A stretch of 64,000 nt of DNA from Chakrabartia godavariana (GTDB lineage Bacteria > Pseudomonadota > Alphaproteobacteria > Sphingomonadales > Sphingomonadaceae): positions 434,501-498,500 of the forward strand of contig RKSN01000001.1 in NCBI GenBank assembly GCA_005518185.1. Reading direction: 5' to 3'. The notes under the pieces were generated by a model, which was not told the origin of the DNA, made no database searches, and saw only the letters and a program-made list of their open reading frames with translations. Position 1 is the first letter of the stretch. Each line of letters starts with the position of its first letter. Positions 1 to 64,000 of the stretch are shown here, piece after piece. Position numbers and translations under genes: made by a program.

Positions 1-296
1 TCGCCGATGCGCAGGAAGTCCGCGTGGAGCGGGCGATCATTGACGGGGTGGAAAGAGACGTCCTTGCAAAGCGTGCGAACCTGCTTGCCACCGATTTCGA
101 TCATGATGATCGAGTTCATGAAGTGGCCGGTGTGCAATGCCTTCAACAGCAGCTTTTCTTCGAGGTGAATCGACTGCGGGTCTTCTTTGTTGCCGTAAAT
201 GACGGCGGGGACGCGGCCCTGATTGCGCAGTGCACGAGAGGCTCCCTTGCCTTCCCGTTCGCGCGCTTCGGCCGACAGCGTCAGCTGATCGCTCAT
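1..296 (-). CDS. rplY: 50S ribosomal protein L25/general stress protein Ctc, partial (C-terminus outside the window)
   Basis: The reverse strand from an ATG at 296 reads [18 protein letters not shown] followed by the typical L25 stretch [15 protein letters not shown] and a later HADFLRIG. This matches the 5S-rRNA-binding N-terminal domain of the L25/Ctc family. The protein binds 5S rRNA in the large ribosomal subunit; the longer Ctc form also has a C-terminal beta domain, which would lie beyond the window edge. At least 98 residues are present. The gene lies downstream of two TraB/GumN genes on the same strand, with 118 bp between. Confidence 0.93.
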
Positions 297-414
297 GATA
301 TAATCTCCGGTTAGATTTGCTTTTTCCGCCACGCCTCCAGGGATGACCATAACGGAAGTGCGCGCGCCTATGCGAAATTGGCGGCAAATGCAAGCAAAGC
401 CGCCGAAGCGGGCG

Positions 415-1308
415 TCAGTTGATCCGCACCGCTTTGAGCCGCTTGGCCTTCAGCATCGCCTGTACGCTGTCCTTGCCCGCCAGATGCCCGGCGCCCACCG
501 CGATGAAGATGGTGCCCGGTTGCTCCATCCTGCGGGCAATCCAGTCCGCCCAGGTCCGGTTGCGGTCGGTCAGCAGCACCTTCTTGATCTCAGGCAGTTC
601 GGTCATGCCGTCATTCATGACGGCGGCGAGCCTGTCGGGCTTTCCGGCGGCCCAGCTGCCGATCATGGCCGACGTCACCTTCTGCGCCTCGGGCAGTTCG
701 CGGACGGCGGAATTGAGGAACTTGATCTGCTGGTCTTCGGGCAGCGTATCGAAAAAGCCGATCTGCTGGTCCATCGTTTCCAGCGCGCCGATCTTCTTGG
801 CGGTGGCCCTGGCCTGTCCGGTGAGCACCTTTTCCGCGCCGGAGGACGGATCGAAGCCCAGCTTCTGCATCGGGGCCATGGTGATCAGTGTGGAAGCGAA
901 CCAGGGCTCAAAGCTCTCCAGTTGCGCAGGGTCGAGTCCGACTGACTGGAGCGCCGCCTTGTACTTGGCTGCGTCGTCAGGTGTCAGCTTTTGCGTCAGC
1001 GGCGGCCCATCAGGGTCGATCGCGCGGGTCAGCACGATCTTCTGCGCCTCGGCGGGTGACGGCTCGACCATTTCGAGCACCAACTCGTCCGAGGCGTCAA
1101 ACGCGGTCTTGATCTTGCCTTCAAACCAGCGCGTCTCCGGCTTGAGCAGGTGGATCGTGCCGAACAGATAGATGGTGGTGTCCTTGTCCGCGACTTTCCA
1201 GAGCGCGGGCTTCGCGTGGACCAAGGCCGGTGCGGGGGAGGCGGACGGCGCGGGATCGGCCGCCGCGACGAGGAAGGGGGCCAGAAGCCCGAGGGAAAGT
1301 GCGCGCAT
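415..1308 (-). CDS. TraB/GumN family protein (paralogue 1)
   Basis: A 297-residue protein with an N-terminal signal sequence ([14 protein letters not shown]) and the TraB/GumN signature [15 protein letters not shown] near residue 45. The C-terminal [16 protein letters not shown] is also typical of the family. The family is related to Tiki-type metalloproteases; GTxH and the C-terminal GAGH carry the likely metal ligands. The substrate is unknown, and export to the periplasm or outer membrane is inferred from the signal peptide. A second copy lies immediately upstream on the same strand (gap 37 bp), so the two are probably co-transcribed and arose by tandem duplication. Confidence 0.85.
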
Positions 1309-1345
1309 GACCGAAATGTAGGGCGGACTTCGTTAAAAGTAAGTC

Positions 1346-2251
1346 TCAATCCAGCCGGGCGACGGCGATTCCTTTTTCCTCGAGCATGTGCTGGAGCGAC
1401 TCCGGCCCCGCCAGATGGCCGGCGCCCACCGCAAAGAGGACGGTGCCGGGCTTTGCCATCCGGGCCGTCAGCCAGCGTGTCCAGGCGATATTCCGCTGTC
1501 GGACCAGCACGTTGTAGAGCTCGCTTCCCAGCTTTTCTTCGGTGAAGTCGGCGTCGAGCTGACTCGTATCGCCTGCGGCCCAAGCCAAGTCATTCGGACT
1601 GGCACCCCCCGGCTTGGTGGTCGCCATATCATCGAGCGTGTCTTCCAGCATCTTGCGCTGCGCCGCTTCCGACAGACCGTGCATCTGGCGCAGGATGGCG
1701 CTGCCATCCTCGACAGCCAGGATCGGGCGGCCCGCGCGGGCGAACGCTTTCTGGAGGACGGCCTCCACGCCATTGTCGTGCGACAGGCCGTCCTTGCTCA
1801 TATCCTCCACCGCGAGGACGAGGCTCGCCATCCAGGTGGGCATGGCGTCGTAAAACTGTTCGGGAAAGTCGGTGCGGGCAATGGCGCGCTTCAAAAGCGC
1901 CTGTTTGTCCGGGGCGACGCGCGCGGCGATCGGCCGATCGGGCACGACGGGGTTGATCGTGTCATCGACGACGCCTTCGGCCTTCTTGTTTGCCTCGGGC
2001 GAGTCGACCGTTTCCAGCACGAGTTCATCGGCCTGCGCGACGATCTGCTTGAGCGCGGGCGATTGCCAGCGAAAGCCCTTGGGCAAAGCGTGCGTGGTGC
2101 CGAACAGATAGATGGTCGTGTCCGCGTCGGCGATCTTCCAGATGGCGGGGTGCGGTGCGGAAGGGCGTGCGGATGTGGCCGCTTCGCTTGCAGGCGCAAG
2201 GAGCAAGGCAGTCAACGCCGACATGGCGCAGATGGCCATCCGTTTCCGCAT
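1346..2251 (-). CDS. TraB/GumN family protein (paralogue 2)
   Basis: A 301-residue protein with a signal peptide ([19 protein letters not shown]) and the family blocks [16 protein letters not shown] and [16 protein letters not shown]. These line up with the neighbouring paralogue at 415-1308, with the same spacing between the GTxH and GAGH motifs. It is probably a secreted or lipid-facing metalloprotease-like protein, but no substrate can be named. It is divergent from glyQ across a 128-bp gap that must hold both promoters; a short hairpin, TCCGGG/CCCGGA, lies there at 2262-2278. Confidence 0.85.
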
Positions 2252-2379
2252 CTCTCTCCAGTCCGGGTCTTGCCCGGATTGTTATGGAGACGGAGGCTGC
2301 GCTTCAAATTGGGGATCGTCAAGCCGATTCCAGCGCGCTTTGCTTGACCCTCGCGGCCCCATCCGCCAAAGGCGCGGCC

Positions 2380-3282
2380 ATGGCGGCGGACAATCAAAGT
2401 TTGAGCTTTCAGGACCTGATCCTGACCCTCCACGATTATTGGGGAAAGCAGGGATGTGTCATCCTGCAACCCTATGACATGCGCGTCGGGGCAGGGACGT
2501 TCCACCCGGCAACCACGCTGCGTGCACTCGGCCCGGAAAGCTGGAATGCGGCCTATGTCCAGCCCTCGCGCCGCCCGACCGACGGGCGCTATGGCGAGAA
2601 CCCCAACCGGCTGCAGCATTATTACCAGTATCAGGTGATCATGAAGCCGAGCCCGGCGAATCTGCAGGAACTCTATCTCGGCTCGCTCGACGCCATCGGT
2701 ATTGATCCCCTCAAGCATGATGTCCGCTTCGTCGAGGATGACTGGGAAAGCCCGACGCTGGGAGCCTGGGGCCTTGGCTGGGAAGTCTGGTGTGACGGCA
2801 TGGAAGTGACGCAGTTCACCTATTTCCAGCAGGTCGGCGGATATGATTGCAAGCCGGTTGCAGGCGAGCTGACCTACGGGCTGGAGCGCCTCGCCATGTA
2901 TATTCAGGGCGTCGACCGCGTGTATGATCTGCGCTTCAACGATGCGGGCGTCTCTTACGGCGACGTCTTCCTTGAGAATGAGCGCCAGTTTTCCAAGTAC
3001 AATTTTGAGGTCGCCGATACAGCGGCCCTGTTCGATGGCTTCATGAAGGCCGAGGCCGAGTGCAAGCGCTGCATTGAGGCGGGCGTGCCGCTTGCGGCCT
3101 ATGATCAGGCGATCGAGGCCAGCCACCTGTTCAACCTGCTGCAGGCGCGCGGCGTCATCTCGGTGCAGGAACGCGCCAGCTATATCGGCCGCGTCCGCGA
3201 TCTGGCGAAGGGCAGCTGTCAGGCATGGATCGAAAAGCAGACGCCCGAATGGACGGCGAAGTTTCCGGGGTGGACGGCATGA
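2380..3282 (+). CDS. glyQ: glycine--tRNA ligase alpha subunit
   Basis: A 300-residue protein, the normal length for GlyQ of the bacterial alpha2beta2 glycyl-tRNA synthetase. It has the highly conserved segments [38 protein letters not shown] and [19 protein letters not shown] of the class II catalytic core. It activates glycine and charges tRNA-Gly with the beta subunit encoded next door. The reading frame stays open upstream, but homology starts only at [14 protein letters not shown], so ATG 2380 is chosen. A 145-bp gap with a palindromic repeat separates it from glyS. Confidence 0.97.
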
Positions 3283-3314
3283 TGATTACCCATGGAGATC
3301 GCCCTGCCTCCAAC

Positions 3315-3408
3315 CGTCACCCTGAACTTGTTTCAGGGTCCATGAACACTGTCGCAGCAGGACTGGCAACATCGTTTTCATGGATGCTGAAACAAGTTCA
3401 GCATGACG
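3315..3408. repeat. palindromic intergenic element, GAACTTGTTTC core (glyQ-glyS gap)
   Basis: Two arms of about 32 nt (3315-3346 and 3375-3408) are inverted copies sharing CTGAACTTGTTTCAG and TCCATGAA. They differ only at the two bases flanking each side of the core. Each arm is also self-complementary (ACCCT...AGGGT in the first, ATGCT...AGCAT in the second), so the differences preserve pairing. Repeats of this type are frequent in sphingomonads. The element lies in the transcript between glyQ and glyS. Confidence 0.85.
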
Positions 3409-3427
3409 CGAGTGGGGAGTTTAGCGC

Positions 3428-5803
3428 ATGACCGACTTCCTCCTCGAACTCCTCTCCGAAGAAATTCCCGCGCGCATGCAGGACAAGGCGCGCGACGATC
3501 TGGCGCGCCTGTTCTCAGCGGAACTCGACAAAGCGGGCCTGAAGGCGTCGGCGCTGGTCACCTATGCCACGCCGCGCCGTTTGGCGTTGATTGCCAAGGA
3601 CTTGCCGCTGGAAACGCAGGCGGTGTCAGAAGAAACCAAGGGGCCAAAGGTCGGCGCGCCGCCGCAGGCGATGGAAGGTTTCCTCCGCAAGACCGGCCTG
3701 ACGCAGGACCAGCTGGTCGAACGCGACGGCGTCTTTTTCGCGGTTGTCGAAAAGCCCGGCCGTAAGACGGCAGACGTGCTGGCTGAAGCCATCCCCGCGA
3801 TCATCCGCGCCTTCCCCTGGCCCAAGTCACAGCGCTGGGGCGCCGCTTCGCGCTCGACTGAGAGCCTGCGCTGGGTACGTCCGCTTCAGGGCATCATCGC
3901 GCTTCTGGGCGATGACGTCGTGCCGTGCGAGATTGACGGGATCAGCAGCGGTTCCGCGACGATGGGCCACCGCTTCCATCATTCCGGCCCTGTCACCATC
4001 GGCAATGCGGGCGACTATGCCGCAAAGCTGAAGGCCTGCCATGTCATCGTCGATCAGGAAGAGCGCCGCGCGATCATCCGTGCGGGGGCTGAAAAGGCGG
4101 CGGCGGACGCGGGCCTCGTGCTCGTGCCCGATGAAGGTCTGGTCAATGAGAATAGCGGCCTGACCGAATGGCCCGTGCCGATGCTCGGCCGGTTCGATCC
4201 GGACTATCTGAGCGTGCCGGAAGAGGTCATCCAGCTGACCGCCCGCGTGAACCAGAAATACTTCATCTGCCGCGATGCGGCCGGCAAGCTCGCCAATGCG
4301 TTCGTCTGCACGGCGAACATCGTCCCCAATGATGGCGGCGCCGCAATTGTCGCGGGCAATGAGAAGGTGCTGGCCGCGCGCCTGAGCGATGCGCGCTTCT
4401 TCTACGAAACCGACCTCAAGACGCCGCTCGACGTCCACGCCGAAAAGCTGAAGGACATCGTCTTCCACGAAAAGCTGGGCACTGTCGCCGACAAGGTGGA
4501 GCGCGTGGCCAAGCTCGCGCGGTGGCTGGTGGAAGAGGGCATCGTTTCCCCCACCGCTCGCCCTGAGCCTGTCGAAGGGCCGTCCTCCTCTTCTGACGGT
4601 GACCAGAACAAGACGGGGCTTCGACAAGCTCAGCCCGAGCGCATTTTGAGCGTGGCAGAACTCGCCACCCTCGCCGAACGCGCCGCGCGTCTGGCGAAGG
4701 CCGATCTCGTCACCGGGATGGTCGGGGAGTTTCCGGAACTTCAGGGGCTTATGGGCGGATATTATGCCGCCGCCCAAGGCGAAGACCCGCAGGTCGCCGC
4801 CGCCGTGCGTGACCACTACAAGCCGGTCGGGCAGGGCGATGAAGTTCCGACTGCGCCGGTGACAGTGGCTGTGAGTTTGGCGGATAAGCTGGATACCGTT
4901 TCACTCTTCTTTTTGAGACAAATGCCGCCGACAGGATCCAAAGATCCGTTCGCCCTTCGGCGCGCCGTGCTGGCAATTATAGAGATTATAACGAAGAACG
5001 ATTTCCGTTTCGGCCTTTCGCGGCCACTTCTGTTCCCAGCGATCCATTTCGTTGGGAAGACTGTGGGCCTAGACGCTGTCGATCGCTTTAACCGAATGGT
5101 TGAGTTGCGACGGGAGCTAGGGCTAACGGCTACCGATGAATGGGTTCAGTCTGAAGGTCAGATCGTTAAGGAAAAGCTCGTTTCGCAGGACGTTACCGGA
5201 GCGTTCTGGGACGACGTATTCGAACCGCTAGTCGGAAAACTCCTCGATTTCTTCGCTGATCGCCTCAAGGTCCAGCAGCGCGAGGCCGGCGTCCGTCACG
5301 ACTTGATCGACGCGGTGTTCGCCCTCGGCGGCGAGGACGATCTCGTCCGCCTGTTGGCCCGCGTGAAGGCGCTTCAGGCCTTCGTCACCACCGAGGATGG
5401 CACCAACCTCCTCGCCGGTTACAAGCGTGCGGCGAACATCCTCAAACAATCTGAGGGCGACAGTAAAGATACCGTTCGCCCTGAGCCTGTCGAAGGGCCG
5501 TCCTCCTCTGACAGCGCAAAACAGGACGGTGCTTCGACAAGCTCAGCACGAACGGGGGTAGAGGACATCCTCCTCAGCGCCCTCGATGCGGCAGAGCAAA
5601 AGGCTACCGCTGCCATCGACGCCGAGCAGTTTGGCGACGCCATGGCCGCGCTCGCGACGCTGCGGGGGCCGATCGACACGTTTTTCGACGCGGTGATGGT
5701 TAATGATCCTGATCCGCACAAGCGGGCGTTCCGGCTGGGATTGCTCGCACGGTTCCGTGACGCGGTGCATCGTGTGGCGGATTTCTCAAAAATCGAAGGG
5801 TGA
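3428..5803 (+). CDS. glyS: glycine--tRNA ligase beta subunit with two in-frame repeat insertions
   Basis: At 791 residues this is roughly 100 longer than the usual ~690-residue GlyS. It contains the GlyS start (DFLLELLSEEIPARMQ), the HD-type region around HEKLGTVADKVERVAKLA, and the C-terminal DALR anticodon-binding domain ending KRAFRLGLLARFRDAVHRV. The beta subunit recognises tRNA-Gly. Two in-frame segments that are not part of the family, residues about 378-405 (RPEPVEGPSSSS...QAQPER) and about 681-710 (RPEPVEGPSSS...STSSARTG), are encoded by palindromic repeats. Nucleotides about 4855-5230 have clearly lower GC (about 52% by hand count) and use rare ATA and CTA codons, unlike the rest of the gene. 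The frame is intact, so the protein is presumably functional. Confidence 0.95.
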   Translation: MTDFLLELLSEEIPARMQDKARDDLARLFSAELDKAGLKASALVTYATPRRLALIAKDLPLETQAVSEETKGPKVGAPPQAMEGFLRKTGLTQDQLVERDGVFFAVVEKPGRKTADVLAEAIPAIIRAFPWPKSQRWGAASRSTESLRWVRPLQGIIALLGDDVVPCEIDGISSGSATMGHRFHHSGPVTIGNAGDYAAKLKACHVIVDQEERRAIIRAGAEKAAADAGLVLVPDEGLVNENSGLTEWPVPMLGRFDPDYLSVPEEVIQLTARVNQKYFICRDAAGKLANAFVCTANIVPNDGGAAIVAGNEKVLAARLSDARFFYETDLKTPLDVHAEKLKDIVFHEKLGTVADKVERVAKLARWLVEEGIVSPTARPEPVEGPSSSSDGDQNKTGLRQAQPERILSVAELATLAERAARLAKADLVTGMVGEFPELQGLMGGYYAAAQGEDPQVAAAVRDHYKPVGQGDEVPTAPVTVAVSLADKLDTVSLFFLRQMPPTGSKDPFALRRAVLAIIEIITKNDFRFGLSRPLLFPAIHFVGKTVGLDAVDRFNRMVELRRELGLTATDEWVQSEGQIVKEKLVSQDVTGAFWDDVFEPLVGKLLDFFADRLKVQQREAGVRHDLIDAVFALGGEDDLVRLLARVKALQAFVTTEDGTNLLAGYKRAANILKQSEGDSKDTVRPEPVEGPSSSDSAKQDGASTSSARTGVEDILLSALDAAEQKATAAIDAEQFGDAMAALATLRGPIDTFFDAVMVNDPDPHKRAFRLGLLARFRDAVHRVADFSKIEG
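4557..4641 (+). repeat. palindromic element inside glyS, copy 1 (GAGCCTGTCGA core)
   Basis: Inverted arms GCCCTGAGCCTGTCGAAGGG (from about 4560) and CTTCGACAAGCTCAGCCC (from 4619) flank a spacer of about 40 nt. The 5' arm reads RPEPVEGP and the 3' arm LRQAQPER in the glyS frame. Each arm is bounded by self-complementary pentamers (GCCCT/AGGGC and GGGCT/AGCCC). It lies between the catalytic/HD part and the conserved ERAARLAKADLVTGMVGEFP segment, at a place that is variable in this family. Confidence 0.9.
5472..5555 (+). repeat. palindromic element inside glyS, copy 2 (GAGCCTGTCGA core)
   Basis: The arms begin CCGTTCGCCCTGAGCCTGTC at 5472 and end CTTCGACAAGCTCAGCACG followed by AACGG at 5555. 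The outermost CCGTTCG/CGAACGG is a perfect inverted match. It is read as RPEPVEGPSSS and STSSARTG in the glyS frame. The inner stems are GCCCT/AGGGC in arm 1 and GTGCT/AGCAC in arm 2. It is inserted in the linker after YKRAANILKQ in the C-terminal region. The 5' arm is in the same frame as in copy 1 but the 3' arm is in a different one. Confidence 0.9.
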
Positions 5804-5854
5804 TGCGCGGCGTCGCCCTTTGAGGGGCGATACAGCGCCCGCAACGGAGGACGC

Positions 5855-8512
5855 ATGACGCAGTACGTTTACCGCTTTGGCGGTGGTGTTTCGGATGGTG
5901 ACGACGCAACGCGGGGCAACAAGAATTTGCTCGGCGGGAAGGGCGCGAACCTTGATGGCATGGCGTCGATCGGCCTGCCGGTGCCGCCCGGCTTCACCAT
6001 CACGACCGAAATGTGCACGCGCTATTATGCCGAGGGGCAGCGATTCCCCGAAAGCGTCCGCGCGGAAGTGGCACAGGGCGTCGCGCATATCGAGGCGGTG
6101 ACGGGCAAGAAGTTTGGCGATGCGGCGGACCCGCTGCTCGTCTCGGTTCGCTCGGGCGCGCGCGTGTCGATGCCGGGCATGATGGACACGGTCCTCAACC
6201 TCGGCCTCAATGATGAGACGGTCGTCGGTCTCGCCACCTCCTCCGGCGATGCGCGCTTTGCGTGGGACAGCTATCGCCGCTTCATCCAGATGTATTCGGA
6301 TGTCGTCCTCGAACTCGATCACGGGTCCTTTGAGGAAGCGCTTGAAATCGCGAAGGAAGATCGCGGCTATTTCCTCGATACCGAGATGCTGGCCGAAGAC
6401 TGGCAGGCGCTGGTGGCCGAGTACAAGACGCTCGTCGCGCAGCAATGGGGCAAGCCATTCCCGCAGGATGTGCATGACCAGCTCTGGGGCGCGGTCGGCG
6501 CGGTGTTCGGATCGTGGGAGGCAGAGCGCGCCAAGGTCTATCGCCGCCTGAATGGCATTCCCAATGACTGGGGCACCGCCGTCAACGTGCAGGCGATGGT
6601 GTTCGGCAATATGGGCGACACCTCCGCGACCGGCGTGGCGTTCACGCGCGATCCGGCGACGGGCGAGAATGTCTATTATGGCGAGTTCCTGATCAACGCA
6701 CAGGGCGAAGATGTCGTCGCGGGCATCCGCACGCCGCAATATCTGACCAAAGCCGCGCGCGAGCGGGCGAATGCCAAGCCGCTGTCGATGGAAGAGGCGA
6801 TGCCCGAAGTGTACGGCCAGCTCGCCGATGTCTTCCGTATCCTTGAGACGCACTACCGCGACATGCAGGACATCGAGTTCACGGTCGAACGCGGCAAGCT
6901 GTGGATGCTCCAGACGCGCTCGGGGAAGCGCACGGCAAAGGCCGCGCTGAAGATCGCGGTCGACATGGCGAATGAAGGGCTGATCACGCAGGACGAAGCG
7001 ATCCTTCGCGTCGAGCCGTCCGCGCTCGACCAGCTGCTCCACCCGACGCTCGACCCGAACGCCAAGCGCGACGTGCTGACCAAGGGGCTTCCCGCCTCGC
7101 CGGGGGCCGCCTCGGGCAAGATCGTCTTCGATGCCGACACGGCCGAGAAGGCGGCGGCCGATGGCCAGAGCGTCATCCTCGTCCGCGTCGAGACCTCGCC
7201 GGAGGACATTCACGGGATGCACGCGGCCAAAGGCATCCTGACGGCGCGGGGCGGCATGACCAGCCATGCAGCGGTCGTCGCGCGCGGCATGGGGCGCCCC
7301 TGCGTCTCGGGCGCGGGCGGCATCGTCATTGACAGCAAGGCAAAGCAGCTGCGCGTGGGCGACCGCGTGCTGGGTGAAGGGGATATCCTGACGCTTGATG
7401 GCACCACGGGCGAAGTCATGGCGGGCTCGGTTGCGACCGTGCAGCCGGAACTGGCGGGTGATTTCGGCACGCTGATGGTCTGGGCTGACAAGGCGCGCCG
7501 TATGAAGGTGCGCACCAACGCCGAAACCCCGCTCGATGCCAAGACCGCGCGTGACTTCGGCGCGGAAGGCATTGGCCTGTGCCGGACCGAACACATGTTC
7601 TTCGATGCCGCGCGCATCACCGCCGTGCGTCAGATGATCCTGGCCGACAGCGAAAAGGGCCGCCGCGCCGCGCTCGACAAGCTGCTGCCCGAACAGCGCG
7701 AGGACTTCCGCCAGATCTTCGAGGTGATGGCGGGCCTTCCCGTCACCATCCGCCTGCTCGATCCGCCGCTGCATGAATTCCTGCCGCATGAGGAAAGCGA
7801 GTTCGCCGATGTGGCCGCCGCCGCCGGCGTCGATGTCGAGGTGCTGAAGCGCCGCGCCGCCGACCTGTTCGAGTTCAACCCGATGCTCGGCCACCGGGGC
7901 TGCCGTCTGGGCGTGACCTATCCCGAAATCTACGAGATGCAGGCGCGCGCCATTTTTGAAGCGGCCTGCCAGCTCGACGTCGCGCCTGTGCCCGAAATCA
8001 TGATCCCGCTCGTCGCCACCAAGCGTGAGCTGGAACTGATGAAGGATGTGGTCGACAAGGCGGCCGAAGCCGTCTTTGCGGAAAAGGGCAAGCGCATCGA
8101 ATATCTGGTCGGCACGATGATCGAACTGCCGCGCGCCGCGCTCAAGGCCGGTGAGATCGCCGAAGTGGGCGCCTTCTTCAGCTTCGGGACGAATGACCTC
8201 ACCCAGACGACGCTCGGCGTGTCGCGCGATGATGCGGCCCGGTTCCTGACGACCTATGTCGATAAGGGCATCTATCCGCAGGATCCGTTCGTCTCCATCG
8301 ATGAGGAAGGCGTGGGCGAGCTGATCTCGCTTGCAGCCGAACGGGGGCGGAAGACCCGGCCCGACATCAAGATGGGCATTTGCGGCGAACATGGCGGCGA
8401 CCCGCGCTCGATTGCCTTCTGCGAAAAGACCGGCCTCGATTACGTCTCGGCCTCGCCGTACCGCGTGCCAATCGCGCGGCTTGCGGCAGCACAGGCGGCG
8501 CTGCGCCGCTAG
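5855..8512 (+). CDS. ppdK: pyruvate, phosphate dikinase
   Basis: An 885-residue PPDK of normal length. The N-terminal nucleotide-binding domain has [20 protein letters not shown]. The phosphohistidine domain has [20 protein letters not shown], with the catalytic His at about residue 471. The C-terminal PEP/pyruvate barrel has [20 protein letters not shown] and [10 protein letters not shown]. The enzyme interconverts ATP + pyruvate + Pi with AMP + PEP + PPi and acts in gluconeogenesis or PEP supply in the cytoplasm. It follows glyS by 51 bp on the same strand; a TCGCCC/GGGCGA hairpin lies in that gap. Confidence 0.97.
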
Positions 8513-8585
8513 ATGGTTGCATTTCCCTCTTGCCCGACAGGCAACGCGCAGTAGCGTTGTTCCAAAGACAAGAGGGGAGGGCTGG

Positions 8586-9164
8586 ATGAAGAGCTGGCAT
8601 CGATATGCGCTGGGCTTGGCCGTGGGGCTGGCCGGAGGCGCGGGGCTTGCCTGGCATGCGACGGGGGCGGCGTTCAACCATGGCAGCGTCACCAACGGCG
8701 TCTGGTCGACCGCGCTCAACTATGGCGTCGCCTCGGCCGATTCGCTGACGCGGGCTGCGGTTGCGCGGCGTGGACTGCTTGCTTTGCCCAAGACCGAAAC
8801 GGTCTATTGGGCCGCCTCAACCGACAGCACAGGTCAACCGCTCGACGGATCATGCACCTATGCGATGACGGGCCGCGCGCTCGACAGCCGCTGGTGGAGC
8901 GTGACGCTCTATGACCGGGCGGGCTATCTCATCGCCAATCCGGCCCGCATCTGGTCGTTCAGCGGGGCGTCCATCACGCCGGCCGAACAGGCCGGGTGGA
9001 CCGTCCGGATCAGCCCGGACAAGCCGGCCTCCGGCCATTGGCTGCCGAGCGCCAAGGGGCAGCCATTTGAACTCACGCTGCGCATGTACAATCCCGGCCC
9101 GGCCTTTGTGAAAGACCCGAAGGCGGCGGCGCTGCCCGTTCTGAAGAAGGAGCGCTGCGCATGA
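8586..9164 (+). CDS. DUF1214 domain protein, exported
   Basis: A 192-residue protein with an N-terminal hydrophobic segment (YALGLAVGLAGGAGLAWHA) and a DUF1214-type body (NPARIWSFSGASI, LRMYNPGPAF). DUF1214 often forms the C-terminal half of a larger DUF1254-DUF1214 protein; here it is a separate short gene placed before its DUF1254 partner. Function is unknown. The start at ATG 8586 follows an AGGGGAGGG ribosome-binding site. Its stop overlaps the next start by ATGA, implying translational coupling. Confidence 0.82.
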   Translation: MKSWHRYALGLAVGLAGGAGLAWHATGAAFNHGSVTNGVWSTALNYGVASADSLTRAAVARRGLLALPKTETVYWAASTDSTGQPLDGSCTYAMTGRALDSRWWSVTLYDRAGYLIANPARIWSFSGASITPAEQAGWTVRISPDKPASGHWLPSAKGQPFELTLRMYNPGPAFVKDPKAAALPVLKKERCA

Positions 9165-9694
9165 AACAGTGGATCGGACCTGCCGCGCTCGCTTTGCTGG
9201 CCGGGGCTGCCGGATGGCATGCGATGCTCTCCCTTTCGACCTATGGCCTGATGGAAGGCGCGATACGCCGGGTGTCAGCCGAAGGTGGGCTCAATTTGAT
9301 GCGCTATGGCGCTCTTGCCACGCCCGAAAACCAGCCCATCGTCCGGCCAAGCCCGGATCTCGCTTATTCGACCTGCCCCTATGACCTGTCCAACGGTCCG
9401 GTCGAAGTGACGGTCACGCCGGTGCCGGGGCGCTATTCCTCGCTCAGCATCTTTGATGCGCGCACCGACGTCGTCTTTGTCCGCAATGACCAGCAGGCGA
9501 AGGAGAAGCCCTACAAGATCGTCATCGCCCGCGAGGGGCAGGCGGTGCCCGCAGGCGCGGAGGTCGTCCGGGTCGGCTATGACAGGGGGATCGCGCTGAT
9601 CCGCCTGCTTCTCAACACGCCCGCCGAGATCAAGACGCTGGACCCGGTGCGGCGGCAGTCCAGCTGCCGCGCGCTTCCTACTGGGGCCGATTGA
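9161..9694 (+). CDS. DUF1254 domain protein, exported
   Basis: A 177-residue protein with an N-terminal hydrophobic segment (WIGPAALALLAGAAGWHAM) and the DUF1254-like core NQPIVRPSPDLAYSTCPYDL followed by GRYSSLSIFDARTDV. Function is unknown. It overlaps the upstream DUF1214 gene by 4 bp (ATGA), so the two are likely to be made and work together. Its 3' end overlaps the convergent tadC gene by 17 bp (9678-9694). Confidence 0.82.
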   Translation: MKQWIGPAALALLAGAAGWHAMLSLSTYGLMEGAIRRVSAEGGLNLMRYGALATPENQPIVRPSPDLAYSTCPYDLSNGPVEVTVTPVPGRYSSLSIFDARTDVVFVRNDQQAKEKPYKIVIAREGQAVPAGAEVVRVGYDRGIALIRLLLNTPAEIKTLDPVRRQSSCRALPTGAD

Positions 9695-10679
9695 CGAAGT
9701 TGTCCGCGATCGAACAGGCCGCCGGGCCGAGAATGACGATGAACAGAACCGGCAGAATGAAGAGGATCAGCGGCACCGTCATGATTGCGGGCAGGCGTGC
9801 GGCCTTTTCTTCGGCGCGCATCATGCGTTCGTTGCGGAATTCGGCCGACAGCACGCGCAGCGCAGAGGCAAGCGGTGTGCCGTATTTTTCGGTCTGAATC
9901 ATCGTGGTGACCACACCCTTGACCGCGTCGAGCGGCACACGCGTGGCAAGGTTCTCAAAGGCGGTGCGACGGTCTGTCAGAAAGCCGAGCTCGATCGAGG
10001 TCAGCGTCAGTTCGTCGCCCAGTTCGGGATAGCCGCGCCCCAGTTCCTTCGCCACGCGGGCAAAGGAAGCGTCGACGGTCAGACCGGCTTCGGCGCAGAT
10101 GACCAGCAGGTCGAGCGCATCGGGCAGTCCCTTGCGGATCGCGTCGACGCGCTTGGTGATCTTGTTCTGCAGGAAGAGGTCAGGCGCCTTGTAGCCGCCA
10201 ATGAGGGCCGCCGCCGCCGCGCCAAAGCGTTTGAACGGCGTCAGATCGGGCCAGTGGTTCAGAACATAGATCATGAACACGGCGGTGCCGCCGATGACGA
10301 TGGGGAGGATCAGGCGGCCGAAGATGACGGCGATGGCCAGTTCCTTGGACCGGATGCCCGCCTGCATCAGCTTGATCTGCGCTTCCTTGACCTGCGATTC
10401 CTGCAGCATCTTGAAGGTCGACAGGAAGCCGCGCAGCTTGTCGGTGCGCTGGTTGTTGTGCGTGATCTTGGTCCGGCGCTTCGACGTCGAGGCGACGATG
10501 CCCGCCTTCAGCTGCTCACGCCGCTCGTTGAGCGCCTTGACGCGCTTGGCCATGGGGTCGCGCACTGTCGTCACCGCATAGAGCGCGACGAGCATGGCGA
10601 GGGCTGCGACACCTGTGAGCAGCGTCGCCACCCACAGGACATCCACACCCATCAAAGTCGGACCGGAAACTGGTTGCAT
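9678..10679 (-). CDS. tadC: Tad/Flp pilus assembly inner-membrane protein TadC (GspF-like)
   Basis: A 333-residue type II secretion F-domain protein with a TM segment at about residues 12-35, a membrane pair around 110-160, the cytoplasmic F domain (RKGLPDALDLLVICAEAGLT), and a C-terminal hydrophobic helix around 300-325 (IMTVPLILFILPVLFIVIL). With TadB it forms the inner-membrane platform for Flp pilus polymerisation. It is the last gene of the pilus locus, 23 bp after tadB. Confidence 0.92.
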   Translation of the reverse strand: MQPVSGPTLMGVDVLWVATLLTGVAALAMLVALYAVTTVRDPMAKRVKALNERREQLKAGIVASTSKRRTKITHNNQRTDKLRGFLSTFKMLQESQVKEAQIKLMQAGIRSKELAIAVIFGRLILPIVIGGTAVFMIYVLNHWPDLTPFKRFGAAAAALIGGYKAPDLFLQNKITKRVDAIRKGLPDALDLLVICAEAGLTVDASFARVAKELGRGYPELGDELTLTSIELGFLTDRRTAFENLATRVPLDAVKGVVTTMIQTEKYGTPLASALRVLSAEFRNERMMRAEEKAARLPAIMTVPLILFILPVLFIVILGPAACSIADNFVNRPQ

Positions 10680-10702
10680 GGTCTGTTCTCGCTCCCGCGC
10701 CG

Positions 10703-11668
10703 TCAGATTTCGAAGCTGACCATCTTGGCCATGATGAAGACGCCGATGCCCATCCAGGTCAGGCCGCCCAGACCGATCACCATCAGGCGCTGGTCGGAGA
10801 AGAAGTCATCGATGTAGCCCGGGTTCATCGTGTACAGCAGGCCGAAGACGATGAAGGGTAGCGAGCCGACGATATAGGCCGATGCCTTTGATTCCGAAGA
10901 CATTGCCCGGATCTTGAGCTTCATCTGGGACCGCTTGCGCAGCACGTCGGCCAGGTTGGACAGGGTCTCGGCGAGGTTGCCCCCCGTTTCGCGCTGAATG
11001 GCGAGCGAGATGGTGAAGAACTGGAATTCCGGGATGGCGAGACGGTCCGCCGCATCCTGCAGCGCTTCGTCCATCGTCCGCCCGATTTTGATCTTGTCGG
11101 CGACGTTCTGGAATTCCTCACCCACCGCACCGGGCAGTTCCTTGCCGACGACGCCCAGCGTTTCGGAAATCGGAAGGCCGGAGCGCAGGCCGCGTACCAT
11201 CAGTTCGATCGCGTCGGGGAAACGGATGTTGAAATCGCCCACGCGCTTGCCGATCAGAAAGCCGACCGCCAGGTGCGGCAGGCCGAGGCCCAGCAGGATG
11301 CCGGCGAAGAGCGCGAGCACGATCGAGGCCCCCTTGGCCACGATGGCGAGGGCGACCACGGCGCCAATCCCGACACATGCCAGCGTGTAGTTGCGCAGCG
11401 TCCAGCCCTTGCCCGTGCGCTGCAGACGCTTTGCGAGCAGCTCCGGATTGGGGAGCAGGCTTGATCCGCCCTCATGGTTCGCCATCGGCTTGGCCGCGAT
11501 GAGCTTGCGCATCTGCTTTTCGACCGAGTTCGAGCTGCCCGAATGCCGCTCGCGCAGTTCGTCCAGCCGACGGTGATAGGCCTTGTTCTGCGACGGGCCC
11601 GACATGGCCAGAAAGAGCAGCGCCATGGCGAGAAGGGCGCCAGAGCCGAGCATGATAAAGGACATCAT
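10703..11668 (-). CDS. tadB: Tad/Flp pilus assembly inner-membrane protein TadB (GspF-like)
   Basis: A 321-residue protein with two GspF-type halves and the F-domain block RFPDAIELMVRGLRSGLPIS, then QRETGGNLAETLSNLADVLR. Hydrophobic helices lie at about 5-25, 95-140 and 265-315. It partners TadC in the Flp pilus platform. In most Tad loci the ATPase gene cpaF/tadA directly precedes tadB; here cpaE precedes it with only a 47-bp gap, so the ATPase must be encoded elsewhere if the system works. Confidence 0.92.
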   Translation of the reverse strand: MMSFIMLGSGALLAMALLFLAMSGPSQNKAYHRRLDELRERHSGSSNSVEKQMRKLIAAKPMANHEGGSSLLPNPELLAKRLQRTGKGWTLRNYTLACVGIGAVVALAIVAKGASIVLALFAGILLGLGLPHLAVGFLIGKRVGDFNIRFPDAIELMVRGLRSGLPISETLGVVGKELPGAVGEEFQNVADKIKIGRTMDEALQDAADRLAIPEFQFFTISLAIQRETGGNLAETLSNLADVLRKRSQMKLKIRAMSSESKASAYIVGSLPFIVFGLLYTMNPGYIDDFFSDQRLMVIGLGGLTWMGIGVFIMAKMVSFEI

Positions 11669-11715
11669 CTTCCTGCTACTTTCCTTGCGTGAAAACCAAA
11701 GGACAGCCGGGCCGC

Positions 11716-13026
11716 TCAGGCGACCGGTGCCGTTTCTGCCTGCTTGCTGCCCTTCTTGGGGAGCAAGGCCTTCAGATCGCCGATTTTCGACATGAGCGAC
11801 GGCTTGGCCGCCGCCTTGTTGCCGCGCGGAGACAGATCATCGCCCTGGCCCGACACGTCGAGCATCTTGGTGACAACCTCCTGTAGCGCGCCGGCGAGCT
11901 TGGAGCCCTTGCCCGCATCGGCGACCGGCTTGCCCAGCTTGGCGGCCTGGCTGGCGATCTTCAGGTCGTACGGAATGACCACGTCGACCTTGCGCTCGAT
12001 TGAGGCCTCAAAGTCCTTGCGCGTGATTTCCGGCGTCGCGCCGGCGACCATCTTGTTGAGGACGACGATCACCTGAGACTGCGGCGCATTCGACTTGAGC
12101 CAGGACAGGATGCGGATCACGTCACGGGCTGACGCCAGCGTCAGTTCGGCGACGACCACGGTGGCATGGACATCCCCCATCAGGTGCGGGTGCTGGACCA
12201 GCACGTTGCGCGGAAGATCGATGACGGTGCATTCGAACGCCGTCTTCATTTCCTCCTGCAGCAGGTGGAAGGCGGTGCCATCCGTCAGCGTCGGCTGGTG
12301 GATCGGGGCTTCTGCCGAGAGAATGGCCAGCTTCTCGCTCGCCTTCACCATCGCGCGTTCAATGAAAAGGCCGTCGATGCGGCTTGGATTTTCGATGGCG
12401 TCGGTCAGCCCGCGCCCCGGTTCCAGATCAAGCGTCAGTGCGCCCGTGCCGAAGTGGAGGTCAAGGTCGAGCAGCGAGGTCGAACGGCGCTCCTTTTCGG
12501 CCAGCAGCCAGGCGACCGAGGTTGCAATCGTCGACGCTCCGGAGCCGCCACGCGCACCGATGACAGCGGCCATCAGATGCGGGCGTTCCACAGCGCCTTC
12601 GCCCGCCTTGGGGGCGTGGAGAACAGCCTGCGCATGGGCCAGCGCATCGCGCAGCTGGTCCGGGCTGAACGGCTTCAGGAGATAATCCTGAATGCCGCTT
12701 GCCAGAAGGTCGCGGTACAGGCGGACATCGTTGACCTGACCGGCCGCAATCACGACCGTGCCGGGTTCGCAGACTTCGGCCAGCGCGTTGATGTCGTTGA
12801 GCGGATCGCCGGATTCCGAAAGGTCGACAAACAGGATGTTGGGGCTTGCCGCCACCGACAGCGTCTGCACGGCGTTGCGCAGCCCGCCCTTATGGACCTT
12901 TTCGACGGGCCAGCCCATTTCGACGGCCACGGGCCGGATGACATCGGCCGCATTGTCGTCGCAGACAAAGGCCGCAAACGGATCACGGTTGGAACCGCCG
13001 CGCGAAGGAGACCAGGGAGCATTCAT
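11716..13026 (-). CDS. cpaE: pilus assembly protein CpaE/TadZ (MinD-like)
   Basis: A 436-residue protein. The N-terminal receiver-like domain (about 15-130; AFVCDDNAADVIRPV, NILFVDLSESGD, GIQDYLLKPFSPDQL) is followed by a ParA/MinD-like domain starting AAVIGARGGSGASTIATS. The Walker A lysine is replaced by alanine in that motif (GGSGAST), as seen in some TadZ-type proteins. The family localises the pilus machine at the pole. Its start codon overlaps the cpaD stop by one base (TGATG). Confidence 0.93.
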   Translation of the reverse strand: MNAPWSPSRGGSNRDPFAAFVCDDNAADVIRPVAVEMGWPVEKVHKGGLRNAVQTLSVAASPNILFVDLSESGDPLNDINALAEVCEPGTVVIAAGQVNDVRLYRDLLASGIQDYLLKPFSPDQLRDALAHAQAVLHAPKAGEGAVERPHLMAAVIGARGGSGASTIATSVAWLLAEKERRSTSLLDLDLHFGTGALTLDLEPGRGLTDAIENPSRIDGLFIERAMVKASEKLAILSAEAPIHQPTLTDGTAFHLLQEEMKTAFECTVIDLPRNVLVQHPHLMGDVHATVVVAELTLASARDVIRILSWLKSNAPQSQVIVVLNKMVAGATPEITRKDFEASIERKVDVVIPYDLKIASQAAKLGKPVADAGKGSKLAGALQEVVTKMLDVSGQGDDLSPRGNKAAAKPSLMSKIGDLKALLPKKGSKQAETAPVA

Positions 13027-13649
13027 CAGTTCTTGCCTCCTTCCTTGACAAGGCCGCCCGCACCGGTGGTCGGGGCCTCACGATAGGTCTTGACCGCCTT
13101 GCTGGAGGCGAGCGTGGACGACACCGGGCTGCCGGAGCGGCCGGAGATCAGGTCTTCCGGGTTGGCGATCATCGCAGCCAGATTGCTGTTGGTGGCGCAG
13201 CCATAGTTGGACGAGGCATGGCCCGTCATGTCCGGCTGCGAAGCGCGGCTCCAGTCCGGGCAGTTCGGGACCGATGCCGTCACGCGGCTGACGACGACGC
13301 GGACATTGCCGGGTGCAATCTCGCCCGAGGTGACCGGCGCGGTTTCATCGAGCAGAAGGCCGTAGCGCGCGGCAAGCGCGGCGACGGCGTCGCGCGCGGC
13401 GCGGGTGTCCCCGGCGCTTGACGTGTCGACCGACACGCGGTCGCCATAGCCGATCTTCAGCGCCTCAAACCAGCCTGCGAGCCGCTTGACGTCGGTCTGT
13501 TCAAGGCCGCCAGCGCCGGCAACGTCATAGACATAGTCGGTGCGCTGGACGACCGGCTGATGGACGCTGCTGAGCCCCCGATTTTCCGTGCCGCAGGCCG
13601 AAAGGGCGAGGGCGATGCCGAGAAGGAGAGTGTTGCGTGCCGTTTTCAT
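13026..13649 (-). CDS. cpaD: pilus assembly lipoprotein CpaD
   Basis: A 207-residue CpaD-type protein whose start (ATG 13649) gives a lipoprotein signal ending LALSAC, so Cys at about residue 19 is probably lipidated. Later blocks NVRVVVSRVTASVPNCPDW and NYGCATNSNLAAMIANPEDL are typical of the family. It is an outer-membrane accessory of the Tad secretin. An in-frame start 21 bp further upstream would only add residues before the signal. It lies between cpaC (21-bp gap) and cpaE (1-bp overlap). Confidence 0.9.
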   Translation of the reverse strand: MKTARNTLLLGIALALSACGTENRGLSSVHQPVVQRTDYVYDVAGAGGLEQTDVKRLAGWFEALKIGYGDRVSVDTSSAGDTRAARDAVAALAARYGLLLDETAPVTSGEIAPGNVRVVVSRVTASVPNCPDWSRASQPDMTGHASSNYGCATNSNLAAMIANPEDLISGRSGSPVSSTLASSKAVKTYREAPTTGAGGLVKEGGKN

Positions 13650-13670
13650 GACCAGTGTTCCTTCCGCCAA

Positions 13671-15335
13671 TCAGTTGCCAAAGCCGGGGGCGGGCGCATT
13701 TGCCCCCTTGCGGGATTTCTTCGAGGACGCCGCATTCTGCGCCGGCGCCGGAAGCATGGCTCCCACCGAAGGCGCGGGCACCGTGACCGGATCGCCCATC
13801 GTCGGCTTCTTGCTTGTCTCGCCGGTCTTGCCGGAGAATGTCTGGCCGCCGATGATGCGGTCAAAATCGCTGGGCGTGCGGTACCCGTCGGTCGGCAGCT
13901 TGATCTCGTTCGCGGAGACCGGCTTCACCAGGTACGGGGTGACCACGATGACCAGCTCGGTCTCGTTCTTGCGGAAGCTGTTCGAGCGGAACAGCGTGCC
14001 GAGGACGGGCAGATTGCCAAGGCCCGGCGCGCGGTCGATCGAGTTGTTCTGCGTGTTCTGGAGCAGGCCGCCGATCATGAAGCTCTGGCCCGAGCCAAGC
14101 TCGACCGTCGTTTCCACCCGGCGGGTCGACAGGGCGGGCACCTGGAAGCCATTGATGACCACCGCACCGGCCGAGGTCAGCTGCGACACTTCCGGGCGAA
14201 CGCGCATCGAGATGCGGCCGTCGGACAGCACCGTCGGCGTGAAGGCCAGGCTGACGCCATATTGCTTGTATTCAACCGAGACCTGACCAAGCGAGGTGGA
14301 CAGAGGCACCGGAATTTCGCCGCCCGCAAGGAAACTTGCGGTTTCGCCTGACAATGCGGTCAGCGTCGGCTGGGCCAGCGTGGTCGCCATCCCGTCGCTT
14401 TCGGCAAGGTCGATGGCCGAGGCGAGGTCGAGACCGAGCAGACGGCCGGCAAGGCCGATGCTCGTCTTGCCCGCCCCAAGGCCCAGCGACTTGAAGTCAT
14501 AGGCCGTACCGCCCTTGGCGATGAACTGACCGGTCGACGGATCGAACGGCAGCGAGATCGAGCCGCTCGGCAGGCCGAACAGCGACGAGGCGTCGAGCTT
14601 CGGGAAGGTCGAGAGGTCCTGCGTTCCGATCGAGCCGAAGTTGCGGCCCTGCGCAATGCCCATCAGGAACCCGCCCGTCGTGTCGCGCGACAGCAGGTTG
14701 ACGCCGAATTCCTTGACCAGCTGGCGGTTCACTTCGGCGATCTTCACCTGAAGATTGACCTGAAGCGGCGTGGCCGTCTTGGTCCGGTTCACGACCTCGA
14801 TGTCATTGCCGACAAAGGCCTTGGCGAGGCGTTCAGCCTCTGCGCCGTCTTCGGGCGAGGCGACCGTGCCGGTGAGCAGCACGAGGCCGTTCATCGTCGT
14901 CGCCTTGATGTCCGCTTCGGGCATGGCGAGGTTGAGCATCTCGTCAATCGAGTTGACGTTGGAGCCGACGCGGACGTTGGCCGAATAGACGACCTTGCCC
15001 GTCGACGTGGTCGCAAAGACCGTCGATTCGCCGCTGGCCTTGCCCAGGATGTAGATCTGGCGGGGTGAGCGGACCTGGACATCGGCGACGTCCTGGTTGG
15101 AAATCAGCACGTCCGAAATGGCGGCCGGCAGCGTGACGAGCTGGCCACGGCCCTTTGACAGGGTGATTTCGGTCGAGGCGCGCTGCGTGACCGGTGAGCT
15201 TGGGCCTTCGGCCTCCAGCTTGCGGACAACCGGGCGCTTCGGTGCGGCAGCGAAGGTCGCCGCGGGCGAAAGGGCCACCGCAATGGCTGTCGCCGCGAGG
15301 AGCGCCTTGCGCGCAAATCGGGTGTTGGTGCTCAT
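13671..15335 (-). CDS. cpaC: Tad pilus secretin CpaC/RcpA
   Basis: A 554-residue protein: signal peptide (ALLAATAIAVALSPAATFAA), pilus-formation N-terminal domain (QIYILGKASGESTVFAT), a BON-like segment (NGLVLLTGTVASPEDG), and a secretin domain (LSGETASFLAGGEIPVP, SGQSFMIGGLLQNTQNN, LPVLGTLFRSNSF). It forms the outer-membrane channel of the Flp pilus. The frame is open 58 codons further upstream, but that stretch is arginine-rich and overlaps cpaB, so ATG 15335 is chosen; it starts 1 bp after the cpaB stop. Confidence 0.94.
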   Translation of the reverse strand: MSTNTRFARKALLAATAIAVALSPAATFAAAPKRPVVRKLEAEGPSSPVTQRASTEITLSKGRGQLVTLPAAISDVLISNQDVADVQVRSPRQIYILGKASGESTVFATTSTGKVVYSANVRVGSNVNSIDEMLNLAMPEADIKATTMNGLVLLTGTVASPEDGAEAERLAKAFVGNDIEVVNRTKTATPLQVNLQVKIAEVNRQLVKEFGVNLLSRDTTGGFLMGIAQGRNFGSIGTQDLSTFPKLDASSLFGLPSGSISLPFDPSTGQFIAKGGTAYDFKSLGLGAGKTSIGLAGRLLGLDLASAIDLAESDGMATTLAQPTLTALSGETASFLAGGEIPVPLSTSLGQVSVEYKQYGVSLAFTPTVLSDGRISMRVRPEVSQLTSAGAVVINGFQVPALSTRRVETTVELGSGQSFMIGGLLQNTQNNSIDRAPGLGNLPVLGTLFRSNSFRKNETELVIVVTPYLVKPVSANEIKLPTDGYRTPSDFDRIIGGQTFSGKTGETSKKPTMGDPVTVPAPSVGAMLPAPAQNAASSKKSRKGANAPAPGFGN

Positions 15336-15336
15336 G

Positions 15337-16356
15337 TTACTTGCCCCCAAACGTAACTTCAGTGGGTGTGGCGCTGCGCCAGACCTTGACGACCGGACCA
15401 CGATTGGCCGGATCAACCGTTGCGCCACCCGCAGGTGCCGCGCCGTTGCCCGCCGACGCGGTCGGCGCCGTGGCACGCGGAACCGAGCGACGCTGGAAGC
15501 GCGAGACATCGGCGCCCGTTACAAAGGTCGTATCCGAGTCGACCGGACGCGATGCGATGGCGAGCAGCATCTGCTTTTCAGACTTGGGATCGGCGCCTTC
15601 CGGCACACGGACATCGCCCGAGGCAATGGCACGTTCCAGTTCGGACGCATTGTCCGCAATCGAGCGCAGCGACAGTGAGATCTGGCCAATCGACTGAGCG
15701 ACGGCGATCTTTTCGGCGATGCGCGGCGTGACTTCGAGCGTGACGTTGGATGACACCTTCACTTCGGTGTTGCCGTCCTTGTCCTCGGTCGTGGTCCGCT
15801 GGTCGGTGGCGAGCACGCGGACATTGCGGATGATCGTTTCGGAGGTGCGCAGCGCAGGTCCGTCACTGCCGTCCACGGTCTGCGTCAGCACGATGTCGAC
15901 GCGGTCACCCGGGAAGACGAAGCCGGCGACGCCGCTCTGTGCCGAGACCGACACCGTGACGGCGCGCATGCCCGGGCCGAGGGCCGCTGCGAGGAAGCCG
16001 CGATCACCCGGCTTGACCAGCGCGCCCTGCGTGATCGGCTGACCCGCCGAAATCGCGGTGCGTACAACGGTGCCGTTCAGCTTGTTGAGGTCAACATTCT
16101 GGCCTTCGACGAAATAGGCGTTTTCCATCAGCTCCTGTGGCCAGGGCTGATAGCGGAAGCTGTCAGGGCCGATGATCGTGCCGATGGGAAGGGCGCGGGT
16201 GGCGACCAGGATTTTCGGGCCGACCGGCTGTGGCGCCTGAACGGCGGCTGCCGCCTGTGGCGCTGCCGAGCCGGAAAACATGTTCTTCGCCATGAAGGCG
16301 GTCACGCCCGCGATGATGAGCGCCCCAACCAGGAGTGCGATTTTCTTCGGATCCAT
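15337..16356 (-). CDS. cpaB: Flp pilus assembly protein CpaB/RcpC
   Basis: A 339-residue protein with an N-terminal TM anchor (KIALLVGALIIAGVTAFMA), a SAF domain (ILVATRALPIGTIIGPDSF) and an RcpC-type body (VSVSAQSGVAGFVFPGDRVD). It is a periplasmic or outer-membrane component associated with the CpaC secretin. It follows cpaA by 49 bp and is followed by cpaC after 1 bp. Confidence 0.93.
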   Translation of the reverse strand: MDPKKIALLVGALIIAGVTAFMAKNMFSGSAAPQAAAAVQAPQPVGPKILVATRALPIGTIIGPDSFRYQPWPQELMENAYFVEGQNVDLNKLNGTVVRTAISAGQPITQGALVKPGDRGFLAAALGPGMRAVTVSVSAQSGVAGFVFPGDRVDIVLTQTVDGSDGPALRTSETIIRNVRVLATDQRTTTEDKDGNTEVKVSSNVTLEVTPRIAEKIAVAQSIGQISLSLRSIADNASELERAIASGDVRVPEGADPKSEKQMLLAIASRPVDSDTTFVTGADVSRFQRRSVPRATAPTASAGNGAAPAGGATVDPANRGPVVKVWRSATPTEVTFGGK

Positions 16357-16405
16357 GACGCGAATTCCCCTTGCCGCGTGGGTTAATCATTGAAGGTAAG
16401 AGAGA

Positions 16406-16879
16406 TCACCCAAAATGGTTAAGATATCGTTCGTGAATGCCCCACAGTCCCGCCAGTGAAATGGCGACCCCGTAAGGGACCTCGATGGCCTTGCCGGATT
16501 TCCGGAGTCTCTCACGCGCCCACATGCCAATGGTGAGCACGCCGCCTGCAAGCGCCATGACTGTCAGCAGCTGCACAAAGAGCAGCGCCGGGAACCACAA
16601 GGCGAGTGCCGCGATCAGCTTCACGTCGCCGCCGCCCATGGCGTTCAGGGCAAAGAAGACGGAGAAGAGGGCGAGGAAGGCAAAGGCGATGCCGATCTGG
16701 ATCACCATGTCGGGCCAGAGTGCCATGCCGCTCATCCACCAGATGCCGGGCGCGAACGCCGCAATCAGCAGAACCAGCCAGTTCGGGATGGTGCGGGCCC
16801 GGATGTCGCCAAAGGCGGCATAAGCCAGCAGCAGGGCCAGTCCGACGTGCAGCACGAGCAGCGGTGAGAGTCCGTTCAT
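16406..16879 (-). CDS. cpaA: prepilin peptidase CpaA/TadV (A24 family)
   Basis: A 157-residue polytopic membrane protein with the two catalytic aspartates of the A24 family in FGDIRARTIPN and AMGGGDVKL. It processes Flp prepilins at the inner membrane. ATG 16879 is preferred over a GTG two codons upstream because AGGGGG lies five bases before it. It is the first gene of the locus on this strand; no pilin gene lies upstream in this window, where a divergent FAD oxidoreductase follows. Confidence 0.92.
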   Translation of the reverse strand: MNGLSPLLVLHVGLALLLAYAAFGDIRARTIPNWLVLLIAAFAPGIWWMSGMALWPDMVIQIGIAFAFLALFSVFFALNAMGGGDVKLIAALALWFPALLFVQLLTVMALAGGVLTIGMWARERLRKSGKAIEVPYGVAISLAGLWGIHERYLNHFG

Positions 16880-16996
16880 GGACACCCCCTATAAACATGA
16901 CCGATTATCAAAGCGTAACTAAGTAAACGGGCAAGGAAGGCGCCTGTCCCGAAGGGCAGGGTTGACCCTGTCGGGTGGCGCCGCCACTGCGGGATC

Positions 16997-18124
16997 ATGG
17001 TCTATGACGTCGCCATCATCGGGGCCGGCATTGCGGGGGCGAGCCTTGCCTGGCGGCTGGCGCCCCATATGTCGGTTGCCCTGCTCGAGGCGGAGGCACT
17101 GCCCGGCTATCATGCCACGGGGCGCTCGGCCGCCTTCTGGAGCGTGACCTATGGCGGCCCGCTTGTGGAACCGCTCTCGACCACCTCCGGGCCGTTTCTT
17201 GCCACCCCGCCGCGCGATTTCTCGGAAAATGGCTTCCTCAAGCCGCGCGGCGCGCTGATGCTTGGGCGGGCCGAGGATGAGGCGGGAATTGGCGCGTTCC
17301 TCGCTGGATTCGACGGGTCCGGTGTGCCGCTGGAACGCTGGGGCGCAGCCGAAGTCCGCGCGAAGCTGCGTGGCAACCACCCCTTATGGGATCGCGGTGT
17401 CTGGGAGCCGGGGACGGCGGACATCGACGTCGCGGCCCTGCATCAGGCCTGCCTGCGCGCCGCGCGTCGCCGTGGGGGCGATATTGTGACCCACGCACGG
17501 GTCGAGTGTATGTCCCGCCAGACCGGCGTGTGGCACATTGAATGGACCGGCGGCGCGGTTGAGGCGCACCGCGTGGTCAATGCTGCCGGGGCCTGGGCGG
17601 ACAATATTGCCGGTCTGGCCGACGTGCCTCTGGTCGGCATCACGCCCTATCGGCGGACAATCGTTCAGGCGCAGGTCGCCGCGGATGTCCCGGCGGACCT
17701 GCCGCTCGTCGTCGACATCAACGAACGTTTCTATTTCAAGCCGGAAGGCCCGCACACGGTCTGGTTGAGCCCGCATGATGAGACCGCCTCGGCACCGTGC
17801 GACGCCGCGCCTGAGGAACTCGACATCGCAGAGGCCATCGACCGGTTCCAGACCGTGATGGAATGGCCCGTTGTGCGTGTTGAGCGCAGCTGGGCGGGGC
17901 TGCGCAGCTTTGCGCCCGATCGCCTGCCCATCTTCGGCGAAGACCCGGTGGCTCCGGGCTTCTTCTGGTGCGCGGGCCAGGGCGGCTTTGGCATTCAGAC
18001 GTCACCTGCGATCTCGGCCCTGCTGGCAGCCGAGATCCTCGGGCAACCACCCGGGGATGATTATGACGCCCTGAACGCCGCCGCCTATCGCCCCGGCCGA
18101 CTGGGCCTGACCCGGCGGTTCTAG
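16997..18124 (+). CDS. FAD-dependent oxidoreductase (DAO family)
   Basis: A 375-residue D-amino-acid-oxidase-type flavoprotein. The dinucleotide-binding fold is at the N-terminus (YDVAIIGAGIAGASLAWRL, GYHATGRSAAFW) and a C-terminal FAD/substrate block reads RSWAGLRSFAPDRLPIFGED and GQGGFGIQTSPAIS. It probably oxidises an amino acid or amine to an imino acid. The substrate cannot be read from the sequence; glycine oxidase-like or D-arginine dehydrogenase-like enzymes are close in form. Its stop overlaps the convergent YegP-like gene by 4 bp. Confidence 0.85.
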   Translation: MVYDVAIIGAGIAGASLAWRLAPHMSVALLEAEALPGYHATGRSAAFWSVTYGGPLVEPLSTTSGPFLATPPRDFSENGFLKPRGALMLGRAEDEAGIGAFLAGFDGSGVPLERWGAAEVRAKLRGNHPLWDRGVWEPGTADIDVAALHQACLRAARRRGGDIVTHARVECMSRQTGVWHIEWTGGAVEAHRVVNAAGAWADNIAGLADVPLVGITPYRRTIVQAQVAADVPADLPLVVDINERFYFKPEGPHTVWLSPHDETASAPCDAAPEELDIAEAIDRFQTVMEWPVVRVERSWAGLRSFAPDRLPIFGEDPVAPGFFWCAGQGGFGIQTSPAISALLAAEILGQPPGDDYDALNAAAYRPGRLGLTRRF

Positions 18125-18291
18125 AGCGTCACGATCTCCGCCGAACCGGAGGCCTGCACATTTTCGATGCACTTCATGCACGAAGCCTTGGCGCTGTAGC
18201 CTTCGCTTGCTGTCGCCAGAATGTTGCCGTTCTGGTGCCGCAGGCGCCAACGGAACTCACCACGCGCGTCCTTGTAGACTTCGAATTTCAT
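18121..18291 (-). CDS. YegP-like DUF1508 protein
   Basis: A 56-residue protein, MKFEVYKDARGEFRWRLR then NGNILATASEGYSAKASC. This is a single DUF1508 (YegP) repeat, the size of many one-repeat bacterial homologues. Function is unknown. ATG 18291 is chosen because the family begins at the beta strand KFEVYKD; an upstream start adds five residues. It lies just downstream of rnhA and reads in the same direction. Confidence 0.8.
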   Translation of the reverse strand: MKFEVYKDARGEFRWRLRHQNGNILATASEGYSAKASCMKCIENVQASGSAEIVTL

Positions 18292-18324
18292 GACAGCACT
18301 CCCCATACAAAGGTGGAGAGCGAA

Positions 18325-18783
18325 TTATGCGCGGCTTTTTGAGGCGTTCAAGGCCGCATCGCTTGCCAATTTGTCGGCGCGTTCATTGTCGGGATCGCCA
18401 TTATGGCCTTTGACCCAGCGCCAATCGACATGATGAGGACTACAGGCCGACACAAGCTCTTGCCATAGTTCAGCATTTTTGACGGGCTTCTTGTCGGCGG
18501 TACGCCAGCCATTCTTGCGCCAGCCGTGAATCCATTTCGTGATTCCGTCGCGCACATAGACGCTGTCGGTCTCCAGGATGACGTGACAGGGGCGTTTGAG
18601 CGCCTGAAGCCCGCGAATCGCCGCGGTCAATTCCATGCGGTTGTTCGTCGTCTGCGCCTCACCGCCCGAAAGCTCGCGCTCGCTGCCATTGGCCGCGCGC
18701 AGGACAACGCCCCATCCGCCCGGACCGGGGTTGCCCTTGCAGGCACCATCGGTCGACATCTTGATCCGCGGCAATTCGGTCAT
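18325..18783 (-). CDS. rnhA: ribonuclease HI
   Basis: A 152-residue RNase HI with all four acidic catalytic residues in their usual contexts: [33 protein letters not shown] and DNERADKLA. It cleaves the RNA strand of RNA-DNA hybrids. ATG 18783 overlaps the thrB stop as ATGA, so it is translated with thrB in an ispH-thrB-rnhA operon, an arrangement common in alphaproteobacteria. The frame is open further upstream inside thrB but without homology. Confidence 0.96.
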
Positions 18784-19715
18784 GGCTGGGCGTAGTGATC
18801 CAGCCGTTCCAGAAAGGCGATCGGGTCCTTGCGCGTCACCAGTGCGTCGGCGGGCGTGTTGAGCCAGTCCCATGCCCGCGTCAGCAGGAAGCGCAGGCAG
18901 GCCCCCCGCGCGAGGATGTTGAAGGCCGCCCGCTCGTCCGCCGTCCGGCCGAACCGCGCGTCATAACCGTCGACCAGCGCGTCGCCGATGTCGGCCATGT
19001 AGCGATTGTCCTGATCGAAGCTCCACGACACATGCGTCACGGCCAGATCCCAGGCCCGGATCTCGGTGCAGGCAAAATAGAAGTCGATGACGGCACAGAC
19101 CTCATCGCCCGCCATCAGGACATTGTCGGGGAAAAGGTCGGCATGGATCACGCTCTTGTCGAGCCCGGTCGGCCAGTGGCTGCTCAGATACGCGCATTCC
19201 GCCGCCACCCGGTCCTTGAGACCGGGGCGGATGGCGTCCAGATCATCGCCGCAGCGCGCGGCAAGGTCGAGCCAGCCGTCAAGGCCGAGCGTATTGGGCC
19301 GCTCCAGCGGGAAATCCCGCAGCGCATCGTGCAGCTGCCCGAGCGCGCGCCCGGTGGCGCGGGCCTGCCCGGGGGTCGGGTGCGAGACGCTGAGACCCGG
19401 CATGAATTCCATCATCGCCATCGACTTGCCCCGGTGGCGGATCGTGGCGCTGCCATCCGCGGTCTTGAGCGCGGCCGGCACCGGGCAGCCCTTGGCCACC
19501 AGATGGTCGATCATCGCCATGAAGAACGGCAGGTCGTTGGTGTCGACGCGCTTTTCATAGACGGTGAATATGAAGCGGCCCTTGGTCGTTTCGACCAGAT
19601 AGTTGCTGTTCTCGACGCCCTCGGCGATGCCCTTGGCCGACGTCAGGTCGCCTGCGCCAAACGCGCGGACCAGTTCGGCCATCTCCTCGGCCGGAATATG
19701 CGTGTAGACCGCCAT
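18780..19715 (-). CDS. thrB: homoserine kinase (APH-fold type)
   Basis: A 311-residue ThrB of the aminoglycoside-phosphotransferase-like type used by many proteobacteria, starting [20 protein letters not shown]. The catalytic loop is [12 protein letters not shown] and the metal-binding segment [17 protein letters not shown]. It phosphorylates homoserine in threonine synthesis. It follows ispH by 8 bp and overlaps rnhA by ATGA. Confidence 0.95.
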
Positions 19716-19723
19716 GGACCCGC

Positions 19724-20671
19724 TTAGTCCACAAGCTCGCGCGGGAGCTTGAAGACCATGTTCTCGGTGGCTGTCTTCACTTCCTCTTCCTCGACATGGA
19801 AGCGCTGGCCGAGCGTCTCGACGATCTCACGGACGAGGACTTCGGGGGCAGAAGCGCCCGCCGTCAGCCCGAGGCGGGCAGGCTGGCCGAGCCAGTCAAA
19901 GTCGATGTCCGCGCCGCGCTGCACGAGCATGGCAGGCACGCCCATCCGTTCGCCGACTTCGGCAAGGCGCAGCGAGTTGGAGGAATTGGGCGCGCCGATC
20001 ACGATCAGCTTTTCGACGTCCCTGCAGATCGCCTTCACGGCATCCTGACGGTTCGACGTCGCATAGCAGATATCATCGCCGCGCGGGCCGACGATGCCGG
20101 GGAAGCGGGCTTTGAGCGCGGCAATGATGTCGGCGGTGTCGTCGACGGACAGTGTCGTCTGGGTGAGAAAGCCAAGGGCGCTGTCATCGAGATCGGGCAG
20201 GGTGGCCACATCGCCAACGGTTTCGATCAGCGTCATGTTCCCGTCGGGCACCTGACCGAAGGTTCCGATCACTTCGGGATGCCCGGCATGGCCGATGAAG
20301 AGGATGTGCTTGCCCTGATCGACTAGGCGCTCCACCTGGCGGTGCACCTTGGAGACGAGCGGGCAGGTCGCATCGAGCCAGTCCAGGCCCCGTTCCTCGG
20401 CGCGCGCGGGGACGACCTTCGGCACGCCATGCGCCGAAAAGATGACGGGCACGCCATCGGGCACCTCATCCAGTTCTTCGACGAAGACGGCACCCTTGGC
20501 GCGCAGGCTTTCCACCACGAACTTGTTGTGGACGATCTCATGGCGCACATAGACTGGCGCGCCGTACTTCTCGATCGCCTTTTCCACGATCACGATTGCG
20601 CGGTCGACGCCCGCACAAAAGCCCCGCGGGGCGGCGATCATCAGCTTCAGGGTCGGTTTGGTCTCGCTCAT
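19724..20671 (-). CDS. ispH: 4-hydroxy-3-methylbut-2-enyl diphosphate reductase
   Basis: A 315-residue IspH/LytB with the three iron-sulfur cysteine contexts [23 protein letters not shown] and [12 protein letters not shown]. It carries out the last step of the MEP isoprenoid pathway, giving IPP and DMAPP. ATG 20671 is chosen; an in-frame extension of 20 codons has no family similarity. It is the first gene of ispH-thrB-rnhA, and divergent from the lipoprotein gene at 20756 across 84 bp. Confidence 0.96.
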
Positions 20672-20755
20672 CTTGCCGCAGCCCCTACGCGATTGCTTGC
20701 AGGCGGGAAAGCGGGTTCCTATACGGGCCATCCTTAATCTTCGGGGAAACCGCTT

Positions 20756-21400
20756 GTGACGTTCCGTAAATCGATCCTGTTGTCCGGTCTTGCCGCTCTT
20801 TCCCTTGTCGGCTGCGCCAAGGACGGCGACTTCGATTCGAGCGGTGGCATTGCCGTGACCCGTTCGTCCTGCCCCGCTGTCGCCGTGCCGGTGTACACCG
20901 GGGACGTGACGACCTTTGATCCCGCGACCAGCCGGGATGCGGCGGCGATCGATATCGTTGCGACGATCACCAATGTGCGGTCGACCTGCGGTGAACAGGG
21001 CGAGGACATTGTCGCCAATGCGACCTTCGACGTGATCGCGACGCGTCGCGCCGCCGCCGGCGCCCGTCAGGTCGAGCTGCCCTATTTCGTGTCGGTTGTT
21101 CAGGGCGGTCGCGCCGTCGTCTCCAAGCGGACCAACCGCGTGGTTCTGAACTTTGCCGATGGCCAGACGCGCGCCACGGCCCGCGGCACGGCCGCCGGGT
21201 TCATCAACCGCGCGGCGGCCACCCTGCCGCCTGAAATCCTTGAACGACTGACCCGCAAGCGCAAGGCCGGGGACCTGGATGCGGCGGTTGACCCGCTGTC
21301 CGTCCCCGAAGTCCGCGCCGCCGTCCAGCGCGCGAGCTTTGAACTGCTCGTCGGTTTCCAGCTGACCGACGCCCAGCTGCAGTACAACGCCACCCGCTGA
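20756..21400 (+). CDS. putative lipoprotein, function unknown
   Basis: A 214-residue protein with a GTG start, a lipoprotein signal [13 protein letters not shown] (Cys at about residue 20) and a beta-rich body with two further cysteines. I do not recognise a named family; similar proteins are annotated as hypothetical in sphingomonads. The stop overlaps the next gene start (TGATG), so it is probably co-translated with the MOSC protein. Confidence 0.75.
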
Positions 21401-22044
21401 TGGGCGTTTCGGTCCGGGCCCTGCTTTCCGGACGGGTCCGGCCGTTGTCGCGCGGCGAAAACAGCGCCATTTCCAAGGCCCCGCACAGTGGCCGGGTCCG
21501 CATCACGCGTCTCGGCATCGTCGGGGACGCGCAGGCGGATACGGTCCATCATGGCGGGCCCGACAAGGCGCTGCACCATTATCCGTTCGACCATTATGCG
21601 CGGTGGCGGCAGGAGTCGGATCATGTCGATCTGAACGCTGTCGGCACGTTTGGAGAGAATGTCTCGACGCTCGGCCTTGCCGAAGACGATGTCTGCATCG
21701 GCGACCGTTTCCGGTTCGGGTCGGTGCTGGTCGAGGTGAGCCAGGCACGCAAGCCGTGCTGGAAGCAGGGGGACCGGCTCGACTGGACCGCGCTTCCCAA
21801 GCTGATGGTCACGGAAGGCCGCTCCGGCTGGTATTACCGCGTGATTGAAGAGGGGGAGGCCGAAGCCGGCGATACCCTCACCCTCGTTGAACGCCCGCTG
21901 CCCGACTGGAGCGTCCGCCGGGTGTTCGACCTGATCGTTGCGGGCAAGCCCAGGGGCGACAAAGCCGCCTTTCGCGCGCTTGCGGACATGGATGTCCTGT
22001 TCGACGGCTGGCGAAAAATCGCGGCGGAGCGGCTGCGCGATTGA
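21400..22044 (+). CDS. MOSC domain protein (YiiM-like)
   Basis: A 214-residue MOSC protein. The motifs [29 protein letters not shown] and the key cysteine in [14 protein letters not shown] match YiiM-type proteins. These bind molybdenum cofactor and are linked to reduction of N-hydroxylated compounds. A C-terminal DUF-like extension ([13 protein letters not shown]) is also typical. It lies directly upstream of the glycine riboswitch but is probably not under its control. Confidence 0.88.
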
Positions 22045-22084
22045 CTCCGGGGGGACGACCGGCCATTTGAGTCGCGTCGCTGAC

Positions 22085-22272
22085 AGCGCGGGAGAGAGGT
22101 CCGTTTGACGGGCCCGCCGAAGGAGCAACCGCCCCGGAATCTCTCAGGCAAAAGGACCGCGCCGACACATGTGACGCTCTGGAAAGTGTTCCGGCAATTG
22201 CCGGGGCCGCCGAAGGGGTAACTCCGGTTTCGCATCGGAGGAAAGCTCTCAGGTTCCCGTGACAGAGGGGGT
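22085..22272 (+). promoter_or_regulatory. tandem glycine riboswitch
   Basis: Two glycine aptamers in series. The first has GGGAGAGAGG, CGCCGAAGGAGCAA and AATCTCTCAGGCAAAAGGAC. The second has GCTCTGGAAAG, GCCGCCGAAGGGGTAACTCC and AAAGCTCTCAGG followed by GACAGAGGGGG. The repeated GCCGAAGG-rCAA/TAA and CTCTCAGG blocks are the class hallmark. It ends a few bases before gcvT and is expected to switch the glycine-cleavage operon on when glycine is high. The final AGAGGGGG just before ATG 22276 could be the ribosome-binding site it sequesters. Confidence 0.95.
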
Positions 22273-22275
22273 CTG

Positions 22276-23469
22276 ATGCATCGCCAAGAGGCAACGCATC
22301 GGTCACTCGAACACGCGGAGCCGACTTTAGTGAGCGACACAAACGAAATCGATATCGACGCGCCGGACGAGCCCTTGGCTCTTCCGCTGGATGGCTGGCA
22401 TCGCGCACGCGGCGCCCGCATGGTGCCGTTCGCCGGATACCAGATGCCGATCCAGTATGAGGGGATCATGGCCGAGCATCTATGGACCCGCGAGAGCGCC
22501 GGTCTGTTCGATGTCTCGCACATGGGCCAGCTCATCCTGTCAGGCGAAGGCGTTGAGGCCGCGCTCGAGAAGATGGTGCCGGGCGACATTGCTGCTCTGG
22601 CCGAGGGCAAGCAGCGCTATTCGCTCCTGCTCGCCGAAGATGGCGGCATCCTCGATGATCTGATGATCACCCGCGCGCCGATGGGGCTCTACGTCGTCGT
22701 CAATGGGGCTGTGAAGTGGGACGACATTGCCCATCTGCGCGAATATCTGCCCGACGAAATCACCATCTCGCATCTTGAGGACCGCGCGCTGCTGGCGCTG
22801 CAGGGGCCGAAGGCGGTCGATGCGCTCAAGCGCGTGGTGCCCGGCGTGGACCGGCTGTTCTTCATGGAGGCGAGTTCCTTCCTCTGGGGTCTGGAGCCGC
22901 TGTGGATCAGCCGTTCGGGCTATACCGGCGAGGACGGGTTCGAAATCTCGCTGCCCGCTGAACATGCCGCCGAATTCGCCGACCTGCTCTGCAAAGAGCC
23001 GGAGGTGAAGCCCATCGGTCTGGGTGCGCGCGACTCGCTGCGGCTGGAGGCGGGCCTGCCGCTGTACGGGCATGATCTCGACCCCGCGACCGACCCGGTG
23101 GAAGGCGATCTGTCCTTCGCGATCTCCAAGCGCCGCCGCGCCGAAGGTGGCTTTCCGAGTGCGGACCGCATCCTGAAGGCGCTGGCGGGAGGCGCTGCCC
23201 GCAAGCGCGTCGGCCTGTCGGTCGAAGGCAAGATGCCCGTCCGTGAGGGCGCGCTGCTCTTTGCCGGGGCCGATGTCGTCGGCGAAGTGACGTCGGGCGG
23301 CTTCGCGCCGACCGTCAACGCCCCCATCGCCATGGGCTATGTTGCCACCGCCCACGCCGCCGTCGGCACCACCCTGGAGGCTGAAGTCCGCGGGAAGCGC
23401 GTGGCCGTCAGCGTGACGGCGCTTCCCTTCGTTCCCCATCGTTATCATCGCAAAGGAGCTGCCCAATGA
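22276..23469 (+). CDS. gcvT: glycine cleavage system T protein (aminomethyltransferase)
   Basis: A 397-residue GcvT with blocks [43 protein letters not shown] and [17 protein letters not shown]. It transfers the aminomethyl carbon to tetrahydrofolate and releases ammonia. ATG 22276 is preceded by AGAGGGGGTCTG. An in-frame GTG at 22330 would give a 379-residue protein closer to the family core and is a real alternative. It is the first gene after the glycine riboswitch, and its end overlaps gcvH by ATGA. Confidence 0.96.
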
Positions 23470-23837
23470 CCCGTTATTTCACCGACGAGCATGAATGGAT
23501 CGATGTCGACGGCAGCACAGCCACGGTCGGCATCACCGATTATGCGCAGGGCCAGCTCGGCGACATCGTGTTCGTTGAAACCCCGGAAGCCGGCAAGAAG
23601 CTCACCAAGGGCGGTGATGCCGCCGTCGTGGAATCGGTGAAGGCCGCGTCCGACGTCTATGCGCCTGTTTCCGGCACCGTGACCGAGGGCAACCCCGCGC
23701 TCGCGGATGACCCCGCCCTCGTCAACTCGGACCCGGAAGGCGAAGGGTGGTTCTTCAAGCTGACGCTCGACGATCCGTCGCAGCTCGACGGCCTGATGGA
23801 CGCGGATGCCTACAAGGCGTTCGTCGCGGGTCTCTGA
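23466..23837 (+). CDS. gcvH: glycine cleavage system H protein
   Basis: A 123-residue lipoyl carrier with the lipoylation motif [14 protein letters not shown] (Lys at about residue 59) and the typical start [14 protein letters not shown]. It shuttles the methylamine intermediate from the P to the T protein. It overlaps gcvT by 4 bp; gcvPA follows after 28 bp with GGAG before its start. Confidence 0.97.
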
Positions 23838-23865
23838 TCCGAACTGCAATCTGGAGACACATCCG

Positions 23866-25224
23866 ATGCGTTACCTCCCTTTGACCGACACCGACCGGCA
23901 GGCGATGCTGGCGACGATCGGCGCCAATTCGATTGATGACCTGTTCGTCGATGTCCCCGCCGAAGCGCGGTTGCCCGGCCCGATTGCGGGTCTGCCCAGC
24001 CATGCGAGCGAAATGGCCGTTGAACGCCATTTCTCCGCCCTTGCCCGCAAGAACATGGCGGCGAGCCATCATCCGTTCTTTTTGGGGGCGGGGGCATACA
24101 AGCACCATGTCCCCGCGACGGTGGACCATATCATCCAGCGCGGGGAGTTCCTGACCGCCTACACGCCCTATCAGCCCGAAATCGCGCAGGGCACGCTGCA
24201 GATGCTGTTCGAGTTCCAGACACAGGTCGCGCGCCTGTTCGGCTGTGACGTGGCGAATGCATCGATGTATGACGGCTCGACCGCCTGCTGGGAGGCAATC
24301 TCCATGGCGGGCCGCGTGACCAAGCGGAAGAAGGCGGTGCTCTCGTCGGGCCTTCATCCGCATTATGTCAGCGTCGCCAAGACGATGGCGCATTTTACGG
24401 GCGATGTGCTCGATACGGCGCTGCCAAGCATGTCGGCGGCAACTGATGCGGACCGTCTGCTGGCCGCGATTGATGACGCGACGAGCTGCGTCGTCGTGCA
24501 GTATCCCGACATATTGGGTCGCATCGCGGACCTGAGCGAGATTGCCGCCAAGGCGCACGCCCATGGCGCGCTCTTGATCGCGGTCGTGACCGAGCCGGTG
24601 GCGCTCGGCGCGATCCGCGCGCCGGGTGAGATGGGCGCGGACATCGTCGTTGGCGAAGGCCAGTCGATCGGCGTCGGCCTCCAGTTTGGCGGGCCCTATG
24701 TCGGGCTGTTCGCCTGCAAGGAGAAGTTCGTCCGCCAGATGCCGGGACGCCTGTGTGGCGAGACGGTCGATGCGACCGGCAAGCGCGGCTTCGTGCTGAC
24801 GCTCTCGACGCGGGAACAGCATATCCGCCGCGAGAAGGCGACATCGAACATCTGCACCAATGCGGGGCTCTGTGCGCTGGCGTTCAGTATCCACATGACC
24901 CTGCTCGGGGAAAAGGGCCTGCGCGATCTGGCGGCCCTCAACCACGCCAACGCCGTGCGCGCCGCCGAGCGTCTGAGCGCAGTGCCGGGGGCTGAACTGG
25001 TCAATGACAGCTTTTTCAATGAGTTCACGTTGAAACTGTCCAAACCCGCCCGACCGGTGGTTCATGCGTTGGCGGAGCAGGGCGTTCTCGGTGGGGTGTC
25101 CCTCGGACGCCTGTTCCCCGATGCCCCTAACCTCGAACATGGGCTCGTCGTTGCCGTCACCGAGATTGTGACGGAGGACGACATCGAAGCCCTTGCCGCA
25201 GCTCTCAAGGAGGCCCTGGCATGA
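23866..25224 (+). CDS. gcvPA: glycine dehydrogenase (decarboxylating) subunit 1
   Basis: A 452-residue N-terminal half of the split P protein: [51 protein letters not shown] and [13 protein letters not shown]. With GcvPB it decarboxylates glycine and loads the residue on H protein. ATG 23866 is chosen over an upstream in-frame start inside gcvH because GGAGA lies just before it. It overlaps gcvPB by ATGA. Confidence 0.97.
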
Positions 25225-26789
25225 CGATCAACCAGAGCGGATGGCGCCCTGAAATGGGCGCGAGCAACGACGAACCCGCCGCCACCTACACCGGTAACCG
25301 CGCGCTGATGCTGGAAGAAGCGCTGATCTTCGAGATTGGCGACACGACGACGACCGGCGTGGATATCGCCTCGGCCCCCAAGGTTGCCGCGCGGCTCGGC
25401 GGGCTGGAACGGCATCCGGCGCTCGGCCTGCCCGGCCTGTCGGAACCGGAGACCGTGCGCCACTATACCCGCCTCAGCCGACAGAATTACGCCATCGACT
25501 TGGGTCTCTTTCCGCTTGGCTCCTGCACGATGAAACACAATCCGCGCCTGAATGAGAAGGTCGCGCGGATGGCGGGCTTTGCCGATGTCCACCCGCTTCA
25601 GCCGCAGGAGACGGTGCAGGGTGCGCTCGCCGTTATTCAGGAACTGGCAGTGTGGCTCATCGAGCTGACCGGCATGTATGGTGTCGCGATGGCCCCCAAG
25701 GCCGGTGCGCATGGCGAACTATGCGGTATCCTGTGTATCAAGGCCGCACTGGAAGCACGGGGTGAGGATCGTCCCGTCATCCTCGTGCCCGAATCCGCCC
25801 ATGGCACCAACCCTGCAACGGCGGCCTTTGCGGGCTTCCGGGTCGAGAATATCCCTGCGACCGCCGAAGGGCGTGTCGATCTGGCGGCGCTCAAAGCGCG
25901 GCTCGGCCCGGATGTGGCGGGGGTGATGATCACCAACCCCAATACCTGCGGCCTGTTCGAGCGCGACATGAAGGCGATCTCCGACGCGGTCCATGCGGCG
26001 GGCGGCTATGTCTATTGTGATGGCGCGAACTTCAACGCGATTGTCGGGCGCGTCCGGCCGGGCGATCTCGGCATCGATGCGATGCACATCAACCTGCACA
26101 AGACTTTTTCAACCCCGCATGGCGGCGGCGGCCCCGGCTCCGGGCCGGTCGTGCTGTCGGAAGCGCTGGCACCATACGGGCCGATCCCGTTCGTCTCGCT
26201 GATGAAGGACGGCACCTACAAGCTGGTGGAAGAGGAAAGCGCAGCTGACCTTCATCCGCAGACCTTTGGCCGCATGGCGGCCTTCCATGGGCAGATGGGC
26301 ATGTTCACCCGCGCGCTTTCCTACATCCTCAGCCACGGCGCCGACGGCCTGCGGCAGGTGGCGGAGGATGCGGTGCTCAATGCCAACTACATCCTGCGCA
26401 GTCTGGAAGACGTGCTGGAGGCCCCGTTCGCAGCGTCCGGCCCGTGCATGCACGAAGCGCTCTTCTCCGACGACGGGCTGGCCGAGGGCTTCTCAACGCT
26501 GGACATTGCCAAGGGCCTGATCGACGAGGGCTTCCACCCGATGACGGTCTATTTCCCGCTCGTCGTCCATGGCGCGATGCTGGTGGAACCGACCGAGACC
26601 GAGTCCAAGGCAACGCTCGACCAGTTCATCGGCGCGCTGCGCTCGGTCGCCCGGCGCGCGCGGCAGGGGGATGCGGCGCTCAAGTCCGCGCCACATTTCG
26701 CGCCGCGACACAGGCTCGATGAAACCCTGGCCGCGCGCAAGCCAGTGCTTGTCTGGAAGGAGGCAGAGCTGGCACAAGCGGCGGAATGA
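25221..26789 (+). CDS. gcvPB: glycine dehydrogenase (decarboxylating) subunit 2
   Basis: A 522-residue PLP-binding half of the split P protein. The PLP lysine is in [20 protein letters not shown] (Lys at about residue 294), with [16 protein letters not shown] and [20 protein letters not shown] upstream. It catalyses the decarboxylation of glycine. It overlaps gcvPA at its start and the DUF938 methyltransferase at its end (ATGA each), so five cistrons from gcvT form one tightly packed operon. Confidence 0.97.
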
Positions 26790-27421
26790 CCAAGCCCGAA
26801 CCTTTCCTGATCGACGCGGGGAGCGCGGAGAAGCGCCACGCCCCCGCAACCCTGCGCAACCGCGACGCGATTGCCGATGTGCTGGCGGGCATCTTGCCGC
26901 CCGCTGGCACCATCCTTGAAATCGCGAGCGGGACGGGCGAGCATATCGTCCATTTCGCGCAGCGTTTTCCGCATCTGGCGTGGCAGCCGACCGATTATTC
27001 GGACGCCGCATTGCCCTCGATCGCGGCGTGGGTGGCGGAGGCGGGCGTGCCCAATGTCCGCGCGCCGGTCCGGCTGGACGCGTCCGCGGACACGTGGCCG
27101 GTCGAGCGCGCCGATGCCATTTTGTGCATCAACATGATTCACATCTCCCCATGGTCCGCGACCGAAGGGCTGATCGCCGGGGCGGGGCGGCTGCTGCCGC
27201 CCGGCGCGCCGCTTTACCTTTATGGCCCGTTTGTCCGGTCGGCCGTGGACACAGCCCCCAGCAACCTCGCCTTTGACCAATCGCTGAAGGAGCGCGATCC
27301 GGCTTGGGGGCTGCGCGATCTGGCAGACCTGACGGCGCTCGCGACCGGACACGGGCTCGTCCTCGACAAGGTCATCGAGATGCCCGCCAACAACCTCTCG
27401 GTCGTCTTTCGGAGGCGCTGA
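26786..27421 (+). CDS. DUF938 SAM-dependent methyltransferase-like protein
   Basis: A 211-residue DUF938 protein with a class I methyltransferase fold: the glycine-rich SAM loop is ILEIASGTGEHIVHFAQ, followed by WQPTDYSDAA and ADAILCINMIHISPW. The biological substrate of this family is not known to me. The start is coupled to the gcvPB stop by ATGA, so it should be expressed with the glycine-cleavage genes under the riboswitch. A role linked to one-carbon flow is an inference from position only. Confidence 0.88.
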   Translation: MTKPEPFLIDAGSAEKRHAPATLRNRDAIADVLAGILPPAGTILEIASGTGEHIVHFAQRFPHLAWQPTDYSDAALPSIAAWVAEAGVPNVRAPVRLDASADTWPVERADAILCINMIHISPWSATEGLIAGAGRLLPPGAPLYLYGPFVRSAVDTAPSNLAFDQSLKERDPAWGLRDLADLTALATGHGLVLDKVIEMPANNLSVVFRRR

Positions 27422-27504
27422 CGCAAGTGGCAGCTTTACGTTGCGGTAAAGCCTCGCATATCCCTTCCCCATAATAAGACTCATTGTGAGAGAGGGGAGC
27501 CTTC

Positions 27505-29061
27505 ATGGCCGACGTTGCGGACCTGCTGACGTTTGACGAGTTTCTGTCCCATTGGGGGCGCGAACGGCCGGATCGGCTCGCCATGCGCGAGGAATACCGC
27601 TTCTGGAGCTATGCACAGCTGGAGGACCGGACGGCGCGGGTCGCGTCCTTCCTGCTTGGCGCGGGCCTCAAAAAGGGCGACCGCGTCTGCTGGATCGGCA
27701 AGAATTCGGATATCTATTTCACGCTGTTCTATGGCGCGGCCCGCATCGGCGTCGTGATGGCGCCGATTGGATGGCGTCTGGCGCCGCCGGAATGGGCGTA
27801 CATCGTCAATGATACCCATGCGCAGATCGTCTTCACCGGGCCTGGCTTTGAGGGGGCCGAGGAGGCACTCAAGGGCCATCTGACCAACAATCCCCGCTTC
27901 ATCGGAGAACAGGAGGCCCGCAAGCTCGTCGAGACGACCGCGCGTGTCGATTTCACCCCCGCCGGGCCGGACGATGCCGTGCTGCAGCTTTACACGTCAG
28001 GCACGACAGGCAATCCCAAGGGTGTCGAGCTGTCCAACCGAAACCTCTTTGCGCTGCGCAAGGGCACGCAGGATGCGGGACTTGCCTACACCCAATGGGA
28101 GGATGATGAGGTCGTCCTCGTCGCCATGCCGTGCGCGCATATCGGCGGCACGGGCCTCGGCGTCATGGCGCTGGCGAGCGGCCTTCCGGGCTATGTGCTG
28201 GCGGAGTTCACGCCGGACGGGCTGTTCGACGCCATCGAAACGGGGGGCGTCACGCGCTTCTTCATCGTGCCCGCCGCGCTCCACATCCTGTTGCAGCATC
28301 CGCGCTGCACCAAGGTCAATTACAGCCGCCTGAAATACATCCTTTACGGTGCTGCGCCCATTCCGCTCGAACTGCTGCGCGAATGCATCAAGACGTTCGG
28401 GTGCGAGTTCATCCAGAATTACGGGATGACCGAAACGACGGGCACCATCGTCATGCTGCCGCCCGAGGACCATGACCCCAATGGCAATCCGCGCATGCGC
28501 TCCGCCGGTAAGGCGCTGCCGGGCGTCGAGATCAAGATCGTCGATGCCGAGGGCAATTCGCTGCCTGTCGGCGCAGTCGGCGAGGTCGTCACGCGGTCGA
28601 GCAACAACATGCTCGGTTATTGGAACCTGCCTGACGCGACGAAGAAGACGCTGACCAATGACGGCTGGGTCCATACGGGCGATGCCGGATATATGGATGA
28701 GGACGGCTATCTCTTCATCCATGACCGCGTGAAGGACATGATCATTTCCGGCGGCGAAAACGTCTATCCGGCCGAAGTCGAAAGCGCGATCTATGGGCAT
28801 CCGTCGGTGCTGGAAGTGGCCGTGATCGGCGTGCCCGACGACAAATGGGGCGAGGCGGTGAAGGCCGTCTGCGTGCCCAAGCCCGGGACCACCATCGAGG
28901 CTGACGACGTGATCGCCTGGGCACGCGAACGCATCGCCGGGTTCAAGGTGCCCAAGTCGATCGACATCATCGAAGCCTTGCCGCGCAATGCGAGTGGCAA
29001 GATCCTCCGCAAAGATCTGCGCGCGCCCTATTGGGCGGGTCGCGACCGGCAGGTGAACTAG
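27505..29061 (+). CDS. acyl-CoA synthetase (AMP-dependent, fatty-acid--CoA ligase type)
   Basis: A 518-residue adenylate-forming enzyme with the P-loop motif LYTSGTTGNPKGVELSN, the A5 region NYGMTETTGTIVM, A7/A8 WVHTGDAGYMDEDGYLFI and DRVKDMIISGGENVYPAEVE, and the C-terminal catalytic lysine NASGKILRKDLR. It activates a carboxylic acid to its CoA thioester; chain length cannot be read. It is followed after 2 bp by an acyl-CoA dehydrogenase, suggesting a two-gene degradation unit. Confidence 0.92.
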   Translation: MADVADLLTFDEFLSHWGRERPDRLAMREEYRFWSYAQLEDRTARVASFLLGAGLKKGDRVCWIGKNSDIYFTLFYGAARIGVVMAPIGWRLAPPEWAYIVNDTHAQIVFTGPGFEGAEEALKGHLTNNPRFIGEQEARKLVETTARVDFTPAGPDDAVLQLYTSGTTGNPKGVELSNRNLFALRKGTQDAGLAYTQWEDDEVVLVAMPCAHIGGTGLGVMALASGLPGYVLAEFTPDGLFDAIETGGVTRFFIVPAALHILLQHPRCTKVNYSRLKYILYGAAPIPLELLRECIKTFGCEFIQNYGMTETTGTIVMLPPEDHDPNGNPRMRSAGKALPGVEIKIVDAEGNSLPVGAVGEVVTRSSNNMLGYWNLPDATKKTLTNDGWVHTGDAGYMDEDGYLFIHDRVKDMIISGGENVYPAEVESAIYGHPSVLEVAVIGVPDDKWGEAVKAVCVPKPGTTIEADDVIAWARERIAGFKVPKSIDIIEALPRNASGKILRKDLRAPYWAGRDRQVN

Positions 29062-29063
29062 CC

Positions 29064-30254
29064 ATGACAGGCGCGCTGGAGGCGTTTCGCGGCGAGATCC
29101 GCGACTGGCTGGCGGCCAACCTCACCGACGAACTGCGGGAGGTGAGCGCCAAGTCGACGAGCGTGTTCGTGGACAAGCAGCACACGCTCAAATGGCAGGC
29201 CATCCTCCACAAAAAGGGGTGGGTCGCACCGACCTGGCCCGCGCAATATGGGGGCACGGGCTGGTCTGAGGCGGAACGGCACATCTTCGCGTCGGAATGC
29301 GCGCTGGCCGACGCGCCGCCGCTCGCGCCCATGGGGCTGCGCATGGTGGCGCCCGTCATCATGCATTACGGCACGGCGGAACAGAAGGCCTGGTATCTCC
29401 CGCGCATCCTGTCGGGGGAGGATTATTGGTGTCAGGGCTATTCAGAGCCGGGCGCCGGATCGGACCTCGCCTCCTTGTCGCTGCGCGCTGACCGCGATGG
29501 CGATCACTATGTGCTCAACGGCTCCAAGATCTGGACGACGCACGCGCATTTCGCGAACAAGATGTTCTGTCTCGTCCGCACCAGCCGCGACGGCCGCCCG
29601 CAACAGGGGATCACTTTCCTGCTGCTCGACATGGATCTGCCCGGCATCACCGTGCGGCCGATCCATTCGATTGCCGACGATCACGACTTCAACCAGGTCT
29701 TCTTCGAGGACGTTCGGGTGCCCGTCTCCGGGCGTCTGGGCGAGGAAGATCAGGGCTGGGGCGTGGCCAAATATCTGCTCGAATTTGAACGCGCAGTCGC
29801 GCATTCGGCAGGGCTTAAGGCCGCACTGTCGACCGTGATCGCCCATGCGGCCGGGATGGACAGCGGCGGGGAGGGGACACTCCTCCTTGAACCGGCGGTG
29901 CGTCGCAAGATCTCGATCCTCGCCGCCCAGATCGCGGCCATCGAGGCGAGCGAGGATGTCGTCATGGCGCAGGTCGCGCGCGGGCTTAACCCGGGCCCGG
30001 CAGCCTCCATGCTCAAGATCCAAGGCACAGAAACCGCGCAGAAGGTGCAGGAGCTCGCGGTGGAATTGGCGGGCGATTATGCGGCGGTCAGCCAATATGC
30101 CGCGCGCCAGCCGGGCAGCAACGAAGCGCCCATCGGCCCTGATGTCGCGCTGACGGCTGTCCCACGCTATTTCAATGGTCGGGCGGCGTCGATCTATGGC
30201 GGCTCGAACGAAATCCAGCGTGGGATCATCTCGAAACTGGTTCTCGGCCTCTGA
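29064..30254 (+). CDS. acyl-CoA dehydrogenase
   Basis: A 396-residue flavoprotein with family blocks WPAQYGGTGWSEAE, YWCQGYSEPGAGSDLASL, NGSKIWTTHAHFANKMFCLV and the C-terminal SIYGGSNEIQRGIISKLVLG. It makes the alpha,beta double bond in an acyl-CoA and passes electrons to ETF. ATG 29064 is preferred; an 11-codon extension overlaps the upstream gene. It is co-directional with the acyl-CoA synthetase and convergent with the GST gene. Confidence 0.93.
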   Translation: MTGALEAFRGEIRDWLAANLTDELREVSAKSTSVFVDKQHTLKWQAILHKKGWVAPTWPAQYGGTGWSEAERHIFASECALADAPPLAPMGLRMVAPVIMHYGTAEQKAWYLPRILSGEDYWCQGYSEPGAGSDLASLSLRADRDGDHYVLNGSKIWTTHAHFANKMFCLVRTSRDGRPQQGITFLLLDMDLPGITVRPIHSIADDHDFNQVFFEDVRVPVSGRLGEEDQGWGVAKYLLEFERAVAHSAGLKAALSTVIAHAAGMDSGGEGTLLLEPAVRRKISILAAQIAAIEASEDVVMAQVARGLNPGPAASMLKIQGTETAQKVQELAVELAGDYAAVSQYAARQPGSNEAPIGPDVALTAVPRYFNGRAASIYGGSNEIQRGIISKLVLGL

Positions 30255-30300
30255 GACAATAAGTCTGGCGCCGCTGCGCTGTGGCCCAGCTGAAAAAGTC

Positions 30301-30389
30301 CTTCGCGGGCTTCGCAACTTCGCGGCCTTCGCGTGAACCCGCCCTTGCTTAGTTCACGCGAAGAGCGCGAAGAATGTAAGCTCGCGAAG
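30301..30389. repeat. large imperfect inverted repeat between convergent genes
   Basis: Two 38-nt arms (30301-30338 and 30352-30389) match at 30 of 38 positions when one is reversed and complemented. The perfect outer part is CTTCGCGTGAAC/GTTCACGCGAAG and the loop is 13 nt. It lies in the 183-bp gap between the ends of the acyl-CoA dehydrogenase and GST genes. It may act as a two-way terminator or mRNA-stabilising hairpin; that role is inferred. Nothing else is seen in this gap. Confidence 0.85.
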
Positions 30390-30437
30390 GCGGTATTTCT
30401 GGGTATGGCCGAGGCCTTCAGTGGCTTTGGATCAAGC

Positions 30438-31052
30438 TCACTTCTCGCGTGCCAACGCGCGATGAAATGCCGGGCGGTCCTTCAGCCGCGCATACCAGGC
30501 TTGCGTCAGCGGGCCCAATTCCGTGTCGAACCCAAATCCCGCAGACAGGTGCACGGCATAACCGACGCAAATGTCGGCGATGGTGAACCGGTTGGCGACG
30601 AGCCAAAGGCGGCCATCCGAAAGCGCTTCCTCGATGCTGCGCGCGCGGCCCATGAAGAAGCCCTTATAGTCCTCGACCGCTTGGGGGAGTTTGCGCTCCT
30701 CCGGCTCCAGCCGCGTGTAGCGCAGCACGATGGTGAGCGGGAAAGTGAGCGTCGCGTCGCTCCGGTGCAGCCAGTTGAGATAGGGCAGATAATCGGCCTC
30801 GCCCTGCCGGACCTCCAGTTCGCTGCCCGCGGCGATCCTTTGGCAGATGGCGGCGGACTCGGTCAGCAAATGGCCGTTCTCTTCCCACGCCGGGATCGTG
30901 CCGAGCGGGTTGATGTCCTTGAACTGCTTCGCAAAAACGCGCGGCGGGAACGGCCAGAGCTTAAGGTCAATGTCCATGCCGACCTCCTCTGCGGCCCACA
31001 GGCAGCGGAACGAGCGCGCCCCGGCGCAATGATGCAGAACGGGCAGGGTCAT
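30438..31052 (-). CDS. glutathione S-transferase family protein
   Basis: A 204-residue GST-like protein. The N-terminal thioredoxin fold contains CAGARSFRCLWAAEEVG and the cis-proline/SNAIL region NPLGTIPAWEENGHLLTESA. The C-terminal helical domain has FTIADICVGYAVHLS. It probably conjugates or reduces electrophiles with glutathione. ATG 31052 overlaps the stop of the EamA gene (ATGA), so both are translated together. Confidence 0.9.
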   Translation of the reverse strand: MTLPVLHHCAGARSFRCLWAAEEVGMDIDLKLWPFPPRVFAKQFKDINPLGTIPAWEENGHLLTESAAICQRIAAGSELEVRQGEADYLPYLNWLHRSDATLTFPLTIVLRYTRLEPEERKLPQAVEDYKGFFMGRARSIEEALSDGRLWLVANRFTIADICVGYAVHLSAGFGFDTELGPLTQAWYARLKDRPAFHRALAREK

Positions 31053-31990
31053 ACAGCCATCTCCCTTGGCTTTTCGATCGACAGGCGATGTTCGCGCCAG
31101 GCGATGTAAAGTCCACTGGCAATGATGATGGGCGCGCCTGCCCAGGTGGAGGCGCCGGGAAGGACGCTCCAGATCAGCCAGCCATAGACGGTTGACCAGA
31201 TCAGGCTGGTATAGTCCATGCCGACGACGGTGGAGACGGGGGCGTACCGCAGCGACGCCGTGAGCGCGATCTGCCCGAGGCCGCCGCACAGGCCGAGCGC
31301 GCAGATCAGCATCCACTGATAGCCCGTATGGCCGGGCGCGCCCCACGCGATCGCGCTTTCCAGCGGTTCGGGGAGCGGGGCCAGATGGAGCGCGAGCAGC
31401 ATGATCGATGACAGAAGCGAGAAGTAGAAGACCGTCGTCGTCGGCGTTTCGGTGCGCCCGAGATCGCGCAGCTGGATGCTGATGATTGCAACCATCAGCG
31501 CTGCCGTCAGGCCGACCAGCGCGCCTTTCAGCGGAAAGCCGCCGCTGCCCGGCTGGATCACAATGAGGACTCCGACAAAGCCGATGATGACCGCCGCCCA
31601 GCGGTGGATGCCGACATGTTCCCGCAGCACGAGTGCGGAGAGGATCGTTGCAAAGATGGGCACCGTGAAGCCAAGCGTCGTCGCTTCGGCCAGCGGGAGC
31701 AGGACGATGCTGCCAAAGGTGAAGAACATGCCCGTCGCGCCCAGAAAGGACCGGCGCAAATGCGCCCAGAAGCGGTCCGTCTTCAGGCTCGCAAGGCCGC
31801 CGCTGAACAGCACCCAGACGAGCACGACCGGGATCGCCGTAAACTGTCGCCAGAACATGATTTCGGGCAGGCGGATGCCGCTCTCGCTCGCCAGCTTGAC
31901 GACCATCGACATGGTGGACAGGCCGAACACGGCGCCAAGCCGGAAGGCCAGCGCGAGCATGCGGCGGTCATGGGCATGTGCAGTCGTCAC
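31049..31990 (-). CDS. EamA/DMT family transporter
   Basis: About 313 residues with ten predicted hydrophobic helices and two EamA repeats (FWRQFTAIPVVLVWVLFSGG, SILSALVLREHVGIHRWAAV, PVSTVVGMDYTSLIWSTVYG). It is a drug/metabolite-type inner-membrane exporter with unknown substrate. The start is uncertain: a GTG at 31990 is chosen, ATG 31960 begins right at the first helix, and a TTG at 32026 is also open. It overlaps the GST gene by 4 bp. Confidence 0.85.
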   Translation of the reverse strand: MTTAHAHDRRMLALAFRLGAVFGLSTMSMVVKLASESGIRLPEIMFWRQFTAIPVVLVWVLFSGGLASLKTDRFWAHLRRSFLGATGMFFTFGSIVLLPLAEATTLGFTVPIFATILSALVLREHVGIHRWAAVIIGFVGVLIVIQPGSGGFPLKGALVGLTAALMVAIISIQLRDLGRTETPTTTVFYFSLLSSIMLLALHLAPLPEPLESAIAWGAPGHTGYQWMLICALGLCGGLGQIALTASLRYAPVSTVVGMDYTSLIWSTVYGWLIWSVLPGASTWAGAPIIIASGLYIAWREHRLSIEKPREMAV

Positions 31991-32039
31991 CCCATTAGCG
32001 CATAGGCAAGCGCCGGTGGGGTGCAACCCCTAACGCGGT

Positions 32040-32438
32040 CTAGACGCTGCCCGCTGTGAAATCAGAGGCCCGGTTTGCCTCAACCGCGTTCGACCCCGGC
32101 CGGGTGACGCCGTAATAGGAATAAAGCCGGTCGCCATAGGAGGCGTCGAACACCGGGGCGTCATCGACGCGATAGGCGGGGCTGCCGTCGATCAAGGCGG
32201 GCTCGACAGAGACGACATAGCCGCCTTTGTCCTCGCGATAGTCGAGCAGGTCAAAAGGCATGGGATGATATTTCTGTCCCAGGCCAAGAAAGCCGCCAAA
32301 GGAGACAATGGCAAAGTCGATCCGGCCACACGCCAGATCAACCATCACCTCGCTGACCTTGCCGAGCTTGTTGCCATCGCGACTGAAGATCATCAGGTCC
32401 TGCCGCAGCGTGGCGGGCACGTAGTGGACGTCGGTCAT
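32040..32438 (-). CDS. PRC-barrel domain protein
   Basis: A 132-residue soluble protein with a PRC-barrel (residues about 10-75: DLMIFSRDGNKLGKVSEVMV, VDLACGRIDFAIVSFGGFLG) and a short tail. Free-standing PRC-barrel proteins of this kind are common in alphaproteobacteria and their roles are mostly unknown. It follows the 61-residue membrane protein gene by 3 bp, so they are likely to be co-transcribed. Confidence 0.85.
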   Translation of the reverse strand: MTDVHYVPATLRQDLMIFSRDGNKLGKVSEVMVDLACGRIDFAIVSFGGFLGLGQKYHPMPFDLLDYREDKGGYVVSVEPALIDGSPAYRVDDAPVFDASYGDRLYSYYGVTRPGSNAVEANRASDFTAGSV

Positions 32439-32441
32439 GGC

Positions 32442-32627
32442 CTAGGCCCCCTGTCGCGACCGTCGGACGGCGCGCATCGCCATCCAGCCGATGGTGGCGA
32501 CCGCTGCCACGGGCAGGCTTGCCTTCATCGCACGTCCGGCGACCATGCCCAGCAACGCGCCTCTGATGCCGCTGTCGCCGTCGCGCCGGTCAATTGCAGC
32601 ACCGGCCAGTGCACTCATCCAACCCAT
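32442..32627 (-). CDS. small glycine-rich membrane protein
   Basis: A 61-residue protein with glycine/alanine-rich helices (ALLGMVAGRAMKASLPVAAV) and a basic tail (RAVRRSRQGA). It probably spans or lies on the inner membrane. I do not recognise a named family. It is the first gene of a pair with the PRC-barrel gene, divergent from proS. Confidence 0.65.
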   Translation of the reverse strand: MGWMSALAGAAIDRRDGDSGIRGALLGMVAGRAMKASLPVAAVATIGWMAMRAVRRSRQGA

Positions 32628-32725
32628 AAAGTGTCCTCCAATGTAGCGAAAAAGGACAACCCCTTCGGATGCGGCGGGTTCCGCGCGCTTGCGGTCAATG
32701 GCCCGCCTCGGCTAACGCGCTCCCC

Positions 32726-34252
32726 ATGAAACATGCTCTCAACGTCACCCGCGCCCAGAATTTCGCTGCCTGGTATCAGGAGGTGATCTCCGAAGCCGAC
32801 ATGGCCGAGGAATCGGGCGTCCGCGGCTGCATGGTCATCCGCCCCTGGGGTTATGGCATGTGGGAACGCATCCAGAAGCTGATGGACGCCGAAATCAAGC
32901 TGGCGGGCGTCGACAATTGCTACTTCCCGCTCTTCATTCCGCTCTCCTTCTTCGAGAAGGAAGCTGACCATGTCGAAGGCTTTGCCAAGGAAATGGCGGT
33001 CGTCACGCATCACCGGCTGATCGGTGACGGGAAGGGCAAGCTCGTCCCGGACCCCGAGTCGAAGCTGGAAGAGCCGCTGGTCGTCCGCCCGACGTCGGAA
33101 ACCGTGATCGGTGCTGCGATGAGCCGCTGGGTGCAGAGCTGGCGCGACCTGCCGCTGATGGTCAACCAGTGGGCGAACGTTGTCCGCTGGGAAATGCGCA
33201 CGCGCATGTTCCTGCGCACGTCCGAATTCCTCTGGCAGGAAGGGCATACCGCCCATGCCGACCGCGACGACGCGATGACGGAGACGCTGCGCGCGCTTGA
33301 AATGTATCGCGCTTTTGCCGAAGGGCCGCTCGCCATGCCCGTCGTGGCCGGTGAAAAGCCCGAGAACGAACGCTTCCCGGGTGCCGTTGCGACCTATTCG
33401 ATCGAAGCGATGATGCAGGATGGCAAGGCGCTTCAGGCCGGCACCTCGCACTATCTCGGCACCGGCTTCGCAGAGGCGGCCGGCATCAAATATCAGGACA
33501 AGGAAGGCGGCCAGCAGTTCGCGCATACGACGAGCTGGGGCGTCTCCACGCGTCTGATCGGCGGCGTCATCATGACGCATGGCGACGATGACGGCCTGCG
33601 CTGCCCGCCGCAGATCGCGCCGCAGCAGGTGGTGATCATCCCGATGCTGCGCGACAATGATGAGGACGAGGCGGTCCTTGCGTATTGCCGCAGCCTTGCG
33701 GCCGACCTGCGCAAGCTGTCCGCCTTCGGTGAGCCGGTGCGTGTTCTCCTCGATACCAAGGCGACCAAGGCCGCGACCAAGCGCTGGGCCTGGGTCAAGA
33801 AAGGTGCGCCGATCCTCGTCGAAGTTGGTCCGCGCGATGTGGCGGGTGGCAATGTCGCCGTGGTGCGCCGCGACCGGCTCTACAAGGACGATGGCAAGCT
33901 CAATTCCGCCTTCATCGTGCGCGATGACTTTGTTGGGTCCGTCGCTGAGACGCTGGTGGACATCGAGAAGAGCCTGTTTACCGAAGCCAAGGACCGGCTG
34001 GAGGCCAATATCCGCCGCGACGTGACGGACCTTGCCGCCCATTTCAAGGGCGATGAGGCGAAGTTTGCCGGTTGGGTCGAGGTGCAATGGGCCCGTCCGA
34101 CGGGTGAAGCGCTCACCAAGATCGTCGAGACGCTCAAAGGCCTCAAACTCACCATGCGCAACGCGCCGCGCGATGCGGCGCCGGTGGATGGCACCTGCTT
34201 CTTCACGGGCGCGACGGCGGTGGAACGCATCTTGATCGGGCGCACTTATTGA
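32726..34252 (+). CDS. proS: proline--tRNA ligase (ProS type 3, archaeal/eukaryotic-like)
   Basis: A 508-residue class II synthetase beginning MKHALNVTRAQNFAAWYQEV with the type-3 ProRS blocks GVRGCMVIRPWGYGMWERIQ, VVRPTSETVIGAAMSRWV, RTSEFLWQEGHTAHAD and GTSHYLGTGFAEAAGI. It lacks the bacterial INS editing domain and has the C-terminal zinc-type extension ending in tyrosine (GRTY). It charges tRNA-Pro. ATG 32726 is chosen; upstream codons show no homology. The next gene starts at an overlapping TTG. Confidence 0.95.
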   Translation: MKHALNVTRAQNFAAWYQEVISEADMAEESGVRGCMVIRPWGYGMWERIQKLMDAEIKLAGVDNCYFPLFIPLSFFEKEADHVEGFAKEMAVVTHHRLIGDGKGKLVPDPESKLEEPLVVRPTSETVIGAAMSRWVQSWRDLPLMVNQWANVVRWEMRTRMFLRTSEFLWQEGHTAHADRDDAMTETLRALEMYRAFAEGPLAMPVVAGEKPENERFPGAVATYSIEAMMQDGKALQAGTSHYLGTGFAEAAGIKYQDKEGGQQFAHTTSWGVSTRLIGGVIMTHGDDDGLRCPPQIAPQQVVIIPMLRDNDEDEAVLAYCRSLAADLRKLSAFGEPVRVLLDTKATKAATKRWAWVKKGAPILVEVGPRDVAGGNVAVVRRDRLYKDDGKLNSAFIVRDDFVGSVAETLVDIEKSLFTEAKDRLEANIRRDVTDLAAHFKGDEAKFAGWVEVQWARPTGEALTKIVETLKGLKLTMRNAPRDAAPVDGTCFFTGATAVERILIGRTY

Positions 34253-35514
34253 GCGACGTCGCGGCCCTGCTCGCCGCCATCGGCATCGGCCTGCTGATCG
34301 GGCTGGAGCGCGGCTGGCGTCAGCGCCATGAACATGCGGGCGGTCGCATTGCCGGGATCAGAACCCACGCGCTGCTGGCGCTGGGCGGCGGCTTGTGTGG
34401 TCTGCTGGCGGCGCACGTCTCGGTCTGGTTCGGGCTGGCGGGCGTTGCCGGTCTGATCGCGGCGGTCGTCCTCGCCCACCGGGCACGGCTCGCCGAGCCT
34501 GACGACAATGTCTCGGCTACAAACGCCGTCGTCGGCATCCTCACCGTTCTGCTTGGCCTTGCAATCGCAAGCGGCTTTGCGCGTGAAGCAGTCGTTGCAG
34601 GTGGGGCGATGACGCTGATCCTTGCCATGCGCGAAAAGCTGCATGGCTGGCTACGGACGCTGAGCGCGGAGGATGTGCGCGCGGTCGCTGTCTATGGCGC
34701 CATCACGCTCGTCATCCTCCCGCTGCTGCCGGACAGGCCCATCGGCCCCTATGACGCGCTCAACCCGCGCATGCTCTGGCTGGTCGTGGTCTTTGTGACG
34801 GGCCTGTCCTTTGCCGGCTATTGGGCGTCGAAAAAGGTCGGCGACGCGCAGGGCACAATCATCGCCGCAGCCATTGGCGCCACCTATTCGTCGACGGCGG
34901 TGACGGCGGAGCTTTCGCGGCGGCTGCGCAGCGGCAAGGAGGATGTACTTCCGCTTCAGGCCGGGATTGCAGCCGCCACCGCGATGATGCCCATTCGCGT
35001 GTCGGTGCTGGTGGCCGTGCTCGTCCCCAAGGTGCTTGCGCCCTTCCTGATGATGGTGGGGCCGGCGATCGCCGTCGCGCTTCTCTTCGCCGGGCTCCTC
35101 TATTGGCGCGCGCGGGGTGGGAGCGCGCAGGGCCTGGTGCCCAAGCGCAATCCGTTCGATCTGTGGCCGGCCATCGGGTTTGCCGCGCTCGTGGGCGCAA
35201 TCATTATCATCTCGCACTGGACGATCGCCCAGTTCGGCGATCGGGGTGTGAGCATTCTCATCGGTCTCACCGGACTTTACGATGTCGATGCCGCCATCGT
35301 GACGGCGAGCCACTTGCCCAATGGGCTCCTCGACACCGCGTCGCTCTCGGCGCTGCTCGCTTTGCCGGTGCTGGTGAACTCGGTGCTGAAGGCCGCGCTT
35401 GTGCCTGTGCTGGGCGGGTTGCGGCATGGGGTGCGGGCGGCCCTGCCGCTCGTCGTCAGTGCGATCGTGCTCGGCATCGGCATTGCGATGGTCAATGGAT
35501 TTCACTTCACCTGA
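34249..35514 (+). CDS. MgtC/SapB-DUF4010 membrane protein
   Basis: A 421-residue polytopic protein: an MgtC-like N-terminus (IGIGLLIGLERGWRQRHEHA, GIRTHALLALGGGLCGLLAA) followed by a DUF4010 half (SFAGYWASKKVGDAQGTIIA, ATYSSTAVTAELSRRLR). About 11 hydrophobic segments are visible. Its transport role is unknown. The start appears to be TTG 34249, overlapping the proS TGA, which would couple translation. Confidence 0.85.
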   Translation: MSDVAALLAAIGIGLLIGLERGWRQRHEHAGGRIAGIRTHALLALGGGLCGLLAAHVSVWFGLAGVAGLIAAVVLAHRARLAEPDDNVSATNAVVGILTVLLGLAIASGFAREAVVAGGAMTLILAMREKLHGWLRTLSAEDVRAVAVYGAITLVILPLLPDRPIGPYDALNPRMLWLVVVFVTGLSFAGYWASKKVGDAQGTIIAAAIGATYSSTAVTAELSRRLRSGKEDVLPLQAGIAAATAMMPIRVSVLVAVLVPKVLAPFLMMVGPAIAVALLFAGLLYWRARGGSAQGLVPKRNPFDLWPAIGFAALVGAIIIISHWTIAQFGDRGVSILIGLTGLYDVDAAIVTASHLPNGLLDTASLSALLALPVLVNSVLKAALVPVLGGLRHGVRAALPLVVSAIVLGIGIAMVNGFHFT

Positions 35515-35611
35515 TCGATGCGCTTCCGGGGTGGCGGAGGCCCCGTGCACGCGATAGACAGGGATCAATATCGATAACGGGCAGCGGCCCGTTCCGGGGG
35601 GAGTTTCTTAG

Positions 35612-36850
35612 ATGCAGCGTATTTTGATCGGGCTGGCCGGTATGGCCCTGATCCTGCTGATTGCCCTTGCCTTTTCGTCGAACCGCCGGGCGATCCGCCC
35701 GCGCGTGGTCGGGGCGGCGTTCGCGCTGCAGGCAACGATTGCGGTCTTCGTCCTCTATGTGGATGCGGGCAAGGCCGTCATCCTCGCCATGTCGCACGGG
35801 GTCAGCAATCTGCTCGGCTATGCGCAGGCGGGGATCGACTTCCTGTTCGGCAATCTCGCCAAGCCCGAACTTGGCGGATATTCCTTCGCGATCGCCGCGC
35901 TCCCGGTCATCATCTTCTTCGCGAGCCTTGTGTCGATCCTCTATTATCTCGGCGTGATGCAGCTTGTCGTGAAGTGGATCGGCGGCGCGATCCAGAAGAT
36001 CACCGGCATCAGCAAGGTGGAATCGCTTGGGGCGGCCGCCAACATCTTCGTCGGGCAGAGCGAGGCGCCGCTCGTCATCCGCCCCTATCTGGCCACAATG
36101 ACGCCCGCGCAGATTTTCACGATCATGACGGTCGGCATGGCGGGCGTGGCGGGCACGATCCTTGCCGCCTATGCCTCGATGCTCGGCCCGCAGCTTTTGC
36201 CTTATCTGCTCGCCGCGAGTTTCATGTCGGCGCCGGGCGGAATCCTGATGGCGAAAATCATGGAGCCCGATGATCCCGCCGATGCAGGGAAGGAACCCGT
36301 GGTCGAAGGCGAAATCCGCTTTGGGGAGGAACAGCCGGCCAACATCATCATGGCGGCGGCCGAAGGCGCGCAGACGGGGGTGCGTCTCGCGGTTGCGGTC
36401 GGGGCCATGGTGCTGGCCTTTGTGGCGCTGGTCGCGCTCGCCAACGGCCTGCTTGCAGGCGTGGGCGCCTGGGTCGGCTATCCTGATCTGAGCTTCCAGA
36501 AGATCGTCGGCGCGGTCTTCGCGCCGGTCATGTACATGCTCAATGTCCCGAGCAGCGATATCGTCGCAGCCGGGGGCCTGTTCGGCACGAAGCTTGTCCT
36601 CAATGAATTTGTGGCCTTCACGCAGCTTGGGCCGCTCAAGGCCACGCTGGCTCCGGCAACCGTTGCCATCGTCACCTTCGCGTTGTGCGGCTTTGCCAAC
36701 TTCTCGTCGATCGCGATCCAGCTGGCGGTCACCGGCGGTCTGGCGCCCAATCAGCGTGCCGTGATCGCGCGGTTGGGGCTGAAGGCGCTGCTGGCGGGCA
36801 GCCTTGCCAACCTGATGAGCGCGGCGCTGGCCGGGCTGCTGGTCACCTAG
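35612..36850 (+). CDS. concentrative nucleoside transporter (CNT/NupC family)
   Basis: A 412-residue CNT protein. The N-terminal three-helix, core and C-terminal NucC domains are all present, with the substrate-site motifs NIFVGQSEAPLVIRPYL and LFGTKLVLNEFVAF and the late block FALCGFANFSSIAIQL. It imports nucleosides with sodium or protons across the inner membrane. Its stop lies 1 bp from the end of the convergent phosphatase gene. Confidence 0.94.
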   Translation: MQRILIGLAGMALILLIALAFSSNRRAIRPRVVGAAFALQATIAVFVLYVDAGKAVILAMSHGVSNLLGYAQAGIDFLFGNLAKPELGGYSFAIAALPVIIFFASLVSILYYLGVMQLVVKWIGGAIQKITGISKVESLGAAANIFVGQSEAPLVIRPYLATMTPAQIFTIMTVGMAGVAGTILAAYASMLGPQLLPYLLAASFMSAPGGILMAKIMEPDDPADAGKEPVVEGEIRFGEEQPANIIMAAAEGAQTGVRLAVAVGAMVLAFVALVALANGLLAGVGAWVGYPDLSFQKIVGAVFAPVMYMLNVPSSDIVAAGGLFGTKLVLNEFVAFTQLGPLKATLAPATVAIVTFALCGFANFSSIAIQLAVTGGLAPNQRAVIARLGLKALLAGSLANLMSAALAGLLVT

Positions 36851-36851
36851 C

Positions 36852-37613
36852 TCAGGTCGACAGATACCAGCGGTCAGTGGCTTCCAGTCCGATCGCGGTC
36901 AGTCGACCCGATGCATAGGCGCCGGTATCGATCCCGATCCGGTTGGCGCGCTCTTCCACGTCATCGCGGATCGTGTGGCCGTGCACCACGACCGCCCCGA
37001 AATCCGCGGTGGATTCGATGAAATCCTGCCGGATCCAGCGCAGGTCCTTCTCGTCCTGATCGTCGAGCGCAATGCCGGGGCGGACGCCGGCATGGGTGAA
37101 AAAATAGTCGCCAAGCCGGTAGGCCGGACGGAAGGCGCGCAGGAATTCGATATGCGCCTTGGGGACAAGGCGGGCGGTGGCACCGGTCACGTCGCCAAGG
37201 TCCCAGGCGTCATATTGATCGGCGGTCACGCCGTAGCTCATCAGCGTCTCACGTCCGCCCGCGCGGTGGAAGGTCGCAGCGGTCTGCCGCTCGCCATCCC
37301 AGACGCGGATCATGAGTTCCTCGTGATTGCCCTTGATGAAGACCGTCTCCGGCCGCGCCTCGGCCAATGCCATGGCACGTTCGATCACCTGACGGGACCC
37401 GGGGCCGCGGTCCGGCAAGTCGCCGAGAAAGATGATCTGCGTGTCCGCGCTGCCACGCGCTGCGTCATCGGCGTCAATCTTGGCGAGCAACTGGTCGAGC
37501 AGATCGGCCCGCCCATGGATATCGCCAATCGCATAGACGCGCTTTCCCGCCGGGAGAGCGGCAGGCGGCGAGGCAGGCATTTCCTTGCGGGCAAAAAGGC
37601 GTCTGAGAACCAT
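36852..37613 (-). CDS. metallophosphoesterase (serine/threonine phosphatase-like)
   Basis: A 253-residue calcineurin-type phosphoesterase. The metal-binding motifs are YAIGDIHGRADLLDQLL, IIFLGDLPDRGPGSRQ (Pro replacing the usual Val/Ile before Asp) and FIKGNHEELMI, with later YFFTHAGVRPGIAL and VVVHGHTIRDDVEE. It is similar to bacterial PrpA/B-type and ApaH-like phosphatases; substrate unknown. It is on the same strand as, and 43 bp downstream of, the GntR gene. Confidence 0.9.
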   Translation of the reverse strand: MVLRRLFARKEMPASPPAALPAGKRVYAIGDIHGRADLLDQLLAKIDADDAARGSADTQIIFLGDLPDRGPGSRQVIERAMALAEARPETVFIKGNHEELMIRVWDGERQTAATFHRAGGRETLMSYGVTADQYDAWDLGDVTGATARLVPKAHIEFLRAFRPAYRLGDYFFTHAGVRPGIALDDQDEKDLRWIRQDFIESTADFGAVVVHGHTIRDDVEERANRIGIDTGAYASGRLTAIGLEATDRWYLST

Positions 37614-37656
37614 ATGTCGGCCGCGATATAGTCGCTCTGGCCCGGAATGCCAGATG

Positions 37657-38013
37657 TCAGGCGGGTTCGCGATCCATCAGGTCATGTATGTCGATGTCCA
37701 GCCGGTCGATGAGGTTGCGCATTCGCGGCCAGATGCGCGTCAGGAAGACTTCGCGCTCCTGCACGCGCAGCGCATCGACCGCGCCGGGCGCAACGAACAT
37801 GCCGACGCCACGCTTGACCACGACATGGCCGTCATCCTGCAGCGTCTGATAGGCCTTGGCGACCGTCAGCGGATTGGTGCCCGTCTGTGCGGCAAAGGCC
37901 CGGACCGAGGGAAGCTGATCGCCTTCCTGATACTTGCCTTCGATGATCTGAATCGCCAGCATGCCGCGCAGGCGAAGGTACACCGGGATTTCGTCAAAGC
38001 TGGCTGCTGTCAT
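37657..38013 (-). CDS. GntR family transcriptional regulator (YtrA subfamily)
   Basis: A 118-residue regulator. An N-terminal winged helix (VYLRLRGMLAIQIIEGKYQE, GDQLPSVRAFAAQTGTNPLT, VAKAYQTLQDDGHVVVKRGV) is followed by a short helical C-terminus of about 40 residues. That length is typical of YtrA-type repressors, which often control ABC transporter operons; no such operon is visible here. Its target is unknown. Confidence 0.9.
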   Translation of the reverse strand: MTAASFDEIPVYLRLRGMLAIQIIEGKYQEGDQLPSVRAFAAQTGTNPLTVAKAYQTLQDDGHVVVKRGVGMFVAPGAVDALRVQEREVFLTRIWPRMRNLIDRLDIDIHDLMDREPA

Positions 38014-38061
38014 GCCAACTTAATACACCAACGCACCTCGGGAGTCACGCCCTAAAATGGG

Positions 38062-38637
38062 TTAACCCTGCCAGTGGCTGATGACGTCGGTCGGGATGGG
38101 GCGGGGCCGTTCCTCAAGCGCGCGGCTGGGGGAACCCATGAAGATGAACCCTGCAATTCGCTCGTCCGCTGTCCCAAAGGCGTCGCGCACGGCATCCGAA
38201 TAGGTGGGCCAGCCTGTCAGCCAGCCTCCGACAAAGCCCTGTGCATGGGCGGCGTTGAGCAGCTGCATACAGGCGGCGCCCACCGACAATTCCTGTTCCC
38301 ATAGCGGAATCTTGCTGGCCTTCGGGCTGGACAGGGCAACGACGAGCGCGGGCGCCTGATGCGCGAACTGTTCCATCGCTTCCAGCTCAAGGCGTCCGGC
38401 GTCGGGCTTTTCCCCGCGATAGGCCGCGACCAGCAGCGCGGCGAGCCGGTCCCGCTGGTCCGCACCGACCACCACAAAGCGCCAGGGGGCCAGCTTGCCA
38501 TGATCCGGCACGCGAGTGGCAGCGGCAAGGATGGCCTCCATCTGTGCTGCATCCGGCCCGGGGGCGACCATGTCGCGCGGCTTGCCCGACCGGCGGGAGA
38601 GAAGGAGGCTGAGCGGGGAGGAGGTGTCGTTGAACAT
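38062..38637 (-). CDS. nitroreductase family protein (YdjA-like)
   Basis: A 191-residue FMN-dependent nitroreductase-type protein: SPLSLLLSRRSGKPRDMVAP, ATRVPDHGKLAPWRFVVVGA, SVGAACMQLLNAAHAQGFVG and GFIFMGSPSRALEERPRP. It probably reduces quinones or nitro compounds. ATG 38637 is chosen. The frame stays open 37 codons upstream into a palindromic repeat, but that extension is proline-rich repeat sequence without homology. Confidence 0.9.
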   Translation of the reverse strand: MFNDTSSPLSLLLSRRSGKPRDMVAPGPDAAQMEAILAAATRVPDHGKLAPWRFVVVGADQRDRLAALLVAAYRGEKPDAGRLELEAMEQFAHQAPALVVALSSPKASKIPLWEQELSVGAACMQLLNAAHAQGFVGGWLTGWPTYSDAVRDAFGTADERIAGFIFMGSPSRALEERPRPIPTDVISHWQG

Positions 38638-38707
38638 GGTGTCGCCGCTATCAGGCGGGGGCGGGTGGGGCAAGGTGGCTGCCACGGCAGGCAACAACCA
38701 GACCGTT

Positions 38708-38787
38708 TGTCCTGAGCCTGTCGAAGGACAGCTTGTCCTGTTCACCACACCATGAAGAAGTACGGCCCTTCGACAAGCTCAGGGCAA
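38708..38787. repeat. palindromic intergenic element (GAGCCTGTCGA core)
   Basis: Inverted arms TGTCCTGAGCCTGTCGAAGG (from 38709) and CCCTTCGACAAGCTCAGGGC (ending 38785) belong to the same family as the two copies inside glyS. Arm stems are GTCCT/AGGAC and GCCCT/AGGGC. It lies between the nitroreductase start and the holin gene end, so it is in a leader or intercistronic region. Confidence 0.87.
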
Positions 38788-38817
38788 GCGGAGAATTCAA
38801 TCTGACTTGCGCGATGC

Positions 38818-39231
38818 CTACTGATCCGTCCCCTTCGCCTTCCCCCATTGGCGCGCAACGGTGTAGCCGAGATAGCCCGTGCCAAAGAGCGTCCAGAGCG
38901 GCTCCGGGATGCCGCCGAGATAGGCGTTCATGCCCGCTGCGATATTCTTTGCGAGCTCAGGCTGGGTGGCGGCGATGAGGCCCATGGGGATCGCCCAGAG
39001 GATGATCGCGTACATGACATAGAGGAAGCTGGGCCGCGCGCGGCTGGTCCACGGGTCGGGGGAGGCTGCCTCCGCGATGATCGCCGACATCTGCACGCGA
39101 ACGGCCTCAAGCTCCTGCGATCCCTGCAATTTCAGGAGCTCGAGCTTGGCCGCGTCACGGGCACGTGGATCGGGAATGATCTTGTCGATCAGCTTGGACA
39201 AAGGCGCAATCAGCCCGTCGAGAAGGGACAT
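38818..39231 (-). CDS. GTA-type 3TM holin family protein
   Basis: A 137-residue protein with an amphipathic N-terminus (LIAPLSKLIDKIIPDPRARD), an EAASPDPWTSRARPSF segment, then hydrophobic helices (LYVMYAIILWAIPMGLIAA, PEPLWTLFGTGYLGYTVA). This matches the holin family with three TM segments associated with gene-transfer-agent or phage release. No capsid, lysin or other phage genes flank it, so it is an orphan. Palindromic repeats lie on both sides. Confidence 0.78.
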   Translation of the reverse strand: MSLLDGLIAPLSKLIDKIIPDPRARDAAKLELLKLQGSQELEAVRVQMSAIIAEAASPDPWTSRARPSFLYVMYAIILWAIPMGLIAATQPELAKNIAAGMNAYLGGIPEPLWTLFGTGYLGYTVARQWGKAKGTDQ

Positions 39232-39321
39232 GGCAACGACTCCGAATCTGGGGGAAGGATCCGGATGTAACCAAATAGGTTCAAATAGTCAAGCAGAAAT
39301 ATCCCAAAATCCTCCACCTCT

Positions 39322-39393
39322 CCGTTCGTCCCGAGCGAAGTCGAGGGACGCAAGCACCGCGTCGGGTGTCTCGACTTCGCTCGACACGAACGG
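39322..39393. repeat. palindromic intergenic element (GAGCGAAGTCGA core)
   Basis: A 72-bp element with outer CCGTTCG/CGAACGG and inner arms GTCCCGAGCGAAGTCGAGGG and TGTCTCGACTTCGCTCGACA. Each arm is self-complementary at its ends (GTCCC/GGGAC and GTGTC/GACAC). It sits in the 186-bp gap between the end of the DUF885 gene and the start of the holin gene; nothing else is seen in that gap. Confidence 0.87.
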
Positions 39394-39417
39394 ACATGAA
39401 ATTAGGTCTGTCGCAGC

Positions 39418-41166
39418 CTAACCCCGCGCCTTTTCCTCCGCGATCCAGCGGTCAATCGCCTGTTCCAGCACGTCGAGCGGCACTGCGCCCTGCGCCAGCA
39501 CGGCGTCGTGGAAGCGCCGCAGATCGAACTTCGGGCCAAGCGCGGCGGTGGCCTTGGCGCGCAGTTCGCGCAGCTTGATCTCGCCGATCTTGTATCCCAG
39601 CGCCTGACCCGGCCAGGAAATGTAGCGGTTGACCTCCGCCTCGATATTGGCGGCGGAAAGCGCGCTGTTGTCGGTCATGAACTTCACCGCCTGCGCCTTG
39701 GTCCAGCCCTTGGCGTGCATCCCCGTGTCAACGACCAGACGGCAGGCGCGCCACATCTCATAGGACAGGCGGCCCATCATCTTTTCGGGCGTGTCGTACA
39801 GCCCCATCTCCTCGCCCAGATATTCGGAATAGAGGCCCCAGCCTTCGCCATAGGCGGTGAACCAGGCGGCGTGCTTGCGGAAATCGGGCATGTCGATTTC
39901 CTGCTGGAGCGCGCCTTGCAAATGGTGGCCGGGCACGGCCTCATGTGCGGTCAGCGCGGGCAGCTCGTAGATCGGCCGCTGGTCGAGCTTTGACGTATTG
40001 ACGTAGTAATTCCCGGCGATCCCCGAAGCCAGCGAACCGGGGCTGTAATAGGCGGTGGTCGTCGTTTCCGCCGTTTCCTTGGGAATTTCCTTCAGGCCGT
40101 AGGTCAGGCGGGGGAGCTTCCCGAAATATTGGGGCAGCTTGCCGTCGATCAGCTTGGCCTGCCGTGCGGCGGCCTGCATCAGCTCTTCCGGGGTTTTCGC
40201 GTAGTATTTCGGGTCGCTGCGCAGCTTGGCGATGAAGCTCAGCCGGTCCGGGTAGCCGGCGTCCTTTGCGACCTTGTCCATTCGGGCGAGGATGCGCGCG
40301 ACCTCCTTCAGGCCGATCTCATGGATCTGATCCGGGGTCAGATCGGTCGTCGTGTGCGACCGCGCCTGAAAGGCGTAAAATTCCTTGCCGCCCGGCTGGG
40401 AGGAAATGCCGACCTTGGCGGCGCATTTCGGCTTGTAGTCCTTTACGTAAAAGTCGGCGAACTGCCGGTATCCGGGCACGAGGACGTCGCGGATCAGGCG
40501 CAGCCCCTCCGCCTTCATCGCCGCCCAGTCGGCATCGCTCACATCATTGGGCTTGGCGCGGGTGAAGGGCTCGTAAAAGCGCGTATCCTCGGGCTTGCCC
40601 TCGATGGCGCCCGTGATGGTCGTCTCAAACCCGTTCATCGCGTCGCAGGGCTGGACGAAGCCCTTCTTGATGGCCTCACGCGTGATCGAGATGATGTCCG
40701 CGTTGACCTTGGGGAACTGGGTGAGGCGGGCCAGATAGCTGCGATAATCCGCTGCAGTGTAGAGCGGGACGTAGGAGCCCATGTCGGCCAGTCCCTGATA
40801 GGGGCTGGCATAGGTCGTGAACAGCATCAGCCGCTGGCCGAAGCGGTTGCCCTGCACCTGTTCGGACAGGATGCGGGCCAGCACGCCCTTGTTCGCCCGT
40901 TCGGCATCGTTGAGCCCCGTATCCGGAATCGCGTTCAGCCGGTCGAGCAGCGTCTGCGCCTCGGCCGCCGCCTTGTCGCGTGCGGCGAGGCTGTAATCGG
41001 GCAGCTTGTCGTCATAATCACGCACGCCAAGCGCGGTGGCCGTTGTCGGGTTCTCCTTCAGGAACCACGCCCAATGATCGTTGATCACCGACTTCAGGTC
41101 ATCCGAAGGGGCGGCAAGCGCGGGCGTTGAAACGGACAGCAGCAGGGCAAGAGCGAGAGTGCGCAT
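39418..41166 (-). CDS. DUF885 family metallopeptidase-like protein, exported
   Basis: A 582-residue DUF885 protein with a signal peptide (LALALLLSVSTPALA). The zinc-site motif is ALTAHEAVPGHHLQGALQQE (HExxxxHH-like), and the late block GWGLYSEYLGEEMGLYD is typical. Family members are regarded as zinc-dependent peptidases. Periplasmic location is inferred. It is divergent, across 112 bp, from a prolyl oligopeptidase gene with which it may share a peptide-scavenging role. Confidence 0.9.
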   Translation of the reverse strand: MRTLALALLLSVSTPALAAPSDDLKSVINDHWAWFLKENPTTATALGVRDYDDKLPDYSLAARDKAAAEAQTLLDRLNAIPDTGLNDAERANKGVLARILSEQVQGNRFGQRLMLFTTYASPYQGLADMGSYVPLYTAADYRSYLARLTQFPKVNADIISITREAIKKGFVQPCDAMNGFETTITGAIEGKPEDTRFYEPFTRAKPNDVSDADWAAMKAEGLRLIRDVLVPGYRQFADFYVKDYKPKCAAKVGISSQPGGKEFYAFQARSHTTTDLTPDQIHEIGLKEVARILARMDKVAKDAGYPDRLSFIAKLRSDPKYYAKTPEELMQAAARQAKLIDGKLPQYFGKLPRLTYGLKEIPKETAETTTTAYYSPGSLASGIAGNYYVNTSKLDQRPIYELPALTAHEAVPGHHLQGALQQEIDMPDFRKHAAWFTAYGEGWGLYSEYLGEEMGLYDTPEKMMGRLSYEMWRACRLVVDTGMHAKGWTKAQAVKFMTDNSALSAANIEAEVNRYISWPGQALGYKIGEIKLRELRAKATAALGPKFDLRRFHDAVLAQGAVPLDVLEQAIDRWIAEEKARG

Positions 41167-41278
41167 AAGGGTCTCCTTTGCGGTGCAACTTCGACCAAAG
41201 CGCGCGCGCTTGCAATGGGCCGCCTGCCGCCTTTAAACGCTCCCCAAAATACCGACAGGATTTGAGGAGCTTTCGCCG

Positions 41279-43426
41279 ATGCGGCGCATTTCTGTGATGT
41301 TGATGTCGCTGCTGGCGACGACCGCGACGGCGGGTACCGTCCCCGGACAGCCCAAGCCCGATTATCCGCACACGCGCAGCGAAGATCTGGTCGAAACCCA
41401 GTTCGGGGAGCCTATCGCCGATCCCTATCGCTGGCTGGAAAACGATGTCCGCAACGATGCCGAGGTGCGGACCTGGGTCGATCAGCAGAACAGGCTGACC
41501 GCATCCTATCTGCAGACACTGCCCGGACGGGAGATTTTCGCGGCGCGGCTGAAGCAGCTGTTCAACTTCCAGCGCATGGGCACGCCGCGCAAGGCGGGGG
41601 AGAACTATTTCTACACCCGCAATGACGGTCTGCAGAACCAGTCGGTGCTGATGGTCCAGACGGGCATGGGTGGGACGCCGCGCCTCCTCATTGATCCGAA
41701 CGCCTGGGCCAAGGACGGCGCGACCGCGCTCGCCGAATGGCAGCCTTCCTCTGACGGACGCTATCTTGCCTATGCGGTGCAGGATGGCGGGACCGACTGG
41801 CGCACGCTGCGCGTCATCGATGTGGCGACAGGGGCGACGCTGGACGATGAGATCAAATGGGTCAAATTCTCCGACATCGCCTGGACCAAGGATGGTGCCG
41901 GATTTTTCTATTCGCGCTTTGCCGAACCGCAAAAGGGCGCGGCCTTCCAGTCGCTCAACACCAATCAGCAGGTCTGGTACCATAAGGTCGGCACCCGTCA
42001 GGCCGAGGACCGGCTGATCTACCAGACGACTGACCGCCCGCTTCTGGGGCATTCGGCGCAGGTGACCGATGACGGTCGCTACGTCCTCATCACGTCGTCA
42101 GGCGGCACCGATGAACGCTATGAGCTGACCGTCGGCAAGATCGACCAAAAGCACGGCGCGCAAAAGCCGATCCGTTTCAAGACACTGGTGCCGGGCCTTC
42201 AATATGACTGGCAGCTGGCCGGATCGGTTGGCTCCACCTTCTATTTCCGCACAACGCGCGGCGCGCCCAAGGGGCAGATTGTGACGCTGGATGCAGACCG
42301 CCCTGAGCGGGCGCCGCAGACGCTGCTCGCGCAGACCGACGACGCCATGGTCGGCGCGTCGCTCGTGGGGCGCCGCCTGATCGTCGCCTATCTTGGTGAT
42401 GCGCGCTCCGAGGCTGAACTGCGGGAACTCGACGGCCGCTTCGTCGCGAAGATTACCTTGCCCTCAATCGGGACAGCGGCGGGCTTTGGCGGTGCGGGCG
42501 GTGATCCGGAGACGTTCTACACCTTCTCCAGCTTCGCGGTCCCGCCCTCGGTCTACCGCTACAATACCGAGACGGCAAAGGCGGAGCTGTTCTTCCAGCC
42601 CAAGGTCGCGTTCACGCCCGATGATTATGTGACCGATCAGGTTTTCTATACGACGAAGGACGGCACGCGCATCCCGATGTACATCGTGAAGCGCAAGGAT
42701 ACGCCCTCGGGCGCGCCGACGATCCTCTACGGCTATGGCGGGTTCAACATTTCACAGACGCCCAATTTCAACCCGACGCGTCTTGCGTGGCTGGAACAGG
42801 GCGGGGTGCTCGCCGTCGCCAACCTGCGGGGCGGGGGCGAATATGGGAAGGACTGGCACGATGCCGGGCGCCTGGCCCGCAAGCAGAACGTGTTCGACGA
42901 TTTCATCGCCGCGGGCGAATACCTGATCGACACCAACATCTCGGCCAAGGGCAAGCTGGCAATCGAAGGTCGGTCCAATGGTGGGCTGCTCGTCGGCGCT
43001 GTCGTCAACCAGCGGCCCGATCTGTTCGCCGCGGCCATCCCGGCCGTGGGCGTCATGGACATGCTGCGTTTCAACCGCTTCACCGCGGGTCGTTACTGGG
43101 TCGATGACTATGGCGATCCGGCTAAGGAGGCGGATTTCAAGGTCCTGCGGGCCTATTCGCCCTATCACAACATCACCCCCGGGAAGGACTATCCCGCGAT
43201 CCTTGTGACGACAGCCGACACCGATGACCGCGTCGTGCCGGGCCACAGCTTCAAATATACGGCGAAGCTGCAGGCATCGGACATCGGGACGAAGCCGCAC
43301 CTCATCCGCATCGAAACGCGTGCCGGACATGGCTCGGGCAAGCCCACCGACAAGATCATTTCGGAAACGGCGGACCTCTGGTCCTTCGTCGCCAAATGGA
43401 CGGGGCTGGAGGTACACCAGCGCTAG
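41279..43426 (+). CDS. prolyl oligopeptidase family serine peptidase (S9A)
   Basis: A 715-residue S9A peptidase: an N-terminal beta-propeller region (PYRWLENDVRNDAEVRTWVD) and a C-terminal alpha/beta hydrolase with the nucleophile in AIEGRSNGGLLVGAVVNQRP (Ser at about residue 566), Asp in TADTDDRVVPGHSFKYTAKL and His in TRAGHGSGKPTDK. A short signal-like N-terminus (SVMLMSLLATTATA) suggests export. It cleaves short proline-containing peptides. Confidence 0.94.
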   Translation: MRRISVMLMSLLATTATAGTVPGQPKPDYPHTRSEDLVETQFGEPIADPYRWLENDVRNDAEVRTWVDQQNRLTASYLQTLPGREIFAARLKQLFNFQRMGTPRKAGENYFYTRNDGLQNQSVLMVQTGMGGTPRLLIDPNAWAKDGATALAEWQPSSDGRYLAYAVQDGGTDWRTLRVIDVATGATLDDEIKWVKFSDIAWTKDGAGFFYSRFAEPQKGAAFQSLNTNQQVWYHKVGTRQAEDRLIYQTTDRPLLGHSAQVTDDGRYVLITSSGGTDERYELTVGKIDQKHGAQKPIRFKTLVPGLQYDWQLAGSVGSTFYFRTTRGAPKGQIVTLDADRPERAPQTLLAQTDDAMVGASLVGRRLIVAYLGDARSEAELRELDGRFVAKITLPSIGTAAGFGGAGGDPETFYTFSSFAVPPSVYRYNTETAKAELFFQPKVAFTPDDYVTDQVFYTTKDGTRIPMYIVKRKDTPSGAPTILYGYGGFNISQTPNFNPTRLAWLEQGGVLAVANLRGGGEYGKDWHDAGRLARKQNVFDDFIAAGEYLIDTNISAKGKLAIEGRSNGGLLVGAVVNQRPDLFAAAIPAVGVMDMLRFNRFTAGRYWVDDYGDPAKEADFKVLRAYSPYHNITPGKDYPAILVTTADTDDRVVPGHSFKYTAKLQASDIGTKPHLIRIETRAGHGSGKPTDKIISETADLWSFVAKWTGLEVHQR

Positions 43427-43476
43427 GTTGCGGTTGCCCGTTCGGCTTGAAGGCTCTGTTGTGGGGCGGAAATAGT

Positions 43477-43510
43477 TCCTGAACCTGTCCCTACAAAATG
43501 GTTCAGGGAC
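43477..43510. repeat. short inverted repeat downstream of the oligopeptidase gene
   Basis: CCTGAACC (43478-43485) pairs with GGTTCAGG (43500-43507) around a 14-nt loop. An alternative pairing GTCCCT/AGGGAC overlaps it. It lies 50 bp after the peptidase stop and could act as a transcription terminator or be another repeat; there is no T-run. Confidence 0.5.
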
Positions 43511-43580
43511 GTGTCATCGCGCGAGTCGGATAGTCGCCCTTGCCGACGCGTTCTTATCGGCAAGGTGATGGAGACGAACC

Positions 43581-44150
43581 ATGAAGATGCTTTCAAAGGC
43601 CGCGCTGATGGCGACGACAGGGGCCATGCTGGTGACGGCGCTGCCGGCCGACGCCCGGTCCTATCGCCGCCACAATGACGGCATTGACGCAGGCGATGTC
43701 ATCGCTGGCGCGCTGATCATCGGCGGGATCGCTGCGGTGGCGTCGGCCGCGTCGCGGGACCGCTATGACGATCGCTATCGTGACCGTCGCTGGGACGACC
43801 GCCGCTATGACGACGATTATGGCTATGATGACAGCGGCTATTCGAGCCGCGCTGCGGTGGAACAGTGCGTCCGGGCTGCCCGTAATGAAGCCAGTCGCTA
43901 TGGCGGCTGGGCGCGGGTGACCGACATCACGCAGATCGATCGCGTCCGCGGTGGCTATGAGGTGCGTGGCCGCGTCGTTGTTGAGGATCGCGGCTATCGC
44001 AACCGCAACTGGGGCAATGGCTGGGACCGCAATGACCGCTGGGGCTATCGCTATGACCGTTATGGCGACGGCTATGACAAGGGCCGCTTCAGCTGCGTGA
44101 CGCGCTATGGCCGCGTCGATGACGTCGATCTGTCGGGCCTGCGTGGCTAG
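43581..44150 (+). CDS. exported Tyr/Asp/Arg-rich hypothetical protein
   Basis: A 189-residue protein with a signal peptide ([18 protein letters not shown]), a glycine/alanine hydrophobic stretch ([19 protein letters not shown]), a charged low-complexity run of Arg/Asp/Tyr (about residues 58-90), a conserved-looking middle ([20 protein letters not shown]) with cysteines, and a Tyr/Arg/Gly-rich tail. Proteins of this kind recur in sphingomonads as hypothetical envelope proteins. Function is unknown. Confidence 0.8.
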
Positions 44151-44159
44151 ACAGGCAAG

Positions 44160-44184
44160 GGACCGGTTCCGCAAGGGCCGGTCC
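44160..44184 (+). terminator. hairpin after the Tyr/Asp/Arg-rich gene
   Basis: A 7-bp perfect stem GGACCGG/CCGGTCC with an 11-nt loop, 10 bp after the upstream stop codon and 60 bp before guaA. It has the position of a terminator but is followed by TCCTCC rather than a T-run, so the call is tentative. Confidence 0.5.
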
Positions 44185-44242
44185 TCCTGCATTTGGAACC
44201 GATGAACTGGACAGCGGGCGGCGCGCTCTTTATCGGCCCGTC

Positions 44243-45802
44243 ATGACCGTCCAGCCCTCCGATTCCATCCTCATCGTCGATTTCGGCAGCCAGGTGACCC
44301 AGCTGATCGCGCGCCGCGTGCGCGAAGCGGGCGTCTATTCCGAAATCGCCCCCTTCAACTCTGCCGAAGCGGCCTTTGCCCGGATGAAGCCCAAGGGCAT
44401 CATCCTGTCGGGCGGCCCGGCCTCGGTTCCGGTCGAAGGCTCCCCGCGCGCGCCGGAGGCGATGTTCGATGCGGGCATCCCCATTCTCGGCATCTGCTAC
44501 GGCCAGCAGACGATGTCGCATCAGCTGGGCGGCACGGTTGAGCCCGGCGACAGCGGTGAGTTCGGCCGCGCCTTCATCGATATTTCAGAAGACTGCGCGC
44601 TGTTTGAAGGCCTTTGGGAAAAGGGCTCCCGCCATCAGGTGTGGATGAGCCATGGCGACAAGGTGACCGCCTTTGCGCCCGGTTTCCGCGTCGTTGCGAC
44701 GACCGAGGGCGCGCCCTTCGCCGTGATCGCCGATGACGAACGCCGCTTCTACGGCACGCAGTTCCACCCGGAGGTCGTGCATACGCCCGACGGGGCGAAG
44801 CTCATTTCCAACTTCGTTCACAAGGTCTGCGGCCTGAAGGGCGACTGGACCATGGCGGAATTCCGCGCGACCAAGGTCGCCGAAATCCGTGCCCAAGTGG
44901 GCGACGGGCGCGTGATCTGCGGCCTGTCCGGCGGCGTTGACAGCTCGGTCGCGGCGATCCTTATCCATGAGGCGATTGGCGACCAGCTGACCTGCGTCTT
45001 TGTCGACCACGGCCTGCTCCGCATGAACGAACGCACGCAGGTTGAGGAGCTGTTCCGCGAACATTACCATATTCCACTCGTCGTCGTGGATGCCGAAGCA
45101 CGGTTCATGGCGGGACTGGCGGGCGTCACCGATCCCGAAAAGAAGCGCAAGTTCATCGGTGCCGAGTTCATCAACGTGTTCGAGGAAGAAGCCAAGAAGA
45201 TCGGCGGCGCCGATTTCCTGGCGCAGGGCACGCTCTATCCCGACGTGATCGAGTCGGTGTCGTTCACAGGTGGTCCGTCCGTCACGATCAAGAGCCACCA
45301 CAATGTGGGCGGCCTGCCCGAGCGCATGAACATGAAGCTCGTCGAGCCGCTGCGCGAACTCTTCAAGGATGAAGTCCGCGCGCTGGGGCGGGAACTTGGC
45401 TTGCCCGACGTCTTTGTCGGCCGCCATCCGTTCCCGGGGCCGGGCCTTGCCATCCGCATTCCGGGTGAAGTCACCAAGGAGCGCTGCGATATCCTGCGCA
45501 AGGCGGACGCCGCCTATCTCGAGGAAATCCGCACTGCGGGCCTCTATGACGCGATCTGGCAGGCCTTTGCCGTGCTGCTCCCCGTCCGCACCGTGGGCGT
45601 GATGGGCGATGGTCGCACCTATGACAGCGTCTGCGCGCTTCGCGCCGTCACCTCCACCGACGGGATGACGGCAGACGTCTACCCGTTTGACAGCGCCTTC
45701 CTGAGCCGTGTGGCGACGCGCATCGTCAACGAAGTGAAGGGTATCAACCGCGTGGTGTATGACTATACGTCAAAGCCGCCGGGCACGATCGAGTGGGAGT
45801 AG
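44243..45802 (+). CDS. guaA: GMP synthase (glutamine-hydrolysing)
   Basis: A 519-residue GuaA. The class I glutamine amidotransferase domain has the triad Cys85 ([12 protein letters not shown]), His175 and Glu177 ([10 protein letters not shown]). The ATP-pyrophosphatase domain has [16 protein letters not shown], and the dimerisation domain ends [17 protein letters not shown]. It converts XMP to GMP. The last codons (ATC GAG TGG GAG TAG) form the left boundary of an integrated element; the same codons recur at 50138. The ancestral stop was therefore probably TAA rather than TAG. Confidence 0.97.
45788..45801 (+). other. left attachment site in guaA (attL core)
   Basis: ATCGAGTGGGAGTA covers the last guaA codons Ile-Glu-Trp-Glu and the first two bases of the stop. 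It matches 13 of 14 bases with the copy at 50138-50151. Integration here leaves the GuaA protein sequence unchanged. Confidence 0.88.
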
Positions 45803-45817
45803 TTCATCTTCCAAAAG

Positions 45818-45832
45818 TGACGCATTTCTGAG
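45818..45832 (+). repeat. subterminal inverted repeat, left copy
   Basis: TGACGCATTTCTGAG, starting 17 bases after the attL core. It pairs as an inverted repeat, with two central mismatches, with 50105-50119 at the other end. This symmetric placement suggests a recombinase or accessory-factor binding site. Confidence 0.7.
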
Positions 45833-45849
45833 GTTTTTAAGTTTCACAT

Positions 45850-45927
45850 AACTTTCACACCGCAGAAAAAAGCGTTGCCCTTCAGTGCCACCCCACATAA
45901 AGTTGCACACGAACTTTCACACTGCGG
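45850..45927 (+). repeat. direct repeats AACTTTCACACYGCRG upstream of the integrase remnant
   Basis: AACTTTCACACCGCAG at 45850-45865 and AACTTTCACACTGCGG at 45912-45927 are the same 16-mer with two transitions, 62 bp apart. A degenerate copy (AACCTTCACATC) lies at 50071 near the other end. They could be arm-type sites for the integrase. This 181-bp gap between guaA and the integrase remnant holds no gene. Confidence 0.65.
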
Positions 45928-45983
45928 ACGCTATTGCGTTTCATAGGGTATGTGAGTTCTAAGGTGCAGCTTGGGGGGCGCTG

Positions 45984-46544
45984 ATGGTCTCAAAGAAGAA
46001 ACGCTTTGCTGATGATGAGATCCCTGTCTTCAATGACGGGTGCATCTACAAGCGCGGAGACTACTGGCACTTTCGTCTCTGGCTCCGCGATGAAAACAAG
46101 TATGCTCGGAAAAGCCTCAACACCACGAACCGTTCAACAGCGATTGAGCGTGGCGAAGCGTTCTACCTTGAGCTTCGTGCCAATCAGCAAATCGGCAAAA
46201 AATACTTCTCACTGACAGCTAAGGAAGGCGTCAGGCTCTATCTTGAGCATCGTGAGAAGGACATAGCGGTACGATCAATCGTGAAAGGTCGGCACGGCAC
46301 GATCACAACGCATCTGAATCACTGGCTGGATTTCATAGGTCGTGACACGAAACTGAAGGACTTAGGTCGCACAGCTTGCGAAAGCTATTTCAGTGAACGA
46401 ATGGCGAGAGCGAAGCGAGAGCTATCTTTTCGCTGTTCAGAGGGAGTGACGAGGACAATGCGTTCGGCGCAAAGCCACAAGCCATCAGCCCACCTCAGAA
46501 TGACCCGCAAATTCGTTGGACAACAATTGCCATCGCCGCACTAG
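45984..46544 (+). pseudogene. tyrosine-recombinase (phage-type integrase) fragment
   Basis: 186 codons. The first ~145 residues read as the N-terminal arm-binding part (DGCIYKRGDYWHFRLWLRDE) and SAM-like core-binding domain (HLNHWLDFIGRDTKLKDLG, ESYFSERMARAKRE) of a tyrosine recombinase. After residue ~148 the sequence changes to unrelated residues and ends. The whole catalytic domain with its R-H-R-Y residues is missing. The break coincides with an open frame of another gene starting near 46400, which points to a deletion. Position next to attL fits the element's original integrase. Confidence 0.82.
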
Positions 46545-47122
46545 GGCTTCCATACTTCGCATATCTTGGGTTTTTTAATGATCGGGTCTGGGTGGGCAGA
46601 TCGGACTATGTGGAGATGCCAGACACTTTCACGGATGCTCCTGGCCGCTCATTCATGCATTGCTGGGGCTTCAAAGGGATTGGCGCATACTGGAACGATG
46701 AGAAAGACCGCAAAAACAGCCTCGTAACCTTTGATAATGGTTTTACTAGAGACGGATACGGCGATGGCGTCTTTGCACTCTATATTGATGCGCAAGGGGC
46801 GATAGATATAGTCAGCAATGGGAAAAATGCTGTCTCATACAAGAAAGATGGATTTGAAATTGCTCTGAACAACCCAAACAACATCAACTTTCAAGTTTAC
46901 GGATGGGACAAGTCTCCGTCGGCCAAGAATTTTATGGTCACGGCGTCTGCCTACAATCCCGCTGACTCTCTTCAGAATGAAACCGTTCTATCGTTCATCA
47001 AAGACGATGATTTCAAAGGCTACAAAGCCATACTCACACGAAATCTCATCAGGGGATCGGGCGGCATGGTGGGGCCGTATGTCAGCGGGCAGGTCATGAT
47101 AGGCAACTGCATGGCCCAGTAA
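46399..47122 (+). pseudogene. 5'-truncated hypothetical membrane protein gene
   Basis: An open frame from just after a stop near 46398 to 47122 with no ATG in its first 190 bases. It reads GSDEDNAFGAKPQAISPPQN, a hydrophobic helix TIAIAALGLPYFAYLGFF, then a soluble domain (YVEMPDTFTDAPGRSFMHCW, FTRDGYGDGVFALYIDAQGA). A GTG at 46592 could start a shorter 176-residue version, but it has no good ribosome-binding site and would cut the protein after its TM helix. The gene probably lost its start in the deletion that also truncated the integrase. I do not recognise the family. Confidence 0.55.
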
Positions 47123-47159
47123 GCGGGCTGCGTTTATCTTTAATTGGCGGGGGAATGTG

Positions 47160-47390
47160 ATGGGAGACAAGCGGCTTTGGATCGGAGTGGCAGCGATGGC
47201 TGCGGCGATCTACTGGTTTGCCATCAGGCCCAGCCAGATCCGTGAACGATGCGCCAACGCAGCCATTGCCGAAGCGCAATCTGTGGCCCGAAGTACTGGC
47301 TCTCTCTACTCGGAAAAGGGCGTCTACAACACTCTCGTGCGGGACAACTCGTTCAGATTCTGCCTGCAACGAGCTGGCTTGGCGGATTAG
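47160..47390 (+). CDS. small single-pass membrane protein
   Basis: A 76-residue protein with one TM helix at the N-terminus (LWIGVAAMAAAIYWFAI) and a short extracytoplasmic tail with two cysteines (RERCANAAIAEAQSVARSTG). ATG 47160 follows GGCGGGGGAAT. It is 46 bp upstream of the J-domain gene and likely in the same transcript. No family is recognised. Confidence 0.6.
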   Translation: MGDKRLWIGVAAMAAAIYWFAIRPSQIRERCANAAIAEAQSVARSTGSLYSEKGVYNTLVRDNSFRFCLQRAGLAD

Positions 47391-47436
47391 TAGAGCAATA
47401 AATCAACACCGCGTTGCGGAGGGCAGGCGCACGGCT

Positions 47437-48609
47437 ATGAAAAATTATTACGAAATTCTTGGTGTTTCACCGAATTCCGAAACCGAAGTGATCACGGCAG
47501 CATACAAGGCCATGATGCGAAAGTATCACCCAGACACTAACGGTTCGTCAGCTGCGGCAGAGCGGGCGAAGGAAATCAATGAGGCTTATGAGGTTTTGAA
47601 AAATCCCATTAGCCGCCGTGAGTATGATGCGAAGATGGGCCATGCTGAATCTCCAGCAGCACAATCTCCTGCTGCTCCTGCTGCTCCACCTCCACCTCCG
47701 CCTCCGCCTCCACCTACAACCAGCACTCAAGTATCTGAGCCCAATAGCGGCGGAGAGAAGACTCCGTTCATTGGTGAGCGAGGCGAGCTGAGGGTTTGGA
47801 CTATCTTTGCAGCGGCATATGTCGCCATTGCTTTGCTGTATTTCGGGCCGACTAGGATATCAGTATCAATAGGACGCAGCCCTCTTGACCTTGCAGCGGA
47901 GATAGCTGGGTCAGCCTTGCTTCCGTTCGGTTTGGGATTTGCCATAGCGTGGCTCTGGCGAGCGTTGTCTTCATCTATTTCCGAACCAAAAACAGATCGG
48001 AAGCGTTGGCTGGCGATTCAATTCGTTTTTATCGCCATTCTCGTTTTCAATAAGTCCATGCTGGAAAAAGCAAGGGAAGATGAGGCTGCAGCAACGGCAC
48101 TTTCAGCCCCTTCGTCAAGTGCTCCTGTTGAAAATGCTGAGGCTCCGCCTGAAGCTGTTTCATCGGTGCCCCCCATAAGCAGTCCTGAAGTGCCCCACAT
48201 CGCGGAATCTCCGCCAAATCCAGATAAGGAATCCGAGACTCAGGGCGGTGAGATTTTCAGCGATCCCGCATATGATGAAGGCGTGGACTATCTCTTGAAT
48301 GCGGCTCGCACGGCTGCAAGCGATAGCTTTTATGCAAATGAATATTCAAAAAATGGAGCGTATACTCAGCAAGATATCATTGCGTCACTGCTGAAACGAA
48401 AATCAGAAGGCCCAACTGGTGGCAATTCGTATGTTGTATATAAAGCATTGATGGATGGTGAAATATATCCCCGCTGCAGGAAAAATGGTCGGGTAGATGA
48501 CGGTTGCACCGACTTTGACAGACGGTTTGATTTCGCTCCGAATCCCAGTTTGGCTTCGCAGATTAAGCGGAAGAAGGGCTGCTATAATAGACAGAATCCA
48601 GGCTGCTGA
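47437..48609 (+). CDS. membrane-anchored J-domain protein
   Basis: A 390-residue protein. The N-terminal J domain (residues 1-70: MKNYYEILGVSPNSETEVIT, MMRKYHPDTNGSS, NEAYEVLKNPISRREYDAK) has the essential HPD. It is followed by an Ala/Pro linker with a run of ten prolines, two or three hydrophobic segments (VWTIFAAAYVAIALLYFG, LLPFGLGFAIAWLWRAL, FVFIAILVFN), a disordered Pro/Ser/Glu stretch and a C-terminal domain with four cysteines. J domains stimulate DnaK-type chaperones. The C-terminal part probably sets the target but is not recognised. It is followed after 23 bp by a protease gene. Confidence 0.8.
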   Translation: MKNYYEILGVSPNSETEVITAAYKAMMRKYHPDTNGSSAAAERAKEINEAYEVLKNPISRREYDAKMGHAESPAAQSPAAPAAPPPPPPPPPPTTSTQVSEPNSGGEKTPFIGERGELRVWTIFAAAYVAIALLYFGPTRISVSIGRSPLDLAAEIAGSALLPFGLGFAIAWLWRALSSSISEPKTDRKRWLAIQFVFIAILVFNKSMLEKAREDEAAATALSAPSSSAPVENAEAPPEAVSSVPPISSPEVPHIAESPPNPDKESETQGGEIFSDPAYDEGVDYLLNAARTAASDSFYANEYSKNGAYTQQDIIASLLKRKSEGPTGGNSYVVYKALMDGEIYPRCRKNGRVDDGCTDFDRRFDFAPNPSLASQIKRKKGCYNRQNPGC

Positions 48610-48632
48610 TAGCGCCACTGAGGGTATGAGCA

Positions 48633-49073
48633 ATGAAGCAGCTGCCTAAGGCCTTACTTGTTCTGCAACTTCTCCATTTCGCTTGGTCAACGGAGAGTGT
48701 TGCTAAGCCCTCACTCTCGCCTTCGCCTGAGCAAGTGCTAGCTGACGCAGCCCGCTATACAGTCAAAATCAAAGTTCAGAATGAGATTGCCTTCAACCAA
48801 GACGAGGCGGGCTCAGCATCTGGCACAGGCTTTCTGGTAGATCGTGAACGGGGTTGGTTGTTGACGAATGCTCATGTCGCAACTCGTTCTCCGAGCGTAA
48901 TCAAAGTTTCGTTCAAGGATGGCGAACAAATTGAAGCTAAGCGGCTTCACGTGGATCCGCTTATTGATCTTGCGATCCTGTCCATTTCTCCAAAATCCAT
49001 TCCCGCAAACGCAACTGAAGCCCAACTGGCATGCAATAGCGAACCAGCAGCTGGGACTTGCTGTAATAGCTGA
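48633..49073 (+). pseudogene. truncated trypsin-like serine protease (HtrA/DegP-like)
   Basis: 146 codons with a signal-like N-terminus (ALLVLQLLHFAWSTESVA). The first half of a trypsin-like domain follows: GSASGTGFLVDRERGWLLTN then AHV with the catalytic His, and DPLIDLAILSIS with the catalytic Asp. The frame ends soon after (EAQLACNSE) before the region that should carry the GNSGGP-type serine, so it cannot be active. The end coincides with the 3' end of a gene on the opposite strand. Together these suggest a deletion joining two gene remnants. Confidence 0.75.
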
Positions 49074-49344
49074 CCGTTGCATCGTTGGTGCGAATGCGGG
49101 GGAAAGCTAGGCGAACGACAGGACTGAAATTGTAGCGATTTCCTGTGTTGCGATAGGTGATGTTGTTTTCAGCATAGAGGCGATCAAGATAGCCAGCTTC
49201 GTTGCGAGCCTCACGCCACCAGAAATAAGTCTCAGCAAGATTGCGATGCAGGAGTTCGCGGGAGCTTTCCGCAAGATTATGCTGTTTCTCAGCCCTGTCT
49301 TGTAACGCTTGAAGCTGCTGACTCAGTTCCTGCTCGTTTGCCAT
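48961..49344 (-). pseudogene. 3'-truncated hypothetical protein gene
   Basis: 127 codons from ATG 49344, preceded by GGGGGCGC on this strand. The N-terminal half is helical and probably coiled-coil (ANEQELSQQLQALQDRAEK), followed by ETYFWWREARNEAGYLDRLY and FSPVVRLAFPRIRTNDATVS. The last ~35 codons run antisense through the protease fragment, so the true C-terminus is missing. The body resembles small phage-like or island proteins, but I cannot name a family. Confidence 0.55.
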
Positions 49345-49406
49345 TGCGCCCCCTTCTGCGAATGCAAGCTACCATCCGATATCGCGGTTGCAACAGCATC
49401 ATGCGA

Positions 49407-49423
49407 ACTTAAAAATTTTAAGT
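49407..49423. promoter_or_regulatory. AT-rich perfect palindrome, possible operator
   Basis: ACTTAAAAATTTTAAGT has 8-bp arms around a single central A. It lies between the divergent genes starting at 49344 (-) and 49510 (+). Its place suggests a regulator-binding site or promoter element, but no regulator is encoded in the element. Confidence 0.45.
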
Positions 49424-49509
49424 AAGAACCACTTCAATGGCTGGAATTCGGTAGGAATATCAGAGGTAAGGATTCAGATTCGCATTCTAGGAAAAAGGAG
49501 AATGTGAAT

Positions 49510-49941
49510 ATGTCCGCTATCGCAAATTTGAAGCTAGTTGAGTTCAAACCGCAGCATGCCAGCGGTGCTGTGTTCGTTCGTCGTAGGAAGTTGGCTGACA
49601 AGATTGCTCAGCAGATCAGCCTTGCGTCTGATCCTGCATATGCCCCCTCCAAGATTATCACTGTCGTTGATGAAAACGGCAATGAACAGCGCCGCGAAGT
49701 CGCCAAGCGCATCAAGCGTTGGTGGGTTACAAACGCTGATGGGTCTGTGCAGCTTACGATCCGCTATGGCAGTAGGCCGATTGAGCTTGCGAAGGGCAAG
49801 AATGCCATTGAGCTAAGCTCAGCTTCAGAGATTGCGTCCACGCTATCTCTGATCTCCGATGCGGTGATGGGCGGTGAGCTTGATGCTGCATTGGCAGTTA
49901 GCTCTGCGTTCGGACGGAAGCTCAAAAAGAGTGGAGCATAG
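49510..49941 (+). CDS. DUF6641-like hypothetical protein
   Basis: A 143-residue protein (MSAIANLKLVEFKPQHASGA, RREVAKRIKRWWVTNADGS, LTIRYGSRPIELAKGKNAIE). This pattern matches what I recall of DUF6641, a family found on islands and plasmids; the family name is from memory and should be checked. Function is unknown. ATG 49510 is chosen over GTG 49504 because homology begins MSA; AAGGAG lies ten bases before it. Confidence 0.6.
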   Translation: MSAIANLKLVEFKPQHASGAVFVRRRKLADKIAQQISLASDPAYAPSKIITVVDENGNEQRREVAKRIKRWWVTNADGSVQLTIRYGSRPIELAKGKNAIELSSASEIASTLSLISDAVMGGELDAALAVSSAFGRKLKKSGA

Positions 49942-50104
49942 CTCCGCTCTTTCATGATTATGCTGACTTCGCTGCAATTGATCTTGTTGCTCCCTGTGAA
50001 GGATCAGGGCATCAAGTCATTGGAAAATATGAATGAGAAGGCTCTGGCTCACATGCTCAATCTTGCACAAAACCTTCACATCTCTATTACTGTCTCAGGA
50101 ATGT

Positions 50105-50119
50105 CTCAGATTTGCGTCA
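50105..50119 (-). repeat. subterminal inverted repeat, right copy
   Basis: CTCAGATTTGCGTCA on the + strand. Its reverse complement, TGACGCAAATCTGAG, matches the left copy at 45818 except for two central bases. It lies 18 bases inside the attR core. Confidence 0.7.
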
Positions 50120-50137
50120 TTCCTGAACTAGGTAGCT

Positions 50138-50151
50138 ATTGAGTGGGAGTA
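50138..50151 (+). other. right attachment site (attR core), guaA tail copy
   Basis: ATTGAGTGGGAGTA, directly followed by A. Read in frame it gives Ile-Glu-Trp-Glu-stop, exactly the C-terminus of GuaA. It marks the point where chromosomal sequence resumes, and lies 6 bases before the start of the ArsC/Spx-like gene. Confidence 0.88.
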
Positions 50152-50156
50152 AGGGG

Positions 50157-50501
50157 ATGGTTTTGGTCTTCGGAATTCCCAATTGCGACACCGTGAAGAA
50201 AGCGCGCACCTGGCTCACCGACAACGGGGTCGCGTATGATTTTCACGACTATAAGAAATCCGGAATTGATGCGGCGCACCTTACGCGCTGGTGCGATGCC
50301 TTGGGGTGGGACAAGGTGCTCAACCGGGCGGGCACGACCTTCAAGAAGCTGCCCGATGCGGACAAGGCGGACCTCGACCAGGCCAAGGCCGTTGCGCTGA
50401 TGCTGGCACAGCCGTCGATGATCAAGCGGCCGATTGTGGAATATGCAGGCGGGCTGCTCTGCGGCTTCAAGCCTGAGGAGTGGTCCGCTCGCCTGGGTTA
50501 G
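50157..50501 (+). CDS. ArsC/Spx family protein (YffB-like)
   Basis: A 114-residue thioredoxin-fold protein starting MVLVFGIPNCDTVKKARTWL, with a single cysteine in NCDTVKKA as in YffB/Spx-like proteins. Its C-terminal block is PSMIKRPIVEYAGGLLCGF. The family includes glutathione-dependent reductases; the native substrate is unclear. ATG 50157 is chosen; the GGAG serving as ribosome-binding site falls inside the attR core. Before the island arrived this gene probably followed guaA directly. Confidence 0.87.
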   Translation: MVLVFGIPNCDTVKKARTWLTDNGVAYDFHDYKKSGIDAAHLTRWCDALGWDKVLNRAGTTFKKLPDADKADLDQAKAVALMLAQPSMIKRPIVEYAGGLLCGFKPEEWSARLG

Positions 50502-50602
50502 CGTCGGGCGAAACGCGGGAACTTCACATTGCACCACAGGTTGTATCGCCCGGCAGGGAGCAAGCCGGGCTGCCAATCCTTGGACGCAATGGGAGTTTGC
50601 AC

Positions 50603-51058
50603 ATGCACATCAAGACACTCACCCTCATCGCCGTATCGGCCGCCTCTTTGGTGGCGGGATGCGCGACGCTGGAAGAGACAGCGGCCGAGACGTTTGCCAG
50701 CACGCGGCGCGCGACGCTGAGCGGCAGCGCGGTGGTCGGCGGTCCCGGTGACCCCGATGGCTATGCCAAGGCCGAACTGTCCGTGACCGACCAGCTTAAC
50801 CAGATATGCTATGACGTGAACGATGTGCGCGGACTGAGCCCGATTACCAGCGTCACCATCAATCGCGGCGGGCGCGGCGCCAACGGTCCCGTTGTCCTGC
50901 GTCTCAACGAGGCGAATGAAGGCGGCTGGAAGAACTGCGTGAAGCGGGCCGAATGGCTGGAAGACTCGATGGATAACGCCCCCGACCGTTACTACATCCA
51001 GATCGCGACGAGCGAATACCCCAATGGCGCGATCCGGGGTCAGTTCACGCGGGACTGA
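50603..51058 (+). CDS. CHRD domain lipoprotein
   Basis: A 151-residue protein with a lipoprotein signal (LIAVSAASLVAGC, Cys at about residue 19) and a CHRD domain (ATLSGSAVVGGPGDPDGYA, ITSVTINRGGRGANGPVVLR, YYIQIATSEYPNGAIRGQF). Its role in bacteria is unknown; envelope location is inferred. Its 3' end overlaps the convergent PAP2 gene by 14 bp. Confidence 0.87.
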   Translation: MHIKTLTLIAVSAASLVAGCATLEETAAETFASTRRATLSGSAVVGGPGDPDGYAKAELSVTDQLNQICYDVNDVRGLSPITSVTINRGGRGANGPVVLRLNEANEGGWKNCVKRAEWLEDSMDNAPDRYYIQIATSEYPNGAIRGQFTRD

Positions 51059-52139
51059 CCCGATCTTCGAAGGATTCGGCGAGCTTTCCGGAAAGCTTCC
51101 ACAGGCCAATGGTCATCGTGGCACCCACGATGCCGTCGGTCGCGTAATGCCAGCCGAGATAGACCGATCCGATCCAGATCAGCACGGCATAGGCGGCCAT
51201 CACCCAGCCAAGCCAGCGATGCACGACAAAGCCGCCAATGGCGAACAGCGTCGCCATCGCCACATGGACCGATGGCATGGCCGAAATGCCAAAACCGGGG
51301 ACGAAATTGCCCTGGATATAGCGGTTGAGCAGCGCGACATGGCCGATGGGCGTGGCGAGTTTGTTGCCTTCCAGTGCCGCGAGGCGGCCGAGTTCCGACA
51401 CGCGATCATGCAGCATCGCATAGCTCTGATCCGGGCCGACCAGATGCGGGTAGAACATCGGGCCGGCGGATGCGAGCAGCCACGCGGCGACGCCGCCGAT
51501 CAGGACCCATACGGCCAGCCAGCAGGCGACAAGACGCCCGCGCGCGACCGGGTCCTTGACGACAGCCGCCCAGAAGACGGGGAAGGCCATCAGCAGAATT
51601 GCCCAGACGGTATAAGCGCGGTCGACGAGCACGGTGAAACCGACGGATCCGAACAGGTCATGGAAAAGCACCCACGGATCCTGCCCGCCAAACAGCATCC
51701 GGTCGACGGAGGCGAGCATGGGATCGAACGGAAAGCCCTGCGCTTTCAGGGTGAACTGCTTGAACAGGCCATAGACGGGAATGGCGAGGCTCGTCGCCAT
51801 TGCGGTGCCGAGCATCCACGGGAGCCGGGCGTGCACCACCTCATCATCGACGCCGAAAAAGCGCTCAATGGCAGACACGACGACCCAGACGACCGAACCG
51901 CTGACGAGCGGCAGGGCAGCGTAACTTGACAGTCCGGACCCGAAGGCGGCCAGCGAGACCGGGGTCAGAATGAATAGCAGCAGGCCCGCGACCAGCACGA
52001 ACCCGAGTAGTGTAGCGAGGAAGTTGAATTCCAGCGGCGAGATGGCCGTGAGCGCGCGCGACAGCCGGGCGATGGCCCGCGATTGCACGGACTGCACCGT
52101 GACGTCAGACAGCACAGATGAACGATGCAAATCCGTCAT
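51045..52139 (-). CDS. PAP2 superfamily membrane phosphatase
   Basis: A 364-residue polytopic protein. The PAP2 motifs are in the second half: GISAMPSVHVAMATLFA (motif with SxxSxH-like MPSVH) and YLGWHYATDGIVG (third motif with His and Asp). The N-terminal helices are typical of inositolphosphotransferase-like members. It probably acts on lipid phosphates at the inner membrane. ATG 52139 is chosen over an upstream in-frame start 13 codons earlier. Confidence 0.87.
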   Translation of the reverse strand: MTDLHRSSVLSDVTVQSVQSRAIARLSRALTAISPLEFNFLATLLGFVLVAGLLLFILTPVSLAAFGSGLSSYAALPLVSGSVVWVVVSAIERFFGVDDEVVHARLPWMLGTAMATSLAIPVYGLFKQFTLKAQGFPFDPMLASVDRMLFGGQDPWVLFHDLFGSVGFTVLVDRAYTVWAILLMAFPVFWAAVVKDPVARGRLVACWLAVWVLIGGVAAWLLASAGPMFYPHLVGPDQSYAMLHDRVSELGRLAALEGNKLATPIGHVALLNRYIQGNFVPGFGISAMPSVHVAMATLFAIGGFVVHRWLGWVMAAYAVLIWIGSVYLGWHYATDGIVGATMTIGLWKLSGKLAESFEDRVSPA

Positions 52140-52339
52140 GGCGCGGAAAGGAGGCCCCCAAGAGATTACGCGTTTCACAAGGTCGGACGTGGATTATGTC
52201 AGTCTTGTTACGGCGCCCCTATCGAATTCGCTGCACCGCGGCAAGGATTTGTCGCCAAACTGTCACAGATTGATGAGGGTGTTCGCGGCCGCAAAGACTT
52301 TGCTTCAATCTGGCGCAAGACCGGCGTAAGACGCGCGAC

Positions 52340-53203
52340 ATGTCTACCACGTCCACCACGCTCACGCTCGATACATCCACCAGCCGCGCAAATCCGACGC
52401 CGGCGCCGATGAAGCGCCTGACGGTGCCGCGGATTCGCCAGCGCAAGGGCGGCGAACCGCTCGTCATGCTGACGGCCTACACCGTGCGCATGGCGCAGCT
52501 GCTTGATCCCCATTGCGACCTTCTTCTCGTCGGGGATTCGCTCGGGCAGGTCATCTATGGTCTGCCGCACACCGTTGCGGTCACGATGGAGATGATGGCG
52601 CTGCATGGTGCGGCGGTTGTACGCGGCAGCTATCACGCGGCCGTCATCGTCGACATGCCGTTCGGCAGCTACGAGGCCTCGCCCGAACAGGCGTTCAAGA
52701 ATGCCTCCGAACTGCTGAAGCAGACGGGTGCTGCCGGCATCAAGATTGAAGGTGGCAAGGTGCTTGCCCCCACCGTCGAGTTCCTGACCTCGCGCGGCAT
52801 TCCGGTCATGGCGCATGTCGGTCTGACGCCGCAGGCGGTCAACATTCTTGGCGGCTATGGCGTGCGCGGGAAGAGCGAGGAAGAAGCGCGGGCCATCGTG
52901 GAGGACGCGCTTGCCATGTCGGACGCTGGCGCCTTTGCCATGGTGATCGAAGGCGTTCTCGAACCGATCGCGATCGAGATCACGCAGCGCGTCAAATGCC
53001 CCACCATCGGCATCGGCGCATCGGCGCAATGCGACGGGCAGGTGCTGGTGACGGAGGACATGCTCGGCCTGTTTGAACGCACGCCCAAGTTCGTGAAGCG
53101 CTATGGCGGAATGCACAGTTTCGTGGCCGAAGCGGTCGAGCAATATGCCAAGGAAGTGCGCAACCGGTCCTTCCCGGGGCCGGATCAGCTTTACCTGCCC
53201 TGA
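52340..53203 (+). CDS. panB: 3-methyl-2-oxobutanoate hydroxymethyltransferase
   Basis: A 287-residue PanB: VMLTAYTVRMAQLLDPHCDL, LLVGDSLGQVIYGLPHTV, VVRGSYHAAVIVDMPFGSYE, KIEGGKVLAPTVEFL and CPTIGIGASAQCDGQVLVTE. It transfers a hydroxymethyl group from methylene-THF to ketoisovalerate in pantothenate synthesis. It is divergent from the PAP2 gene across a 200-bp gap that should contain both promoters. Confidence 0.96.
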   Translation: MSTTSTTLTLDTSTSRANPTPAPMKRLTVPRIRQRKGGEPLVMLTAYTVRMAQLLDPHCDLLLVGDSLGQVIYGLPHTVAVTMEMMALHGAAVVRGSYHAAVIVDMPFGSYEASPEQAFKNASELLKQTGAAGIKIEGGKVLAPTVEFLTSRGIPVMAHVGLTPQAVNILGGYGVRGKSEEEARAIVEDALAMSDAGAFAMVIEGVLEPIAIEITQRVKCPTIGIGASAQCDGQVLVTEDMLGLFERTPKFVKRYGGMHSFVAEAVEQYAKEVRNRSFPGPDQLYLP

Positions 53204-53277
53204 TCTGTCCGTTGACGCTTCCCCTTGGCCCACCGCGCGGCTAAGGGGGGCTACGTTTTGCTCCGGGGAGATCCGCT

Positions 53278-53982
53278 TTGGCGCTGCCGCCCATCAATAC
53301 CACCGAAGACAGCTTCCTGCGCGAAGTCGATGAAGAACTCCGTCGTGACCAGCTCACCGGGTTCTGGAAGCAATGGGGGCGGTGGATTGTCGCGGCAGTC
53401 GGACTTGGTCTGGTGGCATTGGCCGGCTGGCTCGTCTGGCAGGATCGCCAGTTCAAGGCCGCGAGCGTCGAAAGCGAGCAGCTGGATGACGCGCTGCGCA
53501 AGGCAACGGCGGGCAATGACGCAGGCACGCGCAAGGCGCTCGAGCCGCTGAAGGCATCCTCCAATGAGGGCTATCGCGCGACGGCGCTGTTCACCGATGC
53601 GGCGCTGCTGCTGCAGAAGCGTGACCTTGACGGCGCAGCCAAGCTCTATGGCCAGATCGCCACCGATCAGAAGATCCCGGCACCGTGGCGCGACCTGGCC
53701 CTGATCCGCCAGACCTCGGTCCAGTTTGACCGCATGGCCCCCGATGAGGTCATTGCGCGCCTGTCGCCGCTCGCGATCAAGGGCAGTCCGTGGTTCGGCA
53801 GTGCCGGTGAACTGGTGGCGATTGCCTATCTCAAAAAGGATCGCATTCAGCCTGCAGCAAAGTTGTTCGCTGATATTGCGTCGGATGAAGGCGTGCCGGA
53901 GACGATCCGCGGGCGCGCTGCCAACATGGCAGCGTCGCTCAGCGCACGGTCAGCGGGCACGACCAAGCAAGGAAAACTATAA
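53278..53982 (+). CDS. YfgM-like TPR membrane protein
   Basis: A 234-residue protein: a short cytoplasmic N-terminus (EDSFLREVDEELRRDQLTGF), one TM helix (WIVAAVGLGLVALAGWLVW) and a periplasmic helical TPR-like domain. This is the layout of YfgM, a partner of the BAM/SecYEG machinery usually encoded next to bamB, as here. The start appears to be TTG 53278 after GGGGAG. The stop overlaps the bamB start (TAATG). Confidence 0.85.
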   Translation: MALPPINTTEDSFLREVDEELRRDQLTGFWKQWGRWIVAAVGLGLVALAGWLVWQDRQFKAASVESEQLDDALRKATAGNDAGTRKALEPLKASSNEGYRATALFTDAALLLQKRDLDGAAKLYGQIATDQKIPAPWRDLALIRQTSVQFDRMAPDEVIARLSPLAIKGSPWFGSAGELVAIAYLKKDRIQPAAKLFADIASDEGVPETIRGRAANMAASLSARSAGTTKQGKL

Positions 53983-55325
53983 TGAAAAGACTGTCGGCAA
54001 AATTCGGCAGGTCGCTGCTGCTGGTCCCGGTTCTGGTGGCCGTGGCCGGATGCAGCGTGTTTGGCGGCGGCGGCGACAAGAAGCCGAAGACGCCGGTGCT
54101 CGGTCAGCGCGTGGCGATTCTGGCCTCCGAAGCTGCAGCTGAAGCCGATCCGGCGCTGGCCGATGTCTCGGTTCTGCTGCCGCCGGCCCAGCGCAATGAC
54201 AGTTGGACGCAGCCCGGCGGGAACGGTTCCAAGTCGATGGAGCACCTTGCGCTGGGGCAGAGCCTTTCACCCGCATGGAATACCTCGATCCGCGGCACGA
54301 GCAGCAAGGTCCGCCTGGCGTCCGCGCCGGTTGTAGCCGGCGGTCGTGTCTATGTGATGGATACCGACGCCCGCATCCATGCGTTTGACTCCAAAACCGG
54401 CCGTGAGGTCTGGACCGCGAGCTTCAGCGCCGAGGGCAAGGACCGCAAGGCCGCCTGGGGCGGCGGCGTCAGCGTCGATGGCGACGTGCTTTATGCCACC
54501 AACGGCCTTGGCGATGTCGGCGCGCTGAAGGCGGCTGATGGCAGCGTCATCTGGAAGAAGCGCCCCGGCGGTCCGCTGCGTGGGGCACCGTCCTTTGGCA
54601 TTGGCAATGTCTATGCGATGAGCTCGGACAATCAGATCTTCGCCCTGAAGGCGAGCGACGGTTCGGTCGAATGGACTGAAGCAGGTGCGACCGAACTGAC
54701 CGGCGTGTTCGGCGTTGCCGCACCCGCCATTGCGCAGGGCACCGTGGTTGCCGGCTTCTCGTCGGGCGAGCTCAATGCCTATCGCTACGAAAACGGTCGT
54801 GTCCTCTGGGCCGATGCGCTGACGCGCACGAGCATTTCGACCTCCGTGTCCGCTCTGTCGGACATCGATGCAAGCCCGGTCGTCGATCGCGGCCGCGTCT
54901 TTGCGGTCGGCAAGGGTGGCCGCATGGTCAGCCTAGAGCTTGTGACCGGTCAGCGCCTCTGGGAAATCAATGTCGGCGGCATTGCGACGCCGTGGGTCGC
55001 CGGGGAATGGGTGTTCGTCGTGACGGACGATGCGCGTCTCCTGTGCATCGCGCGCGGCAGCGGCAAGGTGCGCTGGGCGAAGCAGCTCCCGCGCTACCGC
55101 AAGGAATCGAAGAAGAAGGATCCGATCAGCTGGTCGGGGCCGATCCTCGCCGGGGACCGGTTGATCCTCGCCAGCTCGCAGGGCCAGCTCGTTAACGTCT
55201 CGCCCGCCGACGGGACAGTTCAGAGCACGATGAAGACCAACGGCGCCGTGCTACTGTCGCCGGTCGTGGCGGACGGTATGCTCTACGTTCTGACGAACGA
55301 CGGTCGCCTGACCGCCTGGCGCTAA
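53982..55325 (+). CDS. bamB: outer membrane protein assembly factor BamB
   Basis: A 447-residue lipoprotein with signal [13 protein letters not shown] (Cys at about residue 23) and an eight-bladed PQQ-like beta-propeller ([54 protein letters not shown] at the end). It is part of the BAM complex that inserts outer-membrane proteins. It is coupled to the YfgM-like gene (1-base overlap) and followed after 14 bp by der. Confidence 0.93.
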
Positions 55326-55339
55326 AGGGAGGTCACCAG

Positions 55340-56698
55340 ATGGCCTCCGCGCTCCCCGTGGTCGCCATCATCGGGCGGCCGAATGTCGGCAAATCGACGC
55401 TGTTCAACCGGCTCGTCGGAAAGCGTCTCGCGCTGGTCGATGACCGGCCGGGCGTTACGCGTGACCGGCGCGAAGGCGACGCCAATCTGCTGGGCCTCGA
55501 ATTCCGGATCGTCGATACGGCAGGCTTTGAGGATGAGGACGCGCAGACGCTGCCCGGCCGGATGCGGCTGCAAACCGAGGCCGCTGCGAAAAGCGCTGAC
55601 GTCGCGCTGTTCGTGATCGATGCCCGCGCCGGGCTGACCCCGCTGGATGAAGAGATTGGCAACTGGCTGCGCAGCCTGTCCACGCCGGTCATCCTTCTGG
55701 CCAACAAAGCCGAGGGCAGGGCCGGCGAGTCTGGCATTCTCGAAAGCTACAATCTCGGGCTTGGCGATCCGATCCCCTTCAGCGCCGAACATGGTGAAGG
55801 GATGGACGACCTGTTTCAGGCGCTCCTGCCCCATGTCGAGCGGGACGAGGACGAGGAAGAACTCGACGAGGAGGACGAGGGCAGCGATGGTCCGCTCAAG
55901 CTCGCGATCGTCGGGCGGCCGAATGCCGGGAAATCGACGCTCGTCAACCGGATGCTCGGCGAAGATCGCATGATCACCGGGCCAGAGGCCGGGATTACGC
56001 GCGACTCGATCAGCGTCGACTGGGACTGGCAGGGACGGCACGTCCGCCTCATCGATACGGCGGGTCTGCGCAAGCGGGCCAAGGTGGACGATAAGCTGGA
56101 ACGCCTGTCAGCCGCCGATACGAAGCGTGCGATCGACTTTGCCGAGGTTGTCGTGCTTCTGCTCGACGCTACGCGCGGTCTTGAGGCGCAGGACCTGCGC
56201 ATCGCGGACCAGATTTTCGAAGAGGGCCGTGCGATGATCATCGCCCTCAACAAATGGGACACGGTTGAACAGGGGAGCTCGCTCTATCAGGGCGTGCGAA
56301 CCGCGCTCGACGAGGGCTTTGCCCAGGTCAAGGGCGTGCCCCTGCTTACCCTGTCTGCAGAGACGGGCAGAGGCATCGACCAGCTGCTCGAAGTCGCCTT
56401 CGAAGTGCGCGAGGCGTGGAGCAAGCGCGTCACAACCGGACAGCTCAACCGCTGGTTCGAAATGGCAGTTGAGAAGAACCCGCCGCCCGCGCCAGGCGGA
56501 AAGCGCGCCAAGCTGCGCTACATCACCCAGATCAAGACGCGCCCGCCAAGCTTCGTCGTGTTCGGCAATCGGGTCGAGGATCTGCCCGAGAGCTATCGGC
56601 GCTATCTGGTCAACGGCATCCGGAAGGAACTGGGCTTCGGCGCCGTTCCTGTGCGCCTGACACTGCGCGGCCAGAAGAACCCGTACGACAAGAAATAA
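55340..56698 (+). CDS. der: ribosome-associated GTPase Der (EngA)
   Basis: A 452-residue double GTPase: first G domain [26 protein letters not shown] and NKAE; second [27 protein letters not shown] and NKWD; then the C-terminal KH-like domain (FRGRP-type region [14 protein letters not shown]). It acts in 50S subunit assembly. An acidic linker of Asp/Glu (about 170-182) joins the G domains. It lies in the yfgM-bamB-der order common in proteobacteria. Confidence 0.96.
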
Positions 56699-56710
56699 AG
56701 CCGCGTCGGC

Positions 56711-57286
56711 TCAGGCCTGCAGGACGATATCCCAGTAGAGCCAGTCCCGCCACGTTTCGTGGAGATAGTTGGGCGGGTAGCTGCGGCCATGTTCCTGCAG
56801 TTCCCACGTCGTCGGGCAGTGTGCGGGCTGCATGATGTGCATCCCGGCCTCACGCGGGGTGCGGCCGCCTTTCTTCAGATTGCACGGGGAGCAGGCGGTG
56901 ATGACGTTCTCCCATGTCGTGCGACCGCCATAAGCGCGCGGGACAATGTGATCGAACGTCAGATCCTTGGGCGATCCGCAATATTGGCACTGGAAGCGGT
57001 CACGCAGGAACAGATTGAATCGGGTAAAGGCAGGGTGGGCCGATGGCTTCACATATTGCTTGAGCGCGATCACGGACGGCAGTTGCAATCGCGCGGTGGG
57101 ACTTCGCACCTCCCGCTCATAATGGGCAACGACATCGACCCGTTCGAGGAACATCGCCTTCACAGCGGTCTGCCAGGGCCAGAGCGACAGAGGGTAGTAA
57201 GAGAGGGGCGTGTAATCCGCATTCAGAACAAGAGCCGGGCAACTGTCCGGATGACGAATGAGATCGGGATGGTACATGTTGCTCAC
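56711..57286 (-). CDS. HNH endonuclease family protein
   Basis: A 191-residue HNH protein: CPALVLNADYTPLSYYPLSL at the N-terminus, the zinc-binding CQYCG and CSPCNLKKG, and the HNH core LTFDHIVPRAYGGRTTWENV. Free-standing HNH proteins of this type are widespread, with unclear biological roles. A GTG at 57286 (VSNMYHPDL) has an AAGGGGAAC ribosome-binding site and is preferred; ATG 57277 is the alternative. It is convergent with der (12-bp gap) and divergent from gluQ. Confidence 0.87.
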   Translation of the reverse strand: MSNMYHPDLIRHPDSCPALVLNADYTPLSYYPLSLWPWQTAVKAMFLERVDVVAHYEREVRSPTARLQLPSVIALKQYVKPSAHPAFTRFNLFLRDRFQCQYCGSPKDLTFDHIVPRAYGGRTTWENVITACSPCNLKKGGRTPREAGMHIMQPAHCPTTWELQEHGRSYPPNYLHETWRDWLYWDIVLQA

Positions 57287-57370
57287 GTTCCCCTTCCTGC
57301 GCTCTTCCCTTGCAGGTAAAGATTGCATGGTAATGACTGCATCTACAATATGTTGGGGTCAAGGGGGCAA

Positions 57371-58216
57371 ATGACCGCGAAATCTGTCTCGCGCTTCGCG
57401 CCGAGCCCGACGGGGCGGCTGCACCTTGGCCACGCCTATTCGGTCGTGCGGGCGCATGACCTTGCACAGGCGAGCGGCGGCCGCTTTCTGCTGCGGATCG
57501 AGGATATCGATCAGACGCGCGTCCGGCCTGAACATGTGGACGGCATCTTCGAGGATCTGCGCTGGCTCGGGCTGGACTGGGATGGAGACGTCCTGTTCCA
57601 GTCGCAGCGGCAGGCGGCCTATGAGGCAGTGCTACAAACGCTCATCAAGGGCGGCTTTGCCTATCGTTGCTGGTGCACGCGGGCTGACATAGCCGCAGCC
57701 ATGGAGGCGCCGCAGGACGGTGGCCCGCCGGTCTATCCTGGCACCTGCAAGGGACGAAGCGACCCCGACGATGCGCGCCCCTATAGCTGGCGGCTTGACG
57801 TGGCGGCAGCCTGCGCGGCCGCCGGGCCACTCCACTGGTCGGACGCGACCGCCGGACGCGTGCTGGCCGCGCCCGAAAGTCTCGGGGATGTCGTGATCGC
57901 CCGCAAGGACGCGATGGCGGCCTATCATCTGGCGGTCGTGGTCGATGATGCCTGGCAGGGCGTGACCGATGTGGTGCGGGGAAGGGACCTGTTCGAGTCG
58001 ACGCACATCCACCGGCTGATCCAGCATCTGCTCGGCTACGTCCCGCCGCTCTATCATCACCACGCCTTGATCTGCGATGCAGAGGGCACGCGGCTCGCCA
58101 AACGGAAGAACGCGCCCACGCTCCAGGCGCTGCGTGAGGCAGGCACCGATCCTGCGGCTCTCCTTCAGCACCTCCGTCAGGATGACCTTCCGGACGGGTT
58201 CTCCTTTTGCGCCTGA
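57371..58216 (+). CDS. gluQ: glutamyl-Q tRNA(Asp) synthetase
   Basis: A 281-residue GluRS-like catalytic core without the anticodon-binding domain: FAPSPTGRLHLGHAYSVV (HIGH motif as HLGH), RIEDIDQTRVRPEHVDGI, the zinc-site CWCTR and C-terminal KMSKS-like RLAKRKNAP. It attaches glutamate to queuosine in tRNA-Asp. ATG 57371 is chosen; a 16-codon upstream extension lacks similarity. A queuosine-precursor transporter gene lies 3 kb downstream. Confidence 0.92.
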   Translation: MTAKSVSRFAPSPTGRLHLGHAYSVVRAHDLAQASGGRFLLRIEDIDQTRVRPEHVDGIFEDLRWLGLDWDGDVLFQSQRQAAYEAVLQTLIKGGFAYRCWCTRADIAAAMEAPQDGGPPVYPGTCKGRSDPDDARPYSWRLDVAAACAAAGPLHWSDATAGRVLAAPESLGDVVIARKDAMAAYHLAVVVDDAWQGVTDVVRGRDLFESTHIHRLIQHLLGYVPPLYHHHALICDAEGTRLAKRKNAPTLQALREAGTDPAALLQHLRQDDLPDGFSFCA

Positions 58217-58291
58217 CCTGCGATGCAGCAGATCGCGATACGCTTTATGAAAGGCCTTGCCCGACAGCGTGGCAGGTATATGGGTTGAAGC

Positions 58292-58525
58292 ATGGGTAAC
58301 ACATTTCTGATCATCCTCCTTGTCGCCGCCATGATTGCGACGGTCGTCGCGCTCGTCCGCGGCGTGGTCGCCTTCCTCAAGACGACCGAGGAAGACCTGA
58401 AGAGCGACGGTGCCGGGCCCAGCGCGTCCAGCGTCAAGCAGAACAAGGCGATGATGCATCGCGTGATCTTTCAGGCGCTTGCCATCCTGATCGTCGTTGT
58501 CATCTTGTTGGCCTCGCGCGGCTAA
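58292..58525 (+). CDS. HIG1-type twin-transmembrane protein
   Basis: A 77-residue protein with two TM helices (FLIILLVAAMIATVVALVRG and VIFQALAILIVVVILLASRG) joined by a polar loop containing KQNKAMMHRV. This is the alphaproteobacterial HIG1/twin-TM pattern, where related proteins associate with cytochrome c oxidase. It lies 2 bp before the adenosyltransferase gene, in whose neighbourhood it is often found. Confidence 0.85.
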   Translation: MGNTFLIILLVAAMIATVVALVRGVVAFLKTTEEDLKSDGAGPSASSVKQNKAMMHRVIFQALAILIVVVILLASRG

Positions 58526-58527
58526 CC

Positions 58528-59094
58528 TTGGTCAAGCTCACCAAGATCTACACCAGAACGGGCGACGACGGCTCGACAGGGCTTGTCGATGGCAGCCGCA
58601 CCGCCAAGGACGCGCCGCGCATGGCGGCCATTGGCGATGTGGATGAGCTTAACAGCCTGATCGGCGCGGCGGCGCAGTTTGCCGAAGGTGAGGGGCTGGC
58701 GCGGCTTCGGCGCATCCAGAACGATCTGTTCGATCTCGGGGCCGACCTCGCGACGCCCGGCGAAGACTTCACCCCGTCGGACATGGTGCTCCGCGTCGTT
58801 GCGTCACAGACGCGGCGGCTGGAGGGAGAGATCGACGCGATGAACGCGGAAATGCCGCCTCTGGCGAGCTTCATTCTGCCCGGCGGATCAGCACTCGCGG
58901 CAGCGCTCCACGTCGCGCGCGCGGTGGCGCGGCGGGCGGAACGGACAATCGTGACGGCGTCGCGCGACGCCTCGATCAATCCGGAAGCCCGGCGCTACAT
59001 CAACCGGCTGTCCGACTGGCTGTTCGTCGCGGCGCGTTATGCAAACGGCAAGGCGGCGGGCGATATTCTCTGGACGCCCGGCGCAACGCGCTAG
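58528..59094 (+). CDS. cob(I)yrinic acid a,c-diamide adenosyltransferase (PduO type)
   Basis: A 188-residue PduO-type enzyme: KIYTRTGDDGSTGLVDGSRT, MAAIGDVDELNSLIGAA, LPGGSALAAALHVARAVARR and RYINRLSDWLFVAARYANG. It converts cob(I)alamin to adenosylcobalamin with ATP. The start is TTG 58528, two bases after the HIG1-type gene, so translation is probably coupled. Confidence 0.93.
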   Translation: MVKLTKIYTRTGDDGSTGLVDGSRTAKDAPRMAAIGDVDELNSLIGAAAQFAEGEGLARLRRIQNDLFDLGADLATPGEDFTPSDMVLRVVASQTRRLEGEIDAMNAEMPPLASFILPGGSALAAALHVARAVARRAERTIVTASRDASINPEARRYINRLSDWLFVAARYANGKAAGDILWTPGATR

Positions 59095-59099
59095 CGACA

Positions 59100-60122
59100 C
59101 TATTTGCGCAGGGCGACCTTCGCCTGCCAGACGGGGATCCAGTCGATCACGCCGCGGCATTCTTCCATCGCGATCTTGGATGTGAGACGGAACCGGCGGC
59201 CATCCCAGACATATTCCTCCGCGCTCCCGCAATCACCAAGCCCACGCCCCTTGGCATAGCTGCTCAATCGTCCCGTGGAGGCGTCCCATTCGGCGTTGAC
59301 CAGAACCGGCGGCCCGCCCGGCTCGGTAAAGCCGGGTGCGAAATCAAACTCGGCCACCTTCATCCGGCGGGCGACATTGCCCCGGCTGACCAAAACCGGC
59401 ACCGACATCAGGTTGTAGGCCCCCATGCCGCAGGGCACGAGCGCAAGCCACATCCGTCCATCGAGGCGAAAGGCTGCCCCCCCTTCCTCGCCACGGCGTT
59501 CGGCATCGCACCCGGTGCGGGCCTGCAAGGCGGCGATGTCCTTGACGGAAAGCGGGAAGGTTGCATCCTTCGGGGCCGTCCGCGTCCAGATCGCAGGCGC
59601 ATCGGGCGGCAGCGGGACATTGGTGGCCGGCAGCTTGCCAGACGCGATCAGGGCGGTTTCGGTCTTCGCCCGACCCTGCCGATCGTCCATGTAAAGCAGC
59701 GACGCGACCAGGCCGCGCAGCGACGCCCCGCCGAGCGAGGCGCCGCTTCCATCGCGCAGTTCCGCAGTGCGTGCGGCCCGCAGCTTTGCGATCATGTCGC
59801 GCGACAGCGACAGCCGGAACGGACCGTCATCGCCCTGAAGTGCCGCCGACCCGATGGTGACCGTCCCATCAGCAACCAGCGTCAGCTCACCCGGTTTGCG
59901 ATTCTCGATATTGGCAATGGTCAGCGTGGCTCCGTCGCTCCGCCCGCCGGGACGGGCAATCTGAACGGTCAGCTGATTTTCGCCCGACTCCATCTCCATC
60001 AAGGAGACAGCGGTGCACCGGCGCACATTGTCACAGCCAACGGCCCAGTCTTCAAAACTCTTCAGCTCGCCGGGCTTTGGCAACACAGCGGCTGCCGCCG
60101 TCAGCATGAACATTGCCAGCAT
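59100..60122 (-). CDS. DUF1176 domain protein, exported
   Basis: A 340-residue protein with a signal sequence (MLAMFMLTAAAAVLPKPGEL) and a DUF1176 body (FEDWAVGCDNVRRCTAVSLM, WLALVPCGMGAYNLMSVPVL, GLGDCGSAEEYVWDGRRFRL). Several paired cysteines fit a periplasmic protein. Function is unknown. It is convergent with the adenosyltransferase gene and divergent from the 3-hydroxybutyryl-CoA dehydrogenase gene. Confidence 0.87.
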   Translation of the reverse strand: MLAMFMLTAAAAVLPKPGELKSFEDWAVGCDNVRRCTAVSLMEMESGENQLTVQIARPGGRSDGATLTIANIENRKPGELTLVADGTVTIGSAALQGDDGPFRLSLSRDMIAKLRAARTAELRDGSGASLGGASLRGLVASLLYMDDRQGRAKTETALIASGKLPATNVPLPPDAPAIWTRTAPKDATFPLSVKDIAALQARTGCDAERRGEEGGAAFRLDGRMWLALVPCGMGAYNLMSVPVLVSRGNVARRMKVAEFDFAPGFTEPGGPPVLVNAEWDASTGRLSSYAKGRGLGDCGSAEEYVWDGRRFRLTSKIAMEECRGVIDWIPVWQAKVALRK

Positions 60123-60201
60123 GGAAATCTTCTAGCCCATCCCGGTTCGAGTCGATAGAGGCACCCGCATAACGAGAATGACCATTTCCCAGGGGTAGTA
60201 G

Positions 60202-61071
60202 ATGAAGATCATTGGCATCATTGGTGCCGGCCAGATGGGTGCCGGCATCGCGCAGGTTTCGGCGCAGGCCGGCTATCAGGTCCGTCTGTCCGACGTCGAC
60301 ATTGGCCGCGCCGAAGCGGGCAAGGCGACAGTTGCCAAGGGCCTGCAGCGCCTTGTCGACCGGGAAAAGCTGGATGCGCCGACGCGTGACGCCATCCTCG
60401 CACGGATCGAGCCGGTTGCCGGCAGCAGCTCCTTTGCTGATGCCGATCTGGTCATCGAAGCGGCCACCGAGCGTGAAGACATCAAGCGGGCCATCTTTGC
60501 CGAGGTGGGCAAGGTCCTGCGCGACGATGCAATTCTCGCGTCCAACACCTCGTCGATCCCGATCACGCGCATGGCGCAGGCCTCTCCCGATCCGGCGCGC
60601 TTCATCGGCATCCATTTCTTCAATCCGGTGCCGGTGATGGGGCTGATTGAGGTCATTCCCGGTCTCGCCACGTCAAAGGCCACCGTGGAGACGGTCAGCG
60701 CGTTCTGCGACAGCCTGAAGAAGGAAATCGTCTATGCGGAGGATGAACCCGGCTTCGTCGTGAACCGCATCCTGCTGCCGATGATCAATGAGGCGGTCTT
60801 TGTGCTCGGGCAGGGGACGGCGAACATTCAGGACATCGACAAGGGTTGCCGCATCGGGCTCAACCACCCGATGGGGCCGCTTGAGCTTGCCGACTTTGTG
60901 GGGCTCGATACCTGTCTCGACATTGTGAAGGTGCTCTACAACACGACCGGGGACAGCAAATATCGTCCGGCGCCGCTGCTCGTGAAATATGTCGAGGCAG
61001 GCTGGCTGGGCCGCAAGACCGGGCGTGGCTTTTACGACTACTCCGGACCGGTTCCGGTTCCGACGCGCTGA
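60202..61071 (+). CDS. 3-hydroxybutyryl-CoA dehydrogenase
   Basis: A 289-residue short 3-hydroxyacyl-CoA dehydrogenase: NAD site [44 protein letters not shown], catalytic histidine block [33 protein letters not shown] and [20 protein letters not shown]. It oxidises 3-hydroxybutyryl-CoA to acetoacetyl-CoA. No other genes of the pathway are adjacent; a crotonase starts 2.4 kb further on. Confidence 0.93.
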
Positions 61072-61124
61072 TTTGACAAGTGCAAAGGCCGCGTCGCACT
61101 AAGCGGTGAATTGGGGGACTTATT

Positions 61125-61751
61125 ATGCCGCGTGGCCTGTTCATTTTTTCGATTTTCTATGGCGGCATGGTCTGCATTGCCGGCGTGCTCGGCGCCAAGC
61201 AGGTCGCGCTCGGCCCGCTCGCGGTTGAGGCGGGCATCTTCCCCTTCCTCCTGCTTGTCATCACGTCGAGCGCGATGGCAGAGCTTTACGGCAAGGCCCG
61301 CGCCGACGCGCTGGTCCGCTTCGGGTTCATCCCGCTCATTGCCTCGATCCTGCTGATCCAGCTGGTCCTCGCTCTGCCGGTCGACAAAGGCATGTATCCG
61401 CCCGCTATTGAGGCATTCCCCATCATTCTCGGGCAAAGCGGCCGGATGATGTTTGCCGGGCTGATTTCCTATGGCCTGTCGCAGACACTGAACGTTTACG
61501 TCTTTGCCAAGCTCTCCCGACCCGAAGGCGGCATGCTCTGGCTGCGCGCGGGCGTGGCGAGCGTGCTCTCCCAGATTCTCGATACCGTGCTGTTCATCAG
61601 CATCTCCTTTTACGGCGAGCGGGAGATCGGCGCGCTGATGGTCGGACAGATGACGGCCAAGGTGGCGCTGTCGCTGCTGCTGGTCCCGCTGCTGGTGACC
61701 TTTATGGTAAAGCTGGGCCGGAAACTTGACCAAGGCGCGCAGAGCGCATAG
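61125..61751 (+). CDS. queuosine precursor transporter (YhhQ/VUT family)
   Basis: A 208-residue membrane protein with six helices and the VUT/DUF165 pattern ([73 protein letters not shown]). Members import preQ0 or preQ1 for tRNA queuosine synthesis, which fits the nearby gluQ. It is followed by argB after 13 bp. Confidence 0.9.
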
Positions 61752-61764
61752 CGCGCCCGCCATC

Positions 61765-62664
61765 ATGAGCAGAAACGCACCCGACCAGACCGCGCTTGCC
61801 AAGGCTGAAATCCTGACAGAAGCGCTGCCCTATATCCAGCGCTATGCGGGTCAGACCTTCGTGGTGAAATATGGCGGCCACGCGATGGGCGACCCCGAGG
61901 CCGCGCGCAACTTTGCGGAGGATATCGTTCTCCTGAAGGCGGTCGGGATCAACCCGGTCGTCGTGCATGGCGGCGGCCCGCAGATCGGCCGGATGCTCAA
62001 GCAGCTCGGGATCGAATCGACCTTTGTCGGCGGTCTGCGCGTCACCGACAAGGAAACCGCCTATGTCGCGGAAATGGTCCTGTCAGGCGCGATCAACAAG
62101 GAAATCGTCGGCTGGATCATGCAGGCAGGTGGCCAGGCCGTTGGCCTATCGGGCAAGGATGCGGGGCTTGTCACCGCCCGCAAGATCGAGGGGCGCGAGG
62201 CCGACCCCAATCGCGGGATCGAACGCAATGTCGACATCGGCTTTGTGGGTGAGCCCGTGGCCGTCAACTCGACCATTCTCGATACGCTGACACACAATGG
62301 CGTCATTCCGGTCGTCGCGCCGATCGCGCCTGATGAAAATGGCGCGACGTTCAACATCAATGCCGACACCATGGCCGGCGCGATTGCGGCGCATATCGGC
62401 GCCGCACGCCTATTCCTGCTGACTGACGTGGCTGGGGTTCTCGACAAGGAGGGCAACCTCCTCACCGATCTCGACCCTGCCCGGATTGCCGAGCTGCAGG
62501 CCGACGGCACGGTTTCAGGCGGCATGATCCCCAAGCTCGAGACCTGCATCACTGCCGTCGAAGGCGGCGTCGATGCGGCGGTCATCCTCGATGGTCGCGT
62601 GCCACACGTGACCTTGCTCGAAATCTTCACGCGCGGCGGCGCGGGGACGCTCGTCCACAAATAG
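61765..62664 (+). CDS. argB: acetylglutamate kinase
   Basis: A 299-residue [79 protein letters not shown] and [20 protein letters not shown]. It phosphorylates N-acetylglutamate in arginine synthesis. ATG 61765 is chosen over a start 13 codons upstream within the previous gene. It ends 2 bp from the convergent ung gene. Confidence 0.96.
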
Positions 62665-62666
62665 GG

Positions 62667-63356
62667 TCAGGCCGGGTCCGGTAGCGTCCAGTCAATCGGA
62701 GTCTGCCCGTTGGCTTCCAGAAACGCGTTCGCCTTTGAAAAATGGCGGCACCCGAGAAAGCCGTTGTGCGCGGACAGCGGGGAAGGGTGCGCCGCCTTCA
62801 GCACGAGATGGCGGTCGGCATCGACAAAGGCGGCCTTTTTCTGCGCGTACGCTCCCCAAAGGAGGAAGACCACCGGTTCCGTCTTGGCGTTGACGATGCG
62901 GATGATCTCATCCGTGAACGGCTCCCACCCCTTGCCCTGATGTGCCGCCGCTTGCCCCATCTCGACCGTCAGGACGCTGTTGAGGAGGAGGACACCCTGC
63001 TTCGCCCAGCTTTCCAGAAAGCCATGACGCGGCCGTGGAATGCCAAGATCGCTTTCCAGCTCCTTGTAGATGTTGACGAGCGATGGGGGCGGACGGACAC
63101 CCGGCTGGACGCTGAAGCACAGTCCATGGGCCTGTCCCTCTCCATGATAGGGGTCTTGCCCCAGAATGACGACGCGCACCTGGTCGAGCGGGGTCAAGTC
63201 CAGCGCGCGGAACCATTCGCTGCCTTTGGGGAAGATCCGCTTTCCAGCCGCCTTTTCAGCGAGAAGGAAGGCACGAAGCGCCTGCATGCGCGGGCTGGCC
63301 AGATCGTCCGCCAGATGGGCCTTCCAGCTGTCATGGAGTTTGATGGTGTTGGTCAT
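62667..63356 (-). CDS. ung: uracil-DNA glycosylase
   Basis: A 229-residue family 1 UDG: catalytic water-activating block [20 protein letters not shown], uracil-binding [12 protein letters not shown], and the intercalation motif [20 protein letters not shown]. It removes uracil from DNA in base excision repair. ATG 63356 is chosen over an upstream in-frame start 13 codons earlier. It is divergent from the crotonase gene. Confidence 0.96.
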
Positions 63357-63463
63357 CGTGCGGCCAGACCTGCGGTCGCGGGCGGGCGGAGTCAATCATA
63401 TCTGTCAGGTTGCACCCCGCAGGCGAACCGGCCATGTTTCGCGGGAAAGCTTGAGAGGATGAC

Positions 63464-64000
63464 ATGGCCAATTACAACACGATCAAGGTCGATATCTCCG
63501 AAGGTATCCTGACCCTCACGATGCACCGCCCGGACAAGATGAACGCGTTCACGGGCGAGATGATGCAGGAAATGATCTCCGCCTTTGATCTGGCCGATGC
63601 TGATGACAGCGTCCGCGCCGTCATCGTGACGGGTGCCGGAGACCGCGCCTTCTGTGCCGGGGCGGACCTGTCCTCGGGTGCGAAGACCTTTGACTATGCC
63701 AAGCGCGGCGACCGCGACGTCAACGCCGGGGCAGTCAATGCAGACGGCACGGTCAATCTAAGTCACGAGGACGCACGAGATGGCGGCGGGCGTCTGACGC
63801 TGCGTATCTTCAACTGCAAGAAGCCGGTGATCAGCGCCGTCAATGGCGCGGCTGTCGGCATCGGTGCCACGATGCAGCTGGCGATGGATTTCCGTATGGC
63901 GAGCAGCACGGCCCGCTTCGGCTTCGTCTTTGCCCGGCGCGGTATTGTGCCTGAGGCGGCGTCGAGCTGGTTCCTGCCGCGTCTCGTCGGCATCAGCCAG
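63464..64000 (+). CDS. enoyl-CoA hydratase/isomerase (crotonase) family, partial
   Basis: At least 179 residues starting MANYNTIKVDISEGILTLTM, open at the window end. It has the crotonase oxyanion-hole blocks VTGAGDRAFCAGADLSSGA and VISAVNGAAVGIGATMQLAM. The enzyme probably hydrates or isomerises an enoyl-CoA in fatty-acid metabolism. A moderately long polar insertion (GAVNADGTVNLSHEDARDGG) lies between the two blocks. GAGAGGATGAC precedes the start. Confidence 0.92.
   Translation, partial: MANYNTIKVDISEGILTLTMHRPDKMNAFTGEMMQEMISAFDLADADDSVRAVIVTGAGDRAFCAGADLSSGAKTFDYAKRGDRDVNAGAVNADGTVNLSHEDARDGGGRLTLRIFNCKKPVISAVNGAAVGIGATMQLAMDFRMASSTARFGFVFARRGIVPEAASSWFLPRLVGISQ

Follow-up and report, generated by a model that had tools for sequence, protein, structure and literature searches.

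A decayed integrative element at the 3′ end of guaA in Chakrabartia godavariana, with an integrase remnant and an intact DUF6641 gene

How a block of low-GC DNA came to separate guaA from the ArsC/Spx-family gene of Chakrabartia godavariana, and what kind of element it represents, is the question raised by this locus, which was analysed within a 64-kb stretch of the genome (64,000 nucleotides, hereafter the window). A direct repeat matching at 13 of 14 bases, ATCGAGTGGGAGTA (45788-45801) and ATTGAGTGGGAGTA (50138-50151), spaced by 4,350 bp, brackets DNA whose GC content is 0.503, while the 5-kb flanks have 0.634 and 0.635; in this respect coordinates and composition agree with the earlier note. 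Within one mismatch the repeat occurs at only two places on the + strand of the window. By itself it is weak evidence, because 8 of 400 random 14-mers from the window also have a copy at ≤1 mismatch inside 20 kb; the chance of its placement, with one copy covering the stop codon of guaA and the other immediately ahead of the native gene that follows, is about 3e-6 (20 placements, equal base frequencies). The features of the locus are as follows.

44243-45802, + strand: guaA (GMP synthase), intact host gene, 519-aa ORF, its 3′ end being the attachment site
45788-45801, + strand: attL core ATCGAGTGGGAGTA, containing the core GAGTGGGA
45840-45859, + strand: first tandem pair of arm-site-like motifs (45840, 45851)
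45901-45921, + strand: second tandem pair of arm-site-like motifs (45901, 45913)
45984-46417, + strand: N-terminal remnant of a tyrosine integrase, ~145 codons of ~413 aa, catalytic domain lost
46418-47122, + strand: open frame, by eye for a membrane protein, with no known relatives; its start codon is missing at the junction
47157-47390, + strand: small protein of 77 aa, one membrane segment by eye, no family match
47437-48609, + strand: J-domain protein of 390 aa (PF00226, E 6.9e-21), membrane segments by eye
48633-49056, + strand: first 141 residues of a trypsin-like (HtrA-type) protease (PF13365, E 1e-10, profile positions 1-70 of 144)
49057-49344, − strand: N-terminal remnant (96 codons) of a 578-aa protein, 91% over 97 aa, full length in genome G329
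49504-49941, + strand: intact DUF6641 protein of 145 aa (143 from the ATG at 49510; PF20346, E 4e-21)
50061-50080, + strand: right-arm pair of arm-site-like motifs (50061 fits the motif used, 50072 by eye)
50138-50151, + strand: attR core ATTGAGTGGGAGTA, directly preceded by GTAGCT in the window and in G329 alike
50157-50501, + strand: ArsC/Spx-family gene (PF03960), the neighbour of guaA at empty sites

The right copy of the repeat indeed reads Ile-Glu-Trp-Glu-stop, as had been noted when it was taken for the GuaA C-terminus. In insertion by a tyrosine recombinase, the left part of the right repeat copy derives from the element, and therefore the old end of guaA should be the left copy instead.

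Empty sites are found in three of 12 genomes of the same genus, reading ATTGAGTGGGAGTGACCCGAATG (G012), ATTGAGTGGGAATAAGCCAATG (G001) and ATTGAGTGGGAATAAGGCCATG (G008). They are equivalents of the empty site that the earlier note predicted, although its exact string is not seen in the relatives read. In G012, where guaA is 96% identical to that of the window, a copy of the ArsC/Spx gene (76%) directly follows guaA, which is the proposed ancestral order. The outcome named in advance as fatal to insertion, namely all relatives carrying the insert and no site being empty, did not occur. Among the remaining genomes of the genus, G006 has a different core-bracketed insert, three have other short spacers, and five are uninformative. 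A core-bracketed 2.2-kb LysR/SDR pair in G114 (labels by eye), without arm motifs, is not claimed as an island, and a further guaA-like match of 23 bp in the own genome (L002), in an unrelated setting, was taken as chance. The core pattern has at least one match in 236 of 298 genomes of the host family.

The nearest counterpart is an intact island of 17.65 kb in another genus (G329), which occupies the same site at the same core. Both ends of the window island (45788-46417 and 49057-50151) share 78-87% identity with those of this island (left, 631 columns at 78%; right, 367 bp at 87% and 717 columns at 79%); the left arm is also 83% identical to that of G349, and 26 bases around the joined ends are identical in the window and G329. 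The insertion is thus borne out by the three empty sites, by fuller islands of this family at the same site in other genera (G329, G374, G378) and by the homology of both ends to G329. The island of G329 has a full integrase, the full 578-aa protein (L093:8543-10279), a type IIG-like gene and a resolvase, but lacks the 2.64-kb middle of the window island; the gene beside its 578-aa protein is, as we take it by eye, transglycosylase-like. A third length difference sets 49424-49437 of the window against about 485 bp in G329. An ORF at 49954-50142 was rejected as a gene, with a stop in frame in G329 and a position in the right arm; its 53% tblastn match ran across that stop.

The integrase remnant next to the left end, recognised from the sequence beforehand, is confirmed by homology: over the shared part it is 80% identical to the integrase of G329 and 85% to that of G349, and the DNA alignments with these two genomes break off at one and the same base, 46417. 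The guaA-side end thus holds no full integrase but ~145 N-terminal residues out of about 413, and the fragment has no Pfam match at E ≤ 0.1. Both the integrase and a second gene, encoding the 578-aa protein, are truncated at the two junctions, in line with the decay proposed earlier, and the island of the window is a remnant, not an autonomous member of its family.

This family is found widely at guaA. Among the best 80 of 112 relatives, the integrase lies just downstream of guaA in 74 of the 80 named loci, and among 397 host-family genomes searched it adjoins guaA in six of the seven that match at E ≤ 1e-30, the window's own included. In alignment A3 the remnant, downstream of guaA, falls within this family (80-85% to G329/G349), which by record titles extends through alpha-, beta- and gammaproteobacteria. 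The Arm-DNA-bind_3 domain is absent in all six family integrases scanned but present in the guaA integrase of G222. Judged from sequence, the guaA/DUF6641 element family, as defined here, is of a non-P4 type. guaA islands are reported to have, frequently, P4-type integrases with AlpA nearby (PMC7775301, citing Song et al., 2012); the contrast drawn here is between that reported frequency and the six scanned integrases of the present family. Two published islands, GIsul2 (PMC9376610) and ICERspD18B (PMC7775301), are like the window island inserted at the guaA 3′ end at the same 8-bp core, GAGTGGGA, the published core of guaA islands; in the window, too, direct repeats with this core bracket the island and one of them is the end of guaA. 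No title among the matches listed for guaA islands concerns a non-P4 guaA integrase family, subscription papers (including Song et al., 2012) being outside the scope.

The window island carries tandem arm-site-like motifs on both ends together with DUF6641, as this family is defined, DUF6641 being a frequent rather than a universal component. In 78 left arms the motif has 135 hits compared with 0.5 in shuffles, and at least two in 45 of the 78; other elements supplied 19 candidate right ends, in which it has 29 hits compared with 2.65 in shuffles, and none in seven of the 19. The motif was picked by inspecting these arms, which are mutually related, so that the contrast with shuffles overstates their independence. 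In its strict form it is found neither in the insert of G006 nor in the left arm of the Erythrobacter sanguineus island described below.

Very probably, then, an element was inserted in the guaA end by its own tyrosine integrase and later decayed to a non-autonomous remnant. The insertion itself, the two ends, the family membership and both truncations are shown by the comparisons above. The integrative element entered the last bases of guaA, presumably through recombination by the family's integrase at a GAGTGGGA-type core; the end of guaA was restored on the left side, and a second core came to lie ahead of the ArsC/Spx gene. Subsequent deletions, or a single replacement of the interior, would have taken away the catalytic domain of the integrase along with most interior DNA; one replacement fits the junctions equally as well as two deletions. 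What is left over is both att cores, arm-type sites on both sides, intact DUF6641 and a 2.64-kb cargo cut at both ends. Such a remnant is probably unable to move alone, but a related integrase acting in trans could excise it even now, since it retains its end sites.

The role of DUF6641 in these elements bears on how the remnant is to be viewed. The window copy is 92% identical to that of G329 (dN 0.038, dS 1.26). Of 35 loci with a full integrase and no less than 2.5 kb of retained downstream sequence, 21 have DUF6641. It is not obligatory, because it was not found in the other 14 of these (in one of them, L131, it lies beyond the stretch examined) and because it also occurs without an integrase found nearby (L097-L101, about 19 kb each). 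From the other side, an integrase lies within 1.5 kb of DUF6641 in seven of 27 loci compared with none of 47 control loci. Divergent integrases, too, adjoin DUF6641. PHROG 31551 matches DUF6641; by tblastn at the limits used, neither DUF6641 nor the G329 integrase was found in phage and plasmid records. The structure model is fair (pLDDT 80.8, pTM 0.65), its fold has no match at E ≤ 0.001 in the PDB or viral models, and sequence searches of the PDB gave no relative in one case and one at E 0.49 in another. The word DUF6641 was not found in the literature searched, subscription papers being outside the scope. The protein may act within the recombination module, in a role such as that of directionality factor or regulator of the integrase. 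A bolder and somewhat improbable reading is that it is a dedicated recombination partner of the broad non-P4 guaA integrase family and that islands with a cut integrase, such as those of the window and of Erythrobacter sanguineus, are parasitic derivatives: having retained arms, cores and DUF6641, they would be carried along by full relatives.

Related to this, and unlikely, is that the window island belongs to a streamlined class, comparable to cis-mobilizable elements, which, rather than being in plain decay, retains cores, arm sites and DUF6641 and is moved by an integrase supplied in trans. Its end sites are indeed kept, and a parallel guaA island of 4.87 kb in Erythrobacter sanguineus DSM 11032 (L208) has both cores, an integrase cut to 83 aa and, near attR, DUF6641 (75%); its middle is a different one, in which an IS630-like transposase and a pair of related secreted proteins were recognised by eye. 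The integrase match ends inside the contig in 10 of the 80 loci, and the 2.4-kb core-bracketed insert of G006 is without integrase. However, some of these 10 loci could be frameshifts or assembly faults, the own genome has no other match of the guaA integrase family at E ≤ 1e-30, and four genes are cut at the junctions, an outcome that simple deletion would also give. The dN/dS of the integrase fragment against G329 (0.13/1.16) mostly reflects the period preceding truncation and is no proof that the fragment is, or is not, in use today.

In the searches made, no relative was found for the 2.64-kb middle beyond its known domains, and to this extent the claim that the cargo fits no island type stands; the ends and DUF6641, in contrast, belong to a recognisable element family. 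Among 296 genomes of the order, the membrane-protein frame occurs in the own genome only, with no plasmid or viral match, and its AF2 model (pLDDT 38.8) is too poor for a fold. The J-domain protein keeps the HPD motif, and a search with its C-terminal part gave no credible relative, a match in G178 (E 6e-4) being by eye the linker of a pyruvate dehydrogenase subunit. The protease lacks the second half of its domain, with the junction at 49056/49057. The eight scanned ORFs of the window island include no relaxase or secretion gene, by which an ICE is recognised. That the membrane protein, J-domain protein and protease form, or formed, an anti-phage or stress module gained as cargo is quite unlikely. 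Three relatives do carry restriction-modification genes (G374, a type II methylase and nuclease; G378, type I; G329, type IIG-like; the PADLOC input for relatives being 8 proteins picked by eye rather than the whole cargo), but for the window cargo PADLOC gave nothing above weak trypsin hits, the protease is cut mid-domain, the membrane protein has no start, and no second copy was found in searches. Least of all can the repeat be a chance one within an ordinary lineage-specific low-GC region of no mobile origin, which is extremely improbable: the near copies of random 14-mers favour it, but the empty sites in three congeners, the integrase homology and the match of both ends to an island of another genus oppose it.

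Since guaA islands with the core GAGTGGGA are already known, the window island, which we regard as the decayed remnant of an inserted element, is ordinary in kind, and its interest lies in the link to DUF6641 and in the repeated truncation of the integrase. It adds a clear case to guaA as an island hotspot in Sphingomonadales, three relatives carrying restriction-modification genes. It also outlines a guaA-associated non-P4 integrase family with a proposed att anatomy of a core and tandem arm motifs on both sides, and ties DUF6641, an uncharacterised protein family, to integrases.

Between guaA and an ArsC/Spx gene, the window carries an island of 4.35 kb bracketed by a 14-base core, one copy of which is the 3′ end of guaA while the second immediately precedes the ATG of the ArsC/Spx gene at 50157.

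Features of the island and its borders (window coordinates)
44243-45802, + strand: guaA, 3′ end ATCGAGTGGGAGTAG
45840/45851 and 45901/45913: left-arm motif pairs (motif scan)
46418-47122, + strand: open frame without start codon (ORF reading)
47437-48609, + strand: J-domain protein with HPD motif and, by eye, membrane segments (domain match)
48633-49056, + strand: front of an HtrA-like protease, cut mid-domain and, by eye, secreted (domain match)
49057-49344, − strand: the initial 96 codons of a gene that encodes 578 aa in G329 (homology to G329)
50061 (50072 by eye): right-arm motif, about 70 bp inside the core
50138-50151: second core copy ATTGAGTGGGAGTA, 13/14 identical to the guaA-end copy

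The two copies are the sole forward-strand places within one mismatch in the whole window, and GC content between them is 0.503 versus 0.634/0.635 outside, in agreement with the earlier note, which had described a direct repeat around low-GC DNA. The window yielded no tRNA gene; a glycine riboswitch lies at 22079-22169 (Rfam RF00504, 73.3 bits).

The guaA-ArsC/Spx junction was compared in 12 other genomes of the genus, the check proposed in that note. In three of the 12 (G012, with guaA at 96%, G001 and G008), guaA is directly joined to the ArsC/Spx gene, and these empty junctions show that the 4.35-kb DNA was inserted in the window's lineage, as had been claimed. In G002, G009 and G003, 0.4-1.4 kb separates the two genes and the scan gave no second core. 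G006 has a core-bracketed 2.4-kb insert there (L102:3540-5949) with ArsR-, arsenate reductase- and ACR3-like genes (labels by eye), in which no integrase was found; its right end contains AGTTGCAAAGTAGTTACAAAG, seemingly a variant of the arm-site pair, to which the strict motif gives no match. The other genomes were uninformative, guaA and the ArsC gene being distant or on separate contigs (G010, G005, G011) or guaA only partial (G004, G007). In G114, the guaA core brackets genes that by eye are LysR- and SDR-like, and neither integrase nor arm motifs were found in this stretch (L128:2590-4835).

The key relative is an intact guaA island in G329, a genome of another genus, which runs from the core at guaA (L123:5892) past a full integrase to a second core 17,650 bp further (L093:11542). 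The two ends of the window island match the G329 island over 630 bp on the left and ~1.1 kb on the right, except for a ~485-bp piece present in G329 only. Homology stops on the left at 46417 against both G329 and G349, and resumes on the right against G329 at 49057. These matches and breaks show that the island is both ends of a G329-type element around a different middle of 2,639 bp. The ORF at 45984 is 80% identical to the integrase of G329 and 85% to that of G349, and over ~140 residues 51% and 58% to the guaA-adjacent integrases of G374 (413 aa) and G378 (453-aa ORF). It is cut after ~145 residues, ahead of the catalytic domain (Pfam; residues 205-399 of the 420-aa G329 ORF), and the 578-aa protein is cut to 96 codons, which bears out the proposed decay. 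Between the window and G329, dN and dS are 0.038 and 1.26 for DUF6641 (PF20346), 0.13 and 1.16 for the integrase part, and 0.05 and 0.62 for the 49057-49344 fragment. The divergence is mostly synonymous and the three genes were therefore working for most of that time, suggesting that the truncations are younger than most of it. In G329, the 578-aa protein (L093:8543-10279, −) adjoins a transglycosylase-like protein (7198-8598, −; label by eye), for which no family match was found; they are possibly a DNA-modification pair.

For the middle, the 46418-47122 frame found no relative in 296 genomes of the order, plasmids or viral contigs. The C-terminal part of the J-domain protein, which keeps its HPD motif, matched nothing credible in 298 family genomes or, by peptide patterns, in genome or viral collections. 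No function can be claimed for this middle.

The integrase belongs to a distinct lineage. It was found at E≤1e-30 in 7 of 397 family genomes, the window's own included, six of them at guaA (the exception is G201). A genome-collection scan with six integrases, of which the best 80 of 112 relatives were kept, overlaps this survey, some loci corresponding to G329, G349, G211, G201 and G378. Among these best 80 of 112, guaA ends 28-532 bp upstream of the integrase, mostly 160-190, in 74 loci; in four more the core lies 173-180 bp ahead of it, and L137 and L162 have neither. The same 80 integrases comprise 56 full ones, 14 that run off a contig end and 10 that stop within their contig. The last include Erythrobacter sanguineus L208, whose 4.87-kb guaA island (L208:9815-14694) keeps both cores, an integrase cut to 83 aa and a DUF6641 protein 75% identical to the window's. 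The six scanned family integrases contain PF00589 and lack Arm-DNA-bind_3; both domains occur in the integrase at guaA in G222. The G222 locus (L127, C1:2150869-2165775) combines guaA, this P4-like integrase and three core copies within 15 kb, a pattern expected of tandem islands. Cargo picked by eye comprises a type II methylase and nuclease in G374, a type I restriction system in G378 and a type IIG-like gene in G329, so that guaA islands of the window's relatives carry defence genes.

Between core and integrase, a motif near AGTTTCACA occurs in tandem pairs. The chosen form gave 135 matches in 78 mutually related, hence non-independent, left arms versus 0.5 in shuffles, with at least two in 45 of the 78; it was one of four forms tried after inspecting the arms, and the others gave 45 versus 1.25, 76 versus 1.85 and 45 versus 2.55. 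Right ends of other elements gave 29 matches on both strands versus 2.65 shuffled (19 candidates, 18 loci). Seven of the 19 candidates are without the motif: G329, L154 and the first core of L187 have a near-match pair by eye, and L151, the second core of L187, L200 and L160 may not be true ends. From their layout, the motifs are candidate arm sites of the integrase.

DUF6641 matches to the window protein occur in 23 of 397 family genomes (E≤0.001). By HMM, DUF6641 is present in 32 of 80 integrase loci (best 80 of 112 relatives), and in 21 of the 35 whose integrase is full and which keep 2.5 kb or more downstream, three of the 21 being short partial matches. In the family search, an integrase lies within 1.5 kb of DUF6641 in 7 of 27 loci versus none of 47 controls, which were fetched for ArsC and guaA-like proteins and are not random. 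Five of the seven are divergent integrases that seeded the broader model giving these seven matches; the narrower model without them still gives six. No integrase was found near DUF6641 in L097-L101. An AF2 model from 48 sequences is fair and alpha/beta, with no fold match found. Our best guess is a role in recombination.

DUF6641 had no mention in the searched literature, and no paper on the non-P4 guaA integrase family appeared by title among the matches listed. Published papers report insertion at GAGTGGGA in the guaA 3′ end (PMC9376610, PMC7775301) and the use of guaA as a site by ICEs in Mesorhizobium (PMC8627217). The element of which the island is a remnant is of a known kind, its insertion hotspot is known too, and its integrase lineage is distinct; the points of interest are the link to DUF6641 and the recurrence of islands with a cut integrase.
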